Positions 1 through 64,000 of a stretch of DNA of 64,000 nucleotides are shown here, one piece after another (positions within the stretch are counted from its first letter, which is position 1; every line of letters begins with the position of its first letter). The translations under genes and the position numbers were made by a program. The stretch comes from an uncultured Candidatus Melainabacteria bacterium (lineage in GTDB: Bacteria; Cyanobacteriota; Vampirovibrionia; Gastranaerophilales; Gastranaerophilaceae): positions 1 to 64,000 of the forward strand of contig CAMUPF010000001.1 of assembly GCA_947090755.1 (NCBI GenBank), written 5' to 3'. A model generated the notes under the pieces. It was given only the letters and a program-made list of their open reading frames with translations. It did not search any database and was not told the DNA's origin.

Positions 1-35
1 CCCCCCCGCCTGAACAGGCAAATCTAAGCGCTTAG
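1..35. repeat. Poly-C run and two short palindromes before pilin copy 1
   Basis: The window opens with seven C (possibly more outside). An inverted repeat follows at 8-19 (GCCTG/CAGGC) and a perfect 12-bp palindrome at 24-35. The other family members have a poly-G run in this place. Here all three frames carry a stop between the run and the pilin ATG: TGA at 11, TAA at 25 and TAG at 33. Confidence 0.6.
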
Positions 36-43
36 GATTCACA

Positions 44-964
44 ATGGCCGAAATCCTGTTATCCCTTACAATAATTGGTGTGGTTGCGGCGATAACTTTA
101 CCGTCGCTGACCGGTAATATTAACGAGCGCACTTGGAACACGCAGCGTAAAGCACTCTATGCCCGCTTTAGTCAAGCAATCGCGCTAATGCCGGCGTTAA
201 ACGGTTACGGAACATTCACCGAAGGCAACGAATCAATGTCAGCCGTTGACACAGCCGCCGAAACTTTCGTGACAGAAGGTCTTTCAAAAGTCCTTAAAAT
301 TAACAACATTTGCGACAATGAACACCTGGGCGATTGCGGTTTGAACAGTAAAATTACAACAATCAACGGTAGTTATATTAATTTGCCGGTGAAAATATCA
401 GATTTAAACAACGGAATTCCCGAAGGTAACTTAAAAAATACCAAAGCCGCTGCTTTTGAAACGCTTAATGGTGAATCTATTCTAGTATTTTACAACCCGA
501 ATTGTACCTCTGAAGCAGTGGTTTCTTCGGCATTGAGTGCGGATAATTATGCAGGTGTTTATACCAAACAACATCTTTGCGCAAATTTTTTGTATGATTT
601 AAACGGAAACAAAGGTCCTAATACATTCGGTAAGGATATCGGAATTATTGCGGCAATTTATTCTAGTGACTCTAATGTTGTTATGCCTGTTCCCGCCAAA
701 AATTTGAGCGGAACTTATAAACATTCTGAGGCTGGAAGAGCTTGCGCGAATGCAGATTCAGAGTCAAGATTGCCTAATATTGAGGAACTTTTGACATTGT
801 ACTATAATGCAAATTTATTGGATAACTGGGCTGGCAGCGGTTCATACAATTGGTCCTCGACTGTTAGTGACAGTTCTAATGCGTGGGCATTCGGGAAGAC
901 AATGGGGGTAAAATATGCCCGTCCTAAGGATTCAGAATTTACTGTTCAATGTGTTAAGCGATAG
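44..964 (+). CDS. Type IV prepilin-like protein, copy 1 (apparently locked off)
   Basis: The frame encodes the mature part of a large type IV pilin. Codons just before the ATG read G-F-T, so the prepilin peptidase site would be G|FTMAE, and this ATG is residue +3 of the mature protein rather than a natural start. A hydrophobic helix (LTIIGVVAAITLP) and a core shared with three other copies follow. The C-terminus (RLPNIEELL, then YNWSST, then VQCVKR) resembles DUF1566/Lcl_C domains, known from lectin-like surface proteins. An in-frame TGA lies at 11-13 and no start codon occurs between it and 44, so no leader peptide can be attached whatever the length of the upstream C run. It may be a silent cassette or a decayed copy. 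A terminator follows at 973. Confidence 0.75.
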   Translation: MAEILLSLTIIGVVAAITLPSLTGNINERTWNTQRKALYARFSQAIALMPALNGYGTFTEGNESMSAVDTAAETFVTEGLSKVLKINNICDNEHLGDCGLNSKITTINGSYINLPVKISDLNNGIPEGNLKNTKAAAFETLNGESILVFYNPNCTSEAVVSSALSADNYAGVYTKQHLCANFLYDLNGNKGPNTFGKDIGIIAAIYSSDSNVVMPVPAKNLSGTYKHSEAGRACANADSESRLPNIEELLTLYYNANLLDNWAGSGSYNWSSTVSDSSNAWAFGKTMGVKYARPKDSEFTVQCVKR

Positions 965-972
965 ATAAGATT

Positions 973-994
973 GGCGGGTAAATCCCGCCTTTTC
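973..994 (+). terminator. Rho-independent terminator after pilin copy 1
   Basis: GGCGGG/CCCGCC stem with a 5-nt loop and a short T run, directly after the pilin stop and before the convergent transglycosylase gene. Confidence 0.7.
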
Positions 995-2991
995 TATAAA
1001 TATAATCTTGCGTAGTTCCAGTAAGTGCGGAAGACTTTTTTTATGTAGTTTTGAGTTTCAGGGTATGGAATTTTTTCCACGAATTCATCAATATCACGGT
1101 ACTCAAGGCCGCCCTTCCAACGGCTGATTGAACCTATTCCACCGTTGTACGCGCCGACAGAAAGGATATTATTTTCTCCAAGGTTCGTCAAAAGGTGGTG
1201 GTAATAGAAATTGCCTAATTTCATATTTGTTCCGGCGTCTTTTAATTGCTCAAGAGATTCCAGCCCAAGACTGCGAATACGATTAATTTCTTTTGCAGTT
1301 GCCGGCATTAATTGCATTAGTCCAACGGCGCCAACGTAACTGTGCGCATTAGGGTTAAAATAGCTTTCTTCGCGTGTAAGTGAAAGCATAAGCACAGGGT
1401 TATTACCCGCCATATACGCGTATTGTTTCATATCCTCGTACAAAAATGCAGGGTATACAAGACGCCAGCGAAGGTCCGATTTATCCGGTTTTTCGGTTAA
1501 TTGTACCATCGCGTCGCGAGCCATGCACATTGCACGTGATTTTTCGCCTTTTTCGTATAAAACCCAGCTCTGGATAAATTTATCATCTTCGTAGATTTGT
1601 GCAAGAAGGTTTAAATCGCCCATTTCTGCAAGTTTTATAATCGTTGCGTTTGCTTTGCCATAGTATGGGAAAATGACGTTTTTAGGTTCTATGCTGGTTG
1701 TTATGATAGAATTTTTGATATCATTCAGCATTAAATAACTTCTAAAAGCATAGTATGAGTCCGGATAGTTCATGATAACTCGTCTGAAATATTCATTGGC
1801 CTCAACTTTGCGGCTGTTGTTGCGGTAGATTTTACCAAGCCAGTATACTATTTGCGGCGCGTTTTGTTCGTTGGCGTAATTTTCTAAATATTTTAACCCG
1901 AGTTTTTTTGCGTTGGAATATTGTCCGCTGTTAACGCTTTGCATAAATAAGTTTTGTAAGACGGGTTCAGAGAACGCAGATATGTCGTATGTTTTGAGAA
2001 TATTGGCGTAGCAAGCTTCCTGTAATTTTGGATTTTTTGTATACTTGCACTGCAAGTTTTTCAGGAATAAGTCGTTTTTGCCCTGCGCTGCGGTGACGAA
2101 GTTGTCAACGGCTTTGTCTTTTTCTTTAATGGTTTGAAGATATCTTGTTATTATTGCAATTTTATCAGCTTCGCTGACAGTTGAATTTTTCTGGCGCAGG
2201 CCGGTTTCAATCAGAGATTTGGCTTTGCCGGCTTCGCCATTTAGCAGTGCGGCTTTAGCGTATTTAGCCCAGGTGATATTAAGGTTTGAGTCCTCAAGAA
2301 GGACAAGTGCACGCTCCGGAAGATTGTAGAGCATATAGGTTTGTGCAATAAGATTTTTATCTTCATCCGCGGGTGTCGGGTTCAAGCTTAGCCACAGTTC
2401 TACGGATTTTAGCGCCCAACGTCCGGATGGAGAGGCAGTGAGATATTCACGCAAATAGTTTTCAATTTCGGTTCTGTCGTGTTCTGAGGAAAGTGTTGAA
2501 TTGCTATATTTTACGTTTAAAATATTTGCAATTTTGTATTTAGAGCCGGTTGCGTAGTCTGATTCAGGGGCTTTTAGAATTATTTCTTCAAAATATTTCT
2601 GTGCAAGCCGCGGGTTTGAATCCGCGATATCGCTGGCATACAGGTATTTTGATTTAACTGCAAGTTCGTTTTTAGGATAGATATTGAACAGTAAATAATA
2701 CTGTTTTTGTTCAGATTTGTAGTCGTTTAAAGCCTTTGCACATTCGGCTCTATGGTAGATTGCATAAGGTTTCAAATCTGAAAGATAGGAAACTTTTGAG
2801 AATTGATAGTAGGCGTTGGAATAATTCTGTTCATTAAAATCTGTGAGGGCTTGAGTGTAGATTTTATCGGCTCTTGCAGGGTTGCCCACGAAGTCAAAAA
2901 ATAATTTTGCAAGCAGGCAAAAAACGCTCAGCACAATAATTACGCCTGAGGTTATCGCGTATTTTTTTATTTTTTCTTTATCAAACTGCAA
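994..2991 (-). CDS. Slt-type lytic transglycosylase with long helical N-terminal region
   Basis: Cleaves peptidoglycan glycan strands to anhydro-muropeptides in the periplasm. An N-terminal membrane anchor lies at about residues 11-33. Residues ~40-500 are TPR-like helical repeats, and the SLT catalytic domain covers 537-665. The family motifs are visible: catalytic Glu in TREESYFNP, GLMQLMP, and AYNGG. At 665 aa the layout matches Slt70 (superhelical ring plus C-terminal SLT), but it is membrane anchored rather than secreted. It lies immediately downstream of a 60-aa protein and hisS on the same strand (1-10 nt gaps), so the three are probably cotranscribed. Confidence 0.93.
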   Translation of the reverse strand: MQFDKEKIKKYAITSGVIIVLSVFCLLAKLFFDFVGNPARADKIYTQALTDFNEQNYSNAYYQFSKVSYLSDLKPYAIYHRAECAKALNDYKSEQKQYYLLFNIYPKNELAVKSKYLYASDIADSNPRLAQKYFEEIILKAPESDYATGSKYKIANILNVKYSNSTLSSEHDRTEIENYLREYLTASPSGRWALKSVELWLSLNPTPADEDKNLIAQTYMLYNLPERALVLLEDSNLNITWAKYAKAALLNGEAGKAKSLIETGLRQKNSTVSEADKIAIITRYLQTIKEKDKAVDNFVTAAQGKNDLFLKNLQCKYTKNPKLQEACYANILKTYDISAFSEPVLQNLFMQSVNSGQYSNAKKLGLKYLENYANEQNAPQIVYWLGKIYRNNSRKVEANEYFRRVIMNYPDSYYAFRSYLMLNDIKNSIITTSIEPKNVIFPYYGKANATIIKLAEMGDLNLLAQIYEDDKFIQSWVLYEKGEKSRAMCMARDAMVQLTEKPDKSDLRWRLVYPAFLYEDMKQYAYMAGNNPVLMLSLTREESYFNPNAHSYVGAVGLMQLMPATAKEINRIRSLGLESLEQLKDAGTNMKLGNFYYHHLLTNLGENNILSVGAYNGGIGSISRWKGGLEYRDIDEFVEKIPYPETQNYIKKVFRTYWNYARLYL

Positions 2992-2992
2992 T

Positions 2993-3175
2993 TTATACGT
3001 CTTCCTTAATAACGATTAAATTGTTCATAATTTTCATCGCACAGGTTGGAAGAACAACGTGGGTAAGGCCATCAGCGATGCTGATAATTTTGCCTGCACC
3101 TAGAACTACATCTTCGCCTTTGTACTGGAATTTGTAATCGGTTTTTCTGTCTGATCTGATAGTAACTTTGTCCAT
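2993..3175 (-). CDS. Small conserved-looking protein of unknown function (60 aa)
   Basis: Not recognised. It sits between hisS and the transglycosylase with gaps of 10 and 1 nt and has a good ribosome site (AAGGAG) before its ATG. The sequence is polar and beta-rich with one Cys and no membrane segment. The tight spacing supports a real gene in the hisS operon. Confidence 0.7.
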   Translation of the reverse strand: MDKVTIRSDRKTDYKFQYKGEDVVLGAGKIISIADGLTHVVLPTCAMKIMNNLIVIKEDV

Positions 3176-3185
3176 TTTGTTCTCC

Positions 3186-4424
3186 TTAGATGTTTTTTAT
3201 ATTGGTTAAGTTCTCTTTTACGATTGTTTGTTGTGCCCCTGTGGTTAGATTTTTTACGGTAAGTTTGTTGTTTTTTAACTCATCTTCCCCGAGGAAAATC
3301 GCATAGGTTGCGCATTTTGACGCTTTTTCAAGCTGCTTGTTAAATTTTTTGTTAGCGAGGTCAAATTCAACGCTTAAACCCTGCGCGCGTAGGTCCTGTG
3401 CTAATTTTAAGGCTTCAACCATGTTGTTTGATACGATGTATGCGTCGAGTTTTGGTGTATCAATTGCCGGCAGAAGTGAGTTTAAACGCTCCATACCCAT
3501 TGCCCATCCGACAGCAGGGGTATCGTCGCCGCCAAGGTTTTTGACCAGGCTGTCGTAACGTCCGCCGCCGCAGACTGCGTTTTGTGAACCCAGATTGTTT
3601 GATTTTATCTCAAAAACTGTGCGGTTGTAATAATCTAAACCGCGTACTAAAAGTTTGTTTTCTTCGTATTTAACGCCTGCGGTTTTGAGGTATTCTTTTA
3701 GTGCGTTGTAATGTTCTGCACATTCTTCGCAGATGAAATCGGATTGGATAACCGCTTTAATTTCAGGACGTTCAAAGATGGCTTTGCAGGTATCTACTTT
3801 GCAGTCAAGAAGCCGCAGCGGGTTCTTTTCATAACGCGCTTTGCAGTCATCGCAAAGGTTATCAAATTCAGGCTTTAAGATTTCTTTGATTTTTGCTTTG
3901 TAGGCTTCACGGCACTCAGGACAGCCAAGCGAATTGATTTCGACAGTCAAATCAACCAAACCAAGCGCTTTTAAGTATTCTGTCGCCAGTAAAATTGCTT
4001 CCGCGTCGGCGGTTGGTGCAGAAATTCCGAACATTTCAACGCCAATCTGATGGAACTGTCTTTGACGTCCGGCCTGCGGGCGTTCGTAGCGGAACATAGG
4101 GCCTTTATACCAGAGTTTAACCGGCATTGGCTGGCGGAACATTCCGTTTTCAATAAATGAACGTACAACGCCTGCTGTGTTTTCAGGGCGAAGCGTAATT
4201 GAACGGTCGCTTTTTTCAAAGGTGTACATCTCTTTGTTAACGATATCGGTGGTATCGCCCACACCGCGTGCAAAAAGTTCCGTCGCCTCAAAAATCGGGG
4301 TTCTTATTTCCTTATAACCATAGTTTGTAAAAAGTTCAAGCGCTTTTGCTTCAAGACTGTGCCACGCTTCGACCTCTTGAGGCAAAATATCTTTTGTCCC
4401 TTTTTGTACTTTTATTATTGCCAT
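3186..4424 (-). CDS. hisS: Histidine--tRNA ligase
   Basis: Class II aminoacyl-tRNA synthetase charging tRNA-His. The 412-aa length is normal for a bacterial HisRS. The N-terminal KGTKDILP, motif 2 region (MFRYERPQAGRQRQFHQIGVE) and the histidine-specific LVRGLDYYNRTVFE and GGGRYD motifs are clear. A C-terminal anticodon-binding domain covers about 320-412. An internal cysteine-rich stretch (CPEC, CDDC, CEEC, residues ~165-235) looks like a zinc-ribbon insertion, a feature of some HisRS. First gene of a likely three-gene operon. Confidence 0.97.
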   Translation of the reverse strand: MAIIKVQKGTKDILPQEVEAWHSLEAKALELFTNYGYKEIRTPIFEATELFARGVGDTTDIVNKEMYTFEKSDRSITLRPENTAGVVRSFIENGMFRQPMPVKLWYKGPMFRYERPQAGRQRQFHQIGVEMFGISAPTADAEAILLATEYLKALGLVDLTVEINSLGCPECREAYKAKIKEILKPEFDNLCDDCKARYEKNPLRLLDCKVDTCKAIFERPEIKAVIQSDFICEECAEHYNALKEYLKTAGVKYEENKLLVRGLDYYNRTVFEIKSNNLGSQNAVCGGGRYDSLVKNLGGDDTPAVGWAMGMERLNSLLPAIDTPKLDAYIVSNNMVEALKLAQDLRAQGLSVEFDLANKKFNKQLEKASKCATYAIFLGEDELKNNKLTVKNLTTGAQQTIVKENLTNIKNI

Positions 4425-4494
4425 TGTTTGTATCCCATAATGAATTTATCGTTGTCCTTCAGCCCATAAGCCAAATATGGATGTGCCTCAGGCA

Positions 4495-4842
4495 CTAAAA
4501 CGGTTTTGTCTGGTTCAGTTTTAATCTCAAATCTCTGAATCTTGCGACATCTTCCTGAGTTTTGCCGGAAGATTGGAATACCGCTTGAGATGACGGGTGA
4601 ACCATCAACACATAATCCATGTGAATTTCCAGAAAATTATATTTTCTTGGCGGCTGATTTGTGTTACGAGGATAAATTTCCGCATTAGTTACAGCCAGAA
4701 AACGGCGTTCTCTGTCGTTTAACAGGTCTGTTAATTCTCGGTTAGTGTTTGTATATTTTGAAACGTGTACAACACCCTTGATGTCGTGATCTGATGTCAA
4801 AATACTTACTTCTATTGGAACTGTGTCAATATTTTTACTCAT
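4495..4842 (-). CDS. Unknown 115-aa protein
   Basis: Not recognised. A soluble, mostly beta protein with motifs such as IKGVVHVSKYTNTNRELTDLLN and FLEIHMDYVLMVHPS, no signal peptide and no membrane segment. The pattern (modified small-barrel followed by an ITNAEI-type strand) resembles small domains found in cyanobacterial and Melainabacteria proteins, but I cannot name a family with confidence. Separate from hisS by 70 nt containing a short GTGCCT/AGGCAC hairpin. Confidence 0.65.
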   Translation of the reverse strand: MSKNIDTVPIEVSILTSDHDIKGVVHVSKYTNTNRELTDLLNDRERRFLAVTNAEIYPRNTNQPPRKYNFLEIHMDYVLMVHPSSQAVFQSSGKTQEDVARFRDLRLKLNQTKPF

Positions 4843-4921
4843 GCTTCTTATCCTCTTACCATATCTACTATAATAATATATCTTATTGAATATTGCAAGT
4901 TATTAATATATAATTCCAAGA

Positions 4922-4981
4922 AACAGCGCAGCCATGCGCGACCCGCGGTTCAGCGGGGCGGAAATGGCGGAGGACTGCTTT
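4922..4981 (+). repeat. GC-rich dispersed repeat, family B, copy 1
   Basis: Shares conserved ends (ACAGCGCAGCCA and TGGCGGAGGACTGCTTT) with 34211-34271, while the middle differs but is again hairpin-forming (CCCGC/GCGGG here). The ends can pair partly (CAG/CTG, GCCA/TGGC). The 3' end supplies the GGAGG ribosome site of the following cinA gene. Confidence 0.6.
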
Positions 4982-4982
4982 A

Positions 4983-5465
4983 ATGTTAGAGGGACAAATC
5001 GGACAATTTTTGAGAGAGAGGAAACTAATTCTTTCAACATCAGAATCCTGCACCGGGGGGCTTGTAAGTTCGCGCCTTATTGATGTTGCGGGTAGTTCTG
5101 ATTATATAACGCTGAATTTCGTAACTTATGCAAACGAAGCCAAAGAACGTATTCTCGGGGTTCAGCACGAAACTTTGATAAAACACGGCGCTGTGAGCGA
5201 AGAGTGCGTAATCGAAATGGCAAAAGGCACGCTTAAAGCCGCACATGCTGATATTGCGCTTTGTACGTCTGGCGTTGCCGGCCCCGGGGCAAGTGAAAAC
5301 AAACCCGCTGGTACCATGTGGATTTCTGTAGCAATAGGTGAAAATGTTTATACTAAAAAAGTTGAATTAAGCCCTGAAATCCCTCGCATAGAAATGAAAC
5401 AGAGATTTGCTGATGAGGCGTTGAAGTTTTTATGGGACATGTTATCCGTGACCGCAAGCACATAA
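4983..5465 (+). CDS. pncC: CinA C-terminal-type nicotinamide-nucleotide amidohydrolase
   Basis: Deamidates nicotinamide mononucleotide to nicotinate mononucleotide in NAD salvage. It is a stand-alone 160-aa CinA C-terminal domain, as in E. coli PncC, without the N-terminal MoeA-like half. Family motifs are present: TSESCTGGL with the active-site Ser, FVTYANEAKERILGV, GAVSEE and SGVAGPGASENKPAGTMW. Its Shine-Dalgarno sequence lies inside the family B repeat just upstream. It converges on the next minus-strand gene with a 5-nt gap. Confidence 0.92.
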   Translation: MLEGQIGQFLRERKLILSTSESCTGGLVSSRLIDVAGSSDYITLNFVTYANEAKERILGVQHETLIKHGAVSEECVIEMAKGTLKAAHADIALCTSGVAGPGASENKPAGTMWISVAIGENVYTKKVELSPEIPRIEMKQRFADEALKFLWDMLSVTAST

Positions 5466-5470
5466 GCCGG

Positions 5471-6388
5471 TTACACATTGCCTGCGATAATTTGTGCCAT
5501 AACCTCAGGGTTTTTCTTCATCAAAACTTCCGCAAATTTATCCACATCCATTTGTGCTATCACAATTGACAACAAATCCTCCGGCAGTTCTTTAATCATT
5601 TCTGTAATATTTTCCTGCTCAAGAACATTCATCGCTTTGACAACTTCTGATTTATCCTTGTATGTATTCATCATGTTCGTGTATGCATGCGGGTCAAATA
5701 GTTCCATTAATTCAGGATGTTCTTTGGATAATGACAGAACAAGTTCCTGCTTTGGTGTTGATTGCAGGCTTACAAGAGCGTCTTTGAATTGCAAAGGATT
5801 AAAGCCGTCTAAAGTTTTTAACATACTAAGCTGGTTGGTATCCTCAACTTCGTTGCCTGTCACGTTTTCAATCATCTGAGCAAGATAAACCGGCGGAAGC
5901 GATTTTATGTGCACAAGCAGCTTATTTTTATCCATTTCCGTGCTTTCAAGCAGTTTATCCAGCTGCTCTTCCGGTAAAAGCCTCATAACCTCTTCCTTTG
6001 AGAAAAGTTCAAGAACGACTTTTACCAAATCTTTAGCCTCAACCTGTTCAAGCATTTTAAGTAATTTATCCTGTGTAAAGAAATTTAGTCCTTGTACTAA
6101 ATCGTTTTTTTCCATTTCAGGCAAAAATTTGTTCAACTGTTCGTCTGTCATTTCGCTCATTATTTCAAGTCTGTTTTCGGAATTTGCAAGTGCAAAAATT
6201 TCCATAACAAGGTTGACGTTATTAAGCAATTCACTTGCAAGCGCAATTGCAAGCTGGTTCCCGTTTTCAGCCTCCTCCTTGATAATCTCGGTAACGCTTT
6301 TGTTAGCGTATTTTTCCGTGAAAACCCGTGAACTGATTCCCAGCTTGTTCTGTAAATATGCTAAATTTGTGTCAACTTGAATACTCAT
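5471..6388 (-). CDS. Helical-repeat protein, MgtE-N/FliG-like
   Basis: A 305-aa all-helical protein built of repeated units such as LPEEQLDKLLE, KELPEDLLSIVIAQMDVDKFAEVL and MKKNPEVMAQI. These resemble the superhelical repeats of the MgtE N-terminal domain and FliG middle domain. No membrane segments or catalytic motifs are visible, so it is not a magnesium transporter. It is probably a cytoplasmic scaffold or partner-binding protein typical of this lineage; the function is unknown. Confidence 0.7.
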   Translation of the reverse strand: MSIQVDTNLAYLQNKLGISSRVFTEKYANKSVTEIIKEEAENGNQLAIALASELLNNVNLVMEIFALANSENRLEIMSEMTDEQLNKFLPEMEKNDLVQGLNFFTQDKLLKMLEQVEAKDLVKVVLELFSKEEVMRLLPEEQLDKLLESTEMDKNKLLVHIKSLPPVYLAQMIENVTGNEVEDTNQLSMLKTLDGFNPLQFKDALVSLQSTPKQELVLSLSKEHPELMELFDPHAYTNMMNTYKDKSEVVKAMNVLEQENITEMIKELPEDLLSIVIAQMDVDKFAEVLMKKNPEVMAQIIAGNV

Positions 6389-6415
6389 TTTCTTACTCTA
6401 TTATATAGTTCTTTA

Positions 6416-6769
6416 TTAACAATACAAGTCCATTTTTGTCGGGGTGGCAAAAGATTCAAATGTCGTGTATGACATATCAGGGTTTTCAGTGTTTTCACCT
6501 AACTGTCTGAAATAACAGTGAAGCCCCGGTGCGGCTGCGCTTACACGTGTTGTGGAATCTGCTGCGGCAAACAGATTATCGCCGGCAGGGTAATCACCCT
6601 TACTGCCCATTCCGTTGTTATAACCAACAGAAATCTTTTCGGTGATATTCTTTTTGACATCTTGAACCCAGCTTAAACCCATTTCCGGCTTAACGTTTGT
6701 CGCATCTCTTCCGTCGAGGAAATGTGGTTTTGTCATAAATGAAGTTTTATTTGAAATTGCATCGACCAT
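6416..6769 (-). CDS. Unknown 117-aa protein
   Basis: Not recognised. Polar, no membrane segment, ends in Cys. It follows the 110-aa gene upstream by only 6 nt, so the two form a pair. Such small low-homology proteins are common in this genome. Confidence 0.6.
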   Translation of the reverse strand: MVDAISNKTSFMTKPHFLDGRDATNVKPEMGLSWVQDVKKNITEKISVGYNNGMGSKGDYPAGDNLFAAADSTTRVSAAAPGLHCYFRQLGENTENPDMSYTTFESFATPTKMDLYC

Positions 6770-6775
6770 AATTTA

Positions 6776-7108
6776 TTACCCTCTCTTATTGATTGCGACG
6801 AACCCGTAAACGCCTAACGCGCCCATAAGTTTATCGTTGTTTGCATATTGTTCTGCTTTTGTGTAATTCTTAATTGATTTTTTTAACGCTTCCTGTGCTT
6901 CTTTACCTTTAGCGCTGTTGTCGCGGTCAAAGTATTTATCACCGTTTCCGCGTCCGTCACGTTCTGTTTCTTTGTTGTTTTGCGTGTAACCCGTAGAAGT
7001 AGAACAATTCTGACTTGGCGGTGGAGTGTTTCCAAGAGAACTTGCGGCCGCCGCACCTGCGGAAACCGTGTTTTGAACTGCATTTATGCCCTGTGAATGA
7101 TATGACAT
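6776..7108 (-). CDS. Unknown 110-aa protein with Ala/Ser/Asn-rich N-terminus
   Basis: Not recognised. Residues 1-60 are low complexity (Ala, Ser, Thr, Asn, Gly), followed by a charged helix (~60-90) and a short hydrophobic C-terminal stretch (LMGALGVYGFVAINKRG). Probably cotranscribed with the 117-aa gene 6 nt downstream. A terminator of the preceding pyrophosphatase gene separates it from the upstream region. Confidence 0.6.
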   Translation of the reverse strand: MSYHSQGINAVQNTVSAGAAAASSLGNTPPPSQNCSTSTGYTQNNKETERDGRGNGDKYFDRDNSAKGKEAQEALKKSIKNYTKAEQYANNDKLMGALGVYGFVAINKRG

Positions 7109-7120
7109 AATTTAAACCTC

Positions 7121-7164
7121 AAAAAATTCTCTCTCGTATATATATTAAGTATATACGAGAGAGA
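7121..7164 (-). terminator. Strong terminator after the membrane pyrophosphatase gene
   Basis: Perfect 14-bp inverted repeat (7128-7141 with 7151-7164), followed on the minus strand by six T. It separates hppA from the two small genes downstream. Confidence 0.85.
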
Positions 7165-7211
7165 AAATTGCGTTTTATAATATATATGGGCTTAACAATT
7201 ATTTACAATTG

Positions 7212-9629
7212 TTATTTGTCACCCTGAGGTATTCTCATTGAATAGAATGAACGTACTACGAAAATCAATGCGATAACGAGAAGTACCCAGCCTGCAACCG
7301 GTGCAAACTCTTTGAATGACTCGTTGATAGCGATTTCCATTGCAAGTAAGCCGAATAAAGTTGTGAACTTGATAATCGGGTTCATCGCAACAGAAGATGT
7401 ATCTTTGAACGGGTCACCAACAGTGTCGCCGACAACGGTTGCATCGTGAAGAGGGGTGCCTTTTTCTTTAAGGTCACATTCAACGATTTTCTTAGCGTTA
7501 TCCCAGCATCCGCCTGCGTTTGCCATAAAGACAGCCTGAAAGAGGCCGAATACTGCAATCGCAATCAGGTAACTTACAAAGTATGATACCGGAGCGTTAG
7601 TATTAGCTGTCGGTGCTGATAGACAAGCGAACGCAAGTGCAAACGCAAAGAGTGCTATAAAGATGTTTACCATACCTTTTTGAGCGTATTGTGTACAAAT
7701 TTTTACAACTTCTTTAGAGTTTGCAACGTTAGCAGATTTTTCATCAGCATCGCCTAATTTGATGTTTTGTTTGATGTATTCAACAGCTCTGTATGCGCCT
7801 GTTGTTACAGCCTGCATAGATGCGCCTGAGAACCAGTAAATTACCGCACCGCCGGTTAAGAAACCAAGGATGGTGTAAGGGTTCAATAGGTTCAAAATAG
7901 CTTCCGGCTGAACGCCAAGTGTGTTCTGGATAACCAGAATCAATGAGAAAATCATTGTTGTCGCCCCAACAACCGCTGTACCGATAAGAACCGGTTTAGA
8001 AGTCGCTTTGAACGTGTTTCCGGCCCCGTCGTTTTCTTCTAAGTATTGTTTTGCAACATCAAAGTTAGCGTCGAAACCGAATTCTTTTTTGATTTCTTCT
8101 TTAACGTTCGGAACTTCTTCGATTAAAGAAAGTTCGTAAACAGATTGAGCGTTGTCTGTTACAGGGCCGTAGCTGTCAACAGCTATTGTAACAGGGCCCA
8201 TTCCCAAGAAACCAAACGCTACAAGACCAAACGCAAATACTGACGGATAAACCATAAAGTTTTCCGGAATATGAACGCTTGCAACATAAGACAATGCCAT
8301 CAATAATACGATTACCATGCCAATCCAGAAGCCTGAGAAGTTACCTGCAACAATACCGGAAAGGATTGTTAATGATGAACCGCCCTCACGTGAAGCTGTA
8401 ACAACTTCTTCTGTGTGTTTAGCTTTAGGTGATGTAAAGATTTTGGTGAATTCCGGAATCAACGCAGCGCCTAAAGTACCGCAAGAAATGATTGTTGCAA
8501 GTACGAGCCATAGGTTTTCTGCGCCTACATTGTGTAATAAGTAGTAGCTTACACCGTAAGTCATTGCGATTGATAAAATTGAAGTCAACCATACAAGGTT
8601 TGTTAAAGGTTGTTCAAAGTCAAATTTTGCCGCTTTTTTAGCGTAGAATATGTTGAATAATCCGTTAACCCAGTATGAAACAACAGAAGTCGCAATCATA
8701 AGGAATCTCATAACGAAAATCCATGTCAAAAGCTGGATTTGGTACTCAGGCATAACACCGAGCAAGATGAAAGAAACAAGAGCAACTCCTGTTACGCCGT
8801 AAGTTTCGAAACCATCGGCAGTAGGTCCGATAGAGTCGCCTGCGTTGTCACCTGTACAATCCGCGATTACACCAGGGTTTCTAGGGTCATCTTCTTTGAT
8901 ACCGAATTGAATTTTCATTAAGTCTGACCCGATATCAGCGATTTTAGTAAAGATACCGCCTGCAACCCGAAGCGCAGAAGCACCAAGAGATTCGCCGATA
9001 GCAAAACCGATAAAGCAAGCACCTGCGATTTCGCCCGGAACGAATAACAAAATAATTAACATCATGATTAATTCAACAGAAACAAGCAGAACGCCAATGC
9101 TCATGCCTGCTTTCAGCGGAATATTCATGATGTTTAACGGATTGCCTTTTAAAGATGCAAAAGCTGTTCTTGAGTTAGCAAGCGTGTTCATTCTTATTCC
9201 GAACCACGCAACGCCGTATGAACCGAGAATACCGATTACAGACCAGCCTAAAATAGTTAGTACGCCTGTTAGGCCCATGTGCTGCAAATAACCAAAGTAA
9301 AATGCGATACATAAACCGATTAAAACCTCTAATACAATAAGGAATTTACCCTGTTGTACGAGATAGGTTTTACAAGTTTCAAAGATAGTGTTTCCAACTT
9401 CAGCCATAGCATGGTGAACCGGAAGTTTTTTAATCTTGAGAAACTCGATAAAACCAAAAATAACCCCGATAACAGAAATAACCAGCCCTATAACAAGATA
9501 GTTAAAACTTTCCGGGGAAGAACTGATATTTGGAACAACCAAATCAGCTTCACCTGCAAATGCAGAAGAGGCTCCCATAAAAATCATTGCCAAAAATGCA
9601 CAGAGGGGAGCGAATAGTTTTTTTAACAT
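7212..9629 (-). CDS. hppA: Membrane-bound ion-translocating pyrophosphatase
   Basis: Hydrolyses cytoplasmic pyrophosphate and pumps H+ and/or Na+ across the inner membrane, helping energy-limited anaerobes. The 805-aa protein is full length, with an N-terminal signal-like segment and about 16 membrane helices. Substrate-binding motifs are visible: EDDPRNPGVIADCTGDNAGD near residue 245 and DNAKKIVE plus GDTVGDPFKDT near the C-terminus. GNTFKAT carries a Lys where K+-independent enzymes have one, suggesting potassium independence. The GDSIGPTADGFETYG variant differs from the common DVAGMGADLFESY form, so ion specificity cannot be read safely. Monocistronic, with a strong terminator downstream. 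Confidence 0.96.
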   Translation of the reverse strand: MLKKLFAPLCAFLAMIFMGASSAFAGEADLVVPNISSSPESFNYLVIGLVISVIGVIFGFIEFLKIKKLPVHHAMAEVGNTIFETCKTYLVQQGKFLIVLEVLIGLCIAFYFGYLQHMGLTGVLTILGWSVIGILGSYGVAWFGIRMNTLANSRTAFASLKGNPLNIMNIPLKAGMSIGVLLVSVELIMMLIILLFVPGEIAGACFIGFAIGESLGASALRVAGGIFTKIADIGSDLMKIQFGIKEDDPRNPGVIADCTGDNAGDSIGPTADGFETYGVTGVALVSFILLGVMPEYQIQLLTWIFVMRFLMIATSVVSYWVNGLFNIFYAKKAAKFDFEQPLTNLVWLTSILSIAMTYGVSYYLLHNVGAENLWLVLATIISCGTLGAALIPEFTKIFTSPKAKHTEEVVTASREGGSSLTILSGIVAGNFSGFWIGMVIVLLMALSYVASVHIPENFMVYPSVFAFGLVAFGFLGMGPVTIAVDSYGPVTDNAQSVYELSLIEEVPNVKEEIKKEFGFDANFDVAKQYLEENDGAGNTFKATSKPVLIGTAVVGATTMIFSLILVIQNTLGVQPEAILNLLNPYTILGFLTGGAVIYWFSGASMQAVTTGAYRAVEYIKQNIKLGDADEKSANVANSKEVVKICTQYAQKGMVNIFIALFAFALAFACLSAPTANTNAPVSYFVSYLIAIAVFGLFQAVFMANAGGCWDNAKKIVECDLKEKGTPLHDATVVGDTVGDPFKDTSSVAMNPIIKFTTLFGLLAMEIAINESFKEFAPVAGWVLLVIALIFVVRSFYSMRIPQGDK

Positions 9630-9761
9630 AATTTTGACTCCTTCTTCTTATAAAAAATCATGTTCTTATAGAATTGTAGGTGCAATTAGCCGGCATGACA
9701 AATTTGTGAAGAAAGTTAAACTTGAAAATTTTTATGTTAGAAGTAAAATAAGACATGTAAT

Positions 9762-9834
<73 letters not shown>

Positions 9835-9840
9835 GAATAA

Positions 9841-9868
9841 AGTCGGTAACATTGTTGCCGGCTTTTTT
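9841..9868 (+). terminator. Terminator of tRNA-Lys
   Basis: AGTCGGTAAC/GTTGCCGGCT stem (10 bp with G-T pairs), loop ATT, then six T. Confidence 0.85.
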
Positions 9869-9888
9869 AATGAGGGATGAGAACCACA

Positions 9889-10001
9889 AGGCATAAGCCT
9901 TGTCTAAGGTTCGAGCGCGAGGCGGCAGAGTGCGAAGTGCTTTTGCTTCGGATGAAATCCGAGAGCAACACACGTAGACACGTTTCACGCCGCCGAGCAA
10001 G
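9889..10001 (+). repeat. GC-rich dispersed repeat, family A, copy 1
   Basis: The right part (9973-10001) reads CGTAGAC-A-CGTT-TC-ACGC-CGC-CGAGCAAG. It aligns almost base for base with the reverse complement of 14839-14868. The left part shares AGCGCGA and GCAGAG with the same element. Internal GGCGGC/GCCGCC and CTTCGGAT/ATCCGAG arms give a foldable structure. Its right edge abuts a truncated tRNA-like 3' end. Confidence 0.55.
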
Positions 10002-10003
10002 AC

Positions 10004-10022
10004 AATCCCTCTGAGTCCAGAA
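10004..10022 (+). repeat. Duplicated 3' end of tRNA-Lys
   Basis: 18 of 19 bases match tRNA-Lys positions 9819-9837 (T arm 3' side, acceptor, discriminator and 3 flanking bases). No matching 5' half is present. It is followed at once by a strong terminator, as the intact tRNA is. Either a remnant tRNA destroyed by the family A repeat, or an attachment-site-like duplication. Confidence 0.7.
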
Positions 10023-10060
10023 GCGGGTCAGTAATATCATTACTGACCCGCTTCTTTTTT
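10020..10060 (+). terminator. Very strong terminator
   Basis: Perfect 16-bp stem (10020-10035 with 10039-10054), 3-nt loop, and a T run on the + strand only. No intact + strand gene now precedes it, which fits a lost second tRNA gene. Confidence 0.85.
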
Positions 10061-10078
10061 ACTCATATATTAAAGTCT

Positions 10079-10525
10079 TTATTCTCCGTAATATTTAGGA
10101 TTTGATCTTTTAACTGTATCGTCTGCATCCTTTGCTACGATAGTTACATTCGGGGAGTTCATTATTGAAATATGCGTTGGTGCGTTATTTTTTGCGTCAA
10201 GTCGTATGTTACCTTTTGAACCGGTTATTCCTATACCAGACCCATTTTCATGATTCAATTTGATATTTACAGGAATATCTATACCAGAGGCAAACATCAT
10301 ATACTGTTGGCTATGGCCATTAACTGTTTCTTGATTTGTTAAGCTGTTAAAGATTCCGGTGGGAAAGCCATCTTTATTACGTGGCTGCGTGCCGCATAAT
10401 GAAATCTCCCCGAAAATGGTAGTTACTCTTGTAATTCCATTCGCACGTTCTTCTGCTGTGGAAATATCTTTGGCCTCATAGATTTTTCCAAATTGTATAC
10501 CTGCGATAATTACGTCATCTGCCAT
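10079..10525 (-). CDS. Unknown 148-aa protein
   Basis: Not recognised. A beta-rich soluble protein with no signal peptide or membrane segment. It contains IKLNHENGSGIGITGSKGNIRLD, reminiscent of beta-helix or OB-type strands, but this is not enough to assign a family. A good ribosome site (AAAGGAG) precedes the ATG. Its upstream region carries the TTGTAACAAA-type motif shared with other lineage-type genes. Confidence 0.6.
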   Translation of the reverse strand: MADDVIIAGIQFGKIYEAKDISTAEERANGITRVTTIFGEISLCGTQPRNKDGFPTGIFNSLTNQETVNGHSQQYMMFASGIDIPVNIKLNHENGSGIGITGSKGNIRLDAKNNAPTHISIMNSPNVTIVAKDADDTVKRSNPKYYGE

Positions 10526-10592
10526 ATAAAACTCCTTTCTTACATAGTTAGATAAAATAATTTTAGATATACAATTTTCATAAATTGAAATA

Positions 10593-10612
10593 TTTGTTAC
10601 ATTTTGTTATAA
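10593..10612 (-). promoter_or_regulatory. TGTAACAAA-type upstream motif
   Basis: Contains TGTTACATTTTGTTATAA, almost the same as 33026-33044 and the reverse complement of 26804-26826. It lies about 70 nt upstream of the 148-aa gene. Confidence 0.35.
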
Positions 10613-10617
10613 AAAGT

Positions 10618-11517
10618 TTATTGCTTAAGAGATTTTCTTGCAAATTTTGATGTGTCGATTAATTTAAGAACATCTTCCACGCAGCAGCCCTTACTCCAGC
10701 GCACAGGGCAGATGTCAATGCCGCCGCGTCGCGTGTAAAGGGCGCATACAAATAATTCATCATCTTTATCCAGAATGTCATAAAGTCGTTTGTAAATCAT
10801 TTCACAGCATTCTTCGTGAAAGTGAAATTCTGAACGGAACGAACTTAAATATTCTACCAGACTTTGTTCGGTGATATGTTTTTTGGATTTGTAATAAATA
10901 AAAGCATCGCCAAAGTCAGGCTGGTGCGTTACACGACAGTTGGAACGCAAAGAATCAAATGTTAAATAATAGGTCTTTTGTTCCGGAAGCGGCTCGGTTG
11001 TGAGAAGTTCCGGCGCTTCTTTAAATTTTTCTATTTTAAACATTGATTCATCTACCAGATTCATAATATTTTCAAAGTTGTTGAATATTTCAAGCCTTTG
11101 AGCATTGTTATCAATAAAATCAACTTGAACGACGGTTTGAAGTTTTTCGGATAAATCCTTTTGTATTATATCGCGGCAAATTTTGAGACATTCAGCGCCT
11201 GTCGTTCCGTAGCGTGACATATTGAAGGAGTTAAGGTATAACTTTAATGACTTGGATTCAACGAGAAATTCGCTGTTGCAATTATATGAGAGTTTCATCA
11301 ATCTTGTGACCGGAATTCCATTAAGCGTCATTGCAGAGAATTCATACGCGTGCCAGGCATCCCAACCTTCAAACGGCAGAGCATCGTTTTCAATATTGTA
11401 TTGTTTACGGTTTTCGAATCTAGGAATCGCTACAAGTAATGACGGATCGTAGTTTTCGCTTCCGTTTATTTTTTTCCCTAAATGTGTTGACGCGATTTTT
11501 TCTGTAATATTTTCCAT
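10618..11517 (-). CDS. queF: NADPH-dependent 7-cyano-7-deazaguanine reductase
   Basis: Reduces preQ0 to preQ1 in queuosine synthesis for tRNA wobble modification. It is the long, two-domain (YqcD-type) QueF. Visible motifs include the QueF-specific ESKSLKLYLNSFNM, SNCRVTHQPDFGDAFIYY, a FRSEFHFHEECCE active-site region and YTRRGGIDICPVRW. A longer frame starts at 11568, but 11517 gives the normal ~299-aa length. A -10 box (TACAAT, 11524-11529) lies exactly 6 nt before it, suggesting a leaderless mRNA. Other queuosine genes are not in this window. Confidence 0.94.
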   Translation of the reverse strand: MENITEKIASTHLGKKINGSENYDPSLLVAIPRFENRKQYNIENDALPFEGWDAWHAYEFSAMTLNGIPVTRLMKLSYNCNSEFLVESKSLKLYLNSFNMSRYGTTGAECLKICRDIIQKDLSEKLQTVVQVDFIDNNAQRLEIFNNFENIMNLVDESMFKIEKFKEAPELLTTEPLPEQKTYYLTFDSLRSNCRVTHQPDFGDAFIYYKSKKHITEQSLVEYLSSFRSEFHFHEECCEMIYKRLYDILDKDDELFVCALYTRRGGIDICPVRWSKGCCVEDVLKLIDTSKFARKSLKQ

Positions 11518-11566
11518 AAAATTATTGTAGCAAAAAAATTTTTGTTTGGATTTTATATCTTTTACC
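11518..11566. promoter_or_regulatory. Divergent promoter region queF / L,D-transpeptidase
   Basis: 49 nt between two divergent starts. The minus strand has TACAAT 6 nt from the queF ATG. The plus strand has a weaker TATATC 7 nt from the transpeptidase ATG. Neither start has a convincing ribosome site. Confidence 0.5.
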
Positions 11567-12184
11567 ATGAAAATAAATTGTATAAGGAAAGCTTTAGGGA
11601 TTACAGCGATAGCAGTGGCTGGTGCGGCTATGCCTGCGATTACTTATGCCCAGCAGGATAATAAAATAAAACACGATACATTTGAGTTACAACATACAAC
11701 AGTACCGGTAACGGGTTCTTCTGATAGTATTTTGCTGGCGCATGCTCCAAAACCTGATATAACAGTCGCAGGAGAAAAGAAATCAGCATCATTTGTTGTT
11801 GATTTATCTCAGAATGTTTTATACCGGTATGATGATAAAGGCCACGCAGTCGAAGCGTTTCTTGTGGCGTCGGGCAAAAAGACTTCACCGTCAAAGAAGG
11901 GTATATTTGCGGTGACACATGTTGAATCATATCCGTATCGTTTTGCTCCGCGCAGAGCAAAACGCAGAAGGAATCCTTCTGCGTATGGACCAAAAATCAT
12001 TTGTTTGGAAACGGTAAATTCTGTAACAGGTGAACGTGGCGTAACGGGGCAGTTTATTCACGGCAATAATGATGCTAAAAGCCTTGGTAAATATGCGTCG
12101 CTAGGATGTATCAGGATGGACAACGAAATAATAAAAAGGCTTGCGGCGCAGGTAAAACGCGGGCACTTCGTTTTGATAAAATAG
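11567..12184 (+). CDS. L,D-transpeptidase (YkuD domain), exported
   Basis: Cross-links peptidoglycan through L,D bonds or attaches proteins to it in the periplasm. The start at 11567 gives a signal peptide (MKINCIRKALGITAIAVAGAAMPAITYA), so the longer frame from 11546 is less likely. The YkuD domain runs from about residue 75 to the end. It has the catalytic signature IHGNN followed by SLGCIRM with the nucleophile Cys. The stretch RRAKRRRN within the domain is unusually basic. About 205 aa, a minimal secreted Ldt. Confidence 0.9.
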   Translation: MKINCIRKALGITAIAVAGAAMPAITYAQQDNKIKHDTFELQHTTVPVTGSSDSILLAHAPKPDITVAGEKKSASFVVDLSQNVLYRYDDKGHAVEAFLVASGKKTSPSKKGIFAVTHVESYPYRFAPRRAKRRRNPSAYGPKIICLETVNSVTGERGVTGQFIHGNNDAKSLGKYASLGCIRMDNEIIKRLAAQVKRGHFVLIK

Positions 12185-12228
12185 GCTTACTATTCGGGCA
12201 CATTCCTTATCGCGGGCATTCACCGGAC

Positions 12229-12263
12229 AATAAAAAGAAAGACCCGTATATTAATACAGGTCT
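12229..12263 (-). terminator. Terminator of the sdaA operon
   Basis: AGACC...GGTCT hairpin with inner GTAT/ATAC pairing, followed on the minus strand by a T-rich run. About 95 nt after the sdaAA stop. Confidence 0.55.
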
Positions 12264-12355
12264 GGAATTAAGAATAGCTGGAAGTATGAAAAAGATTTAA
12301 TTATATTAAACCTTAATCACCTTTTTTTGCCAATTAGCCATTCAGCCTATTGTAT

Positions 12356-13234
12356 TTATACGCGTGAATAAAAATTTTTTTCCATTTTTATACCGGTTTT
12401 AGTTTTTGCAAGACCGGCCTGAGAACTTTCTTTTAATGATGGTGACATTAATTGTCCTGTTTGTTCAAGAGCGTCTATTATCTCATCAAGCGGAATAAGT
12501 GATTTGATTCCGGCGGAGGCAAGTTCGTATGCGGTAACGGCATGGATTCCGAGGAAAGGGTTCCGTTTGATACAGGGAACTTCCACCAGACCGCAGACAG
12601 GGTCGCAGGTTAGGCCTAAAAGATTTTTCATTGCGAGCGCAACGGCAGAGAGAATGTTGTCGATATTTTCGCCTCTAAGCTGTGCGAGAGCTCCGGCAGC
12701 CATCGCAGAAGCTACACCGCATTCCGCCTGACATCCGGCAACGGCTCCGGCAAGTTGAACTTTATTAGATATAATTCTTCCTATTTCACCGGCTGTGATA
12801 AGCGCGTTAATCTGTTCTTCTTCGTCTGCCTGAATCTCTTCTGCAACAGAAACTAAAACAGACGGAACAATTCCGCAGGAACCGGCAGTGGGGCAGGCAA
12901 CGATTTTGCCCATACGCGCGTTTTCTTCTGATGTCGCAAGTGCATAAGTTGTAATTTTCTCAAAAATGACACCCAGTAGTGACGATTTTGTTGCAAATTT
13001 TTCCTGTAACTTTTTACAATCGCCGCCGCTCATCCCGCTGTAAGATTTTTCGCAGGAGTGTAAGCCCGCGCTAATTGCTTCTTTCATCGCCTCAAGACTG
13101 ATTTTTACAACTTGTCGTACTTCCTGAACGCTAATATCATTTTTTTGCGCTTCATTTTCCTGTGCGATTTCGTATATTTTTTTATTAGTCTTGCTGCAGA
13201 CTGTTTCTAATTCTTCAAATGTGTTTATGTTCAA
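12356..13234 (-). CDS. sdaAA: L-serine dehydratase, iron-sulfur type, alpha subunit
   Basis: Converts L-serine to pyruvate and ammonia with a [4Fe-4S] cluster, as a heterodimer with the adjacent beta subunit. The 292-aa length matches the family. Motifs include PTAGSCGIVPSVLV, AGCQAECGVASAMAAGAL and LGLTCDPVCGLVEVPCIKRN, which hold the cluster cysteines. It overlaps the upstream sdaAB stop by 4 nt, implying translational coupling. The oxygen-sensitive cluster fits an anaerobe. Confidence 0.96.
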   Translation of the reverse strand: MNINTFEELETVCSKTNKKIYEIAQENEAQKNDISVQEVRQVVKISLEAMKEAISAGLHSCEKSYSGMSGGDCKKLQEKFATKSSLLGVIFEKITTYALATSEENARMGKIVACPTAGSCGIVPSVLVSVAEEIQADEEEQINALITAGEIGRIISNKVQLAGAVAGCQAECGVASAMAAGALAQLRGENIDNILSAVALAMKNLLGLTCDPVCGLVEVPCIKRNPFLGIHAVTAYELASAGIKSLIPLDEIIDALEQTGQLMSPSLKESSQAGLAKTKTGIKMEKNFYSRV

Positions 13235-13899
13235 TTCCCGAGTTTCCTTACGTATCTAACCATATTAAGGTGATCAATTTCTTTGATTTTATCAATTGCT
13301 TCTTTTTGAAGTTCGCCATCCAGACAAATGCACATTGATGCGGTTTCGCCCTTGCCGCTTCTGTCACAATGTAGTGACGCTATATTAACATTTTCTGCCT
13401 GTATAATTGTACTGACTTTAGAAATCATGCCGGTAACGTCTTTGTATACAAGCAGAAGAGTATTGTACTTGCCTGTAAATTTAACGGAAAATTCGTTAAT
13501 TTTTCTTATGGCAATTTCTCCTGCACCGATTGAATCGCCTGAGATTTGCATTTTGTTTTGGCCCTCAAAAATGAAGTCGACGGCGTTTGGATGGCGATTA
13601 AAGTCATTGTAGTATTCAAATTGGTAATCTATGCTTTGGGCGATGTCAGAATTAAAAATATCTTTTATTCTGATATCATCTACCGCGAGTCCGAGGACAC
13701 CTGCGAGTAAACCTTTGTCGGTTCCGTGGCCTTTACCGGTTTGGGCGTAGGAGTTATAAAGTTTGAATGTGATTTTTTCTATTGGTTCGTCGTAAACATT
13801 TTTAGCGAGAAGCCCGAGCCTTACAGCGCCTGCGGTGTGGGAACTTGAAGGACCTACCATTACGGGGGAAATAATATCTATAAGTGAAGATTGACGCAT
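13231..13899 (-). CDS. sdaAB: L-serine dehydratase, iron-sulfur type, beta subunit
   Basis: Beta subunit of the SdaA complex. The N-terminal half carries PVMVGPSSSHTAGAVRLGLLA and GHGTDKGLLAGVLG. The C-terminal ~75 residues form an ACT domain (YNTLLLVYKDVTGMISKVSTIIQAENVNIASL) that usually binds serine as an effector. 222 aa, full length. First gene of the two-gene operon, with an SD (AAAGAGGAAAA) before the ATG. It contains one of the TCAC-N6-GTGA palindromes (13364-13377). Confidence 0.95.
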   Translation of the reverse strand: MRQSSLIDIISPVMVGPSSSHTAGAVRLGLLAKNVYDEPIEKITFKLYNSYAQTGKGHGTDKGLLAGVLGLAVDDIRIKDIFNSDIAQSIDYQFEYYNDFNRHPNAVDFIFEGQNKMQISGDSIGAGEIAIRKINEFSVKFTGKYNTLLLVYKDVTGMISKVSTIIQAENVNIASLHCDRSGKGETASMCICLDGELQKEAIDKIKEIDHLNMVRYVRKLGN

Positions 13900-13945
13900 G
13901 CTTTTTCCTCTTTGTAATCATGAATTATAGCATATCGAAAAATTT

Positions 13946-14473
13946 TTACCAGCTTTTTACTGCACTCCATGCGCGGATTGTGCCGCGCTCGTATTTTATA
14001 AGAAAATAGTCACCGTCTTTAACATATTCAATAGCGGCTTCCATCGGGATTTTTTCTTCGTCTTCGGTCATGCCTGCAGCACGGCGTTTTTTGTTAACTT
14101 TTTGCCGCTCTTTTTCCTGTTTTTTCTTTATTTTTTTATAATCTTTATCTTTTTCGCGCTCAATTTGTGACATGTCTTCTTCGACTTTAAACACCGGAAA
14201 AATCGCAAGCGGTTTTTTAGATTGCATAAGTATAAAGTAATCGCGCAGGTCAGAAATAGCAAGTTCGTAATGCCCCGGCATTAGAACATTCCCGTCGCCG
14301 TCTTTGAGCGGGTCTGTCAGAATAAGAGTGGGATAATCGGATTCCTTCAATGAATATTTATATATGGCGTTTGACCCATCAGAAGTTGAAAACGCACTTG
14401 AAGGCATAATTGCATACTGTCTTAAATCCTCAAATTTAAACGCATTATCAACAAAAGCACCTTCAAAAATCAT
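13946..14473 (-). CDS. Unknown 175-aa protein downstream of rnpA
   Basis: Not recognised. The first half is a mixed alpha/beta domain. Residues ~100-140 are a very basic, probably coiled stretch (KDKDYKKIKKKQEKERQKVNKKRR). A short beta C-terminal part ends in WSAVKSW. It shares 1 nt with the rnpA stop, so it belongs to the rpmH-rnpA operon, in the place where yidD/yidC often sit in other bacteria. It is neither of those. Confidence 0.7.
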   Translation of the reverse strand: MIFEGAFVDNAFKFEDLRQYAIMPSSAFSTSDGSNAIYKYSLKESDYPTLILTDPLKDGDGNVLMPGHYELAISDLRDYFILMQSKKPLAIFPVFKVEEDMSQIEREKDKDYKKIKKKQEKERQKVNKKRRAAGMTEDEEKIPMEAAIEYVKDGDYFLIKYERGTIRAWSAVKSW

Positions 14474-14826
14474 TAGAACCTCGCAAGAAGTTCCGTTACG
14501 ATGTGTTTTATTTCCTGAAAGTTTTTACCAAGGGCATGTTGGGTTCCGACAAAAATCAGTGACATATAACTCTGAGAGCCGGCTAAATTGTTTTCTTTTT
14601 GTAAAATTCTGTAACTTTCGCGCATCAATCTTCGTAAGCGATTGCGTTTAACAGCGCGTTTGTGAGTCTTTTTGCTAACGACAAAACCAACCTTTGTAGG
14701 CTGGTTTTCGTCTTTCTTTTTTAAACCTGCAAACAAAGATACTCCGCCCTTATGGGAGGAGTTCTTTAGTTTGTAAATTGCATTAAATGCTTTTTTATTT
14801 TTTAAACGGTATTGCTTTTTGAGCAT
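14473..14826 (-). CDS. rnpA: Ribonuclease P protein component
   Basis: Protein subunit of RNase P, which matures tRNA 5' ends with the RNA subunit. 117 aa as usual. The family signature around KTHKRAVKRNRLRRLMRESYR is intact, as are the N-terminal LKNKKAFNAIYK and GFVVSKK. It follows rpmH in the conserved order, although a GC-rich dispersed repeat now fills the 63-nt gap between them. Confidence 0.96.
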   Translation of the reverse strand: MLKKQYRLKNKKAFNAIYKLKNSSHKGGVSLFAGLKKKDENQPTKVGFVVSKKTHKRAVKRNRLRRLMRESYRILQKENNLAGSQSYMSLIFVGTQHALGKNFQEIKHIVTELLARF

Positions 14827-14838
14827 TAACTTTACCTT

Positions 14839-14892
14839 CTTGCTCGACTCGCGTTTAACGGGTCTACGGCTCTGCTCGGTTCGTTCGCGCTA
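14839..14892 (-). repeat. GC-rich dispersed repeat, family A, copy 2
   Basis: Read on the minus strand, it runs from the rpmH stop region (TTAGCGCGAACGAACC, GCAGAG) to CGTAGAC-C-CGTT-AA-ACGC-GAGT-CGAGCAAG at 14868-14839. This matches 9973-10001. It overlaps the last codon of rpmH and lies between rpmH and rnpA. Confidence 0.55.
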
Positions 14893-15042
14893 AGCTCTTT
14901 CTTTAGCTGTGATAGCTAATTTATGACGGCCTCTTGCACGACGTCTGTTTAATACTTCACGTCCGCCCGGAGTAGCCATTCTTGCTCTAAAGCCGCTTAC
15001 CATTTGTCTTTTTCTTTTAGTTCCTTCTAGTGTACGTTTCAT
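14890..15042 (-). CDS. rpmH: Large ribosomal subunit protein bL34
   Basis: 50-aa basic ribosomal protein. Begins [21 protein letters not shown] and contains [21 protein letters not shown], the universal bL34 signature, with the short tail AITAKERA. The start has an AAGGAAATAAAAAA leader. First gene of the rpmH-rnpA operon. No dnaA is adjacent in this window. Confidence 0.97.
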
Positions 15043-15083
15043 TTTTTTATTTCCTTTGCTAGTTTATTCAGATTTATTTTTAT

Positions 15084-15110
15084 GTTATACCAAAGAAAAT
15101 TATTAGTCAA
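15084..15110 (-). promoter_or_regulatory. Probable rpmH promoter
   Basis: On the minus strand TTGACT (15110-15105), a 15-nt spacer and TATAAC (15089-15084), about 40 nt before the rpmH ATG. Confidence 0.5.
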
Positions 15111-15137
15111 CCAACAGAAAACGGGAGGTTAAATTTT

Positions 15138-15950
15138 ATGAACAAAAACGTAATAAAACTGGGATTTATCGGCTGCGGTAAGATGGCCGGCTCTATTATA
15201 AAAGGAGTTTTAGGCTCTTGCAGCGCGAAAAACTTTGAGATTACAGGCTCTGAAGTTAACAATGAAATCGCATCACTGGCGTCAGAAAGACTCGGAATTC
15301 AGGTTATTTCCGATAATATGGAACTGGCAAAGAATTCTGATGTTCTTGTTATCGCGACAAAACCTATGTATGTTTTGAATATTTTGGAAGAAATTAAACC
15401 TGTTTTTGATAAAAATAAACTTTTGATTTCGATTGCGGCCGGTGTTTCCACCAAGAAAATTAACGCTGTGCTTCCCCAACAGCGTGTTGTGCGTGTTATG
15501 CCGAATACTCCGGCTCTATTGGGCGCAGGTATGGCCGGTGTTGCAAAAGGTGCGCTTGCAACGGATGAGGATGCTGAATTTGTACTTGATTTGATGACAA
15601 CTGTGGGTAAGGCTATTCTTGTTGAAGAAAAACAAATGGATATAATTACCGCAATTTCAGGTTCCGGCCCTGCGTTTTTCTATCAGGTAATCGAAGATAT
15701 GGCGCGTGCAGGCGAAAAACTTGGCCTTGAGTATGAAAAATCATTGCTTCTGGCAACCCAAACTGCACTTGGTTCAGCAATGATGGTCGAAAAACGCGGT
15801 GAGCTTAGCGTTCAAAACCTTATTGATAATGTTGCAACAAAAGGCGGTTGTACTTTCGTAGGAATCCAAACGATGAAAGAGGAACATTCCGATAAATTGT
15901 TTGATAAAGTTATTGCCGATACGACTAAGAAAGCGTCAGAACTCGGCTAG
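15138..15950 (+). CDS. proC: Pyrroline-5-carboxylate reductase
   Basis: Last step of proline synthesis, reducing pyrroline-5-carboxylate with NAD(P)H. 270 aa, full length. The Rossmann motif GFIGCGKMAGSI sits at the N-terminus, then MPNTPALLGAGM, and the dimerisation/substrate region AISGSGPAFFYQVIEDMARAGEKLGL. Good SD (GGGAGG) 9 nt before the ATG. Its 3' end overlaps the convergent gshB gene by 26 nt. Confidence 0.96.
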   Translation: MNKNVIKLGFIGCGKMAGSIIKGVLGSCSAKNFEITGSEVNNEIASLASERLGIQVISDNMELAKNSDVLVIATKPMYVLNILEEIKPVFDKNKLLISIAAGVSTKKINAVLPQQRVVRVMPNTPALLGAGMAGVAKGALATDEDAEFVLDLMTTVGKAILVEEKQMDIITAISGSGPAFFYQVIEDMARAGEKLGLEYEKSLLLATQTALGSAMMVEKRGELSVQNLIDNVATKGGCTFVGIQTMKEEHSDKLFDKVIADTTKKASELG

Positions 15951-16887
15951 AATTGAATAAATAATCGACCAGCGTTTCTTCAAGGTGTACCCCGAAATGC
16001 TGGTTGATTTCTCTAATAAAATAGCACGGACTTGTTACATTTATTTCAATAATTTGCCCGTCGATAACATCAAGTCCGACCATTGAAAGCCCTATTTCGT
16101 CCAGAGCTTTTGCAACAGGTGTAAACGCTTCTTTTTCTTGTGCTGTAACTACAGCGCGTATAATATTTTTGTCGCAGTGGTCGTTGAATTTAAAATCATT
16201 TTCCCCCGGAAGCTTTTGGATTGCGTAATCTAAAACTTCCCCGCCTAAGAATAGTACGCGCTTGTCGCCATATTTAGCTTTTTCAATGTATTTTTGAACC
16301 ATAATCATACGTTTACCGTCTGCGGTCATTGTGTTGATAATGGCAGTTGTGTTTGCGTCGCCTTTGTTCAAAAGCATTACGCCGGAGCCAAAGCAGGCGT
16401 TGAGCGGTTTTAAGACAAGGTGTTCATGCTTATCTAAAAACTCAAGAATATCTTCTTTTGAATTCGTAACAATGTTCTCAGGCATTAAATGCTTAAATTT
16501 TACCGCGTGAAGTTTTTCGTTAAAGTTTCTGATTGCGCGCGGTGAATTTATTACGCGTGTTTTACTTTCATCGACAAAATCGAATATGTAAGTGGCATTG
16601 ATATAGTCCAAATCAACCGGTGGATCAGGTCTGAACATCACTAAGTCGTAGCTTTCGATATCCTGCTGAAACATTTCTTTTTCGTAGAAAATGTTCCCGT
16701 CTTTGAGGTAACTTTTTCTGCTGTTTGAGTACGCAATGCCGCCGCGCAAGCCAAGATTATCAATGGTTGCGATGTCTACCTGAGCGCCTTTTTCCAGCAG
16801 CCCTTTGATGAACCAAAAATTTGTTACTAAATCGTTGAACTCAAAATATTTCAACTCAATTCTGTCGATGATAAATAAAACTTTCAT
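15925..16887 (-). CDS. gshB: Glutathione synthetase (ATP-grasp)
   Basis: Joins glycine to gamma-glutamylcysteine. Start 16887 (MKVLFIIDRI) has a GAGG ribosome site; the frame extends to 16905. Family landmarks: MFRPDPPVDLDYINATYI, INSPRAIRNFNEKLHA, VLKPLNACFGSGVM, YGDKRVLFLGGEVLDYA, and the metal/product-binding GLDVIDGQIIEINVTSPCYFIREI. About 320 aa, normal for GshB. No gshA is visible here, so a partner enzyme must be elsewhere, or the substrate may differ. Confidence 0.88.
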   Translation of the reverse strand: MKVLFIIDRIELKYFEFNDLVTNFWFIKGLLEKGAQVDIATIDNLGLRGGIAYSNSRKSYLKDGNIFYEKEMFQQDIESYDLVMFRPDPPVDLDYINATYIFDFVDESKTRVINSPRAIRNFNEKLHAVKFKHLMPENIVTNSKEDILEFLDKHEHLVLKPLNACFGSGVMLLNKGDANTTAIINTMTADGKRMIMVQKYIEKAKYGDKRVLFLGGEVLDYAIQKLPGENDFKFNDHCDKNIIRAVVTAQEKEAFTPVAKALDEIGLSMVGLDVIDGQIIEINVTSPCYFIREINQHFGVHLEETLVDYLFNSSRVLTLS

Positions 16888-16944
16888 AGTGTTTCCTCTT
16901 TTCAATCTTTATAAAAGATTAAAAATGTATTTTATGCAATAGCC

Positions 16945-17601
16945 CTATGGTTTATTAGGATCCAGAGCAAAGAGCATGGAATTGTTATTCTGTAAAAGCA
17001 TTGCAAAACGTTCCAAATCAGCCTGAATTTCAGGGAAAGTGTTGTAATGCATCGGAACTATTCTTTGAGCGCCAATCCACTGGGCCGCGATTGCAGCGTG
17101 TTCAGCGTCCATTGTAAATTTGCCGCCGATTGGAAGCATCGCAATTTGAGGACGATAAAGTTCTTTAACAGTTTTCATTCCTTCGTGTAAGCAAGTGTCA
17201 CCGGCGTGATAAATTCTGACTGTATCAATATCAAAAAGGATTGCCGCAGCGTGGCCTGCGTAACGTCCGTCCGGCAAAGAACTTGAATGGAAGGCCGGTA
17301 AGAAAATAGCGCTTCCCCAGTCATAAGTTACTCTTCCGCCTAGATTTACAGCGTTAATTTTACATCCCTGTTCCTGACAGTAACCTGCAAGTTCTGCAAC
17401 TGCTGTAATTGTCGCACCTTTTTCTTTTGCGATTTCAATTGCCTGACCTAGGTGGTCGTAATGTGCGTGGGTTAATAAAATATCAGTAATATTGCGTTCA
17501 CACCAGTTGTAATTATCTATTGTAAAGTAAGGGTCAACAAGAACCTGTTTGTCATTGTGTGAAAATTCAAATGCGCTGTGGCCTAAGTATCTAATATCCA
17601 T
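16945..17601 (-). CDS. Metal-dependent hydrolase, UPF0173 (metallo-beta-lactamase fold)
   Basis: A member of the UlaG/UPF0173 branch of metallo-beta-lactamase fold hydrolases. Metal ligands are visible: LTHAHYDHLG, GHAAAILFD, HAGDTCLHEG and the final PMHYNTFP. Starting at 17601 (MDIRYLGHSAFEF) puts AAAGGAGAG 5 nt upstream and gives ~218 aa, the usual size. The physiological substrate of the family is not settled. Divergent from ribD with a 60-nt shared upstream region. Confidence 0.88.
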   Translation of the reverse strand: MDIRYLGHSAFEFSHNDKQVLVDPYFTIDNYNWCERNITDILLTHAHYDHLGQAIEIAKEKGATITAVAELAGYCQEQGCKINAVNLGGRVTYDWGSAIFLPAFHSSSLPDGRYAGHAAAILFDIDTVRIYHAGDTCLHEGMKTVKELYRPQIAMLPIGGKFTMDAEHAAIAAQWIGAQRIVPMHYNTFPEIQADLERFAMLLQNNNSMLFALDPNKP

Positions 17602-17625
17602 ATTTCTCTCCTTTATTATAAACAT

Positions 17626-17661
17626 TTGCAATAATATCATTATTGGTGTTAAAATTCAATT
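17626..17661 (+). promoter_or_regulatory. ribD promoter giving a leaderless start
   Basis: TTGCAA (17626-17631), 18-nt spacer, TAAAAT (17650-17655), then exactly 6 nt to the ATG. No ribosome site is possible, so transcription probably starts at or next to the start codon. Confidence 0.6.
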
Positions 17662-18696
17662 ATGCAAAGATATATGAACATCTGTTTAGAGTTAGCAATG
17701 AAGGGACGAGGCAAAACATCGCCCAATCCGCTTGTGGGGTGTGTTGTTCTGGATAAAGACGGGGAAATTATTTCGACTGGTTATCATTCCAAATGCGGAG
17801 AAAATCATGCTGAACGTGACGCACTTTTGAAACTGGAAAAAGGTCAGGCTAAAGGCGGAATCCTGTACGTTAACCTTGAACCGTGCTCACATTATGGCAA
17901 AACGCCGCCCTGTACTGATTTAATTATTGAACACGGGCTTAAAACTGTTGTTATCGGCATGCGTGATCCTAATCCGAAAGTTGATGGCGTTTCTAAACTT
18001 CGTGCCGCGGGAATTGAGGTTATTGAGGGCGTAATGGTGGACGAATGCCGCAAACTCAACGAGGTTTTTATTGTTAATCAGTCAGAACGCAGAACGTTTG
18101 TTGCAATTAAAACGGCAACAACGCTTGATGGTAAAATTGCGACTTCTAATGGTTCTTCAAAATGGATTACCTCAGAACTTGCACGCAATGAGGTTAAAAT
18201 TATCCGCGAAAAATACGATGCCATTTTGACGTCTTCTGTAACAGTCAATTCTGACAATCCGACTATGCTGCACGCAAAAAAAGTTATTTTAGACAGGAAT
18301 CTCTCAACCGACTTAGCCGCAAAATTTTATCAGCACGGAGAAATATTTGTCTTTTACGATGAAAAACTGACACCAAAGAGTGACAAAAATAATGTAACAT
18401 TTATTAAATGTCCTCTAAAAGACGGCGGTCTGGATATTGAATTTATTCTGAAAGAACTATATAACCGCGGAGTTATGAGTGTTCTTGTTGAAAGCGGCGG
18501 AAGGCTGAACGGTGCATTTTTGGCATACACTGATAAAATTTATAATTTTATTGCGCCTAAAATTGTCGGCGATAACAAGGCAAAATCCTCTTTTGACTAT
18601 CGCGATGTTTTTGATATAAGTGAGGCTGAAGTTTTTGAACTCTCAGAGGTTGTGAAATTCCTGCCCGATATTCTATTAATCCTGCATAGAAAATAA
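17662..18696 (+). CDS. ribD: Bifunctional diaminohydroxyphosphoribosylaminopyrimidine deaminase / reductase
   Basis: Two successive steps of riboflavin synthesis. The N-terminal deaminase zinc site is clear: HAERDALLK, then EPCSHYGKTPPCTDLI. The C-terminal reductase domain begins at KTATTLDGKIAT near residue 150 and contains VLVESGGRLNGAFL. 344 aa is the normal fused length. No other rib genes are adjacent. Confidence 0.95.
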   Translation: MQRYMNICLELAMKGRGKTSPNPLVGCVVLDKDGEIISTGYHSKCGENHAERDALLKLEKGQAKGGILYVNLEPCSHYGKTPPCTDLIIEHGLKTVVIGMRDPNPKVDGVSKLRAAGIEVIEGVMVDECRKLNEVFIVNQSERRTFVAIKTATTLDGKIATSNGSSKWITSELARNEVKIIREKYDAILTSSVTVNSDNPTMLHAKKVILDRNLSTDLAAKFYQHGEIFVFYDEKLTPKSDKNNVTFIKCPLKDGGLDIEFILKELYNRGVMSVLVESGGRLNGAFLAYTDKIYNFIAPKIVGDNKAKSSFDYRDVFDISEAEVFELSEVVKFLPDILLILHRK

Positions 18697-18734
18697 TTAG
18701 ACTTTTTTCTGATTTATTTACCTTAAGGCAAATT

Positions 18735-18746
18735 TATAATCAGAAT
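18735..18746 (+). promoter_or_regulatory. TATAAT 6 nt before ATG (leaderless-type)
   Basis: Perfect -10 hexamer TATAAT (18735-18740) followed by CAGAAT and the ATG at 18747. No clear -35. Confidence 0.45.
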
Positions 18747-19658
18747 ATGTTTACCTTTTCAGTATCTGATTCTTTCTATCGTTTCAATTGTACACCTGAT
18801 GTGTCACCTATTGGTGACACATCTTTTATTACAAAAGTGCTGATTCTACCTTATGGAGATAATGAGTTTTGTACTAAAATACGTGAACACGCTTATAAAA
18901 TGCTGGATAAAAATTTGAAAAAAGTTATTATATATTTACCTACAAAGGTTGATATTACTGCGCATCTTGAACTATTGAAAGACCGTGAGGTTGTTGTTTG
19001 CCATGAATTTGACGGGAATTTTTCTGATGATGCAGCGTTTGTTTTTTTAAGTGATTTAAGCCGTGGGTTTAATTATAATGACGCATGCAGAATTGATTCT
19101 TTTACTGCCTCAAATATTGAGGACAACAGGATTAAGGACGTGTCGTTTGAGGAGTTTTCAGCTTTTGAAGCTTTACCCGCGCTCTTGAGGTATGCCGCGG
19201 ATAAAAAATATTCATTTATCCGGCTCGGGGAGGCTAATTCTGCTGAGTTTAACACAAATTCCGCTTCAACTGTCGGGTATGGGGCATGGGCGCTGTATAA
19301 TGGTTCAAAGTGTGAGTTTATAAAACAATATTATTCTGATGAAATAGTGAGATTTGTAAGGTTTAATCTGCAAAACAGCCTGCATATTGCCTGTTCTGAA
19401 TGCTTTAATTTTCCGGATGTATTTAATCAGGAGTTTAAAGTATTTGTTGCTCTGGAAAAAGACGGATATGTTTGCGGTGTTAGCGGTTCTTATAAAACGC
19501 CTGAACCTTTATTTAAAGCTCTGGTTAAACGAACATTCGGCGCGGCGTTCTCGGATAACAGGTTTGCGCCGGTAAAGCCCGAGGATTTTGAGCGCCTCGA
19601 AATTTCAGTTTCTCTTTTATGTGATGACCTTATGGACTCTGTATTGATTGTGGCCTGA
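18747..19658 (+). CDS. MEMO-like plus AMMECR1-like fusion protein (divergent)
   Basis: Residues ~25-110 look like a reduced MEMO1 domain (KVLILPYGDNEFCTKIREHAYKMLDKNLKKVIIYLPT). Residues ~225-300 resemble an AMMECR1 domain (FKVFVALEKDGYVCGVSGSY, then FGAAFSDNRFAPVKPEDFERLEISVSLL). The strongly conserved LRGCIG motif of AMMECR1 is changed to VCGVSG, and the MEMO metal-binding histidines are not evident. In the AmmeMemoRadiSam arrangement these two domains accompany a radical SAM enzyme, but none is visible here. It leads into the folate genes 33 nt downstream. Its -10 box is 6 nt from the ATG. Function unknown. Confidence 0.6.
   Translation: MFTFSVSDSFYRFNCTPDVSPIGDTSFITKVLILPYGDNEFCTKIREHAYKMLDKNLKKVIIYLPTKVDITAHLELLKDREVVVCHEFDGNFSDDAAFVFLSDLSRGFNYNDACRIDSFTASNIEDNRIKDVSFEEFSAFEALPALLRYAADKKYSFIRLGEANSAEFNTNSASTVGYGAWALYNGSKCEFIKQYYSDEIVRFVRFNLQNSLHIACSECFNFPDVFNQEFKVFVALEKDGYVCGVSGSYKTPEPLFKALVKRTFGAAFSDNRFAPVKPEDFERLEISVSLLCDDLMDSVLIVA
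18798..18823. repeat. Perfect 11-bp inverted repeat around a TCAC-N6-GTGA core
   Basis: GATGTGTCACC / GGTGACACATC with a TATT loop, inside the coding region near the 5' end. It is the longest member of the TCAC-N6-GTGA palindrome set in this window. Confidence 0.8.
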
Positions 19659-19691
19659 TTTTATGCTAATCTTTGAGTCGGGAGATGTGCT

Positions 19692-21266
19692 TTGCTTATA
19701 TATTCCGACAAACTTTTCGAAAATCCGGTTGAAATAATCTCGGCGTTTGACAGAAACTCGTTTTTAAGAGCATTTGAACGCATTGAGAAATTGCGTTTTG
19801 AATACTACATTGTCGGGTATATTAAATATGAAGCTTATAAATTTTTTCAAAAATTTGATGTGGTTAGCAGATCGCCTTTATTATATTTCGAGGTTTATAA
19901 AGAATTTCGAACCTTTGCTGAAGCCCGGTCACAAGATTGTAAAACTGTTTTATATCCTGAAATTACTAAGGAGCAATATTTTCAAAAAATAGATTATATA
20001 AAAGACCGGATTGCGCAAGGTAATACTTATGAGGTTAATTATACGATACCGAACGCCGTTTGGACTTCGTGTGAGGGTGTGGAACTGTTTAATTCACTTC
20101 TTGTGTCGCAGAAAACGCCTTATAATGCATATATTAAGAACGATTTTGAGGAAGTTTTGTCGTTTTCGCCGGAACTGTTTTTCAGGGTTCAGAACGGTAG
20201 AATTTCTACAAAACCTATGAAAGGCACGATAAAGCGCGGGCTAACAGATGAAGAGGACGAAGAAAATAAGAGATTTTTACAAAATGATGAGAAAAATCGT
20301 GCTGAAAACGTTATGATTGTTGACTTGTTGCGCAATGATTTGGGCAGAATAGCCAAAACCGGCACAGTACAAGTTGATAAGCTTTTTGAAATTGAAACTC
20401 ATAAGACACTTCACCAGATGACGTCGGAGGTTTCGGCGGAATTGGTTGAGGGTACGACATTGTACGATATCTTTGAGGCAATTTTTCCGTGTGGCTCGAT
20501 TACCGGAGCGCCAAAGGTTTCAACTATGCGGATAATTGAGGAAGTTGAAGCGTGTGAACGTGGAATTTATTGTGGTGCAATCGGGATAATTCACGGTAAT
20601 GATGCGGAATTTAGCGTGCCGATTCGGATCCTTCAAAAAAGTGCGGGTGCAGCTTATTATACCTGCCACACGGGCGGTGCGGTTGTTTGGGATTCTACGC
20701 CTGAGCAAGAGTGGGAAGAGGCACTTTTGAAATCAGCATTTTTAAAACGGCCGCTTGCACGTATTGAAACAATTGCGGTAAAAAATGGCAAAATCTTATT
20801 TGAAAAAGAACACTTTGAACGCATTGGCTGGATTGCGGAACCGGAATCCGATAACGAAATTTTGCGCATAACGTCACTAAATGGTGAATATTCCGTCCGG
20901 CATTTGCCCCTGAAACCTGTTGAAAACTTTAACGTGAGGATTGCAAAAACGTCGACTGACAGCCGTAATCCTTATTTAAAAATAAAAACAGATTTCAGGC
21001 CGTGGTATGAAATTAAAAACGATGTCTTTGATGAGATTTATTTTAATGAGCGCGGCGAATTGACCGAAGGCGCCAGAAGCAATGTAATCATTGAAAAAGA
21101 CGGAAAATTTTACACGCCACCGGTTGAGTGCGGGTTATTGAACGGTATTTACAGACAGTCACTAAATAGTGAAGAAAAAGTCTTGTATAAAGAGGATTTG
21201 CTCGGTGCGGACGCGGTTTATTGCTGTAATTCTGTTAGGGGGATGGTGAAAGTATGCTTATCATAG
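19692..21266 (+). CDS. pabB: PabB-PabC fusion: aminodeoxychorismate synthase component I plus ADC lyase
   Basis: Makes p-aminobenzoate for folate. Residues ~75-345 are the chorismate-binding domain, with QGNTYEVNYTI, STKPMKGTIKRG, RAENVMIVDLLRNDLGRI and the C-terminal FPCGSITGAPK. Residues ~350-524 are a class IV aminotransferase-type lyase domain (LTEGARSNVIIEKDGKFYTPPVECGLLNGIYR). The start is TTG with GGGAG 7 nt upstream. It overlaps pabA by 13 nt. Two TCAC-N6-GTGA palindromes occur inside (20874, 21159). Confidence 0.92.
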   Translation: MLIYSDKLFENPVEIISAFDRNSFLRAFERIEKLRFEYYIVGYIKYEAYKFFQKFDVVSRSPLLYFEVYKEFRTFAEARSQDCKTVLYPEITKEQYFQKIDYIKDRIAQGNTYEVNYTIPNAVWTSCEGVELFNSLLVSQKTPYNAYIKNDFEEVLSFSPELFFRVQNGRISTKPMKGTIKRGLTDEEDEENKRFLQNDEKNRAENVMIVDLLRNDLGRIAKTGTVQVDKLFEIETHKTLHQMTSEVSAELVEGTTLYDIFEAIFPCGSITGAPKVSTMRIIEEVEACERGIYCGAIGIIHGNDAEFSVPIRILQKSAGAAYYTCHTGGAVVWDSTPEQEWEEALLKSAFLKRPLARIETIAVKNGKILFEKEHFERIGWIAEPESDNEILRITSLNGEYSVRHLPLKPVENFNVRIAKTSTDSRNPYLKIKTDFRPWYEIKNDVFDEIYFNERGELTEGARSNVIIEKDGKFYTPPVECGLLNGIYRQSLNSEEKVLYKEDLLGADAVYCCNSVRGMVKVCLS

Positions 21267-21826
21267 ATAATTACGATTCTTTTACCTACAATCTGGTACA
21301 ATATTTTAAAATTCTCGGTCAAAAGCCGATTGTTGTGAAAAACGATGAATCGCTGCCTGATGTCGATTTTGACAGAATCGTAATTTCTCCGGGGTATGGA
21401 AATCCTGATAATTCGGGGCTTTCGATGGAAGTTCTAAGAAAATATTACCGTGAAAAGCCGATTTTAGGAGTGTGTCTGGGACATCAGTGTATCGCTAAAT
21501 TTTTTGGTGCAAATATTGTAAAAGCCGCAGAACCTATGCACGGAAAAGTTTCTAAAGTATTTTATAATGTGGGTGAACCATTATTTAACGGCTTAGCGCA
21601 AGGGTTCAACGCAACGCGCTACCATTCGCTTGTGGTTGAGGATGTTCCTGATACGCTTGATGTAATTGCACGAAGTGATGATGTGATTATGGGCATAAAA
21701 CACCGCGATTTGCCTATTTATGGTGTGCAATTTCATCCCGAGGCTATTTTGACCGAGGGCGGTTTAAAGTTGCTCGACAACTTCATCCGTGCTACAATTG
21801 AAACGAATAAGGAGATTAAAGCATGA
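21254..21826 (+). CDS. pabA: Aminodeoxychorismate/anthranilate synthase glutaminase component
   Basis: Class I glutamine amidotransferase delivering ammonia to PabB. The triad is visible: Cys in LGVCLGHQCIAKFFG, and His/Glu in GVQFHPEAILTEGG. The N-terminal MLIIDNYDSFTYNLVQYF is the family signature. 190 aa, full length. Overlap with pabB upstream and a 4-nt ATGA overlap with the next gene show a tightly coupled operon. As no trp genes are nearby, a folate role is preferred; some PabA/TrpG serve both. Confidence 0.93.
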   Translation: MLIIDNYDSFTYNLVQYFKILGQKPIVVKNDESLPDVDFDRIVISPGYGNPDNSGLSMEVLRKYYREKPILGVCLGHQCIAKFFGANIVKAAEPMHGKVSKVFYNVGEPLFNGLAQGFNATRYHSLVVEDVPDTLDVIARSDDVIMGIKHRDLPIYGVQFHPEAILTEGGLKLLDNFIRATIETNKEIKA

Positions 21827-22401
21827 TTAATTTTGATGAGGGGATAGAATTTGATCCGGGGTTTACTATACATTTATCGTTGATTTCACGTGATATCGAG
21901 AGTTTTTATTATAATTTAAACGCGTATCAGTTTGCACAGAAAAAACAACAGTTTAAAGCGTATTCAGGAAAACTTTTACGGCTTATTGAGCGTAATATCG
22001 GGTTTTATGCGGCCTGTGTTTTGTGGGCGGATATAGCAAAAAATCATCCTGAAAAGCTTATCTTGAATAATATTTGCTTTGGCGGTGAATATGTGGAAGA
22101 AGACAATGTTCAGGAAGTTGAATTTGTACGAAATTACCTTGAACAGTACAAAAAAGACTTAAAATATTATGTGGGTCAAAATTTTGAAATCCCTGAAATT
22201 TATCGCGCGATACTGGATGATTACGAAGGATTTTTGAAAATTAATGAGGGATTTGTTAAGGTAAGTAAGGCTGAAGATTTGAAGCTTCCTGATAGTGTAA
22301 AATCTGTTGAAAATGAGGCGGAATTGTTATCACAAATCGAGGCGGTAATTGAATCCGGCAACTTTAAACCGATGATTGAATACTATTCAAAGGTGAAATA
22401 A
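21823..22401 (+). CDS. Unknown 192-aa protein in folate/nagZ operon
   Basis: Not recognised. Soluble, rich in aromatic and acidic residues, mostly helical, no signal peptide. ATGA overlap with pabA and 1-nt overlap with nagZ show it is cotranscribed and translated with both. It is not a known folate enzyme by inspection. Confidence 0.75.
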   Translation: MINFDEGIEFDPGFTIHLSLISRDIESFYYNLNAYQFAQKKQQFKAYSGKLLRLIERNIGFYAACVLWADIAKNHPEKLILNNICFGGEYVEEDNVQEVEFVRNYLEQYKKDLKYYVGQNFEIPEIYRAILDDYEGFLKINEGFVKVSKAEDLKLPDSVKSVENEAELLSQIEAVIESGNFKPMIEYYSKVK

Positions 22402-23366
22402 TGACCGATTTGCGAACAAAAGTTTACCAGATGTTTATTCTTGGCACTGACGGGGGCGGCTATAAAGAGGCTTTGCGTTGCGGGCTAGGCGGAATGATTT
22501 TCTTTACAAAGGATATTTTAAGCGCGGAGCAAATCAAAAACGTCACTGATGAGTGTCGAAAATTGGCGCTTATTCCTCCTTTTCTGTCTATTGATCAAGA
22601 GGGCGGCAGGGTCGAACGGACAGAAAATATTCACGGCGGAAAGAAATATTTATCCGCGCGATATGCGTTTGAAAAAGGCATTCTTGCATCCCAAACGGCA
22701 GAAATTGCTCAGGAACTTTGTTCATACGGTATAAATTTGAATTTTGCACCCTGTATTGATGTTAATACAAATCCGCAAAATCCGATTATTGGCGAGCGTG
22801 CGTTTTCTGATAGGCCCGAGGACGTTATTGCTGCTGAAAAGATTGTTTCGCGCACCTATGAGCAGAACGGAATTATACCTTGCGTAAAGCATTTTCCGGG
22901 GCACGGTGATGCAAGCGTAGACAGCCATTTAGGGCTTCCTGAAATTGATGTTCCGCTGAATGAGATGGAAAAACTTCACATTGCCCCCTTTAAATCTGCG
23001 ATTGAAAACGGAATTGATATGGTTATGGTTGCCCACTTGCACTGTACTTGCTTTGATAAAGAGGTTTTGCCGACTTCTCTAAGTGAAAATGCGTTGCATT
23101 ATCTGCGCAAAAAACTTGGATTCAATGGCGTTGCGATATCTGATGATATGATTATGAAAGGCGTGGCAGAACAATTTACGCCGATAGAGGCTTGTGTAAA
23201 AGGGATTAAGGCCGGTTTGAATATGTTTATTTACAGGCATTCAACCTCTGATATCATTGAAACAATCGAAAAAATCGCGGAATTAGCCAAAACAGACGCT
23301 GTGCTGAGCGAAAAAATAGACGACTCTTTTAATAGAATAATTAAGTTAAAAAACTCCCGCCTTTGA
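22401..23366 (+). CDS. nagZ: Beta-N-acetylhexosaminidase, GH3 (NagZ type)
   Basis: Removes N-acetylglucosamine from muropeptides in peptidoglycan recycling. The NagZ signature KHFPGHGDASVDSHLGLPEI (His/Asp acid-base loop) and the nucleophile Asp in AISDDMIMKGV are present. SIDQEGGRVER lies near residue 65. 321 aa, a single catalytic domain with no signal peptide, as in cytoplasmic NagZ. Last gene of the pab operon, ended by a terminator that overlaps its stop. Confidence 0.94.
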   Translation: MTDLRTKVYQMFILGTDGGGYKEALRCGLGGMIFFTKDILSAEQIKNVTDECRKLALIPPFLSIDQEGGRVERTENIHGGKKYLSARYAFEKGILASQTAEIAQELCSYGINLNFAPCIDVNTNPQNPIIGERAFSDRPEDVIAAEKIVSRTYEQNGIIPCVKHFPGHGDASVDSHLGLPEIDVPLNEMEKLHIAPFKSAIENGIDMVMVAHLHCTCFDKEVLPTSLSENALHYLRKKLGFNGVAISDDMIMKGVAEQFTPIEACVKGIKAGLNMFIYRHSTSDIIETIEKIAELAKTDAVLSEKIDDSFNRIIKLKNSRL

Positions 23367-23384
23367 TAAGACGGGAGTTTTTGT
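23351..23384. terminator. Bidirectional terminator nagZ / thrS
   Basis: AAACTCCCG/CGGGAGTTT stem with T runs on both strands, between convergent genes and overlapping the nagZ stop. Confidence 0.85.
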
Positions 23385-23406
23385 GAGGCCTTTTGCCATT
23401 AGTTGA

Positions 23407-25206
23407 TTATTTACCCTCTTTTGCGAACGATCCGAGGTTTCTGTTTTTGATTTCATCGACGATTTTGTCAACGAAGTCATCAACTTTGAATGTTCCAACC
23501 TGACCGATTCCGCGCGCGCGGACTGCAACTGAATTTGTTTCGATTTCTTTGTCGCCGATTACGCAAACGTATGGAACTTTCTTATCCTGCAAGCTTTCGC
23601 GGATTTTGTAGTTCATGCTTTCAGAACGGTCGTCGAGTTTTGCACGGATTCCGGCAGCACGCATTTTTTTGTAAACTTGTTCTGCAAAATCTGTGTGTTT
23701 GTCGTTTGAAATCGGAACAATCGCAACTTGTGTCGGTGCAAGCCATGTCGGGAATGCGCCTGCAAAGTGTTCAATTAAGATTCCGTGGAAACGTTCCATT
23801 GAACCGAAGATTACGCGGTGTAACATTAAAGGTGTTTTCAACTGGCCGTCCTTGTCTTGATATTTGATATCAAATCTTGCCGGCAGGTTGAAGTCTAACT
23901 GAATTGTTGCACATTGCCATGTTCTGCCGATAGCATCTTTAACTTTAAAGTCGATTTTCGGGCCGTAGAAAGCGCCGTCGCCTTCGTTGATTTCGTATTT
24001 CATACCGCGGCGTTCCATTGCTTCTTTCAAACCTGCTTCAGCTTTGTTCCAGTTTTCGATTTCGCCGACGAAGCTTTCAGGACGGGTTGAAAGTTCAACT
24101 TCAAATTCCATGTTGAACATTGCCATTGTGTCAGCAACGAAGTCGATAATACTGTTGATTTCATCAACCAGTTGTTCAGGCGTACAGAAGATGTGTGCAT
24201 CGTCCTGAGTGAAGCCTTGTACACGGGTCAAACCTGAAAGAGCACCTGATTTTTCTTTTCTGTAAACGGTTCCGAGTTCTGCCATACGTAAAGGCAATGA
24301 ACGGTACGAATGTCTTGTTGATTGGTAAATCAGGATGTGGAACGGACAGTTCATCGGTTTTATAACGTATTGATCGTCGCCTTCTTCATCTTTTTGTACA
24401 AAGAACATATTTTCTTTGTAGTGGTCCATGTGGCCTGAAATTTCCCAGAGTTTGGATTTTGCGATTTGCGGTGAATGAACGATTACATAATCGCGTTTTC
24501 TGTGTTCACTTCTCCAGTAATTTTCGATTTCTTCACGGACTATACCGAGGTTAGGGTGCCATAAAACAAGTCCTGCGCCCAGTTCTTCACGGACAGAGAA
24601 TAAGTCTAACTGGCTGCCGAGTTTTCTGTGGTCACGTTTTTCCGCTTCTTCAAGGAACGTTAAGTATGCTTGTAAGTCTTCTTTGTTCCAGTATGCAGTT
24701 GCGTAAATTCTTTGAAGCATTTTGTTCTTTTCGTTACCGCGCCAGTAAGCACCTGCAACTTTTAAGAGTTTGAATGCGTTTGGTTTAATATATGTTGTGT
24801 TTGGAATGTGCGGACCTGCGCAAAGGTCGTTGAAAAGGACATTGCCGTCTTTGTCTTTTGTCAGGTACAAAGTAGGATTGTCGTTTCTGTGTTCTTCCAA
24901 TAATTCAGCTTTGTAAATTTCGCCTTGAGATTTAAATTCGGCGATTTTCGCGTCAACATCTTCAACAACGTATTTTTCGAATGTTAAGTTTTGTTTAACG
25001 ATGTTTTTCATTTCTTCTTCGATTTTAACAAGATCTTCAGCGGTGAACGCGTGTCCGTCCGTTAAGTCAAAATCGTAATAGAAACCGTCAGCGGTAGCCG
25101 GTCCGATTGCCAACTTTGCATTCGGGAACAGCTTTTGAACGGCTTGAGCCATGATGTGTGATGTTGAGTGTCTCAACACGTGTAATGTTGAATTGTCTTT
25201 TTCCAT
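23407..25206 (-). CDS. thrS: Threonine--tRNA ligase lacking the N-terminal TGS domain
   Basis: Class II synthetase charging tRNA-Thr. The start at 25206 (MEKDNSTLHVLRHSTSH) has a strong AGGAGG site, so the longer frame to 25242 is unlikely. The protein begins directly at the N2 editing domain (HVLRHSTSHIMAQAV with the zinc-type HxxxH, and later CAGPHIPNT). The TGS domain (~60 residues) normal in full-length bacterial ThrRS is absent. Catalytic core motifs (HMDHYKENMF, KPMNCPFHILIYQS, YRKEKSGALSGLTRVQGFTQDDAHIFC) and the anticodon domain are intact. ~599 aa. Confidence 0.95.
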   Translation of the reverse strand: MEKDNSTLHVLRHSTSHIMAQAVQKLFPNAKLAIGPATADGFYYDFDLTDGHAFTAEDLVKIEEEMKNIVKQNLTFEKYVVEDVDAKIAEFKSQGEIYKAELLEEHRNDNPTLYLTKDKDGNVLFNDLCAGPHIPNTTYIKPNAFKLLKVAGAYWRGNEKNKMLQRIYATAYWNKEDLQAYLTFLEEAEKRDHRKLGSQLDLFSVREELGAGLVLWHPNLGIVREEIENYWRSEHRKRDYVIVHSPQIAKSKLWEISGHMDHYKENMFFVQKDEEGDDQYVIKPMNCPFHILIYQSTRHSYRSLPLRMAELGTVYRKEKSGALSGLTRVQGFTQDDAHIFCTPEQLVDEINSIIDFVADTMAMFNMEFEVELSTRPESFVGEIENWNKAEAGLKEAMERRGMKYEINEGDGAFYGPKIDFKVKDAIGRTWQCATIQLDFNLPARFDIKYQDKDGQLKTPLMLHRVIFGSMERFHGILIEHFAGAFPTWLAPTQVAIVPISNDKHTDFAEQVYKKMRAAGIRAKLDDRSESMNYKIRESLQDKKVPYVCVIGDKEIETNSVAVRARGIGQVGTFKVDDFVDKIVDEIKNRNLGSFAKEGK

Positions 25207-25345
25207 AATTTTTCCTTCCTCCTCAAGCAACAACATTTGCAAGAGGTATTATCTACGTTAAAAATTATATCATAAACAAGGGGGTTGAAAAATTTTTTTT
25301 AGCGTTTTATATTAATAGTGTAGTAGATAAAAGGAAAAGATTTAC

Positions 25346-25399
25346 ATGTTTACTCCGAGCGTAAAACGACATCATCATAACCATCATCATTGCCATTAA
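25346..25399 (+). CDS. Histidine-rich micropeptide (17 aa), possible leader peptide
   Basis: MFTPSVKRHHHNHHHCH then TAA: seven His in the last nine residues. A convincing ribosome site (AAGGAAAAG) precedes the ATG. It resembles leader peptides of his-operon attenuators, or a metal-binding peptide. Right after it begins a 13-bp inverted repeat (25404-25471). The next gene (25515) is not a histidine gene. The region 25243-25514 has no other gene. Confidence 0.6.
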   Translation: MFTPSVKRHHHNHHHCH

Positions 25400-25403
25400 G
25401 GCA

Positions 25404-25471
25404 AGGTTATAATGTGTTTTGCGCAAAAATCGTTATGCATCAACCCGAATTTCAATTTCACATTATAACCT
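25404..25471 (+). promoter_or_regulatory. Large stem-loop after the His-rich micropeptide
   Basis: Perfect 13-bp arms (AGGTTATAATGTG at 25404-25416, CACATTATAACCT at 25459-25471). The loop contains a 12-bp palindrome TTTTGCGCAAAA (25417-25428). No T run follows, so it is not a standard terminator. Confidence 0.6.
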
Positions 25472-25514
25472 CATTAGTAGGTAGTTTTACATGTGAGATT
25501 GGAGAAAATAAAAA

Positions 25515-26765
25515 ATGACAATTACAAATATAATTTCAGCAATAGGAAATAATAATAGCGTTTACCCTTTACTACTGCGTGATTGCGGGATAGAGGTACC
25601 GACTAAAGTCGCGCTTACGTATCAGCAAAATAAAGAGGATAAAGAGGTTGCAAGATTGGCGACCCGTGAACGTCTGGTTGATGAATACACGGTTTCTGCC
25701 GTTTGGCTTGGCGGAATCCCGCTTCTGGAAAAGATTAATAGTAAAATTCTTAAAAATCGCGGTTTTAATTCTGATATTAGTTCAAAATTACTGAAAGAAG
25801 AATCCTGTCAGGGGCTTGATTATAATATTAAAAAGTTCAAGTCGCTTGCACCTGAGGCCGTTAAGGATTTAGAATTTTTGAAGGCAAATCAGGCAAAATA
25901 TAAAAAACTTTTAGGTGGCAAGATTCTGGCTGAAACGGCGATTCCGATTGCGCTGATGGGATTTGTTATCCCGAAATTGATTTTTGCGTGGACTGCAAGT
26001 ACAAAACGCGAACTTGCTAAAAAACGTCAGACCGCTATTCAAAACGATACATTTACTCCGCAGATGAAAAAAATGGGCGATTTCGCAAGAAAAAATATTG
26101 CGTTCAAAGGCGGGCTTTCTTCACTTGCCGAAATGTCAACCGTTCAAAAAATGGCCTTGACCGACGGCGGTTATGCTGTCGGCCGTGTTGCGACAGCCAG
26201 AAAGAAAAATGAAGCCTATGATATTGCATTCAAAATGGCAGGAATGATGTTTTTAAACTTCGTTTTTCCGAAACAACTGGCAAAATTTTTGGATAAGACC
26301 ACCGGCAAAGCCGCTAATACGAGTCTGAATCTTGATATCAAAATGCTTGATGATAAGGAGTTTATGAGCGCAATAAAAAATAAAAAACTTGCGCTTCCGG
26401 ACGTAAAAACAGGCGAACAATTGTTGGATTTTGTAGATAAAAACCCTGACAGCCTTTTTGTTAAATATGCGAATAAATATAAAAAAGTAGCAATGCTTGA
26501 AAACTGCGTCCGCGACCCGCGCCGTTATGTAGATTTGAAAGACTTAAAAGCTTTCCGTGATAATATTGCACAGATTTCTGAAAATGCATTGAAATCCGGT
26601 GATGTAACGAAATTTATGAAAAAAGCAAAAGTATTGAAAGGTGTAAACATCCTTGCAAATGTCGGAATAAGCAGTTTCTTGCTGGCGTACGGCCTTCCAA
26701 AAGCCCAGTTTGCATTCAGAAAAATTGTAACTGGCTCTGACCTTGAACCCGGTATTGTTGATTAA
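25515..26765 (+). CDS. Unknown 416-aa protein with hydrophobic segments
   Basis: Not recognised. Hydrophobic stretches lie at about residues 140-165 (ILAETAIPIALMGFVIPKLIFAW) and 385-405 (ILANVGISSFLLAYGLPKAQFAF), with a weaker one near 240. The rest is Lys-rich and helical. No signal peptide. TTGGAG precedes the ATG. Likely a lineage-type membrane-associated protein. Whether the His-rich micropeptide upstream controls it is an inference from position only. Confidence 0.65.
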   Translation: MTITNIISAIGNNNSVYPLLLRDCGIEVPTKVALTYQQNKEDKEVARLATRERLVDEYTVSAVWLGGIPLLEKINSKILKNRGFNSDISSKLLKEESCQGLDYNIKKFKSLAPEAVKDLEFLKANQAKYKKLLGGKILAETAIPIALMGFVIPKLIFAWTASTKRELAKKRQTAIQNDTFTPQMKKMGDFARKNIAFKGGLSSLAEMSTVQKMALTDGGYAVGRVATARKKNEAYDIAFKMAGMMFLNFVFPKQLAKFLDKTTGKAANTSLNLDIKMLDDKEFMSAIKNKKLALPDVKTGEQLLDFVDKNPDSLFVKYANKYKKVAMLENCVRDPRRYVDLKDLKAFRDNIAQISENALKSGDVTKFMKKAKVLKGVNILANVGISSFLLAYGLPKAQFAFRKIVTGSDLEPGIVD

Positions 26766-26803
26766 AAAACGGGTATAATATAGTTATGAGGAAATCATTT
26801 ACC

Positions 26804-26878
26804 AAATGTAACGAAATGTAACAAATCCCGTTATTGTTGAAATTGGTTGAAATTTAAATACTTTATTAATTTGTATAG
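26804..26878 (+). promoter_or_regulatory. Tandem TGTAAC motif and putative promoter before the 649-aa gene
   Basis: AAATGTAACGAAATGTAACAAAT (26804-26826) is a direct repeat of AAATGTAAC. A TACTTTATTAATTTGTATAG stretch (~26859-26878), similar to sequences before the genes at 39399 and 56004, follows at about 20-40 nt from the start. Confidence 0.35.
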
Positions 26879-26897
26879 CAATAACGAGAGAGCGAGT

Positions 26898-28847
26898 ATG
26901 GTTACAACAGGTTCAATCTTAAATACGAGAATGAATTTTGCACCGAAGACTTCCGGCGGAGGCGGCGGAAACGGCGGTGTTAAAACAAACTCGCTTCAAA
27001 TGACTAATATTAAACTTGCCGCAAGAACAGGCAAGCCGGGCACCGCTTCATATACATCAATGAGCAATCAAATAAACGGCAGAGCTGTTGTTATAAATGT
27101 TGGCAACGGTGAAACTAAATGTTGTAAACACGGAAAAACAAACTTCTTGGGTGCAACATTAGCAGCACTTGCTACACCTGAAGGCCAAATGCTTATGAAG
27201 GCTGGAGTAACCGGCTTACAAAAATTGTTGAAATCCGGTAATGATGGTTCTGTAAAACCAAATACAAATACTACACCTACCGGCAATGCAAGCTTGAGTT
27301 CTACATTAGACTCGCTTGTTCCGGATATTGATTTGACGAATATTGATTATGAAGCGTCTGCTAATGATTTTATGAGCCAAATGAAAGGTGCTAAAAATTC
27401 TCAAGACTTATATCAAGCATTACAGGGCGCGAAAGCTTATAGAACACAGGTTAATGCTAGAATGGCACAAATTAAGCCTAATCTTCAAAATATGACAACA
27501 CAATTAGAAACCTTAAAAGGTAATGCTGAAGGCTCTATTAAAGAAGCTAAAGGCGCATTAGATGATGCTAAAGATGGCGTCGGCAAGGCTAACTCTGAGG
27601 TTAAGCAAGGTAAGACACAAGTTGAATCTGCACGTAAAGGTTACGAATCTGCTAAGGCTCAAATTAAAACCGATAATGCCGCATATAAAGAGGCGTCCGG
27701 TAAAGTAGATACCGCTACTAAAGAATACGATGCTAAGGGTAAAGCTTTATCAGAAGCTAGAACTAATTACAGCAACGCAAAAACAGTTACTCAAGAATGC
27801 ACACAAGCATTGGCTACTGCAAAAACTAACACATCACAAGCATTGGCTAACTTGAATGCGCTTAAGGCACAGCAAAAACCTGGATTAGGTACGGATAGTG
27901 CTGCATTACAAGCTCAAATTGCGGACGCACAGGCACAATACGATTCAGCTAAGGCAGCAGAGGAAAGTGCACAAAAATCTCTTGATAATGCTAAAGATTC
28001 TGAAGCTAAAGCAAAAGAGGCACTTGGTGATGACAGTAAGGGTGCTGTTCAAGCATTTAACAATGCAAAAACAGCTTTATCAGAAGCGCGTAATGGATTA
28101 AAAGCTGCTGCGGAACAGTTGAAAAATGATAAAGAAATTACTCAAGACCAATATGATTTATTGAATGATAGAATGGATTCCGCACAAAAAGCTGAAACAA
28201 ACCTTGAAACGCAACAAGAAAATCTGGTCAAAGCAAAAGACGCGCAGAGCGCAGCTGAACAAAAACTTAATGAACTTAATGCGAAAAAAGAAGAACTTGA
28301 AACACAAATGCACGATTACGAAGAAATGCAAAAAGCATCTGATAAATTAAGTGACTTGAGTCAATTTGAAACAAAACTTGAGCAAATGATGGCTAAAGAA
28401 AAAACTGATCGCCAAGAATTACAAGCAAAACTTGACGCTAAAAATGCTGTATCTAATGATGGTAGCCAGACAGGTAAAACAAAACGTAAAGCTGAACAAC
28501 AAGAAACTAAATTAACAGGTAAGATTGCAAATATTGATGCTGGCAGTGCGCTTGATGATATCGCAAGAGATAAGGCAATGAATATTGGAAATGAAGCTGC
28601 TATGATGTCACAAACAAGAACTCATACAGAAGGACCTTTGTCTAACATAAATAATTTTGCTTCAAAAGCTACTCAACAACAAGAACAACGTGAGAATGAA
28701 ATGAAGCTTAAACTGTTAAAAACAGGTGTTCCTCAAGAATTTAACGGGAAAATGGTTATGACAGGTATTGCTGACAATTATTCTGTAAACGGACAAAATT
28801 ATACATTTGAAGAACTTCAAAAAGCGGTTAAAGATGGTACATTATAA
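26898..28847 (+). CDS. Long coiled-coil protein with Gly-rich N-terminus
   Basis: Not recognised. Start 26898 (MVTTGSILNTRMNFAPK) is preferred over 26847 because a purine-rich site lies just upstream. Residues ~20-35 are Gly-rich (SGGGGGNGG). Residues ~150-520 are almost continuous heptad-like sequence rich in Ala, Lys, Glu, Gln, Asp, repeating units such as AKAALDDAKD, AEQKLNELNAKKEEL. A Cys pair (KCCKHGK) sits near residue 80. No signal peptide or membrane anchor. Could be a structural or surface-display filament; the repetitive composition makes homology weak. Confidence 0.65.
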   Translation: MVTTGSILNTRMNFAPKTSGGGGGNGGVKTNSLQMTNIKLAARTGKPGTASYTSMSNQINGRAVVINVGNGETKCCKHGKTNFLGATLAALATPEGQMLMKAGVTGLQKLLKSGNDGSVKPNTNTTPTGNASLSSTLDSLVPDIDLTNIDYEASANDFMSQMKGAKNSQDLYQALQGAKAYRTQVNARMAQIKPNLQNMTTQLETLKGNAEGSIKEAKGALDDAKDGVGKANSEVKQGKTQVESARKGYESAKAQIKTDNAAYKEASGKVDTATKEYDAKGKALSEARTNYSNAKTVTQECTQALATAKTNTSQALANLNALKAQQKPGLGTDSAALQAQIADAQAQYDSAKAAEESAQKSLDNAKDSEAKAKEALGDDSKGAVQAFNNAKTALSEARNGLKAAAEQLKNDKEITQDQYDLLNDRMDSAQKAETNLETQQENLVKAKDAQSAAEQKLNELNAKKEELETQMHDYEEMQKASDKLSDLSQFETKLEQMMAKEKTDRQELQAKLDAKNAVSNDGSQTGKTKRKAEQQETKLTGKIANIDAGSALDDIARDKAMNIGNEAAMMSQTRTHTEGPLSNINNFASKATQQQEQRENEMKLKLLKTGVPQEFNGKMVMTGIADNYSVNGQNYTFEELQKAVKDGTL

Positions 28848-28850
28848 AAA

Positions 28851-28874
28851 AAGGCCTTCGAAAGAAGGCCTTTT
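28851..28874. terminator. Bidirectional terminator
   Basis: AAGGCCTTC/GAAGGCCTT stem, 4-nt loop, A run before and T run after, between convergent genes. Confidence 0.85.
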
Positions 28875-28877
28875 AGT

Positions 28878-31700
28878 TTATTGAATTGCTTCACAACACT
28901 CTGAACAGATGGTTTCATGGCCGGCGTGTTCGCCAAGTTTGCGGTATTTCCAGCAGCGTTCACATTTTTCGCCCTCTGCTTTTGTTACCCAAACGGTGAA
29001 GCCTTCTTCTTTGTGTTCATTCAAGACATCTGCAGGTGCGCTTTCTGCAATATGCGCTTGAGATGTAATGAAGATGTTGCAAAGTTCTGATTCGTTCGCT
29101 TTAAGAACCGCGCTGTCGTCTGATTTTACCCAAACAGCAACTTCTAAAGAGCTTCCTACCTTTTTGTCGGCTCTTAATGGTTCGATTGCGCGGGTTACAA
29201 CTTCGCGCGCTTTTAGAATCTTTGTGAAATCTTCTTCAAGCTGTGCGTTTGTCCATTCAGGTTTCACTTCTACCCAGTCTGATAATAATATACTTTCAAG
29301 ATTTCCTCTTTGTGCTTCAGGAACGCTCATCCACATATCTTCCGCCTGGTGTGGCATTACAGGTGCAAGCATTCTGATTAAGCTTTGTGAGATTTCAAAC
29401 AGAACTGTCTGGCATGCACGGCGTGAAAGTGATTTCTTGCCCGCTGTGTAAAGTCTGTCTTTTACAATATCTAAGTAGAATGCGCTCAAATCCACTGCTG
29501 CAAAGTTTTGAAGCGCTTGGAAGTATTTGTAGAACTCGTAGTTTTCAAAACTTTCGCTCACTTCTGCCACAACTTTGTTTAGTTTGTGGAGTGCGAATTT
29601 ATCAATGTTTTTGAGTTCGTCGTATTTTACGTAATCTGTTGCAGGGTCGAAATCGTAGATGTTTCCGAGTAAGAATCTTACAGTGTTACGGGTCTTTTTG
29701 AAGATTTCGACGAGCTGTTTAACGATGTTGTCGCCGATTTTGGTGTCGTTTCTGTAATCAACAGATGCGGCCCAGAGTCTTAGAATATCGGCTCCGTAGT
29801 TTTTGATAATATCGTCCGGTCTGATGTAGTTGCCTAGTGATTTTGACATTTTGCGACCGTCCTCACCGAATACAAAACCGTGTGTAAGAACCGTTTTGTA
29901 AGGCGCTTTGCCTTCTGTTGCCATAGCAGTTAAAAGTGAAGATTGGAACCAGCCGCGGTGTTGGTCGGAACCTTCAAGGTACATTTCAACAGGTGTGTGG
30001 CCGAGTTCTTCGCTGCGTTTTTCAACGACTGCTCTCCAGCTTATACCTGAGTCGAACCAAACATCCATAATGTCGTTTTCTTTTGAGATATGAACACCGC
30101 CGCATTTAGGGCATTTGAAGCCTTGCGGAAGAAGTTCTGCGGTTGAGCGTTTAACCCACGCGTCTGAACTTTCTTTTTCAAAGATTTCTGCAACGTGGTT
30201 GATTGTTTCGTCGGTTACGATAACTTCACCGCAGTCGTCGCAGTAGAAAACAGGGATTGGAACGCCCCATGCGCGCTGGCGGGAAATACACCAGTCTGTG
30301 CGGTTTTGAACCATGTTTGAGATACGTGCTTCGCCGCTTGCCGGAATCCATTTTACGCCTTTGATTGCTTGAAGTGTTTCTTCTCTGAATTTATCAACTT
30401 TAACGAACCATTGCGGAGTTGCGCGGTAGATTACAGGGTTTTTACATCTCCAGCAGTGCGGGTAGCTGTGTTGAATATCTTGTTGTGCAAGAAGTGCACC
30501 GCAACTTTGAAGTTTTTCGATAACGATAGAGTTTCCTTTGTAGTACGGAACGCCTTCCAAATCCTTGTCCTGAACAGCTTCTGTCCAAACTCCGCGGCTG
30601 TCTAGCGGTGAAAATACGTCGATTCCGTATTTGCATCCTACTTCATAGTCCTCAAGCCCGTGGCCCGGAGCTGTGTGAACCGCGCCTGTTCCGGCTTCAA
30701 GTGTTACGTGTTCGCCGAGGATAATCGGGGATTTTCTGTCTACAAGCGGATGTTTTGTGTTTAAAAGTTCTAAATCCGCTCCTGTGCAAGAGCCGATTAC
30801 GTTAATTTCAGACTCTTCCCACTGAACGTCTGCGAGGAATGCACCGAGCAAGCCCTGTGCGATTACGTAAACATCGCCGCCACGCGTGAAGAATGTGTAT
30901 TCAAATTTCGGGTGCATAGAAATCGCCATGTTTGACGGAATTGTCCACGGGGTTGTTGTCCAGATTACCGCATATATTGGACCGTTATCGGTTCCGACTA
31001 AGTTTTGGATTTTTTTTGTAGACTCGTCGTCAAACTTAAATCTTACATAAATTGAGGTTGAAGTGTGGTCTGCGTATTCAACTTCCGCTTCTGCAAGCGC
31101 TGTTTCGCAGGAGGCGCACCAGTAAACAGGTTTTAAACCTTTTTCGATGTATCCTTTTTTATACATTTCGCCGAAAACTCTAACCTGTTCAGCTTCGTAA
31201 GCCGCATCAATCGTCAAATAAGGGTGTTCCCAGTCGCCCCAAACGCCTAAGCGTTTAAATTCGCTTTCCTGTCCTTTAAGGTTTTTGTGTGCGAATTCGC
31301 GGCATTTTTCGCGAAGTTCTGCAGGGGTAAGCGCAGAGCGTCCGCCTTTGATGTTTTTTACAACAGCGTTTTCAATAGGAAGTCCGTGGCCGTCGTAGCC
31401 CGGAACATAAGGTGCGTAGAAACCCTTTTGTGCTTTATATTTAGTTAAAATATCTTTTAAGATTTTGTTTAGGGCGGTGCCGACGTGAATCTTTTCACTG
31501 CTCAAGTATGGAGGGCCGTCGTGGAGAATAAATTTGTTTGCTTTATCGCGTTGTGCGATGTTTTTTTCGTAAATATTGTTTTCTTCCCAGAATTTTTGGA
31601 TTTCCAGCTCTCTAACCGTAGCGTTTGCGCGCATTGCAAGCGTGGTTTGCGGGAGGTTTAACGTTTCTTTGTAATCTTGTTTTGTTGCTTCGTTACTCAT
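28878..31700 (-). CDS. ileS: Isoleucine--tRNA ligase
   Basis: Class I synthetase charging tRNA-Ile, with an editing domain. 940 aa, full length. The HIGH-type motif reads HVGT (within HDGPPYLSSEKIHVGTALN), an allowed variant, and KMSKS is intact (GRKMSKSLGN). The editing domain covers about 200-400 (TTTPWTIPSNMAIS, GTGAVHTAPGHGLEDY). The C-terminus has a zinc finger (CERCWKYRKLGEHAGHETICSECC), typical of bacterial-type IleRS. GAGGG precedes the ATG. Followed 11 nt upstream by the symporter gene on the same strand. Confidence 0.97.
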   Translation of the reverse strand: MSNEATKQDYKETLNLPQTTLAMRANATVRELEIQKFWEENNIYEKNIAQRDKANKFILHDGPPYLSSEKIHVGTALNKILKDILTKYKAQKGFYAPYVPGYDGHGLPIENAVVKNIKGGRSALTPAELREKCREFAHKNLKGQESEFKRLGVWGDWEHPYLTIDAAYEAEQVRVFGEMYKKGYIEKGLKPVYWCASCETALAEAEVEYADHTSTSIYVRFKFDDESTKKIQNLVGTDNGPIYAVIWTTTPWTIPSNMAISMHPKFEYTFFTRGGDVYVIAQGLLGAFLADVQWEESEINVIGSCTGADLELLNTKHPLVDRKSPIILGEHVTLEAGTGAVHTAPGHGLEDYEVGCKYGIDVFSPLDSRGVWTEAVQDKDLEGVPYYKGNSIVIEKLQSCGALLAQQDIQHSYPHCWRCKNPVIYRATPQWFVKVDKFREETLQAIKGVKWIPASGEARISNMVQNRTDWCISRQRAWGVPIPVFYCDDCGEVIVTDETINHVAEIFEKESSDAWVKRSTAELLPQGFKCPKCGGVHISKENDIMDVWFDSGISWRAVVEKRSEELGHTPVEMYLEGSDQHRGWFQSSLLTAMATEGKAPYKTVLTHGFVFGEDGRKMSKSLGNYIRPDDIIKNYGADILRLWAASVDYRNDTKIGDNIVKQLVEIFKKTRNTVRFLLGNIYDFDPATDYVKYDELKNIDKFALHKLNKVVAEVSESFENYEFYKYFQALQNFAAVDLSAFYLDIVKDRLYTAGKKSLSRRACQTVLFEISQSLIRMLAPVMPHQAEDMWMSVPEAQRGNLESILLSDWVEVKPEWTNAQLEEDFTKILKAREVVTRAIEPLRADKKVGSSLEVAVWVKSDDSAVLKANESELCNIFITSQAHIAESAPADVLNEHKEEGFTVWVTKAEGEKCERCWKYRKLGEHAGHETICSECCEAIQ

Positions 31701-31711
31701 ATTTATTCCCT

Positions 31712-32965
31712 CTATTCATTATTTTTTTGTTCTTCTATATAATTTTTCATTTTATCATAATCAAATTGGTTTTCCCAGCGTGCAATAACGACAGTTGCAA
31801 CGCAGTTGCCGATTAAGTTTACTGTTGTGCGGCCCATATCAAGAATATGATCAATCCCTAAAAGTATTGCTACACCCAGAATAGGGATATTAAAACTTGC
31901 AAGTGTGCCGGCAAGAACGATTAAACCTACACGCGGAACGCCGGCAACGCCTTTGCTTGTAAGCATAAGTGCTAACATTATGATTAATTGTTGTTCAAAA
32001 CTAAGATGAATCCCTGCGATTTGTGCGGAAAACATTACTGCAATAGCAAGATATAAGGTGCTTCCGTCAAGGTTAAAAGTGTAGCCGGTAGGCATCACAA
32101 ATCCGACAATATTCTTCGGAACCCCGAAGTTTTCCATAATTTCGATAGCTTTCGGGAACGCGGCTTCGGAACTTGCTGTTGAAAAAGCCAGTAATGCCGG
32201 TTCTTCCAATGTTCTTATAAGCGCGCGGAAAGAAATTTTCGCTATTTTACAAGCAATTATCAATACGAGAAATACAAAGATTGCCAGCGCTGCGTAAAGG
32301 CTGAAAATCACCTTGAAATAACTGCCTAAAACTTTTATTCCATTCATTCCGATAGTGTATGAAATCGCACCGAAGATACCGATAGGTGCAAAATACATAA
32401 CATATTCCGTGAATTTAAACATTATTTTGCTTACAGATTTTAATAAGTCCAGAACCGGCTCTGCGGGTTTCCCAACGGTGCAGATTGCAAGTGCGAAGAA
32501 AATTGAAAATACAACAATTTGAAGTAAATTGCCGTTTGCCATTGCGTCAACTATGCTTGTCGGAAAAATATTTATGACCATGTCGTTGATTGATGTATGT
32601 GAATCCGTTGCGGCCATAAGGCCTGCAGCCTGAATGTTTCCGGTTGTTGCACCGAGGGTGAAACCAACACCGGGCTTAAAAATGTTACCTGCAACAAGCC
32701 CTATGAATAACGCCAGAGTAGTTACAATCTCAAAATAAATAATGGTTTTAAGCCCTATTTTACCAAGTTGCTTGACGCTTCCGTGTCCGGCGATGCCTAC
32801 AACCAGCGTTGCAAACAGAAGCGGTGCGATAATCATTTTAACCATTCGGAGGAAAATTGTTGCGAACGGCTGCATTTTAATAGCCCAATCAGGCGCAATA
32901 GCACCAAAAATTATCCCCAGAATTAATGCTAAAAATATTAATAACGTCAGTTTACTGTGTTTCAA
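31712..32965 (-). CDS. Dicarboxylate/amino acid:cation symporter (DAACS family)
   Basis: Inner-membrane importer for glutamate, aspartate or C4-dicarboxylates driven by H+ or Na+. 417 aa with about eight helices and the two re-entrant loops. Signature elements: FSTASSEAAFPKAIE, GYTFNLDGSTLYLA, MLTSKGVAGVPRVG and DHILDMGRTTVNLIGN. The start is a TTG with GAGGTG 8 nt upstream, so it should not be moved to an internal ATG. Substrate cannot be fixed by eye. Possibly cotranscribed with ileS (11-nt gap). Confidence 0.93.
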   Translation of the reverse strand: MKHSKLTLLIFLALILGIIFGAIAPDWAIKMQPFATIFLRMVKMIIAPLLFATLVVGIAGHGSVKQLGKIGLKTIIYFEIVTTLALFIGLVAGNIFKPGVGFTLGATTGNIQAAGLMAATDSHTSINDMVINIFPTSIVDAMANGNLLQIVVFSIFFALAICTVGKPAEPVLDLLKSVSKIMFKFTEYVMYFAPIGIFGAISYTIGMNGIKVLGSYFKVIFSLYAALAIFVFLVLIIACKIAKISFRALIRTLEEPALLAFSTASSEAAFPKAIEIMENFGVPKNIVGFVMPTGYTFNLDGSTLYLAIAVMFSAQIAGIHLSFEQQLIIMLALMLTSKGVAGVPRVGLIVLAGTLASFNIPILGVAILLGIDHILDMGRTTVNLIGNCVATVVIARWENQFDYDKMKNYIEEQKNNE

Positions 32966-33025
32966 TTAAAAGCACCTCAAAATTATTATATTATAAACAA
33001 ATTTCAACACAATAAAACGGGTGTG

Positions 33026-33080
33026 TTTGTTACATTTGTTATAAAATGCAGTTGACATATTGTAAAACATGTTACATAAT
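33026..33080 (+). promoter_or_regulatory. Promoter of pilin copy 2 with upstream motif
   Basis: TTGACA (33052-33057), 17-nt spacer, CATAAT (33075-33080), with AACATGTTA just before the -10 box. The same arrangement precedes copies 3 and 4. An upstream TTTGTTACATTTGTTATAA (33026-33044) matches other intergenic sites. Confidence 0.7.
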
Positions 33081-33103
33081 AAGAAAAAAGAAAGGATAGC
33101 TAA

Positions 33104-33143
33104 ATGAACAAGAAAGTATTAAGTTTATGCGGGGGGGGGGGGG
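33104..33143 (+). repeat. Prepilin leader start and 13-G slippage tract (copy 2, OFF)
   Basis: ATG at 33104 with AAAGGA site; codons MNKKVLSLC run into 13 G (33131-33143). In this length the frame ends MNKKVLSLCGGGGVFS-stop. With 12 G the leader continues through NRSSCA to FTMAE in frame. The pilin gene is therefore OFF by one base. Confidence 0.8.
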
Positions 33144-33176
33144 TGTTTTCTTAACCGGTCGTCTTGCGCATTCACG

Positions 33177-34106
33177 ATGGCCGAAATCCTGTTATCCCTA
33201 ACAATCATCGGTGTGGTCGCTGCGATAACACTTCCGTCGCTGACCGGCAATATTAATGAACGCACTTGGAATACGCAAAGAAAAGCTTTATATGCGCGTA
33301 TGTCGCAGGCAATAGCCCTAATGCCTGCGTTGAATGGATACGGAACTTTGACCGAAGACGAAAATAAAAGCGTTACTGCAGACACCGCGGCCGAAACCTT
33401 CGTCACCGAAGGTCTGAGCAAAGTTCTAAAAATCAATAATATCTGTGACAGTGACCACCTTGCGGACTGTGGTATGCCCGCTAAAATTACGGCGTTAAAC
33501 GGTAGTATTCCTTATTCCTCCTTCCCGAAAACTCTTGTTCAATTTAACGGAAGTTTTAATATGTCTTTTACAAGCGGGTATTGGTCACAGTTTAGTTATT
33601 CACAGACCGATACAAAAGCCGCGGCGTTTGAAACCGTTAACGGTGAATCAATTGCTGTGTTTTATAATCCGCGCTGTCAGCAAAAAACCGAAGGGGCAGG
33701 GTATTATGTGGGGCCTAAAATGTGTGCCAATTTTGTCTATGACTTGAACGGGGCTAAAGGGCCAAATACTGTTGGTAAGGATATTGGATTTATTACGGCT
33801 CTTTATCCTTCTGATTCTGTCGTTGTAGCACCAATGCCTTTGAATCGTTCACCGGGTAGGGCACCGCAAAAGAATGCGTCTGCAATGTGTTATAATTTTG
33901 ATTCAGAAAGCAGAATGCCAAATAACGAAGAATTAATGTCAATTTTTTATAATAAACCTTTGGTTGGCGAAGGCCAATATTACGATACTTGGTCAAATGA
34001 TTTATACAATGATATTTATACTGCATACAGTATGCATTTATTGACCGGTAAAATGAATGTGCGTGAACGCAATCATGACGACGTAGTTCTCTGCATAAGA
34101 CGCTAA
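33177..34106 (+). CDS. Type IV prepilin-like protein, copy 2 (phase OFF)
   Basis: Coordinates give the frame from mature residue +3. The true start should be 33104, out of frame by one G. With 12 G the preprotein would have a 22-residue leader ending in Ala (A|FTMAE), whereas the other copies have Gly; Ala at -1 is usually processed less well. The conserved helix and core (NINERTWNTQRKALYARMSQ, AAAFETVNGESIAVFYNP, CANFVYDLNGAKGPNT) are followed by a variable tail with SRMPNNEELMSIFYN and a final LCIRR, DUF1566-like. A terminator follows at 34108. The tail differs strongly from the other three copies. Confidence 0.8.
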   Translation: MAEILLSLTIIGVVAAITLPSLTGNINERTWNTQRKALYARMSQAIALMPALNGYGTLTEDENKSVTADTAAETFVTEGLSKVLKINNICDSDHLADCGMPAKITALNGSIPYSSFPKTLVQFNGSFNMSFTSGYWSQFSYSQTDTKAAAFETVNGESIAVFYNPRCQQKTEGAGYYVGPKMCANFVYDLNGAKGPNTVGKDIGFITALYPSDSVVVAPMPLNRSPGRAPQKNASAMCYNFDSESRMPNNEELMSIFYNKPLVGEGQYYDTWSNDLYNDIYTAYSMHLLTGKMNVRERNHDDVVLCIRR

Positions 34107-34107
34107 A

Positions 34108-34137
34108 AAGAAAGCCCCGATTGGGGCTTTCTTATTT
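34108..34137 (+). terminator. Terminator of pilin copy 2
   Basis: AAGAAAGCCCC/GGGGCTTTCTT stem with 4-nt loop and T-rich tail. Confidence 0.9.
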
Positions 34138-34210
34138 TGCTAATGCTTTTTTGTGTCCGAGAAAGGCTCGCGATAAGAAACGTGAGCGAGCCTTTTGAGT
34201 GGCGTATTAG

Positions 34211-34271
34211 ACAGCGCAGCCACAGTGCGGCCTCACGTGAGTGAGGACGGCAGGTGGCGGAGAACTGCTTT
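34211..34271 (+). repeat. GC-rich dispersed repeat, family B, copy 2
   Basis: Same ends as 4922-4981 (ACAGCGCAGCCA, TGGCGGAGAACTGCTTT); the middle has its own hairpin (CCTCAC/GTGAGG around a CACGTG palindrome). The convergent proS frame runs into it, so the last ~12 codons of proS are encoded by the repeat. A separate GGCTCGC/GCGAGCC hairpin lies at about 34165-34193. Confidence 0.6.
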
Positions 34272-35990
34272 TTTGACTTCTTCGATTATTTTTGCGGCCG
34301 CCGCTTCCGGTGTCAGGTTTTCCATTTCACCGGTTGAACGGGTTTTGAATTCAACAAGTCCTTCTGCGATTGTTTTACCAACAGTTACGCGGAACGGGAA
34401 GCCGATAAGGTCCGCATCTTTGAATTTTACGCCTGCACGCTCGTCACGGTCGTCGATTACGACTTCTATGCCGGCGTTTTGCAGTTCGTTATAGATTTTT
34501 TCTGCGACTTGCATTTGAAGTTCGTCTTTTGTACTTACCGGAATAACGATTGCATGATATGGTGCGATTGCAATCGGCCATTTGATACCGTGCTCGTCGT
34601 TATGCGCTTCAACTGCCGCAGCGGCTGTTCTTGAAATTCCGATACCGTAGCAGCCCATAATATAAGGTTTTGTTTTACCGTCAGCGTCAGTGTAAACGGC
34701 GTTCATTGGTTTTGAATATTTTGTGCCGAGTTTGAAAATGTTACCGACTTCAATACCTTTAGTTACGAATAACGGTTTGCCGCATTCAGGACAGAAGTCA
34801 CCTTGTTCAACAAGTCTGATATCAGTCACGATTTCCGGCATTTGAATATCTGCTCCGAAGTTTGCCCCAACCATGTGCTTGTCTTTTTGATTTACGCCGA
34901 CAACAAAGTTTTTCAAATCTTTGACGGTTTCATCTGCAACGATTGTAATGTTTTTCATTCCGTTTGGTCCGATGAACCCTTTTGCCGCATCAAAACCGTT
35001 TTCCTGCATAAGTTCTTCGATTTCTGCCGCAACTGCGATTCTGATATCCATTGCACCGACTGCGTTCATAAGTTTGGTTTCTTCAACGGTTCTGTCTGCA
35101 CGGATAAGTGCAAGAACAGGTTTTTTGTCAGCAATATAGACAAGAGTTTTTAAAATTACGGTTGGTTCTATGTGTAAAAATTCACAGAGTTCATCAATAG
35201 AATGTGTGTTTGGCGTGTCGATAATTTCAGCTTTAGACCATTTGCCGGTCGTGTTTACAGCCGGAAGGTTTGAAACCGCGTGGTTAGAGTTTGCGGAGTA
35301 ATCGCAGGAGTTGCAGTAGAAAACATCGTTTTCACCGGCGTCAGTGTCTGTAATTACCATAAATTCGTGTGAAACGCTTCCGCCGATTGCGCCTGAATCT
35401 GATTGAACCATTTTTGTTTCAAGTCCGCAGCGTTCAAAGATTCTGGTGTATGCGCGGGCCATATTTTGATATTCTTTATCAAGTCCTTCTTCTGAAGTGT
35501 CGAAGCTGTATGCGTCTTTCATGATAAATTCGCGGCCTCTTAAAAGTCCGTATCTCGGGCGGACTTCATCGCGGAATTTTGACTGTATCTGATATAAGTT
35601 TACAGGCATTTGTTTATATGATTTTAGTCCGTCGCGTGCAATAGACGTGATAACTTCTTCGTGCGTAGGGCCCAGACACATAACGCGATCGTGGCGGTCT
35701 TTTAATCTCATAAGTTCTTTACCGTAAGCATCCCAGCGGCCGGATTCCTGCCAGAGTTCCTGCGGCTGAACGAACGGCATTAAAAGTTCTTGTGCGCCTG
35801 CGTCGTCCATTTCTTCACGAACGATTGTTTCAACTTTTTTCAAAACTCTCCACATTAAAGGTAAAAAGTTGTAAACGCCGCTGGTTAATTTTCTGATATA
35901 ACCTGCGCGTGCGAGCATTTTATGTGAAATAACTTCCGCGTCAGACGGAAATTCACGTAACGTTTGTACAAATAATTTAGACATTTTCAT
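34233..35990 (-). CDS. proS: Proline--tRNA ligase
   Basis: Class II synthetase charging tRNA-Pro, of the bacterial type with a YbaK-like editing insertion. 585 aa. Motifs: TSGVYNFLPLMWRVLKKVE, RFRDEVRPRYGLLRGREFIMKDAYSFD, the editing insert at about 240-395 (LIRADRTVEETKL, FIGPNG) and MGCYGIGISRTAAA. Two close ATGs (35990, 35984); AGAGGA 9 nt before the first favours it. The extreme C-terminus (KAVLRHLPSSLT) is encoded by a dispersed repeat and is probably not native. It lies between pilin copies 2 and 3. Confidence 0.97.
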   Translation of the reverse strand: MKMSKLFVQTLREFPSDAEVISHKMLARAGYIRKLTSGVYNFLPLMWRVLKKVETIVREEMDDAGAQELLMPFVQPQELWQESGRWDAYGKELMRLKDRHDRVMCLGPTHEEVITSIARDGLKSYKQMPVNLYQIQSKFRDEVRPRYGLLRGREFIMKDAYSFDTSEEGLDKEYQNMARAYTRIFERCGLETKMVQSDSGAIGGSVSHEFMVITDTDAGENDVFYCNSCDYSANSNHAVSNLPAVNTTGKWSKAEIIDTPNTHSIDELCEFLHIEPTVILKTLVYIADKKPVLALIRADRTVEETKLMNAVGAMDIRIAVAAEIEELMQENGFDAAKGFIGPNGMKNITIVADETVKDLKNFVVGVNQKDKHMVGANFGADIQMPEIVTDIRLVEQGDFCPECGKPLFVTKGIEVGNIFKLGTKYSKPMNAVYTDADGKTKPYIMGCYGIGISRTAAAAVEAHNDEHGIKWPIAIAPYHAIVIPVSTKDELQMQVAEKIYNELQNAGIEVVIDDRDERAGVKFKDADLIGFPFRVTVGKTIAEGLVEFKTRSTGEMENLTPEAAAAKIIEEVKKAVLRHLPSSLT

Positions 35991-36042
35991 AATGTTAATT
36001 CCTCTGCTTCTATTTTAATATTTTAATGTTAGCACAAAAACA

Positions 36043-36071
36043 TTGACATGAATAAAAACATGTTACATAAT
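36043..36071 (+). promoter_or_regulatory. Promoter of pilin copy 3
   Basis: TTGACA (36043-36048), 17-nt spacer, CATAAT (36066-36071), with the AACATGTTA word before the -10. Nearly identical to 54626-54654. Confidence 0.75.
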
Positions 36072-36084
36072 GAGGGTAAATGAA

Positions 36085-36141
36085 AGCCGCCTGAGGCGGT
36101 ACTACAATTGAACCCGAGTGAAACTTGGGAGAAAGGAATTT
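36085..36141 (+). promoter_or_regulatory. Structured 5'UTR of pilin copy 3
   Basis: Hairpin 1 CCGCC-TGA-GGCGG (36087-36099); hairpin 2 CCCGAGT-GAA-ACTTGGG (36113-36129), directly followed by the GAGAAAGGA ribosome site. Copy 4 has the same layout with compensatory changes in hairpin 1. Confidence 0.65.
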
Positions 36142-36184
36142 ATGAAAAACGGTATTGTAAGTATTTATGCAGGGGGGGGGGGGG
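36142..36184 (+). repeat. Prepilin leader start and 13-G slippage tract (copy 3, OFF)
   Basis: ATG at 36142 with a strong AGAAAGGA site; codons MKNGIVSIYA run into 13 G (36172-36184). At this length the frame ends in GGGGASLR-stop. With 12 G it continues into the pilin. Confidence 0.8.
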
Positions 36185-37240
36185 CCTCTCTTAGGTAAAG
36201 TGAGTGGGGCGTTCGCGCCTAATGTCATGCTGAACTTGTTTCAGCATCTATCCCGTGTTGCGTCATTGGACAGATCCCGAAACAAGTTCGGGATGACGAT
36301 AAAAGGATTCACAATGGCGGAAATCCTTTTATCCCTAACAATCATCGGGGTGGTTGCTGCGATAACATTGCCGAGTTTGACCGGTAATATTAACGAACGC
36401 ACTTGGAACACGCAGCGAAAAGCGCTTTATGCAAGATTTAGTCAGGCTATCGCGCTAATGCCGGCACTAAATGGTTACGGAACTTTGGCCGAAGGCAACG
36501 AGTCAACGTCAGCCGTAGACACGGCCGCTGAAACCTTCGTCACCGAAGGCTTATCAAAAGTTTTGAAGATTAACAACATTTGTGATTCTGAAAATTTACA
36601 GGATTGTGGGCTGGCAAGCAAAATAACACTTTTGAACGGCTCAACAAAAGCTTTCCCGAAAAAAATGAGTGAGTTAAACTCTTTGTTGACAAGTAATTCG
36701 TTAATGTTTGACACAAAAGCGGCAGCGTTTGAAACTCAAAACGGGGAAAGCATTGCGGTTTTTTATAATCCGAACTGTACTTCGGATATGAATGAAACTT
36801 CGGATTTTTATTCACAGCCTAAAATGTGCGCCAACTTTATCTATGACTTGAACGGTAGTAAAGGTCCTAACACTTTTGGCAAAGATTTGTGGATAATGAC
36901 GGCATTATATTCTTCTGATAGTGTTGTGGTTGCACCAGTTTCTACCACTTCGGATACAGCAACTCCTTCTGCAATTCAAATGTCGATGAATATTAACAAA
37001 AAATGTACAGCTATAGACAGCGATAGCAGATTACCAAATAGAGAAGAATTGGCTTCGCTATTTTATAATAAAGATTTAGTGACATTTAAGTCCTCAGTAG
37101 GCAACACTCCGGAAGATTTTTGGGCGGCACCTGTACAACCAACTTCAAGTACGGCATTCTGTTTACGCTTAAGTACCGGTAAATGGCTTCTGGGGTGTAC
37201 TGCTGGAAATGGTAGTGTTCGCTGTGTGAAACGCTGGTAA
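36167..37240 (+). CDS. Type IV prepilin-like protein, copy 3 (phase OFF from its main start)
   Basis: The listed frame starts at an internal ATG (36167) that lies just before the G run and is in frame at 13 G, but it has no ribosome site. The proper start is 36142. With 12 G the leader would be 55 residues ending in G|FTMAE, long for a prepilin; about 25 of these residues are encoded by a palindromic repeat (36224-36297). The conserved helix and core follow. The tail has SRLPNREELASLFYN, FCLRLSTGKW and SVRCVKRW, DUF1566-like. Slippage could thus switch between strong and weak starts rather than fully on/off. A kinase gene starts 35 nt downstream. Confidence 0.8.
   Translation: MQGGGGPLLGKVSGAFAPNVMLNLFQHLSRVASLDRSRNKFGMTIKGFTMAEILLSLTIIGVVAAITLPSLTGNINERTWNTQRKALYARFSQAIALMPALNGYGTLAEGNESTSAVDTAAETFVTEGLSKVLKINNICDSENLQDCGLASKITLLNGSTKAFPKKMSELNSLLTSNSLMFDTKAAAFETQNGESIAVFYNPNCTSDMNETSDFYSQPKMCANFIYDLNGSKGPNTFGKDLWIMTALYSSDSVVVAPVSTTSDTATPSAIQMSMNINKKCTAIDSDSRLPNREELASLFYNKDLVTFKSSVGNTPEDFWAAPVQPTSSTAFCLRLSTGKWLLGCTAGNGSVRCVKRW
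36224..36297. repeat. Palindromic repeat element inside the copy 3 leader
   Basis: Two 26-nt imperfect inverted arms (36224-36249 and 36272-36297), each itself a hairpin (GCTGAA/TTTCAGC and CCCGAA/TTCGGG) with an AACTTGTT-type centre. This is a REP-like type I recognise as common in bacterial genomes. It is translated in frame in the ON state. Confidence 0.75.
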
Positions 37241-37269
37241 TTTACTTTTATGCCCAAATTTGATATAAT
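37241..37269 (+). promoter_or_regulatory. Promoter for the kinase gene, leaderless-type
   Basis: TTTACT (37241-37246), 17-nt spacer, TATAAT (37264-37269), then TGGCTT and the ATG at 37276. No ribosome site. Confidence 0.65.
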
Positions 37270-37275
37270 TGGCTT

Positions 37276-37995
37276 ATGAGTGAGAAATTTCAAGAGGATT
37301 TTATTTCGACTGTTAGTCACGAATTGAGAACTCCCCTGACTTCTATCAGGGGGTTTTCGCAAACCATGCTTAATTCGTGGGATAAACTGGATGATGAGAG
37401 CAAAAAAAAGTTTCTTAAAATTATTGAGGAACAGTCAAACAGGCTTATTCATCTTGTCGAAAATATGCTTGCGGTTACGAAATTGCAGGCTTGCAGTGAC
37501 AAATTTTTACTAAAAGAAGTCAGCCCGCGAAAGTTTATTGATACGGTTGTGGCAATTGTCGGAAATCAGTATAAAACCCGTAAGTTTCTTGTCAGCCAGT
37601 TTAAAAACCTGCCGTCTATCCTTGTTGATGAAGATAAATTTCAACAGGTTATGACAAATATTATCGAAAATTCTGCGAAGTATTCGTTTGAAAACACAAC
37701 GGTGACAATTGATTTGACGATTAAGGCCGATTTCGTATCTATAAAAGTGACTGATAACGGTTACGAAATCGACGAGAAAGATTATGAAAAGATTTTTCAG
37801 AAATTTTCGCGGCTGGATAACCCGCTTACACGGCAGGTTCAGGGAAACGGCCTCGGACTTTATATTACTAAAAATCTTGTTGAAAAAATGGACGGAAAGA
37901 TTATTGTTACCTCAAAAGATAATTTTACTTCTTTTGAAGTGCTTTTCCCTATTTACAATATTGAAAGGCAGGCGAGTTTTAAATGCGTACAGTAA
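37276..37995 (+). CDS. Sensor-less histidine kinase
   Basis: A 239-aa kinase with only HisKA (phospho-acceptor His in STVSHELRTPLTSIRG, ~residue 15) and HATPase_c domains; no sensor or membrane part. N box (NIIENSAKYS) and G2 (GNGLGLYI) are intact, but the G1 box reads DNGYEID instead of DxGxG, which may reduce ATP binding. It overlaps the following regulator by 13 nt, so the two form a pair. It starts just after pilin copy 3 but has its own promoter. Confidence 0.88.
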   Translation: MSEKFQEDFISTVSHELRTPLTSIRGFSQTMLNSWDKLDDESKKKFLKIIEEQSNRLIHLVENMLAVTKLQACSDKFLLKEVSPRKFIDTVVAIVGNQYKTRKFLVSQFKNLPSILVDEDKFQQVMTNIIENSAKYSFENTTVTIDLTIKADFVSIKVTDNGYEIDEKDYEKIFQKFSRLDNPLTRQVQGNGLGLYITKNLVEKMDGKIIVTSKDNFTSFEVLFPIYNIERQASFKCVQ

Positions 37996-39272
37996 CTTTG
38001 ATTATTGATAAACGAAAAGAGCTTTCAACAAAGTATAAAAAACTGTTGAAAGATAAGAACAATGATTGTTTTGTTACGAAAAATCTTATTTCTGCGATGA
38101 AGACTATTCAGGATTACGAACCGGATTTAATTTTGATATCTGATAGTATTGATAGCGATTTGCCGGATTATTGCAAGAAGATTCGTGCGCTGACTTATGA
38201 CACACGCCCTATTATTGTTGCGCTGTCAAAATCTGATGACATTGCAGACAGACTGGATATTTTAAGAAGCGGCGCGGATGATTTTATCAGCGAACCTGTC
38301 AATGCGGAAGAGTTTGTAATGCGTATTAAAGCCCATCTACGCCGTGAGTATGAGTCAAATCTTGATACTAAAAAGAGTCTGCCTAACCGCAGTTATTCTA
38401 TGCGTGCCCTAAAACGCATGATTGCCTCAAAAGAACCGCTTGCTGCGCTTCTTGTCAGTATTGATAACTTTTTTAATTATAAAGAAAATTATACGGAACT
38501 GGCGTCAGATAAACTTATTCAAACTTACTGGGCGATTATTAAATCTGCGATTGAAGAAGACGATTATTTCGGTGAAATCAAAGAAAATGAGTTTCTTATT
38601 ATAACAGATCGCGAAAAAGCTGAGGCAGTTGCTAATTATTTGATTTATGCGTTTGAAACTGTTTCGACAAAGTTTTACTCTATTGAGGACAATAAACGCG
38701 GCTATATGATGATGAAAGGCGATAATCAAGCCGGACGTCGTTCTAATTTTGTTCATACGACAATCGGTGTTGTGACAAATGAATTTGTTCCATATAAAGA
38801 CGCGGCGCAACTCTTTAATGCTCTTGTACAAATCCATAAACTTGCAAAATTTCCGTCAAAATCTAATTATTTAATCGAACGGCCGCAGATTTCGGGTGAA
38901 ACCTCCATTGATTTTACGGTGAATAAGCGCGTGATAATAAGCGAAAAAGACGAGGCGCTTACTGTATTATTGAAGACAATTCTTGATTTGCAAGGTTATG
39001 AAGCGGAGATTCTTTCAGACGCAGACAAGATTCTGGAAGCCACAGAGCCGCCGGCGCTTATTATTTTGGACGCGGGTGAACTTGAAACATTAGAAGGACT
39101 TTCACATTGTAAGAATATCAAATCGCGCTTTGCCGCTTCAAAAGTGATTCTAACCTCTATCCTGCACGATAAGGAATTAGTTTTAAACAGCGGTGCTGAT
39201 TTATATTTACCAAAGCCATACGAACTTTCAACACTTATTAAATGGGTAGAAACCCTTATGCGGGAAGTCTAA
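37983..39272 (+). CDS. Response regulator: REC - degenerate GGDEF-like - REC
   Basis: 429 aa. Receiver 1 (1-120) ends in a normal alpha5 (SGADDFISEPVNAEEFVMRIKAHLRR), but its phospho-acceptor region reads LILISDSIDSD, with Ser where Asp is expected. The middle (~130-300) looks like a nucleotide-cyclase fold without a GGDEF motif. Receiver 2 (~310-429) keeps PALIILDAGE and LYLPKPYELSTL. There is no DNA-binding domain. Probably partner of the preceding kinase. The output mechanism is unknown; the degenerate middle domain could bind a nucleotide or protein. Confidence 0.8.
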   Translation: MRTVTLIIDKRKELSTKYKKLLKDKNNDCFVTKNLISAMKTIQDYEPDLILISDSIDSDLPDYCKKIRALTYDTRPIIVALSKSDDIADRLDILRSGADDFISEPVNAEEFVMRIKAHLRREYESNLDTKKSLPNRSYSMRALKRMIASKEPLAALLVSIDNFFNYKENYTELASDKLIQTYWAIIKSAIEEDDYFGEIKENEFLIITDREKAEAVANYLIYAFETVSTKFYSIEDNKRGYMMMKGDNQAGRRSNFVHTTIGVVTNEFVPYKDAAQLFNALVQIHKLAKFPSKSNYLIERPQISGETSIDFTVNKRVIISEKDEALTVLLKTILDLQGYEAEILSDADKILEATEPPALIILDAGELETLEGLSHCKNIKSRFAASKVILTSILHDKELVLNSGADLYLPKPYELSTLIKWVETLMREV

Positions 39273-39281
39273 AGGCTCATC

Positions 39282-39353
39282 TTGTAACAAAACTTAATAA
39301 TCTAAAACAAAAAAGGCAATTTTCACAAAACCAAATACTTTATATAAGTGTAA
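39282..39353 (+). promoter_or_regulatory. TTGTAACAAA motif and CTTTATATAAG element
   Basis: TTGTAACAAAA at 39282-39292 and ACTTTATATAAGTGTAA at about 39337-39353, upstream of the 172-aa gene. Similar pairs precede the genes at 26898 and 56004. Confidence 0.35.
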
Positions 39354-39398
39354 AAGGTTACAAAGGTTAGTTTAAAAAGTTATTGGTAGGTGATTGCT

Positions 39399-39914
39399 AT
39401 GTGTCTCTTTATGATACTGACGCGTAAGTTATTCCTCATACGTCAAAAGTATGATGTGAACGCAAAAATCATGAATATAACAAGGAAGATTACGGATCTT
39501 CAGAGATACGCTTCGAACATCGCTGACGGTAAGGTTTCCGCTCAAGAGATGTACGATGTTCCGACAAAACTTTTCGGACGTCAATCAATCTTCCAACAAT
39601 ATGCTCATAACAGGTCATTACAAATGGCTAATATGCAGATGGCGACAATGGCGCCGATGATGGCTATGCAAATGCAGAACGTCAATCCGCAGTATCAAGC
39701 TCTTTATCAGCAAAATATGTTTATGAATTTATACAAAGAAGCCCGCAAAGAGGCCGCGCAAGAAGAACAAAAACTTCTCAATGAACAGGAAAAAGAACTT
39801 GTTCTTGAAAAAGAAAAACTTCAAGCGTTAGCTCAAGAGTACGACGTTGAACTTAAAGGTCTTAACGAAGCAATGCCTCGGGCGTTTGAAATAGTGAAAC
39901 CGAATATAGCGTAG
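39399..39914 (+). CDS. Unknown Met/Gln-rich helical protein
   Basis: Not recognised. ATG 39399 (MCLFMILTRK) has TAGGTGA upstream; a GTG at 39390 is also possible. Residues ~70-110 are rich in Met, Gln and Asn (MANMQMATMAPMMAMQMQN), followed by a charged coiled coil (KEARKEAAQEEQKLLNEQEKEL). No signal peptide. Probably a structural lineage-type protein. Confidence 0.6.
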   Translation: MCLFMILTRKLFLIRQKYDVNAKIMNITRKITDLQRYASNIADGKVSAQEMYDVPTKLFGRQSIFQQYAHNRSLQMANMQMATMAPMMAMQMQNVNPQYQALYQQNMFMNLYKEARKEAAQEEQKLLNEQEKELVLEKEKLQALAQEYDVELKGLNEAMPRAFEIVKPNIA

Positions 39915-40016
39915 TTAGTGTGTGTTGAAAACGTGAAGTAGTGTAGTTTGCTTAAATTTTTATTCCTAATTTATTTATAAGATAAAATCTTATCCTATCC
40001 TTAACTAACCATTTTT

Positions 40017-40040
40017 AAGGCCGAAATTTTTCGGCCTTTT
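40017..40040. terminator. Bidirectional terminator
   Basis: AAGGCCGAAA/TTTCGGCCTT stem with T run, between convergent genes. Confidence 0.85.
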
Positions 40041-40045
40041 CATTT

Positions 40046-40852
40046 TTATTTTGCTTTTTGTGCAAGTTTAAATTTTATTAATTTGTTCAGAATTCCTTGC
40101 GGCAGGTGAGATATAAGTTCTGCCGCTTTGGCGTCAAGGCCGACGGTATAACTCGGGCGCGGATTTTTCGCACTGTCGGCTTTTATAACAGTTTGAACCA
40201 CTTTTTCAACCGGTAAACCTTTAACCCCGTTTGCTTTCGCATTCTTGACCATAAATTTTATTTCTTTGTTGTAGTCAGTGCAGGTTGAAAAAGATTTTTC
40301 GTTTTCGTTGATGGATTTTTCCCAGAGTGGAGTCGCGATAGCCCCCGGTTTAATAGAAATAACTTTAATATCCTTTTTTATTTCAAGCTGTAATGCGTTA
40401 AACATTATATCCAGTGCGCGTTTTGACGCCCCGTAAGGTGCGATAAATGGGAATATTCCGAAACTCGACATTGAACTAATATTGATGATTTTGCCGCCAT
40501 CAAGTATTGGCAAAAGGCGCTGCGAAAGGTCAATGTGTGCAAAAACATTTACTTCAAACTGCCGCCGGAGTTCATCGACTGGTAAATGTTCCATTGCGCC
40601 TGCGACAACACAGCCCGAAACATTTATAAGCGTATCAATTTTATCGGTCTTTGATTTTATAAATTCTGCAGCCTGAGCGATTGATTCAGGCCTGTTCGAG
40701 TCAATAAAAAACGGGATTGCCTGAGCAGGCAATTCGTTGAGTTTCTCGGCATTCCGGTAGCCGGCAAAAACTGTGTTATTAATAGCAAAATATTCGCATA
40801 GAGCCTTGCCGATTCCGGATGTCGCGCCTGTTATTATATAAATCTTTTTCAT
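40046..40852 (-). CDS. Short-chain dehydrogenase/reductase
   Basis: Classical SDR, 268 aa, NAD(P)-dependent oxidoreductase of unknown substrate. Nucleotide-binding TGATSGIGKAL at the N-terminus, NVSGC near 80, Ser in NISSMSSFG and the active-site YGASK. C-terminal SKPGAIATPLWEKS matches SDRs acting on larger hydrophobic or retinol-like substrates, but this cannot be fixed. GAGGT site before the ATG. Confidence 0.92.
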   Translation of the reverse strand: MKKIYIITGATSGIGKALCEYFAINNTVFAGYRNAEKLNELPAQAIPFFIDSNRPESIAQAAEFIKSKTDKIDTLINVSGCVVAGAMEHLPVDELRRQFEVNVFAHIDLSQRLLPILDGGKIINISSMSSFGIFPFIAPYGASKRALDIMFNALQLEIKKDIKVISIKPGAIATPLWEKSINENEKSFSTCTDYNKEIKFMVKNAKANGVKGLPVEKVVQTVIKADSAKNPRPSYTVGLDAKAAELISHLPQGILNKLIKFKLAQKAK

Positions 40853-40873
40853 GTTCTATACCTCTTAAAAATA

Positions 40874-40905
40874 AAACGGGAAGTTTATGGGGGGACTTCC
40901 CGTTT
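40874..40905 (-). terminator. Terminator of the rubrerythrin gene
   Basis: AAACGGGAAGT/ACTTCCCGTTT perfect 11-bp stem; on the minus strand followed by TTTTATTTTT. Confidence 0.85.
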
Positions 40906-40929
40906 GAGTATAGCACATAGAAAGGATGA

Positions 40930-41469
40930 TTAATAGTTTTCGCTATGCTCCATAAAGTATCCTTGAGGATGTCCGCAAACCGGACATTTGTTGGGAGCTT
41001 CGCAGGAACGGCATAAAAAGCCGCATTTTGAACATTCCCATAAAATTTCTTCTTCTTTTTTGAACATAGTTTTGTCTTCGATTTCTTCTAAAAACGCTTC
41101 AAAACGTTCGTGGTGCATGCCTTCGATTTCAGCAACATGACTAAACTGCATTGCGATTTCGCGGAAACCTTCTTCTTCGGCTTCTTTTGCAAATGTTGGA
41201 TACATCGTGAAATGTTCATAAGCTTCATTTTCAATGCAATCTTTAAGGTTTGTTATTGTATCGGAGATGTTGCCGTCGTGAAGATGTTTAAACCAAACTT
41301 TTGCGTGTTCTTTTTCGTTGTCTGCCGTTTCTTCATAAATCTTTGAAAGTTCTACATAGCCTGCCTTTTTAGCTTCAGACGCATAAAAAGTATATTTGTT
41401 CCTTGCGTGTGCTTCGCCTGTGAACGCAGTCAATAAATTTTTTTCTGTTTTTGAACCGTGAAAATCCAT
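40930..41469 (-). CDS. rbr: Rubrerythrin
   Basis: Non-haem iron peroxidase protecting anaerobes from hydrogen peroxide. The N-terminal ferritin-like domain carries the diiron ligands (GEAHARNKYTFYASEA, EETADNEKEHAKVW, and EIEGMHHERFEAFLEEI). The C-terminal rubredoxin domain reads CSKCGFLCRSCEAPNKCPVCGHP, with four metal cysteines and an extra Cys pair. 179 aa, normal length. Strong AAGGAGG site. Monocistronic, with its own terminator. Confidence 0.96.
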   Translation of the reverse strand: MDFHGSKTEKNLLTAFTGEAHARNKYTFYASEAKKAGYVELSKIYEETADNEKEHAKVWFKHLHDGNISDTITNLKDCIENEAYEHFTMYPTFAKEAEEEGFREIAMQFSHVAEIEGMHHERFEAFLEEIEDKTMFKKEEEILWECSKCGFLCRSCEAPNKCPVCGHPQGYFMEHSENY

Positions 41470-41580
41470 TTTGTCCTCCTTAGTGTATTTGAATTATAAA
41501 ATTTCAGTGTGTATTTTACATAAGTAAACATAGTTAGTTTAGTCAGGCAATTTTTGGCCGGATTTTGTTTTACTAAAAGT

Positions 41581-41853
41581 ATGGCAGTAGTGTGTTCTGA
41601 TAACAGTCATATGAAAAATCCGAAATGGAGTGTCGGCGTGTTGAATGTTCCGAATTCGCACCCGAATGTTGTGCTGTATTCACCGCGAAAAGCAGAACAT
41701 GATTTCAGACAAATGGATCAGGATATATACGAAAGCCGTGGAAAATATTCTTATCTGGATAATAAGAAAACGCCCAAATCTTTGTGGGTATTTCTTGGAT
41801 TAGGCGGCGGTTTCGGGCTTTATAAACTTGTGCGTTTTTTGATGAAAAAATAA
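41581..41853 (+). CDS. Small unknown protein with C-terminal hydrophobic segment
   Basis: Not recognised. ATG 41581 (MAVVCSDNSHMKN) gives 90 aa; the frame extends back to 41554. Polar N-terminal two thirds and a C-terminal hydrophobic stretch (LWVFLGLGGGFGLYKLVRFLM), possibly a tail anchor. No clear ribosome site. Confidence 0.5.
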   Translation: MAVVCSDNSHMKNPKWSVGVLNVPNSHPNVVLYSPRKAEHDFRQMDQDIYESRGKYSYLDNKKTPKSLWVFLGLGGGFGLYKLVRFLMKK

Positions 41854-41909
41854 TTTCTCATGCCTGCTTTTTGTGATAGAGTATATACTATAAGAGTTAA
41901 TATTTTGGG

Positions 41910-41957
41910 AGCCGATATGACGGGTATTTTAATGCCCGAAATTTTATCGGCTTTTCT
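41910..41957 (+). terminator. Nested hairpin terminator; rest of the gap to uvrB
   Basis: Outer AGCCGAT/ATCGGCT stem enclosing CGGGTATT/AATGCCCG, followed by TTTTCTTT. The remaining gap 41958-42206 holds a GC-rich foldable stretch (about 42079-42198) bounded by CCCGAAG/CTTCGGG, with CGATT/AATCG and CCTGC/GCAGG hairpins inside. I see no gene in it. Confidence 0.65.
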
Positions 41958-42206
41958 TTATATAGAATTTAGTCCGGGGCTTGAACATCTCACTCTTGTA
42001 TGTTAGAATGTTATTGCTCAGGGCGGATGTTAATTTTGTTCCTACATTTTTTATAAACGGGAGAATTGACTCTGACGAACCCGAAGTATACCCGCCGATT
42101 TTTTAATCGCCAGCGGGAAACGGAATGGTTCGAGGCGTTCACCCACCTGCGAGACCAGCAGGTAACAAAATCGCGTCCGCTTCGGGCTTTTATTTTATTT
42201 TTACTT

Positions 42207-44195
42207 ATGAAGAAACTGTTTAAAATAAATTCTAAATATTCGCCTGCGGGCGACCAGCCTAAGGCCATTGAACAGCTTGTTGAGGGCCTTGAAGCGGGTA
42301 TGGATTCGCAAACACTGCTCGGGATTACGGGGTCGGGTAAGACTTTTACTATCGCAAATGTAATTGAAAAGGTTCAAAAACCTACGCTGATTATTGCACA
42401 CAACAAAACTCTTGCGGCCCAGTTGTATAACGAGTTTAAGGAACTTTTCCCTGATAACGCGGTTGAATATTTCATCAGTTATTACGATTACTACCAGCCG
42501 GAGGCTTATATCCCGCGTACGGACACTTATATCGAAAAATCAGCCTCTATTAACGAAGAAATTGACCGTTTGCGCCATAATACGACCAGAAGTCTTTATG
42601 AACGAAATGATGTTATTATAGTCGCGTCTGTAAGCTGTATTTATGGTTTGGGCTTGCCGGAAAACTATTTCCGCGGGTCTGTTGAAATTAAACTTGGCGA
42701 TTGTATCGATCGCGACGATTTGATAAAACACCTTGTGTCTATTCAGTATACAAGAAACGATTTAGTGCTTGAACGCGCTACATTCCGCGCACGCGGTGAT
42801 GTCGTTGAAATTATGCCTGCCTATGAAAAAGTTGTTACCCGTATTCAATTCTTTGGTGATGAAATAGAAAAAATAGTCAGAATTGATAATGTAACCGGCG
42901 AAATTCTTGAGATTTGCGATAAAGTTGTTATTTATCCGGCGGTTCACTATCTTTCTTATGATGAGAACGAGGACGAAACCCTAAAACTTATTCGTCAGGA
43001 ACTCAAAAACAGACTTGTAGAATTGGAAAGCCAGAACAAGCTTATCGAGGCGCAAAGACTTGAACAGCGCGTTAAATATGATATGGAAATGATTAAGGAG
43101 ATGGGCTATTGTTCCGGAATTGAAAACTATTCCAGAATCATTGAACGGCGTCCGCCGGGTTCACCGCCTGCAACCCTGCTTGACTATTTTCAGGGCGAAT
43201 TCTTGACAGTAATCGACGAAAGCCATGTTACACTTCCGCAGTTGAAAGGTATGTCACACGGTGACGCCGCAAGAAAAGATGTTTTGATAGATTACGGATT
43301 TAGGCTGCCGTGTGCAAAGGATAACAGGCCGCTTACAGATGACGAGTTTTTTGCCCGTGTTGGTAAAAAAATCTATATTTCAGCGACCCCTGGTGAGTTT
43401 GAAAAATCGACATCCTCTCAATCGGTTGAACAAATTATCAGGCCGACAGGGCTTGTTGACCCTAAAATCCATATCAGGCCTATTGCCTCACAAATTACTG
43501 ACTTGAAGGCGGAAATCCTGAAACGTGCGGAAAAAGATGAACGTGTTTTAATTACCACGTTGACTAAACGTATGGCCGAGGATTTGACTGATTATTTTAT
43601 TCAGGAAGGTATTCGTGTCCGGTATTTACATAGCGAAATCCAGTCAATCGAACGTGTTGAAATCTTGCGTGACCTGCGTCTTGGAGAATTTGACGTGCTG
43701 ATTGGGGTAAACCTTTTACGTGAGGGGCTTGATATTCCCGAGGTTTCACTTGTCGCGATAATGGATGCCGACAAAGAAGGATTTTTACGTTCAGAAACCA
43801 GTTTGATACAGACAATTGGCCGTGCCGCACGTAACGCTTGCGGTGAAGTTATTATGTATGCGGATAAAATCACGGATTCAATGCAAAAAGCAATCGATGA
43901 AACCGAGCGCCGTCGCGAAATCCAACTTGCCCACAATAAAAAATACGGAATTATCCCGCAAACAATCAAAAAACCGGTCGAAAATAACCTGTTGTCGCTT
44001 GTTGCAAGCTATCGCGATCTTGAAGATGTAGTTGCGGAAGAAATGGTTGAAATGGGCATTGATACCAAAGACCTGCCAAAACTTATTGATAAACTTGAAA
44101 AAGATATGCATAAAGCCGCTAAAATTCTTGATTTTGAACGTGCTGCAGAAATCCGTGATAAACTGAAAAAACTGCGCGAAATGGTTAAGAAATAA
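42207..44195 (+). CDS. uvrB: UvrABC excinuclease subunit B
   Basis: DNA damage verification in nucleotide excision repair. [24 protein letters not shown] is the canonical UvrB start, so the frame upstream to 42066 is a chance extension through the GC-rich stretch. Walker [11 protein letters not shown], the beta-hairpin region [16 protein letters not shown] box [11 protein letters not shown], helicase motif [10 protein letters not shown] and the C-terminal UVR coiled coil are all visible. 662 aa, full length. No ribosome site is seen before the ATG. It converges with the next gene with an 11-nt overlap. Confidence 0.97.
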
Positions 44196-45159
44196 TTATT
44201 CTAAATAGAGCACCTTTGTTCTCTTCGCTTTCAACTTCTATTTTCCAGCCGTGCATATCGCAAAATTTCTTTGTAACCGCAAGTCCGAGGCCGGTAGAAT
44301 TTTCTTTATTTTTGTTGTTTGGAGCCTGCGTAAACTCTTTGAAAATGCGTTTCTGGCTTTTTTTAGGGATCCCGATTCCATAATCGCGAACCTCAATAAT
44401 CTTATTTATGTCACTTATTCGTGACGTTATTTCTATTTTGTCACTATATGGTGAAAATTTTATTGCGTTACTTAGTAAATTAATTAAAATCTGTGCGACT
44501 TTTCTGTAATCTGCTTTTAGTGTGAAATTTTCTATATTTTGTATAAGCTGTAAATTTTTTTTCTTTAGTAACGGCGAAACAATGTTGTTGACTTCAAAAA
44601 ACAACTGTTCGACCTCAAATTCTGAAAGATTCAGCGTATAATTATCTTTTGAATAGTCAAGAATATCGTTAATCATATTTAGAAGATTCAAACCTGATGT
44701 TTGTATTTCAAGTAAGAAATCCTTTTGTTTTTCGCTTATATCTCCGCCGACTCCCTGTGAAAGAAGTTCCGAGTAGCCTATTATTGCATTGAGAGGTGTC
44801 CGTAACTCATGGGTGACACTTGCAAAGAAATTGCTTTTTGCTTTATTCCGGCTGTCGTGTGAGAGAATCCCTTCTTGTAGAGCGGCTATTTGCCCTGACA
44901 TAATAGTCTTAAACTCTCGATTCTTAATTTTATCTGCGATGATTTCGCTTACCAGTTTAAAAAAATCGTTATTTTGTGCGTTTTTGAGTACAATATAGCC
45001 GAATGTCACGTCCTGAATTTTTAATGGAAACGCTGGTTCTTGTGCCGGTTTCGTCTCAAAAATTTCAGCTTGAACCCCGCAATCCTCTTTGAGTATTGCG
45101 AAAATTTCGTTTATATCATCAGTGTTTATAATCTTAGATAATGTGGTCAGCATAAGCAA
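44185..45159 (-). CDS. Cytoplasmic histidine kinase
   Basis: 324 aa. N-terminal ~85 residues form a small GAF-like region without membrane segments, then HisKA (phospho-acceptor His in [21 protein letters not shown]) and HATPase_c with intact N box ([12 protein letters not shown]), G1 (VRDYGIGIP) and G2 ([10 protein letters not shown]). A second ATG at 45153 is possible. It overlaps hpt by about 20 nt at the end of the long minus-strand operon. No partner regulator is adjacent. Two TCAC-N6-GTGA palindromes lie 17 nt apart inside (44411, 44441). Confidence 0.9.
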
Positions 45160-45667
45160 TATAAGGCAGGTTCCTGTAATGTCCTTCGTAATCTAATCCG
45201 TAGCCGACAACAAATTTGTCATCCACGTCAAAACAGTAGTAATCCGGTGAAACTTCAGTTTTTCTGGTCATTTTTTTGTCTAAAAGTGAGCAAAAAACAG
45301 TACTTTTTGTATGGAAATTCAGATTGATGAAGTCAATTAAAAATTTGGCGGTAAGACCGGTATCAACGATATCTTCAATAATCATAACGTTTTTACCGTT
45401 TAAATCAGGCAGCGCGATATCAACCGCGTTGACTTTGCCGGTAGTGGTTGTTCCGTTTCCGTAACTGGAAAGACGGATAAATTCCATTTTTACAGGCATA
45501 TTAAGCTTTTTAACCAAATCTACGGCAAACATTACAGCGCCTTTTAAAACACAAATGGCATAAACTTCTTCGCCTTTATAGAGTGAGTTAAGTTTGCCGG
45601 CTAATTCGCCAATTTTTTTCTGAATCTCTTCTTCTGATATCAAAACCTTTAAATCTTTAGTGTCCAT
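45134..45667 (-). CDS. hpt: Hypoxanthine phosphoribosyltransferase
   Basis: Purine salvage: hypoxanthine or guanine plus PRPP to IMP or GMP. 177 aa. The PRPP loop MIIEDIVDTGLTAKFL and the base-binding [19 protein letters not shown] are clear, with VCVLKGAVMFAVDL near the N-terminus. It overlaps tilS by 11 nt. tilS-hpt adjacency is a conserved arrangement in many bacteria. Confidence 0.95.
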   Translation of the reverse strand: MDTKDLKVLISEEEIQKKIGELAGKLNSLYKGEEVYAICVLKGAVMFAVDLVKKLNMPVKMEFIRLSSYGNGTTTTGKVNAVDIALPDLNGKNVMIIEDIVDTGLTAKFLIDFINLNFHTKSTVFCSLLDKKMTRKTEVSPDYYCFDVDDKFVVGYGLDYEGHYRNLPYIAYADHII

Positions 45668-46907
45668 ATATTCTCTCCAATCTTAAAATGTGTGTCGGGT
45701 GGTCTTTAACCTTTATTTTTTCGCTGATTCCAAGTGTGGGTGCCCAGAGGATTTCGCTGCCTTCGCATAAGAAAAGCATTTCGTCGCGTCTGTCTTTTGG
45801 AACGCCTTTATAATTTAGATATTTTTTTAGTTTTTGCGAACCGTTCGCGCCAAGCGGATGGATTGTGTCACCGTCTTTGCGTGAGCGTATTTGGTACTCG
45901 CTTACACCTGAAAGGTCAACGTATGCGATTCCTTCGCTGTCCGGCGGGAAACTTGCCGGTTTTTCCGTGCATTCTTCTATGCTTATATTATAAACCCTGT
46001 GTTCATTTATTAATCGAATTTCTTTTTCGCTTGCAAAAAGAAGGGTTCCGCTAGTAACGGAAAGGGTTTTACCGTTTTTAGTCCGTGCGTTTTCGTTAAT
46101 AAAATTAACGATTTCTTCAATCCGTTTTTTGTCGTATTCAAATCCGTTTTCGATTAAAAGATTGTAAACAATCCGGTTCTGGAGCGCGCCGGAGTATTTA
46201 ATAAAATTTTGCGTATTAAACTTATCTTGCAAGGTTTTGAGATATTCGTTTATGATTTCTGCATCATTTCTGGCGTTCTCGCTTAAATTATTTATCGCAG
46301 CTTTTGTATCTTTATTGATTTTTTCAAGTTCCGGCAGAATGTTTTGTCTGATAAGGTTTCGTTTGTATTTTGTGTTGTTATTTGAACTGTCACTATTTGG
46401 TGAAAGTTTATGCTCGTCGCAATATTGCTCAATTTCCGCGCGGTAGGTTGTCAAAAGCGGACGATAAAAGATTCCGCGGGCAGGTGCAATGCCTTTAAGC
46501 CCTTCGATACCCGTACCTTTGGCAATGCGGTATAGCAAGGTTTCCGCATTGTCGTCAGCGTTGTGGGCTGTTAAAACAAATTTTGAGTTAAATTTCTCAG
46601 CGCATCGTTCAAAAAATTCATAGCGCGCTTCGCGCGCCGCAGTTTCAGTATGTGGAATATCCGAAGATAAAATTTCAGAGTAGAATTCGACTCCGCGTTC
46701 AATACAAAATTTCCTGCAATTTTCTTCTTCTTTTCGGCTTTCTTCGCCGCGCCAATTGTGGTTAAGATGAATAGCCACCGGCTTTATGTTCAGTTCAAGC
46801 AGTACATTAAGCAGGCACATTGAATCAAAACCGCCTGAAAATGCGACCAGAACGTTGTTTTGGATTGAATGTTGCTTTAAAAATGCTTCTATTTTACTTT
46901 TGAGCAT
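45657..46907 (-). CDS. tilS: tRNA(Ile)-lysidine synthetase
   Basis: Modifies C34 of tRNA-Ile (CAU) to lysidine, changing its decoding from AUG to AUA. PP-loop VAFSGGFDSMCLLNVL at the N-terminus, HLNHNWRGEES, and TAHNADDNAETLLYRIAKGTGIEGLKGI. The C-terminal domain (~330-416) includes YQIRSRKDGDTIHPLG and LKKYLNYKGVPKDRRDEMLFLCEG, typical of TilS. 416 aa. Overlaps both neighbours, so it is cotranscribed. One TCAC-N6-GTGA palindrome (46390). Confidence 0.95.
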   Translation of the reverse strand: MLKSKIEAFLKQHSIQNNVLVAFSGGFDSMCLLNVLLELNIKPVAIHLNHNWRGEESRKEEENCRKFCIERGVEFYSEILSSDIPHTETAAREARYEFFERCAEKFNSKFVLTAHNADDNAETLLYRIAKGTGIEGLKGIAPARGIFYRPLLTTYRAEIEQYCDEHKLSPNSDSSNNNTKYKRNLIRQNILPELEKINKDTKAAINNLSENARNDAEIINEYLKTLQDKFNTQNFIKYSGALQNRIVYNLLIENGFEYDKKRIEEIVNFINENARTKNGKTLSVTSGTLLFASEKEIRLINEHRVYNISIEECTEKPASFPPDSEGIAYVDLSGVSEYQIRSRKDGDTIHPLGANGSQKLKKYLNYKGVPKDRRDEMLFLCEGSEILWAPTLGISEKIKVKDHPTHILRLERIYGH

Positions 46908-48249
46908 TTGAGAATTTTTTTACACCTTCTCTAATTTCAACGGAATCTACGCCCAATTGTTCCAGCGCTTTCATTGCAAGGCTTGTAGGCTCTGTTGTGA
47001 TGGCCAGAAGCATGTGTGAAGATTCGATTTTTGTTTTGTTTTCTTTTTTAGCGATATGCCATGCGGTTTCAAGGACGCGTTTTGCACGTGCTGTGAACGT
47101 GATTTCACGGTCGTAGTATTCATTACCGAAACCTACGATATTTTCGACGACATCGCGGGCTTCTTTGATTGTAATTTCAAGTTCTTTTAAAACTTTGGAG
47201 CCAATACCTGTCGGTTCGCCAATGATACCGAGTAAAAACATTTCGGTACCGACTGTGTTGCGGCCGATACGACGTGCTTCTTCTTTAGCAAGCCGAAGAA
47301 TCGTGAGGGTTTCCGGCATTTGTTTTTCAATTGGTTTAATAATCGCATGTGCTAAATCATCGTCTGAAATCCTAAATTCTTTGATTATGTCGTATGCAAC
47401 GCCTTTTTTAGCCTTGAGAATCCCGAGTATTATGTGTTCGGGGAGCACCACTGAGGAGCCGAGTTCTTTTGCGGTTTGAAGCGCCAAATTCATTGTTTTG
47501 AAGGCATTTGGCGTGAAAATAATCTGTCTGCCTTCATATTCGGATTTTCTTGACTGAACATTTTTTAACTTCGTGTCAAACCCTTCGCTTGTAATTCCGA
47601 AGTCTTCAAGAATACTGTATAAATTGCTAGTCTTATCTTCAAGTATCGATGATAAAATTTGCTCTGTACCAAGAATTTCATAGTTTGATGTTGAAAGTTT
47701 TGCGACCGCACGTTCAAAGACTTTTGCGGATTCTTCGCTGTCAAAAATTGCATCAGTATCTTCGGATTTATCCTCTTCTTTTGTTTCATCTGTTTCGGGG
47801 TGCAAAATCCTTTTGATTTTTTTCTGAACGAGTTTTTGAAGCAGAGTTTTTGTATCCTCAATGTTCAATCCGAATTCTTCAAAAACTCCAATTTTGTCAA
47901 AGTTTTTATCGTTCAAGAGTGCAAGGAAAAGATGTTCATACAGAATAGTGCTGTTTCCGGAAACATTTGCGATGTCCAGCGCTCTTTTTAGGATTTCTTT
48001 ATATTCACTGCCAAAATGCAATGTTCTGTTGTCAGCTTTTGATTCAATCAAATCAGGATAAAATTTTTCTGCAAGGTTTTCGTATGTGATATTTTTATTT
48101 TTGAAAATTCTCAGTGAAACACCTTTTGCTTCATATACAAGTGCAAGCAAAAGATGTTCGGGCAAAATCACGTTAAACCCGCATTCTCTAGCTATTTCTT
48201 GAGATTTGCTGACTACATTAACAGCTTTTTCCGTAAAACGTTCAAACAA
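46894..48249 (-). CDS. Protein of three Clp N-terminal domains without AAA+ ATPase
   Basis: 451 aa made of three successive Clp-R (Clp_N) double-repeat domains, at about 1-140, 170-315 and 320-450. Each contains the hallmark LPEHLLLAL / LPEHIILGIL / SHMLLAITTEP. The first begins MFERFTEKAVNVVSKSQEIA, exactly like ClpC. No Walker A or B motif follows, and the frame stops normally, so this is not a truncated ClpC by sequencing error as far as I can see. In ClpC/ClpA the N domain binds substrates and adaptors, so this may be an adaptor, decoy or phospho-arginine-binding protein. Sits between tilS (14-nt overlap) and a DUF1292 gene. Confidence 0.85.
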   Translation of the reverse strand: MFERFTEKAVNVVSKSQEIARECGFNVILPEHLLLALVYEAKGVSLRIFKNKNITYENLAEKFYPDLIESKADNRTLHFGSEYKEILKRALDIANVSGNSTILYEHLFLALLNDKNFDKIGVFEEFGLNIEDTKTLLQKLVQKKIKRILHPETDETKEEDKSEDTDAIFDSEESAKVFERAVAKLSTSNYEILGTEQILSSILEDKTSNLYSILEDFGITSEGFDTKLKNVQSRKSEYEGRQIIFTPNAFKTMNLALQTAKELGSSVVLPEHIILGILKAKKGVAYDIIKEFRISDDDLAHAIIKPIEKQMPETLTILRLAKEEARRIGRNTVGTEMFLLGIIGEPTGIGSKVLKELEITIKEARDVVENIVGFGNEYYDREITFTARAKRVLETAWHIAKKENKTKIESSHMLLAITTEPTSLAMKALEQLGVDSVEIREGVKKFSNAQK

Positions 48250-48253
48250 ATTT

Positions 48254-48505
48254 TTACTCCTCGTCTTCTAAGTTTTCAATATAATCTGAAACGCGTTCAA
48301 ATTCTTCGTCGTCTTCAATTGTTTCGAACGAGTATTCTTCGCCGTCTTTAATGATTTCCATAAGAACTAGTTCTTCGTTTTTATTATCATCTTTTGGCAG
48401 TAAGAGTGCGTAATCTTTGCCTTCAAATTCTACGATGTTGTAGAGTTCAAATCTGACGGGATTGCCTTCTTCGTCGATAGTTTCGATAATTTTGTTTTCT
48501 TCCAT
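48254..48505 (-). CDS. DUF1292 family protein
   Basis: 83-aa very acidic protein with the DUF1292 pattern (EEGNPVRFELYNIVEFEGKDYALLLP, then YSFETIEDDEEFERVSDYIE). Function unknown. In Firmicutes the same family (YrzB) lies next to ruvX, as here, supporting the call. Confidence 0.88.
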   Translation of the reverse strand: MEENKIIETIDEEGNPVRFELYNIVEFEGKDYALLLPKDDNKNEELVLMEIIKDGEEYSFETIEDDEEFERVSDYIENLEDEE

Positions 48506-48520
48506 AGTATAACCTTTCTT

Positions 48521-48919
48521 TTAATTATTTCTTGACAGGTATTGTTCCAGAATAATTCCGGCACTTTCGACGTCGACTAAACCTTTGTCTTTTCTAAAAT
48601 TAATTTTTTTAGCCTTTAGGTTTTCTTCTGCGGTTTCGGAGGTAAGCCGTTCGTCTTCAAAAACAACTTCAAACCCCTGAATTAAGCCCGCAAAGTCGAT
48701 ACAATCCTGAGCCTGAGAACCCTGAGTTCCATCCATATTATATGGTACACCAATAATAATTTTTTTAACATTGTTTTCTTTAGCAATATTTACAATTTTG
48801 TTTACAGAATCTTTGTCGCGTGAAATATAACTGTGCCTGTTTGCTATTATATGCAGGTAGTCACTTATCGCTATACCAATGCGTTTTGTGCCCACATCAA
48901 GCGCCATGATTTTATACAT
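48521..48919 (-). CDS. ruvX: YqgF/RuvX putative Holliday junction resolvase / pre-16S rRNA nuclease
   Basis: RNase H-fold nuclease, shown in E. coli to process the 16S rRNA 5' end. Starts MYKIMALDVGTKRIGIAISD, with IIIGVPYNMDGTQG, FEDERLTSETAEENL and the final Asp in KGLVDVESAGIILEQYL. ATG 48919 is preferred over an upstream frame to 48949 and gives ~132 aa. It overlaps the upstream gene's stop by 8 nt. Confidence 0.94.
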   Translation of the reverse strand: MYKIMALDVGTKRIGIAISDYLHIIANRHSYISRDKDSVNKIVNIAKENNVKKIIIGVPYNMDGTQGSQAQDCIDFAGLIQGFEVVFEDERLTSETAEENLKAKKINFRKDKGLVDVESAGIILEQYLSRNN

Positions 48920-50504
48920 AAAACCCCCATAATTGTTCAAGATAGGCAAGATTGTCTGAGATTTCTGATTCTTTATATTTCAGAAAATTGTTTTCTGTAA
49001 GCATATTTAAGAAGTACTGGAATACACTTTGTTTAAGAATAAAAATATAAAGTTCATGAAGGGAGGTTTCGCTCTGTGTAATTTTGTAAAGCGCAAGAGC
49101 GGTCTTTTCGTCGTTATCTGTAAGTTTCGTGTATGCAGTAAGTAAAATGCGTTGTTTCCAGTTTTGTTTCTCCTGCGGATAGAAGACAGAATTGAGGTTC
49201 ATTTTAAGAAAATCATCAATATAAATCCCCTCAATGCATTCTGATTTAAGCTGCTTATCCAGTTCATTAAAGAAGTATTCAGTTTCGTCGCCAAAATTTC
49301 GGGTGTAGAACCATGGAAGCGTAAAATCTGCGTTGTAAATTTCTGCAATGTCTTCTAAAGTGGTTGTTTTCCCCGCAAATTTCTTTTCTAAAATCCCCTC
49401 AATGTCAAGGTCTGCAGACGGAATATCGAGAAAAATTCGTTTCCAGCAGTTGTATTCATAAGGCGGAGCGGATTTTTGGTAATTAAGTTTTTCGGCGTCA
49501 AGCATTAGTTTTTTGAAAACTTCAGGTTCGATTGTTGTTTTGAAGTCTGTACCTGTAAGTTTATCTACAAGAAAGGACGCTTCGAATTCTGAAATGGCGC
49601 TGAATCCCAGACATTCCCTGATTCCGGTATAATCATCGATTACCATGCCCACGAGCATTACCGTTTTGTTGTCGTCGTTGTGTTTTAAATATAAAAGACT
49701 GAAATTGCCCTCTCCGTCAGGCGGTATAATATAAAATTCCGCATTATTAATGATATTTTGGGCTGAACTTTGTTTCTTAGCCGCGCCGGAAAGTTTGAGT
49801 TCGGAAATGCATTTTTTTATGTTAGAGGCTGTAGTTTCATCAAGTGCCGGACTTACCTGCAGTAGTGATTCATAAGCAAATGACGATCTTGTGCTGCTGA
49901 GCATTTTTAGGGCACACAACCCGATTTCGTCTGCAGGATAACTCAAAAATATGGGAACAAGAATATTAGCAAGGTCATTCCCCTGCTGATCGCCTTCAAG
50001 CGACTCCAGTAACATCATCTGGTCTTTCGGCGGTATTGCGCTGAAAAAGTCCAGAAAATCAAGTTGGATTTCGGGATTATCCTTTGAACTTTCAAGTAAT
50101 TCTTTTGTTTCCTTCTGAACGAGTTCTTCGTTGTATTCAAGGTAGGAATCATAGTTTTCCCCGTGCCAGTCAGATTTGAATGAACTTATAAGTTCAATAG
50201 CGTGAAGTTTGATATTATTTTCATTTTTTGGATTTTTTATTATACTTTCAAGTTCAGCCAGCAGTTCTGTTTCGTCCGCGTATCTTAAAAGCAGAAGTTT
50301 AATTACGGGCAGAGTTTCTTCATTGCAAAGTTTGAATTCTTTCATCAAAATTTTTACGATAGTCTGAGAATCTTCCTGTTCGTCAAGGGTTTTGAACTCT
50401 GCAGTATCGATAAGAATCGTCGAGTTTTCAAGCGCTTTTACAAGCCTTGAAACTTCGCGTTTTATCTCGAAAGCGTTTAATTGTTTAGGTGCTTCTGACA
50501 TCAT
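48912..50504 (-). CDS. Unknown 530-aa helical-repeat protein
   Basis: Not recognised. Residues ~20-240 look like HEAT/ARM-type helical repeats (ETLPVIKLLLLRYADETELLAELESII, NILVPIFLSYPADEIGLCALKMLSS). A middle beta-rich domain (~255-330: FSLLYLKHNDDNKTVMLVGMVIDDYTGIREC) and a second helical part follow. No signal peptide. Its start overlaps the zinc-finger gene's stop (ATGA type) and its end overlaps ruvX, so it is firmly inside the operon. Could be a scaffold for RNA or proteolysis factors encoded around it; this is inference only. Confidence 0.75.
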   Translation of the reverse strand: MMSEAPKQLNAFEIKREVSRLVKALENSTILIDTAEFKTLDEQEDSQTIVKILMKEFKLCNEETLPVIKLLLLRYADETELLAELESIIKNPKNENNIKLHAIELISSFKSDWHGENYDSYLEYNEELVQKETKELLESSKDNPEIQLDFLDFFSAIPPKDQMMLLESLEGDQQGNDLANILVPIFLSYPADEIGLCALKMLSSTRSSFAYESLLQVSPALDETTASNIKKCISELKLSGAAKKQSSAQNIINNAEFYIIPPDGEGNFSLLYLKHNDDNKTVMLVGMVIDDYTGIRECLGFSAISEFEASFLVDKLTGTDFKTTIEPEVFKKLMLDAEKLNYQKSAPPYEYNCWKRIFLDIPSADLDIEGILEKKFAGKTTTLEDIAEIYNADFTLPWFYTRNFGDETEYFFNELDKQLKSECIEGIYIDDFLKMNLNSVFYPQEKQNWKQRILLTAYTKLTDNDEKTALALYKITQSETSLHELYIFILKQSVFQYFLNMLTENNFLKYKESEISDNLAYLEQLWGFYV

Positions 50505-50767
50505 TTTCTGGAAATTCCCCAGAGTGTATCAATGATTTTTTGAACTTCTTCAGATGGCGCCTGTTCACTCATAATTAAATACTGTACTGCAATAAGCGTG
50601 CATTCGGAACATATATTTACGCCGGGTCCCAGAACCATCCTTAATACCTGATGATTAGGTCTGCCGCAGAAACTGCAGTATTCAACTTTGCCGTTTTGAG
50701 TTTCTTCTTTATGTTCTTTTTTATGTCCGCGTTTTTCGCCGATGCTTACGACTTTTTCTTCTGACAT
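50501..50767 (-). CDS. Stand-alone ClpX-type C4 zinc finger protein
   Basis: 88 aa. Residues ~30-75 match the zinc-binding domain of ClpX: YCSFCGRPNHQV, then GPGVNICSECTLIAVQYL. The N-terminus is basic and Lys/Glu rich. There is no ATPase domain. In ClpX this domain dimerises and binds adaptors and substrates. It is the first gene of the operon that also encodes the ATPase-less triple Clp-N protein. A good AGGAG site precedes the ATG. Confidence 0.85.
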   Translation of the reverse strand: MSEEKVVSIGEKRGHKKEHKEETQNGKVEYCSFCGRPNHQVLRMVLGPGVNICSECTLIAVQYLIMSEQAPSEEVQKIIDTLWGISRK

Positions 50768-50879
50768 GTTTTTCTCCTGTTTTTTATAATTGTAACTGAT
50801 TTTTTAAAATTTGCCAAATTGTTAAACTTATTTTATAATCTATCTGTTAGAAGCATGTTAAAAAGAGGGTTTTATATAT

Positions 50880-51437
50880 ATGAAAAGAGTTTTGCTTGTT
50901 GCAGGAGTTTTGTTTATTTCTGTGATTTCGACTGCGTGTATTAACAATTTTGCAGTTCAGGAATTAAATACCAGAGCAAAAGAATTTATCGAAAACGGTG
51001 ATTATACCAGTGCGGTAGAACGTCTTAAATCCAGTATCGACCTTGATTCAACTGCATACGAGTCATATTATAATCTGGCTGTTGCTTATACTAAATTGGA
51101 TGATTATATTAATGCTTTTGACAACTATAAGAAAACTCTTGATTTAAAAAACGATTTCGCAGACGGTTACTATTCACTAGCTGTTTGTGAAGAAAACTTA
51201 ATCCTTGATATTGAAGAGGGCGTTTTGTTCGTAAATGAAGAGGGTAAACCTGAAAAAACAGAAAACCCTGATAACAAAAAGAGAAAACTTTCTCAGGCTG
51301 ACTCTGATTACATTTCGCAATTGAAGACTGACGCTGTTAAAAATTACGAAAAATATCTTTCTTTGAGTGAAAATGCTCCTGATAAAGACGCTGTTCAGGA
51401 AAGAATCAACGAATTAAGCGCGAGAGATAGTGAATAA
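50880..51437 (+). CDS. TPR lipoprotein
   Basis: Signal peptide with lipobox ISTAC (Cys20), then two or three TPR units (~residues 30-110: ELNTRAKEFIENGDYTSAVERLKSSIDL, YNLAVAYTKLDDYINAFDNYKKTLDL). A TPR scaffold probably anchored to the membrane. It overlaps lgt by one base, and lgt encodes the enzyme that would lipidate it. Confidence 0.85.
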   Translation: MKRVLLVAGVLFISVISTACINNFAVQELNTRAKEFIENGDYTSAVERLKSSIDLDSTAYESYYNLAVAYTKLDDYINAFDNYKKTLDLKNDFADGYYSLAVCEENLILDIEEGVLFVNEEGKPEKTENPDNKKRKLSQADSDYISQLKTDAVKNYEKYLSLSENAPDKDAVQERINELSARDSE

Positions 51438-52213
51438 TGATTTTATCTTCACCGGGAGCCGTTGCCTTTGAATTTTTAGGAATTTCGGTGTACTGGTACG
51501 GTATTATAATGGCATTCGCAATTCTTGCAGGTGCGTATGTTGCCGATTGGGCCTATGGCAAAACGGGAAAAGGTTTACTGTTGGATTTAATGCCATGGCT
51601 TGTTGTTGTGGGATTCACAGGGGCGAGAATCTATTATTGCATACTGAATTATTCTTACTATTTTTCGCATCCGCTTGAAATTTTAAATGTTCGTCAGGGT
51701 GGACTTTCTATCCATGGAATGTTTATTGCGTGCCTGATTTTTCTGATTATTTACTGTAAAAGGAAGAGGCTTGAATTTTTCAGGCTTACGGCGCCTCTTT
51801 GTTGCGGTGTTGCATTAGCACAAAGTATCGGGCGATGGGGAAACTTTTTCAATTCCGAGGCGTTTGGAAGACCGTTTGACGGCTTTTTAAAATTATATAT
51901 TGCACCTGCATACAGACCTGTCGGGTTTGAAAATAATGAATATTTTCATCCGGCCTTTTTATATGAAAGTATTCTGGATTTGATAATTTTTATAGTTCTT
52001 TTGGTGGTTATTCGAAAAACTTCAAAATCGCCGTTATTTATTACTTCGCTTTACTTTTTGCTTTACGGTGCGGTGCGTATTATTGTTGAGAATATCCGGA
52101 TTGATAGTGCTGCGTATATTGCTGAAATCCCCGTACCTATCGTTGCCTCCGTGCTTCTGGTCGCGGCGGGGATGTGTGGAATTTTACTTGATTTAAAACC
52201 AAAAATCCGTTAG
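51437..52213 (+). CDS. lgt: Prolipoprotein diacylglyceryl transferase
   Basis: Transfers diacylglycerol to lipobox cysteines in the inner membrane. 258 aa with about seven membrane helices. Signature motifs: GARIYYCILNYSYY, GGLSIHGMFIA and GRWGNFFNSEAFGRP. It sits between two lipoprotein genes. Confidence 0.95.
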   Translation: MILSSPGAVAFEFLGISVYWYGIIMAFAILAGAYVADWAYGKTGKGLLLDLMPWLVVVGFTGARIYYCILNYSYYFSHPLEILNVRQGGLSIHGMFIACLIFLIIYCKRKRLEFFRLTAPLCCGVALAQSIGRWGNFFNSEAFGRPFDGFLKLYIAPAYRPVGFENNEYFHPAFLYESILDLIIFIVLLVVIRKTSKSPLFITSLYFLLYGAVRIIVENIRIDSAAYIAEIPVPIVASVLLVAAGMCGILLDLKPKIR

Positions 52214-52222
52214 AATAGTTTT
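52188..52222 (+). promoter_or_regulatory. Promoter inside lgt 3' end, leaderless-type
   Basis: TTGATT (52188-52193), 17-nt spacer, TAGAAT (52211-52216), 6 nt to the ATG at 52223. No ribosome site. Confidence 0.6.
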
Positions 52223-53002
52223 ATGAAAAAGTTACTGGCAATTTTAGCAATATTTACGTTATTATTAAGCGGCTGCGGCAAAAAGGAAGAGCCTGTTGTT
52301 GACGATTTACAGACGATTAAAAACCGTGGGAAGCTTATTGTTGGCGTTCGTGATGATACTAAGCCTTTCGGCTATCGCGATAAAGAGGGTAATCTTGCCG
52401 GCTTTGAGGTGGAACTTTCTAAAATGCTTGCAGAATTCCTGCTGGGTGATGAGTCAAAAGTTGACTTTGTTGTTGTTAGCGCGGACGATAGAATAAGCAT
52501 GCTTAATTCTAAAAAAGTGGATATTCTGGCGGCAACAATGACAATAACTCAACAACGCCTTCGCGTAATAGATTTTTCGGAGTCATATTTTGTGGCGGGT
52601 CAGGCGGTAATGGTGCCGGTAAAATCCATTTATACAACATTCAATGAACTTGCTGACAAACGTTTGATTGTTGTATTTGGAACAACGGGTGAAAAATCAT
52701 TGCGTGATATATATCCGACAGCAAAGATTCTTGCATTTAAAACCTATACAGAGGCCTTTGCCGCGTTAAAACGCGGGGATGCCGATGCAATAGTTGCCGA
52801 CGATACCGTGCTTCTGGGCTATGCGCTGGAAGATAAATCCGTTCGGCTTCTGTCAAAACGTTATTCACGTGAACCTTATGCGATAGCTTTCAGGCAGGGA
52901 GAGGAATCTAAGTCCTTGCAATTGCAGGTTAATGAGTACATAAATTATCTTCTTTCAACCGGAAAATTAAAACGGTTAGTACTTAAGTACAATTTAATGT
53001 AA
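52223..53002 (+). CDS. Polar amino acid ABC transporter substrate-binding lipoprotein
   Basis: Lipobox LLSGC (Cys18), then a family 3 solute-binding domain: GKLIVGVRDDTKPFGYRDKEGNLAGFEVELSKMLAEFL, VDILAATMTITQQRLRVIDFS and GDADAIVADDTVLLGYAL. 259 aa. It binds an amino acid outside the membrane for an ABC importer, whose permease and ATPase are not adjacent, so it may pair with distant genes. Downstream of lgt by 9 nt but with its own promoter. Confidence 0.92.
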   Translation: MKKLLAILAIFTLLLSGCGKKEEPVVDDLQTIKNRGKLIVGVRDDTKPFGYRDKEGNLAGFEVELSKMLAEFLLGDESKVDFVVVSADDRISMLNSKKVDILAATMTITQQRLRVIDFSESYFVAGQAVMVPVKSIYTTFNELADKRLIVVFGTTGEKSLRDIYPTAKILAFKTYTEAFAALKRGDADAIVADDTVLLGYALEDKSVRLLSKRYSREPYAIAFRQGEESKSLQLQVNEYINYLLSTGKLKRLVLKYNLM

Positions 53003-53062
53003 TATTTCTTAATATTGAGTGTTTGCGGGGCAATTTATTTCTTGACGGGCGTTGAAAATAAT

Positions 53063-54619
53063 ATGTTTACCCCGTTGTTCAATAACTTTAATAACAGAAA
53101 CATAAATTTTGGGAATTCGAAGGTTAATATGGTATATTTTAACGATATGCACGGAAGCCTTTCGTTTATAGATTCCTTTGTCACAGGCCGTGATGAATTT
53201 TACCGTAAAAATCAAGAGGGAACTAATTGGACGGTCAGCGGCGGCGATATGTTTATTAAGGGCTCTGAAAATAACCCTGCTGTTGCGAAATTTATTGAGA
53301 ACTACGTTGACGCTATTGCAATCGGAAATCACGATATTTCGAACGCAAAAGATTTTACAAATTTGATTAAACAGGCTGATATTGCACACAAGTTTCTCAG
53401 CGCAAATCTTACTGTAGACTCTGACAGCGAACTATCTGAGCAAATCGCCCGTTCAACGATTATAGAGGATGGTGACGAGCGCATAGGCTTTATCGGGGTT
53501 TCTCCGATGGATTTTGACAAACATGTTTCCAGAACCCCCAACAATGATTTTGTTTCAATCAAAGGACTTAAAGAAACAGTTGCGGCAATAAAAGCCGAGG
53601 TGCGAAAAATAGAGGCGTCAGGGGTTGATAAAATTGTGCTTCTTGCTCATACCGGCCAATTTTCAAATGGCGATAAAGGGATAGATTATTATAAAACTTT
53701 TGCAAAGATTGGCGGAATTGACGTTATTATAGGCGGTCACGATCATATGATGGTCGATAGATGGGAGAATTCCTCCAGAACCAAGATTGATAATCCAAGA
53801 GAATTTGAACCCGTTCGAATCGTTTCAACCGGCGCTGACGCGCAGCATTATTTTGGCGGAAACCTGAATCTTTTCGGTACTCTTAAATTAACCTTTGATG
53901 ATGATGGTGTTTTAATCCCTGAAAAATGTAAAAATAAGATTAAATTTTCTCACATGTTTGAGAAAACGAATTTTATTGCTCAATTTATGAATAAAGATTC
54001 ACAAAAGATAATGGGTGTGCTTCCTATGCCAATAGTTACAGAGAGCAACCCTCTCAGAAACGAAAATAAAGTCGCTAACTTTATTGCCGATTCTGATTTC
54101 TGGTACGCTTCAAAACACTCTGAAGATGGTATAAAACCGGATTTTGCGTTTGTGAACGCCGGCACAATCCGTGATTCGTTCTCAGATATGGAAGTTACAA
54201 AAAATCAAATTCGTCAGGTGTTGCCGTTCAAGGAATCTCTTGTCAAGGCTGAACTTACTAAAAAACAAATCTATGATGCACTGGCAATTGCCGCAGAATC
54301 TACAACATACAAGAAAGCTACCCCCGGAATGATGCAGGTTTCGCACATGACATATAGAATTAATCCCGATTATTCAATTTCAGATGTGAAAATTTTAGAT
54401 GACGAAGGTAATGTTCGTTTTAACCTTGATGAAATGGATGATGACGATACATTTATTTGTGTTTACGATTCGTTTTTGGTATCCGGTCCAAATCTTCTGG
54501 GCTGCTTGAAAGCAGAGCCTTTGGAAGATTATAACGTAACCAGAGCGCAGGCATTGGAAGAATTTTTGCAATCCGGCGATGATATCTTAGATTTTATGCA
54601 AGACAGAATTATCAAATAG
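53063..54619 (+). CDS. 5'-nucleotidase/UshA-like metallophosphatase, no signal peptide
   Basis: N-terminal calcineurin-like domain with metal motifs FNDMHGS, SGGDMFIKG, IGNHD, LLAHTG and IGGHDHM. C-terminal 5'-nucleotidase domain (~residues 330-518: NFIADSDFWYA, AFVNAGTIRDSF, LPFKESLVKAEL). About 518 aa from ATG 53063; a TTG-initiated frame goes back to 53015. Relatives are normally exported, but neither start gives a convincing signal peptide; the N-terminus is Asn-rich (MFTPLFNNFNNRNINFG). The substrate is probably a nucleotide or cyclic nucleotide. Directly upstream of pilin copy 4. Confidence 0.85.
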   Translation: MFTPLFNNFNNRNINFGNSKVNMVYFNDMHGSLSFIDSFVTGRDEFYRKNQEGTNWTVSGGDMFIKGSENNPAVAKFIENYVDAIAIGNHDISNAKDFTNLIKQADIAHKFLSANLTVDSDSELSEQIARSTIIEDGDERIGFIGVSPMDFDKHVSRTPNNDFVSIKGLKETVAAIKAEVRKIEASGVDKIVLLAHTGQFSNGDKGIDYYKTFAKIGGIDVIIGGHDHMMVDRWENSSRTKIDNPREFEPVRIVSTGADAQHYFGGNLNLFGTLKLTFDDDGVLIPEKCKNKIKFSHMFEKTNFIAQFMNKDSQKIMGVLPMPIVTESNPLRNENKVANFIADSDFWYASKHSEDGIKPDFAFVNAGTIRDSFSDMEVTKNQIRQVLPFKESLVKAELTKKQIYDALAIAAESTTYKKATPGMMQVSHMTYRINPDYSISDVKILDDEGNVRFNLDEMDDDDTFICVYDSFLVSGPNLLGCLKAEPLEDYNVTRAQALEEFLQSGDDILDFMQDRIIK

Positions 54620-54625
54620 TTTGCC

Positions 54626-54654
54626 TTGACATGAATAAAAACATGGTACATAAT
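54626..54654 (+). promoter_or_regulatory. Promoter of pilin copy 4
   Basis: TTGACA (54626-54631), 17-nt spacer, CATAAT (54649-54654). Differs from the copy 3 promoter by one base (ATGGTA for ATGTTA). Confidence 0.75.
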
Positions 54655-54667
54655 GAGGGTAAATGAA

Positions 54668-54726
54668 AGGAGTGGCTGAGCCACCTCTATAATTGAACCC
54701 GAGTGAAACTTGGGAGAAAGGAAATT
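54668..54726 (+). promoter_or_regulatory. Structured 5'UTR of pilin copy 4
   Basis: Hairpin 1 GTGGC-TGA-GCCAC (54672-54684) and hairpin 2 CCCGAGT-GAA-ACTTGGG (54698-54714), then GAGAAAGGA. Hairpin 1 keeps its loop and stem length while four of five base pairs differ from copy 3. Confidence 0.65.
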
Positions 54727-54768
54727 ATGAAAAACGATATTGTAAACATGTATGCAGGGGGGGGGGGG
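54727..54768 (+). repeat. Prepilin leader start and 12-G slippage tract (copy 4, ON)
   Basis: MKNDIVNMYA followed by 12 G (54757-54768), read as four Gly. The frame continues without a stop into the pilin, so this copy is in the expressed phase. Confidence 0.85.
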
Positions 54769-55881
54769 AGCCCTGAGCAGAGCCACGAAGTAGTTTCCGA
54801 ACGTCAATTGAGCGGAAACTACGAAGAGTCGAGCGCGCGACGGGCGAAACCGCGCTTTCGGCCGCAAGCGCGAGCGTTGGCGTTTAACGCGAAGGGCGGA
54901 GAGCCGGCGAGTCATGGTTTCACTATGGCCGAAATCCTGTTATCCCTCACAATAATCGGCGTAGTTGCGGCGATAACTTTGCCATCATTGACCGGCAATA
55001 TTAATGAACGCACATGGAATACACAACGCAAAGCGTTGTATGCAAGATTCAGTCAGGCAATCGCACTTATGCCGGCGTTGAACGGTTATGGAACTCTGGT
55101 AGAAGGTAATGATTCAACCTCTGCCGTTGACACCGCCGCAGAAACTTTCGTCACGGAAGGCCTAAGTAAAGTTCTAAAAATTAACAACATTTGTGACAGC
55201 GAACACCTTGAAGACTGTGGTATTCCATCAAAAATCACGCCATTGGATGGCGGTACGGCTAATGGTGGACCATTAGATTTGAATAATATCAAAACTTTAG
55301 TTGGTTTCAATGATATGTTCAACGGAACATCTGTTGATCCAAATAATTCTGCGAGTTTTACTTATCGGCAATTAGATACAAAAGCCGCAGCCTTTGAAAC
55401 TCAGAATGGTGAAAGTATTTTGACCTATTATAATCCTAATTGTGCCGGTTATGTACAACAAGATTCTATCGCATGGCATTATACTCAGTCTAATATGTGT
55501 GCGAATTTTGTTTATGATTTAAACGGCTCTAAAGGTCCGAATACGGTAGGCAAAGATATCGGTTTTATTTCTGTAATGTATCCAACGGATTCGCTTGTGG
55601 TTGCGCCAGTTCCGTTGGCTAGAAATGCGGGTCTTGCCACCCCTATGGAAGCTTTAAGTCTATGCAAGGCGCAAGACCCTGATAGCAGGCTGCCAAATCA
55701 GAGTGAGTTGATATCTATGTTTTATAATAGAAAGTTGCTGGGTATTCATTGGGGGTATTATAATTCAGGTACTGTAACAATGAGAAACGGTGTAAGGACT
55801 ACTTGGTTTGTTAATCTGGGCACAGGTCACACCGGTGGCGGCACAGCACAAGATTTCTATATCCGCTGTGTAAAGCGTTGA
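54727..55881 (+). CDS. Type IV prepilin-like protein, copy 4 (phase ON)
   Basis: The only copy whose leader and pilin are joined in frame. 384 aa: leader 1-64, cleavage at G64|F65TMAE, hydrophobic helix ~68-90, shared core (NERTWNTQRKALYARFSQAI, LSKVLKINNICD, CANFVYDLNGSKGPNT) and a variable tail with SRLPNQSELISMFYN and IRCVKR, DUF1566-like. The 64-residue leader is far longer than typical prepilin leaders (about 6-30). It contains an Arg-rich segment from a GC-rich insertion (ARRAKPRFRPQARALAFN). The ATG at 54727 has AGAAAGGA upstream, while a start at 54703 would lack one. The mature protein (~320 aa) is large for a pilin, suggesting a minor or tip pilin with a binding domain. Followed by a terminator. 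Confidence 0.88.
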   Translation: MKNDIVNMYAGGGGSPEQSHEVVSERQLSGNYEESSARRAKPRFRPQARALAFNAKGGEPASHGFTMAEILLSLTIIGVVAAITLPSLTGNINERTWNTQRKALYARFSQAIALMPALNGYGTLVEGNDSTSAVDTAAETFVTEGLSKVLKINNICDSEHLEDCGIPSKITPLDGGTANGGPLDLNNIKTLVGFNDMFNGTSVDPNNSASFTYRQLDTKAAAFETQNGESILTYYNPNCAGYVQQDSIAWHYTQSNMCANFVYDLNGSKGPNTVGKDIGFISVMYPTDSLVVAPVPLARNAGLATPMEALSLCKAQDPDSRLPNQSELISMFYNRKLLGIHWGYYNSGTVTMRNGVRTTWFVNLGTGHTGGGTAQDFYIRCVKR

Positions 55882-55885
55882 ATGT

Positions 55886-55906
55886 GGGGCGGGAAACCGC
55901 CCTTTT
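55886..55906 (+). terminator. Terminator of pilin copy 4
   Basis: GGGCGG/CCGCCC stem, GAAA loop, TTTT. Confidence 0.8.
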
Positions 55907-55933
55907 GTATACTTTTGTAAATTTCCCTTCCCC

Positions 55934-55976
55934 TTTGTAACAATTTTTTACATTAATAAAACTTTATATATGTAAG
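55934..55976 (+). promoter_or_regulatory. TTTGTAACAAT motif and ACTTTATATATG element
   Basis: TTTGTAACAAT at 55934-55944 and ACTTTATATATGTAAG at 55961-55976, upstream of the 88-aa gene. Compare 39282-39353 and 26804-26878. Confidence 0.35.
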
Positions 55977-56003
55977 GGAATTAATTATGAGGCTTAGGGA
56001 AAA

Positions 56004-56270
56004 ATGAGTTTCGACGTTAATGTTTTATCTTCAAAACCTGTGATTAAGCCGGCTGCCAGTATGCAAAACGATGGCGGCGGCGGAAACCTTGGCTATATGT
56101 ATCAAGGCCGAAGACAAAAAGAAGAAACAAAAAATATTTTCGAAAAAGAATGTGCCTTTGATTCTTTCGGGCAAGAACCAATTTTACCGGAAGAAAAACT
56201 GAATTTCTCCTTTGTTGACTTCATACTTGAAGTTATCGACGCTATTAAAAGTGTTTTACATTTAAAATAG
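56004..56270 (+). CDS. Unknown 88-aa protein
   Basis: Not recognised. Gly-rich stretch (NDGGGGNLGYMYQGRR) at ~20-36, charged middle, and a hydrophobic or amphipathic C-terminal helix (FVDFILEVIDAIKSVLHL). AGGGA site before the ATG. Its Gly-rich region uses mixed Gly codons and is not a slippage tract. Confidence 0.55.
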   Translation: MSFDVNVLSSKPVIKPAASMQNDGGGGNLGYMYQGRRQKEETKNIFEKECAFDSFGQEPILPEEKLNFSFVDFILEVIDAIKSVLHLK

Positions 56271-56290
56271 GTTACAATCACTTAATAATT

Positions 56291-56319
56291 TTGACTATAT
56301 CGGCCTGATAGCGTATTAT
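56291..56319 (+). promoter_or_regulatory. Promoter of the response regulator / PilB-like operon
   Basis: TTGACT (56291-56296), 17-nt spacer, TATTAT (56314-56319), 32 nt before the ATG. Confidence 0.65.
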
Positions 56320-56351
56320 TTTAGTGTGTATTTTAGTATGGCAGGTATGTA

Positions 56352-56738
56352 ATGAAAAAGATTTTGATTGTTGACGATGAACAGGATATTGTTGAGAGTT
56401 TGAAATTTGTGCTTGAAATAGCCAATTATACCTGTTATTGCGCTTATAACGGCGAAGATGGCCTGCGTATGGCCAAAGAAATCGTGCCGGATTTGATTAT
56501 TCTTGACGTAATGATGCCGAAAATTAACGGGTTTAAGATTAGCCGCCTGCTTAAATTTGATAGTAAATATAAAGATATTCCGATTTTAATGCTGACGGCG
56601 CGTTCTCAAATGGAGGACAAACTCATTGGCGAAGAAACAGGCGTTAACGAATACATTACAAAACCGTTTGATTTAGATGATGTCGTAGCAAAAGTTGAAC
56701 AATATCTGGGTGCGCAAAATGCAAGCTGTAACAAATAA
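56352..56738 (+). CDS. Single-domain response regulator (REC)
   Basis: 128-aa receiver only, CheY/Spo0F-like size. ILIVDDEQDIVESL with the acidic pair, phospho-acceptor Asp in LIILDVMMPKING, Thr/Lys in MLTARS and YITKPFDLDDVVAKVEQYL. No output domain, so it acts by protein contact. It overlaps the PilB-like ATPase gene by 20 nt, which points to control of that ATPase or of pilus assembly. Confidence 0.93.
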   Translation: MKKILIVDDEQDIVESLKFVLEIANYTCYCAYNGEDGLRMAKEIVPDLIILDVMMPKINGFKISRLLKFDSKYKDIPILMLTARSQMEDKLIGEETGVNEYITKPFDLDDVVAKVEQYLGAQNASCNK

Positions 56739-58101
56739 AACTCTTGAAAAATTGAAATATGATCTTGTAAGAGAAGGGCTTGTGCCGTTTGATACAGTTA
56801 ATCAGGCGACACAGATTGCACAGTCGCAAAATACGAATATAGGACAGGTCCTTATTAATTCCGGAGTTATTACAGAGGATGCAATTTTGAAGTTTTTGGA
56901 GGAAAAACTTCATATTCCGTTTGTGAATCTTAATGACTATTCACTGGATAAGGATACTTTGAAATATATTTCATATAATGACGCGAAGAAATATAAAATC
57001 TTGCCGCTTTTTAAGATAGAAAATGTCTTGACGGTTGCGATGGCAGATCCGATGGATTTATTCGCAATTGATAAGATTGTAGAAACCGCGGAGTGCTCTA
57101 TTGAGGCGGTAATTGCTTCAGAAAAAGTTGTTCTTGAAAAAATAGATGAATATTATAACGAGAATTCCGGTACTGATAAAATTCTGTCGACATTTGAAAA
57201 TGTTGACCATGATTGGCGCGAAGAACTTCACAGCGATGATTTGAGTGACGCTCATATCCATAAAATTATCAGTTCTATTTTGCGTCAGGCAGTTGTAGAA
57301 AATGTTCACGAAATAATTTTCAGGCTTGAAAATGAGGGATTTGAAGTTACATTTAAGACCCTTAATGAGGTTTTAAATAAAGGAACGATTCCGACTGTAC
57401 TTATGGAATCATTTATCGCCAAGTTGAAAAATCTTGCACAATTAGATTCAACAGTAAGCGAGGTGCCGCAGCTTGGCAAAATAAACTTTGCGATGGGTGA
57501 TTTAACGCTTGTGGCAAGCGTTTCAACCTTCCCTACAATTATGGGCGAAAGAATTTATATCAAACTTTACAAACCGCCAACTTCGTTGCGCGCTCTGGTT
57601 AATTCTGCGAATAATTACAATCTTTTAATTAATTCGTTGAAGGAACCGGGGGTTCTGTTTATATGCGGTTCTCAATTGAGCGGAAAAACGCACCTTATTT
57701 ATTCGCTTTTGAACGAAATTTCTTCTCCGGATAAGAACATTATGACGATTGAAAGCATTACAAAGTACAAACTTCCTAATGTGAACCAGTGTGAACTGAA
57801 TGAAAATGTAGGCTTTAACATGGAAAAAGCTTCAAGGTTTATAGAGTTTCAATCACCGGACATTATCTATCTTGAAGGCATGAAAAACAAAGAAACCTTT
57901 GATTATTTCTCAGAACTTGTATTCAACGACAAGGTTATAATAATGGAATTTTTGGCCAATAATATGGAAGATTTGAGAAATAAAATGGCTTATTCGGATT
58001 TTGAAACCCTGAAATCGTTGATTTCTTGCCTTGTGTTTATTCATTCACAGGACAGTATTGAGGTCTTTGATAAAGAAACCGCGCAAAAGTACTTAGCATA
58101 G
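56719..58101 (+). CDS. Degenerate PilB/GspE-like ATPase
   Basis: 460 aa from ATG 56719. The N-terminal ~150 residues are an MshEN/GspE-N domain (NIGQVLINSGVITEDAILKFLEEKLHIPFVNLND), a fold that binds c-di-GMP in some relatives. The ATPase part (~170-460) keeps a Walker A (GSQLSGKT) but the Walker B region reads PDIIYLEGMKN instead of the usual GE-[IM]-RD. The zinc-binding tetra-cysteine loop and the normal Asp/His boxes are not evident. It is also shorter than PilB (~560 aa). Likely a regulatory or inactive paralogue linked to type IV pili or type II secretion. Cotranscribed with the preceding receiver. Confidence 0.8.
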   Translation: MQAVTNKTLEKLKYDLVREGLVPFDTVNQATQIAQSQNTNIGQVLINSGVITEDAILKFLEEKLHIPFVNLNDYSLDKDTLKYISYNDAKKYKILPLFKIENVLTVAMADPMDLFAIDKIVETAECSIEAVIASEKVVLEKIDEYYNENSGTDKILSTFENVDHDWREELHSDDLSDAHIHKIISSILRQAVVENVHEIIFRLENEGFEVTFKTLNEVLNKGTIPTVLMESFIAKLKNLAQLDSTVSEVPQLGKINFAMGDLTLVASVSTFPTIMGERIYIKLYKPPTSLRALVNSANNYNLLINSLKEPGVLFICGSQLSGKTHLIYSLLNEISSPDKNIMTIESITKYKLPNVNQCELNENVGFNMEKASRFIEFQSPDIIYLEGMKNKETFDYFSELVFNDKVIIMEFLANNMEDLRNKMAYSDFETLKSLISCLVFIHSQDSIEVFDKETAQKYLA

Positions 58102-58788
58102 CTGGAATTTTCTTTCCTGACGGCTGCTAATTTGTTTAAGTTCACGGATAGCCTTACCGCAAATTTCTTCAGAAGCGTTTGTTGTAAGGACTTTTCTAAA
58201 ACATCTTGACGCGAATGTGGTTTTCCCTAGTTTTTTATAGCAGTTCCCGAGTTTTTCATACGCTCCGGTGTGGTTAGGATTGCGCTTAATCATATTGTTT
58301 AAAAGTGGAATTGCGTCACTATAATGTGACATTTTTATAAATAATTCTGCTTTTTTTTCGTATGCAGGCAGAAAATCAGGAGTCGTTTCTATTAGGCGTT
58401 CATAAATCATAAACGCCATATCAGGCTCTTCGCAAAGTTCGTGCGATATGCCAAGATTTAAAACCGCATAAGGGTTTGTAGGGTTAGACTGAATCGCTTT
58501 TATAAAACTATTTACGGCAACGCAGGTCTTATTAAGCTTTAAACCGCAAAGTCCCATTTGATAAAATGCACTGAAAGATTCCTGATTCAGCATAACTGCT
58601 TTTTCAAAATATGAAATGGCCTTGTTTAATTTGTTGTTTTTTTTATAACAAAAACCAAGTAATGTATAGATTCTGTCATTGTCTCTTTCAGTAAGAAGTC
58701 TATTCAGTAATTGTTTTATAGTTTTTTTATAAATTGCATTAAATACACTCTGATTCTCTTCCTGAGCTATTAATAAATCTTTATTCAC
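58093..58788 (-). CDS. TPR protein
   Basis: Contains at least five TPR units (LLGFCYKKNNKLNKAISYFEKAVML, YQMGLCGLKLNKTCVAVNSFIKAI, AVLNLGISHELCEEPDMAFMIYERLI, and more). The frame can extend to a TTG at 58863, but a GTG at 58788 with GAGGT 5 nt upstream fits better and gives ~231 aa. No signal peptide. Convergent with the PilB-like gene (9-nt overlap), so it may belong to the same functional neighbourhood. One TCAC-N6-GTGA palindrome (58316). Confidence 0.8.
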   Translation of the reverse strand: MNKDLLIAQEENQSVFNAIYKKTIKQLLNRLLTERDNDRIYTLLGFCYKKNNKLNKAISYFEKAVMLNQESFSAFYQMGLCGLKLNKTCVAVNSFIKAIQSNPTNPYAVLNLGISHELCEEPDMAFMIYERLIETTPDFLPAYEKKAELFIKMSHYSDAIPLLNNMIKRNPNHTGAYEKLGNCYKKLGKTTFASRCFRKVLTTNASEEICGKAIRELKQISSRQERKFQLC

Positions 58789-58890
58789 TGTTACCTCACT
58801 ACATACTAATTTTATGTTATTTTTACATGCGTGGTAACAATCATTTGGTGTATTAAATATCAATCAATGGATTTATAAAACTTTCTGTGG

Positions 58891-58902
58891 TATAACATTA
58901 TT
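58891..58902 (+). promoter_or_regulatory. TATAAC 6 nt before ATG (leaderless-type)
   Basis: TATAAC (58891-58896), ATTATT, ATG at 58903. The identical ATTATT-ATG join precedes ispG at 61423. Confidence 0.5.
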
Positions 58903-59724
58903 ATGAGAAGAGCTGTTTTATTATTGGGATTATTGTTGGCCGGTACAAGCGCATACGGCGAGGAACTCTCGCTTCCTTCTGATGTTAAATCAACCCGCAA
59001 CGGAATTGAGATTCCAAAGGTTAATGTGAATTCAAAAGAATCGCTGCTGACTTCTGATGAGGAGTATATGAAAGAGATTATCGGACTTCAGCGGGAGAAG
59101 GATTTGGAGGATATAGAAAGCCTCTGGGAAGGTACGGTTAACAACAATCAGGTTATTTCTTTTGCACTGAAAAAACTCGCAACACCGGAAAGTCAGCGCA
59201 GAATCCACTCTTCCTTGATGTCAAAAACTCTTTCTGCAATGGTTGCCGGCGCGTCCTTTGCGCCAATGTTTTTGGGGCAAAACTACATGCTTCAATCCGG
59301 TTCATTTGCAGCCGGACGTCTGGCACAGAATTTAATCAACAAGAAAAATATTCCGCAGGAAATCCCGCTTACGGATACTGAAATGATTGAACTTGCAGGT
59401 CTTATTGAAAACTTGCAGGATACTATAATCAGCACTTATTACAATTATAAAAATTCGTTAACACAGTTGAAGGAAACCAGAACAAAACTTCTTTTGTACA
59501 GTAAAAACTATTCAAACGCGTTGGAGAGAGAGGATTTGCTTGAAATTACGATTTCCTCATCGCTGTATGAAAGTTTACAGATTGATGAATTCTATCATCT
59601 TGAGAATGCAAAGAAATATCATCTGGCCTTGCAGCGGCTGGCGGGTAAAAAGGTTGTCGAAAACCTTAATCTGATACAATTCAATAACAGTGTACTTCTG
59701 GATAAGTCTGGAGGGAAAAGATGA
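58903..59724 (+). CDS. Secreted helical protein, first of a tandem paralogous pair
   Basis: Signal peptide MRRAVLLLGLLLAGTSAYG. The mature part has a conserved middle (EYMKEIIGLQREKDLEDIESLWEGTVNNNQVISFALKKL), a Gly/Ala hydrophobic patch (~105-135) and a long helical C-terminal half (LAGLIENLQDTIISTYYNYKNSLTQLKETRTKLLLY) reminiscent of TolC-type coiled coils. Not recognised as a known family. The next gene has the same layout, and they overlap by 4 nt. Confidence 0.75.
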   Translation: MRRAVLLLGLLLAGTSAYGEELSLPSDVKSTRNGIEIPKVNVNSKESLLTSDEEYMKEIIGLQREKDLEDIESLWEGTVNNNQVISFALKKLATPESQRRIHSSLMSKTLSAMVAGASFAPMFLGQNYMLQSGSFAAGRLAQNLINKKNIPQEIPLTDTEMIELAGLIENLQDTIISTYYNYKNSLTQLKETRTKLLLYSKNYSNALEREDLLEITISSSLYESLQIDEFYHLENAKKYHLALQRLAGKKVVENLNLIQFNNSVLLDKSGGKR

Positions 59725-60644
59725 AGAAAATATTTTTGTTAGTTGCAATAATTTTATCATCATGCCCTTTGTTGGCGGCTGACTTAAACGGGTTAATCTC
59801 CCCTAAACCGTTATTATACCGTATGGGGTTGACCGATGATCCTGAGGTTAAATATTCTTCGCAGGATAAAAAAATACAGGCGGCTGTTTCAGTTACCGAA
59901 AAGAAAATTGATTATTCGCCGGACAGAATTTCGGTCGATAGCTCTGAAACCTGTGATTTGAGTAAAATCACTTATGCGGATTTAAGTATAAAAAGACTTT
60001 CTAAGGAACTTGAAAAAGAGCTTGCGGCTGATGAGCGTGAAATGATGGCGGATTTGTCATTGTTGTGGCACGGTGCAGCGACTCAAAGTGACACTATAAA
60101 CTTCGCACTTTATAAACTTTCTAACCCTGAAGAGGACAAACCTGATAGTAAATCATTAAAAGGTGTTCTGGGTAATATCGCCAGCATGTCTACCCTTGCG
60201 GGTGCAACAATGGGCAGCCCTATGCTTGCGGCCGGTTCGCTTCTTGGGGGAAACCTGTTGAGTATTTTTTCGCAGGATACAAAAGCTTTAAATTATAAAT
60301 ATACAAAAGTAAACGATGCAGATATGATTATTCTTGTCCGCAAGGTTGAAGAATTGCAGCAAAAGACAGTTGATTTGTATTATGATTATATGATTGCACG
60401 CAAAAAAATGAATATGCTTCAACGAATAGCGGCTGACCGTAAGAAGAATTATGATTTGTCACAGAATGCTTCACGGGAAATTTTATTGATTTCTGACGCT
60501 TATTATCGTAATGCCGTAGATTCACTGGCAAAAGCAACCTCTGAATTTTATACTGTCCGTGCGACATTAGAGCAATTTGTAGGACACGATATTTTTGTTC
60601 AGTTTGAAGATGAAGTTAATGGCAGGGTGGAAAATAATCATTAA
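59721..60644 (+). CDS. Secreted or lipoprotein helical protein, second of the pair
   Basis: N-terminus MKKIFLLVAIILSSCPLLAAD contains a possible lipobox LSSC (Cys15) or a signal peptidase I site after LLAA. It aligns by layout with the preceding gene: ELAADEREMMADLSLLWHGAATQSDTINFALYKLSNP matches its middle motif, then a Gly/Ala patch and a helical C-terminal half (IILVRKVEELQQKTVDLYYDYMIARKKMNML). 307 aa. Probably arose by tandem duplication; the two products may form one envelope complex. Confidence 0.75.
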   Translation: MKKIFLLVAIILSSCPLLAADLNGLISPKPLLYRMGLTDDPEVKYSSQDKKIQAAVSVTEKKIDYSPDRISVDSSETCDLSKITYADLSIKRLSKELEKELAADEREMMADLSLLWHGAATQSDTINFALYKLSNPEEDKPDSKSLKGVLGNIASMSTLAGATMGSPMLAAGSLLGGNLLSIFSQDTKALNYKYTKVNDADMIILVRKVEELQQKTVDLYYDYMIARKKMNMLQRIAADRKKNYDLSQNASREILLISDAYYRNAVDSLAKATSEFYTVRATLEQFVGHDIFVQFEDEVNGRVENNH

Positions 60645-60651
60645 TTGTCAC

Positions 60652-61383
60652 TTATATGTGACGTTTTGTTGTGTCAAAAAGCATGCCGGCCAACGCTTCA
60701 CAGCCTTCAAAACCGTGTGACTTAATGATTTCAGCCGCAATCTGCCGCTCATAGTCTACAAAATGATGTTCAATGGTATATTGTCCGTTTTCAATCTCTA
60801 TCGTTGCATAACATGGCATAGCGTCAGGTGTCATAGAGCGGCCTACACTACCGACATTTACCACTGTTTTCCTGTTGTTTAACTGATATCCGCATGGAAT
60901 ATGTGTGTGACCGCAGAGTATTAAATCAGCGTCACTATTAAGTGTCATTTCTTCTACTGTTTCCGGTCTTAAATCTGGATAAATGTTTTCATTATTGCGT
61001 CGCGGAGAACCGTGGACAAGATGAATTTTAATCCCGTCGATTTCAATGATTTTTTCGGCCGGCAGAGAGGCAAGAAAGTCTACATATTTTTTAGGAAGAA
61101 CGCTCATGTCGTATTTTAATGCTTCAGCCATGACCGGAAATGCTGCTTTTGCGTCCTGATAAGTTTTTTCGCTGTATGTTGCTATCATTTTGTCGGTATT
61201 TCCCTGAATCATTTCCCAGGGTTGAGTCAAAATAAACTGAATGGTTTCAACAGGCTGCGGGCCCGCCATTGCATAATCGCCAAGTGCGAAAACCTTTTGT
61301 ACCCCGCGTTTTTCAAAGTCGTTAATAACGGCGGTTAATGCGTGCAGATTGGCATGAATATCAGATATAACAGCAATTTTCAT
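60652..61383 (-). CDS. Calcineurin-like metallophosphoesterase
   Basis: Metal-binding motifs are complete: ISDIHANLHAL, ALGDYAMAGP, GNTD, HGSPRR and CGHTHIPCG. 243 aa, similar to YfcE/diadenosine-tetraphosphatase-like phosphodiesterases. Substrate not determined. AGGAG site before the ATG. Convergent with the paralogous pair; a GTCACTTATATGTGAC palindrome (60647-60662) spans its stop codon. Confidence 0.92.
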   Translation of the reverse strand: MKIAVISDIHANLHALTAVINDFEKRGVQKVFALGDYAMAGPQPVETIQFILTQPWEMIQGNTDKMIATYSEKTYQDAKAAFPVMAEALKYDMSVLPKKYVDFLASLPAEKIIEIDGIKIHLVHGSPRRNNENIYPDLRPETVEEMTLNSDADLILCGHTHIPCGYQLNNRKTVVNVGSVGRSMTPDAMPCYATIEIENGQYTIEHHFVDYERQIAAEIIKSHGFEGCEALAGMLFDTTKRHI

Positions 61384-61410
61384 ATTTCTTGTCTTTCTCC
61401 TTTTATATGA

Positions 61411-61422
61411 TACGATATTATT
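61411..61422 (+). promoter_or_regulatory. TACGAT 6 nt before ispG ATG (leaderless-type)
   Basis: TTGTCT (61389-61394), 16-nt spacer, TACGAT (61411-61416), ATTATT, ATG. Confidence 0.5.
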
Positions 61423-62481
61423 ATGATTACAAGAAGAAAGTCAATAGGAATCCAAATAGGAAATATTTCAATCGGTGCAGGCGCGCCGGTTTCGGTTCAA
61501 TCAATGTGTAACACCGATACACGTGATGTTAAAGCAACTCTAAGACAGATTAATGAACTGTCAGAAGCCGGCTGTGAGATTATACGTCTTGCGGTGCTGG
61601 ATATGGAGGCCGCTGAAGCACTGAAATCTATTGTTCAAGGTTCACCTATCCCTGTAATTGCGGATATCCATTTTGATTATAAACTTGCCATTCAGGCAAT
61701 AAATTCGGGAGTTAGTGCTCTGCGTTTGAACCCCGGAAATATCGGCAAGCGTGAAAATGTTGAGAAAGTTGTGCATCTTGCCAAGCAGCAAAAGGTTCCT
61801 ATTAGAATAGGTGTGAATGCCGGTTCACTTGAACGCAACCTGATTGAAAACAAGGAAATGACTCTGGCTCAAAAACTTGTTGAGAGCGCAATGGGGCATA
61901 TAAAAATTCTTGAGGATTTGGATTTCGGACTTATAAAAGTTTCTCTAAAATCTTCTGATGTTTTGACAACAATTGATGCATACAGACTTATTGCAGAAAA
62001 AGTATCCTATCCGCTTCACTTAGGAGTGACGGAGGCCGGAACATTAAAAGCCGGCCTTGTTAAGTCTTCTGTTGGAATCGGAACGCTTCTGGCGGAAGGA
62101 ATCGGCGATACAATCAGGGTTTCGCTTACGGAAAAGCCGGTAGAAGAAGTCTATGCAGGTTTTGAAATCCTTAAATCGTTAGGCCTAAGGCAAAAAGGCG
62201 TTAATTTTGTATCCTGTCCGACCTGCGGCAGAACGCAAATTGATTTGATTTCACTGGCTAAAAAGGTTGAAGAACGTTTTAAAAATCTTGATAAACCGTT
62301 AACAATAGCGGTAATGGGCTGCGCTGTTAACGGCCCCGGAGAAGCCCGCGGCGCTGATTTCGGAATCGCCGGCGGTGTCGGTGAGGGATTGGTTTTCCGT
62401 AAAGGCGAAATTATTGCGAAGGTGCCCGAAGACCAATTGCTTGATAAATTAGAAGAGATTATAAAAATCTCATCTGTTTAG
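61423..62481 (+). CDS. ispG: 4-hydroxy-3-methylbut-2-enyl diphosphate synthase
   Basis: [4Fe-4S] enzyme of the MEP isoprenoid pathway. RRKSIGIQIGNISIGAGAPVSVQSMCNTDTRD is the family N-terminus; cluster cysteines lie in FVSCPTCGRTQIDL and MGCAVNGPGEA. 352 aa, the short two-domain bacterial form. Apparently monocistronic. Confidence 0.97.
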   Translation: MITRRKSIGIQIGNISIGAGAPVSVQSMCNTDTRDVKATLRQINELSEAGCEIIRLAVLDMEAAEALKSIVQGSPIPVIADIHFDYKLAIQAINSGVSALRLNPGNIGKRENVEKVVHLAKQQKVPIRIGVNAGSLERNLIENKEMTLAQKLVESAMGHIKILEDLDFGLIKVSLKSSDVLTTIDAYRLIAEKVSYPLHLGVTEAGTLKAGLVKSSVGIGTLLAEGIGDTIRVSLTEKPVEEVYAGFEILKSLGLRQKGVNFVSCPTCGRTQIDLISLAKKVEERFKNLDKPLTIAVMGCAVNGPGEARGADFGIAGGVGEGLVFRKGEIIAKVPEDQLLDKLEEIIKISSV

Positions 62482-62575
62482 TTCATGACAGTTTTATATT
62501 AAGTTTTTATAATAAACTTGTACTATCAAAGGTTTATAAATATAATTTTAAAATAAGTTGTAGGAGCATTAAAAA

Positions 62576-62887
62576 ATGAAGAACAGAATTTTATTTACGA
62601 TGTTGGCGTTATCAGTGGCAATTCCGTCATATGCATATATTTCCGGCAGTGATACTTACTCCAGTGATTTCCTGAAGATGAACGGATATTCTGAAACTAC
62701 AATAAAAATGGTTAGACATGAACGAAATAAAGCCGCAGGTATACCTAACGAAACGTCAAGAAAAGTTATTAAAAATAAATTTTTAAGAGTCCTGTATAAT
62801 GCCTACTCTTACACTGATCCGGCGTGTGAAGGCAATACGTTCCTTAACCACGATATCAATATTGAACCTAGTGTTAACGACCTGTAA
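62576..62887 (+). CDS. Small secreted protein of unknown function
   Basis: 103 aa with a signal peptide (MKNRILFTMLALSVAIPSYAYIS). The mature part is polar with DFLKMNGYSETTIKMVRHERNKAAG. Strong TAGGAG site. It is followed 1 nt later by the TPR gene, so they are coupled. No family recognised. Confidence 0.7.
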   Translation: MKNRILFTMLALSVAIPSYAYISGSDTYSSDFLKMNGYSETTIKMVRHERNKAAGIPNETSRKVIKNKFLRVLYNAYSYTDPACEGNTFLNHDINIEPSVNDL

Positions 62888-62888
62888 T

Positions 62889-63521
62889 ATGTATTTTCGA
62901 AAAATATTATTATTAATCATATTTTTATTAACTGCATCACCGGCTTTCTGTGCGAAGGCCGGTGGTGTTGAGTATCATGATTATTTATTTGATTACTCTA
63001 ATTTAGATGCAGGGCCGATTGCCGCAGAGGCAGAATCCTTGCTGGAACAGGCTCTTGTTGAAACTGATAAAAATGTTAAAAATGATTTACTCCATCGGGC
63101 AATGAAAAATTACTATATTCTGTTGAAAATTACTCCCGATGATGTTAATGTTCTGAATAAACGCGCTTTGATTTATGATTTACAGGATAAAAATTTACTT
63201 GCAAGATCATATTTTTCACGCTCGTTAAATATAGCGAAGGATAATCCCGAAACAAATTTTCTTGTAGGTGATTATTTTTATAAAAGGCGCGATTTTAAAA
63301 GGGCCTTGAAATATTATTCCGCCGCATATCAAAATGGTTATAACAACTATGATATAAACTTTAAACTTGCAGTGGTATATGAAAAACTGGGCGATTTGTG
63401 TAATGCAAAACGGTTTTATCAGGAGGCTTATTCATTAGACGGAACACAAAATTTTCTTATTGAAAAAATAGAAAATATTCCGGAGGAAAACGAGGAGTAT
63501 CACGGTACGATTAGGAGTTAG
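62889..63521 (+). CDS. Secreted TPR protein
   Basis: ATG 62889 gives a signal peptide (MYFRKILLLIIFLLTASPAFCAKAGG), making it preferable to the longer frame from 62799. Three TPR units follow (~80-190: NVLNKRALIYDLQDKNLLARSYFSRSL, NFLVGDYFYKRRDFKRALKYYSAAY, INFKLAVVYEKLGDLCNAKRFYQEAY). 210 aa. Middle gene of a three-gene secreted-protein cluster. Confidence 0.82.
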   Translation: MYFRKILLLIIFLLTASPAFCAKAGGVEYHDYLFDYSNLDAGPIAAEAESLLEQALVETDKNVKNDLLHRAMKNYYILLKITPDDVNVLNKRALIYDLQDKNLLARSYFSRSLNIAKDNPETNFLVGDYFYKRRDFKRALKYYSAAYQNGYNNYDINFKLAVVYEKLGDLCNAKRFYQEAYSLDGTQNFLIEKIENIPEENEEYHGTIRS

Positions 63522-63522
63522 G

Positions 63523-64000
63523 ATGAAACGAATTTTATTGTTTTTTATCTGTTTAATAATAGGGATAGGTGCTTTTGCCGAAGATATAATTCAGGATGTG
63601 GCTTCGGGCGGTAAGGTTCCTGACGGTTATCTGCCTTATGTCGCGAAGAAAGATGAGGTAATCTATTCAAGTTCTCACTATAAAATCAACAAGTTTGACC
63701 CTACGGTTAAAACTAATATTGAAGGTGTTAACATGCCGGGTGCACGCGGTGCCAATCAACTCGTTATTTATACTCCGAATTGCGGGGAAACAACCGGTAC
63801 CAATGAATACGGGTATGAGGCCATTGTTGTGGGAAATACCGTTGTTGATTTGTCCGGTGCAAATTCCCCGATACCGCCGGAGGGTTTTGTCATAAGCGGG
63901 CACGGTAAGGCTAAAACATGGATTAATAACGCCGTAAAAATAGGAACAAAGGTATATGTGGATTTGGAAAATATGACTATCTATACCTATGTAACTAGCG
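63523..64000 (+). CDS. Secreted protein, N-terminal part only (runs off the window)
   Basis: Starts 1 nt after the TPR gene, with TTAGGAG. Signal peptide MKRILLFFICLIIGIGAFAED. The stretch NQLVIYTPNCGETTGTNEYGYEAIVVGNTVV, then PIPPEGFVISGHGKAKTWI and VKIGTKVYVDLEN, resembles the N-terminal beta domain seen before glycosidase-type domains (GHL10 or phosphodiester glycosidase) in bacterial envelope proteins. At least 159 aa, no stop before the window end, so the catalytic part, if any, is not visible. Confidence 0.75.
   Translation, partial: MKRILLFFICLIIGIGAFAEDIIQDVASGGKVPDGYLPYVAKKDEVIYSSSHYKINKFDPTVKTNIEGVNMPGARGANQLVIYTPNCGETTGTNEYGYEAIVVGNTVVDLSGANSPIPPEGFVISGHGKAKTWINNAVKIGTKVYVDLENMTIYTYVTS

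Follow-up and report, generated by a model that had tools for sequence, protein, structure and literature searches.

Organization of the focal cassette

Can a run of 12 G between a short leader and a type IV prepilin act as a translational switch, and does such a switch stand alone in its genome? The question was raised by a locus in the window, the 64,000 nucleotides of DNA analysed here (assembly GCA_947090755.1, contig CAMUPF010000001.1, positions 1-64,000, forward strand), which derive from an uncultured Candidatus Melainabacteria bacterium, a gut organism with cyanobacteria as relatives, with a draft genome of 1.78 Mb in 53 contigs. An earlier note on this DNA had described an ATG at 54727, ten codons, a G12 tract and an open frame to HG|FTMAEILL, and the sequence reads exactly as it was described. 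The note also proposed that slippage in the tract turns the pilin on and off by frame. We consider it very probable that the focal gene belongs to a very large family of phase-variable pilins, in which translation is switched ON and OFF by slipped-strand mispairing. The single switch thus stood as read, but its scope did not: the locus is part of a family of about 120 prepilins rather than a lone one, and the note had overlooked two more G13 copies in the window, a fourth copy at the window start and the about 120 genome-wide (Table 1).

The cassette was read directly for its signals and reading frame. The sequence GGGAGAAAGGAAATT stands ahead of the leader ATG (54727-54729). From the G12 tract the frame stays open to ...SHG|FTMAEILLSL and closes at a stop codon at 55879-55881, encoding a product of 384 aa. 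This product has the F+1 and E+5 of a prepilin peptidase site, and the prepilin models N_methyl and IV_pilin_GFxxxE (TIGR02532, PF07963) both score above their cut-offs on it; therefore the M of MAEIL, the usual start, corresponds to mature residue +3, in agreement with the earlier note. Translation from that methionine, the alternative that the note had set against its own reading, is unlikely because tract-free copies of the gene carry a classical short leader that ends directly before FTM. No Rfam families were found at the focal locus. The possible hairpin in the 5'UTR was considered as a hallmark of the cassettes and rejected, as only 5 of 78 cassettes have one. Shortly downstream, past a response-regulator-like ORF, lies an ORF with a T2SSE-type ATPase region (56695-58101). 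A match to 6S RNA at 42011-42193 was barely over the gathering score.

Table 1. Features of the pilin cassettes in the window.
Feature	Position	Strand	Description or basis
Fourth paralogous pilin	38..964	+	Leader and tract lost beyond the window start
Paralogous cassette	33104..34106	+	Leader ATG 33104; G13 33131-33143 (OFF); pilin from 33171
Paralogous cassette	36142..37240	+	Leader ATG 36142; G13 36172-36184 (OFF); insert; pilin from 36308
Whole focal cassette	54620..55910	+	Missing from the orthologous site of one relative (L141)
Promoter-like TTGACA, 17-bp spacer, CATAAT	54626..54654	+	Read directly from sequence
Possible 5'UTR hairpin CCCGAGT-gaa-ACTTGGG	54698..54714	+	Sequence
Ribosome binding region GGGAGAAAGGA	54712..54722	+	Read directly from sequence
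Leader start, 10 codons MKNDIVNMYA	54727..54756	+	Sequence
G12 tract, exactly 12 G	54757..54768	+	Sequence; in frame (ON) as assembled
G+C-rich repeat-like insert, 150 nt	54769..54918	+	Sequence; frame open through to the cleavage-site Gly
Mature pilin FTMAEILL...CVKR, 320 aa, and stop	54919..55881	+	Profile matches, model
Predicted layout of the mature focal pilin	54919..55881	+	Long N-terminal helix, variable body, Lcl_C / C-type-lectin-like head
Intrinsic-terminator-like GGGCGG-gaaa-CCGCCC-TTTT	55887..55906	+	Read directly from sequence

A genome-wide family of pilin cassettes

The presence of further G tracts was investigated in the window and in the genome. In the window, G8 gave 17 overlapping matches against 0.22 expected, which collapse into three tracts, and all three sit between a leader ATG and a prepilin. 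The G13 tracts at 33131 and 36172 are out of frame and would be in frame at 12 or 15. Across the 1.78-Mb genome we identified 115 tracts with at least 9 G and about 120 N-termini paralogous to that of the focal pilin; chance G runs are ruled out both by these tract numbers and by the G8 counts. Analysis of the stretches around most of the paralogs gave 106 distinct pilin N-termini, and a G tract was present in 84 of them. Tract and start codon were both available for 80 paralogs, in 78 of which a single phase gives an unbroken leader-tract-insert-pilin frame. The tractless copies are mostly interrupted by contig ends; three have classical short leaders (e.g., MKKHSA|FTM) and two have decayed tracts. 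A TTGAC..-10 promoter pattern precedes 64 of the 78 cassettes, and residue -1 of the cleavage site is either A (48) or G (32). All 100 full-length bodies were distinct from each other. By arithmetic, about 120 cassettes of some 1.25 kb amount to an estimated 7-9% of the genome, which also encodes one prepilin peptidase and several pilus-type ATPases.

The inserts between tract and cleavage site differ from the pilins in composition (58% vs. 42% G+C). Several cassettes have inserts in common, in both orientations, yet these are open in the pilin frame: 40 inserts of at least 90 nt (1923 codons) contain 3 stops in the pilin frame, compared with 77 and 106 in the other two frames. DNA related to the focal insert occurs at 38 places in the genome; the possibility of a genome-scattered element was ruled out, since most of these places are upstream of pilins. 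Cassettes that share an insert are no closer in body than random pairs (likeness 0.447 vs. 0.440), and 5' modules have therefore been exchanged between cassettes. In relatives, some inserts place more than 200 residues before the cleavage site, and leaders of genome G009 (L234, L240, L252) are followed, past the G tract, by low-complexity repeats (ALGSxxSxDADL...).

Reading frames and assembled states

Tract lengths are consensus calls from draft assemblies, in which homopolymers are error-prone, and the paralogs and orthologs are non-independent samples; on this basis, 16 of the 80 source-genome paralogs are in frame as assembled, 7 are one G short and 57 have one G too many. The corresponding counts are 8, 2 and 39 in sister species G001 and 7, 3 and 29 in G003, which pool with the source genome to 31, 11 and 124 (ON in 31 of 166). 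The commonest length is one above ON, that is, 13 for an ON length of 12, 12 for one of 11, and 11 or 14 for one of 10 or 13. As this excess occurs at every ON length, the distribution tracks the reading frame and not the length as such, which indicates selection or a frame-dependent effect on expression. The bias of ON+1 over ON-1 (124 vs. 11) is unexplained by simple symmetric slippage. A poised OFF state may be under selection or, alternatively, the bias may stem from low-level expression via slippage. The pilins are under purifying selection in both states: across the N-terminal 56 codons dN/dS was about 0.036 in OFF copies and ON copies alike, with dS at about 1.7 and synonymous sites thus near saturation. 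A ratio this low, and equal to that of the ON copies, argues that the OFF copies are not decaying.

Variation between species

The earlier note had called for tract lengths to be counted across related genomes. Orthologous tract sites were paired by their upstream flanks, which gives comparisons between species rather than strains. Tract length was unequal in 39 of 78 orthologous pairs, and some of these pairs differed in ON/OFF state. Among the G001/G003 pairs with flank identity of at least 95%, four of ten were unequal in length, including 12 (ON) vs. 14 (OFF) and 13 (ON) vs. 14 (OFF), the latter with 97% identical flanks. Paralogs and orthologs are two natural comparisons, and both support a putative on/off switch by slippage. 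Whole cassettes have also been gained or lost, as 5 of 16 site comparisons with both flanks matchable found the relative empty, the focal site included. A scan with the flanking nucleotidase recovered two named relatives only. JAMPIJ010000021.1 (L142), titled Fusobacterium sp., encodes an ortholog of the flanking nucleotidase at 82% identity together with a G12 leader, and appears to be mislabelled.

Distribution across the family

Of the six genus mates, five had 87-127 tracts of G10 and one, G005, had none. That genome has only 18 pilins, the best-matching of which starts with a classical leader. Counts of up to 72-88 G10 tracts occur in some other genera of the family, compared with 0-3 outside it. 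The same layout was also seen in no fewer than four further genera of the family (G042, G018, G012 and G040), where the tracts are again located between a short leader and a prepilin; their leaders are unrelated in sequence and their ON lengths are other ones, with pooled states of 3 ON and 24 OFF. Tracts of genus g35 (G042) are most often one G short of ON (10 vs. 11). Genomes G013, G047 and G017, likewise from outside the genus but within the family, carry at least 80 such pilins and almost no G tracts. Pilin expansion and the switch are therefore separable.

Predicted structure of the mature pilin

An AlphaFold2 model built from 62 paralogs (mean pLDDT 88, pTM 0.85) predicted a helix at residues 3-50, with residues 11-30 modelled at lower confidence, and a beta-rich head. 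With the C-terminal part as query, the best Foldseek match was the C-terminal domain of Legionella Lcl (a modest E of 1.5e-3, probability 1.00), followed by C-type lectins; no match to the head was found at E 0.001 or below. The profile Lcl_C (PF07603) matched 42 of the 62 members at E up to 0.05 (best 6.5e-8), the window copy being under the gathering score. Sequence entropy is 0.01 bits over residues 1-20 and climbs to about 2.7 over residues 281-320. Taken from the model and profiles, the mature pilins probably consist of a pilin helix that does not vary and a body that becomes more variable toward its end, a predicted C-type-lectin-like (Lcl_C) head.

Proposed mechanism and alternatives

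In the proposed mechanism each cassette is a separate transcription unit, usually with a recognisable promoter followed by a ribosome site. It continues through a leader of 9-16 codons, about 11-14 G and an insert of roughly 3-85 codons to the site [GA]|FTMAE, after which come the invariant pilin helix, the variable body and the C-type-lectin-like head. Slipped-strand mispairing within a clone would alter the G count; one length in three would link leader to pilin (ON), and the remaining lengths would yield a short peptide (OFF). Prepilin peptidase would remove tract and insert, and because both are cut off, all ON lengths would give an identical mature pilin. The cleaved pilins would be assembled into pili or a pseudopilus, as major pilins, minor pilins or pseudopilins, and from a mostly-OFF stock of about 120 genes each cell would display only a few heads at a time, in a set that changes. 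A loss of mismatch repair was ruled out as the origin of the tracts by the presence of MutS_I, which was found in the source genome and in 24 of the 26 genomes searched; with regard to slippage rate, this finding was counted against the mechanism proposed here. A broader reading, to which we give slightly less than an even chance, is that a family of gut bacteria keeps up a combinatorial repertoire at the cell surface. Some hundred lectin-headed pilins, mostly one G from ON, would be sampled independently by slippage in a disposable leader, and the OFF-by-one state would be selected. Each cell would present a set of lectin-like specificities of its own toward host, phage or food glycans, a variation that may be of advantage.

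The frame bias also permits a reading in which the tract is not mainly an on/off device, copies with one G too many being weakly expressed through backward slippage, by one base on the G run, of either RNA polymerase or the ribosome. The +1 frame is indeed the most frequent one across the three species and at each ON length, as a functional basal state would be, but G042, with its preference for one G short, would require the opposite slippage, and this argues against such expression as a general mechanism. Orthologous tracts also change in length and state, and overall we regard this reading as improbable. The OFF copies could also serve chiefly as silent donors, an archive from which gene conversion carries sequence into ON copies as from Neisseria pilS into pilE, with the tracts secondary. 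This would agree with the recombination of 5' modules and bodies seen among insert-sharing cassettes. The pilE/pilS arrangement, however, has silent partial donors and one expression locus, whereas the copies here are full length with their own promoters; the OFF copies retain a ribosome site, an entire ORF and an intact pilin N-terminus as constrained as that of the ON copies, and in place of a single expression site there are 16 ON copies. An archive is improbable as their main role. It is very improbable that the tract encodes a fixed linker of glycines and varies in length through assembly error. The assemblies are drafts with error-prone homopolymers, and several contigs end at tracts, yet error would imply that most copies are frameshifted across several genomes that were assembled separately, and with a preference tied to frame. 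G005, moreover, has pilins without tracts, and since the tract sits in the cleaved-off part, no linker would remain in the mature protein. Translational phase variation by slipped-strand mispairing remains the explanation that we prefer.

Relation to known systems

Phase-variable lipoprotein families of the vlhA type in mycoplasmas have many paralogs, each with its own repeat-controlled expression. The vlhA products are lipoproteins with promoter-side repeats, unlike the prepilins and translational G tract described here. Poly-G/C contingency loci in Campylobacter comprise 5-81 phase-variable genes per strain (PMC6321876) and likewise combine frame-dependent ON/OFF states, many switches per small genome and long G runs in surface genes close to their 5' end; in contrast, most tracts here serve one paralogous pilin family and are located in the part that would be cleaved off. 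Neisseria has poly-G switching of pilC, pilE/pilS antigenic variation and pilS tracts (PMC5953494). A pilus under G-tract frameshifting, pilin diversity and recombination among copies are common to both systems, but pilC is not a pilin and the pilS copies are silent donors, whereas the about 120 pilins here are full genes, nearly every one with a putative switch of its own. The Neisseria meningitidis phasome, with 115 genes confirmed variable by deep sequencing (PMC5084427), is comparable in switch number, here read from assemblies, and differs in comprising diverse genes and repeat types rather than one dominant family. The predicted head would belong to the same fold family as the Legionella Lcl C-terminal domain, DUF1566 (PMC11162425), and as the DUF1566 targets of diversity-generating retroelements, in a study that mentions putative pilins (PMC6642488). 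Variation is concentrated in the C-type-lectin-like domain of these targets and in the predicted one here; unlike theirs, it is spread here across standing paralogs that tract slippage would sample.

The individual elements thus have precedents, and their scale and placement appear undescribed in the literature searched. The earlier note knew of no description in the Melainabacteria lineage; likewise, no report of phase variation of this kind in Melainabacteria, Gastranaerophilales or Vampirovibrionia was found in the open-licence literature searched. If the proposed mechanism is correct, an estimated 7-9% of a 1.8-Mb gut genome would be devoted to independently switchable pilins, with the mutable tract confined to a removable leader. 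Diversification would proceed by standing paralogs and slippage on a head fold that retroelements diversify elsewhere. It would also explain why draft assemblies break at pilins and why such genes would be called as truncated or with a wrong start.

Long G tracts were also observed in genes other than pilins. Tracts of G13-G15 at L095:1012, L096:1055 and L096:2166 lie in non-pilin genes that are possibly phase-variable, with acyltransferase-like and hexapeptide-transferase-like products and a 205-aa ORF without a Pfam hit. Tracts of G12 and G14 at L061:1050 and L062 (minus strand) are located near the 5' ends of two genes encoding unrelated proteins of ~525-534 aa.
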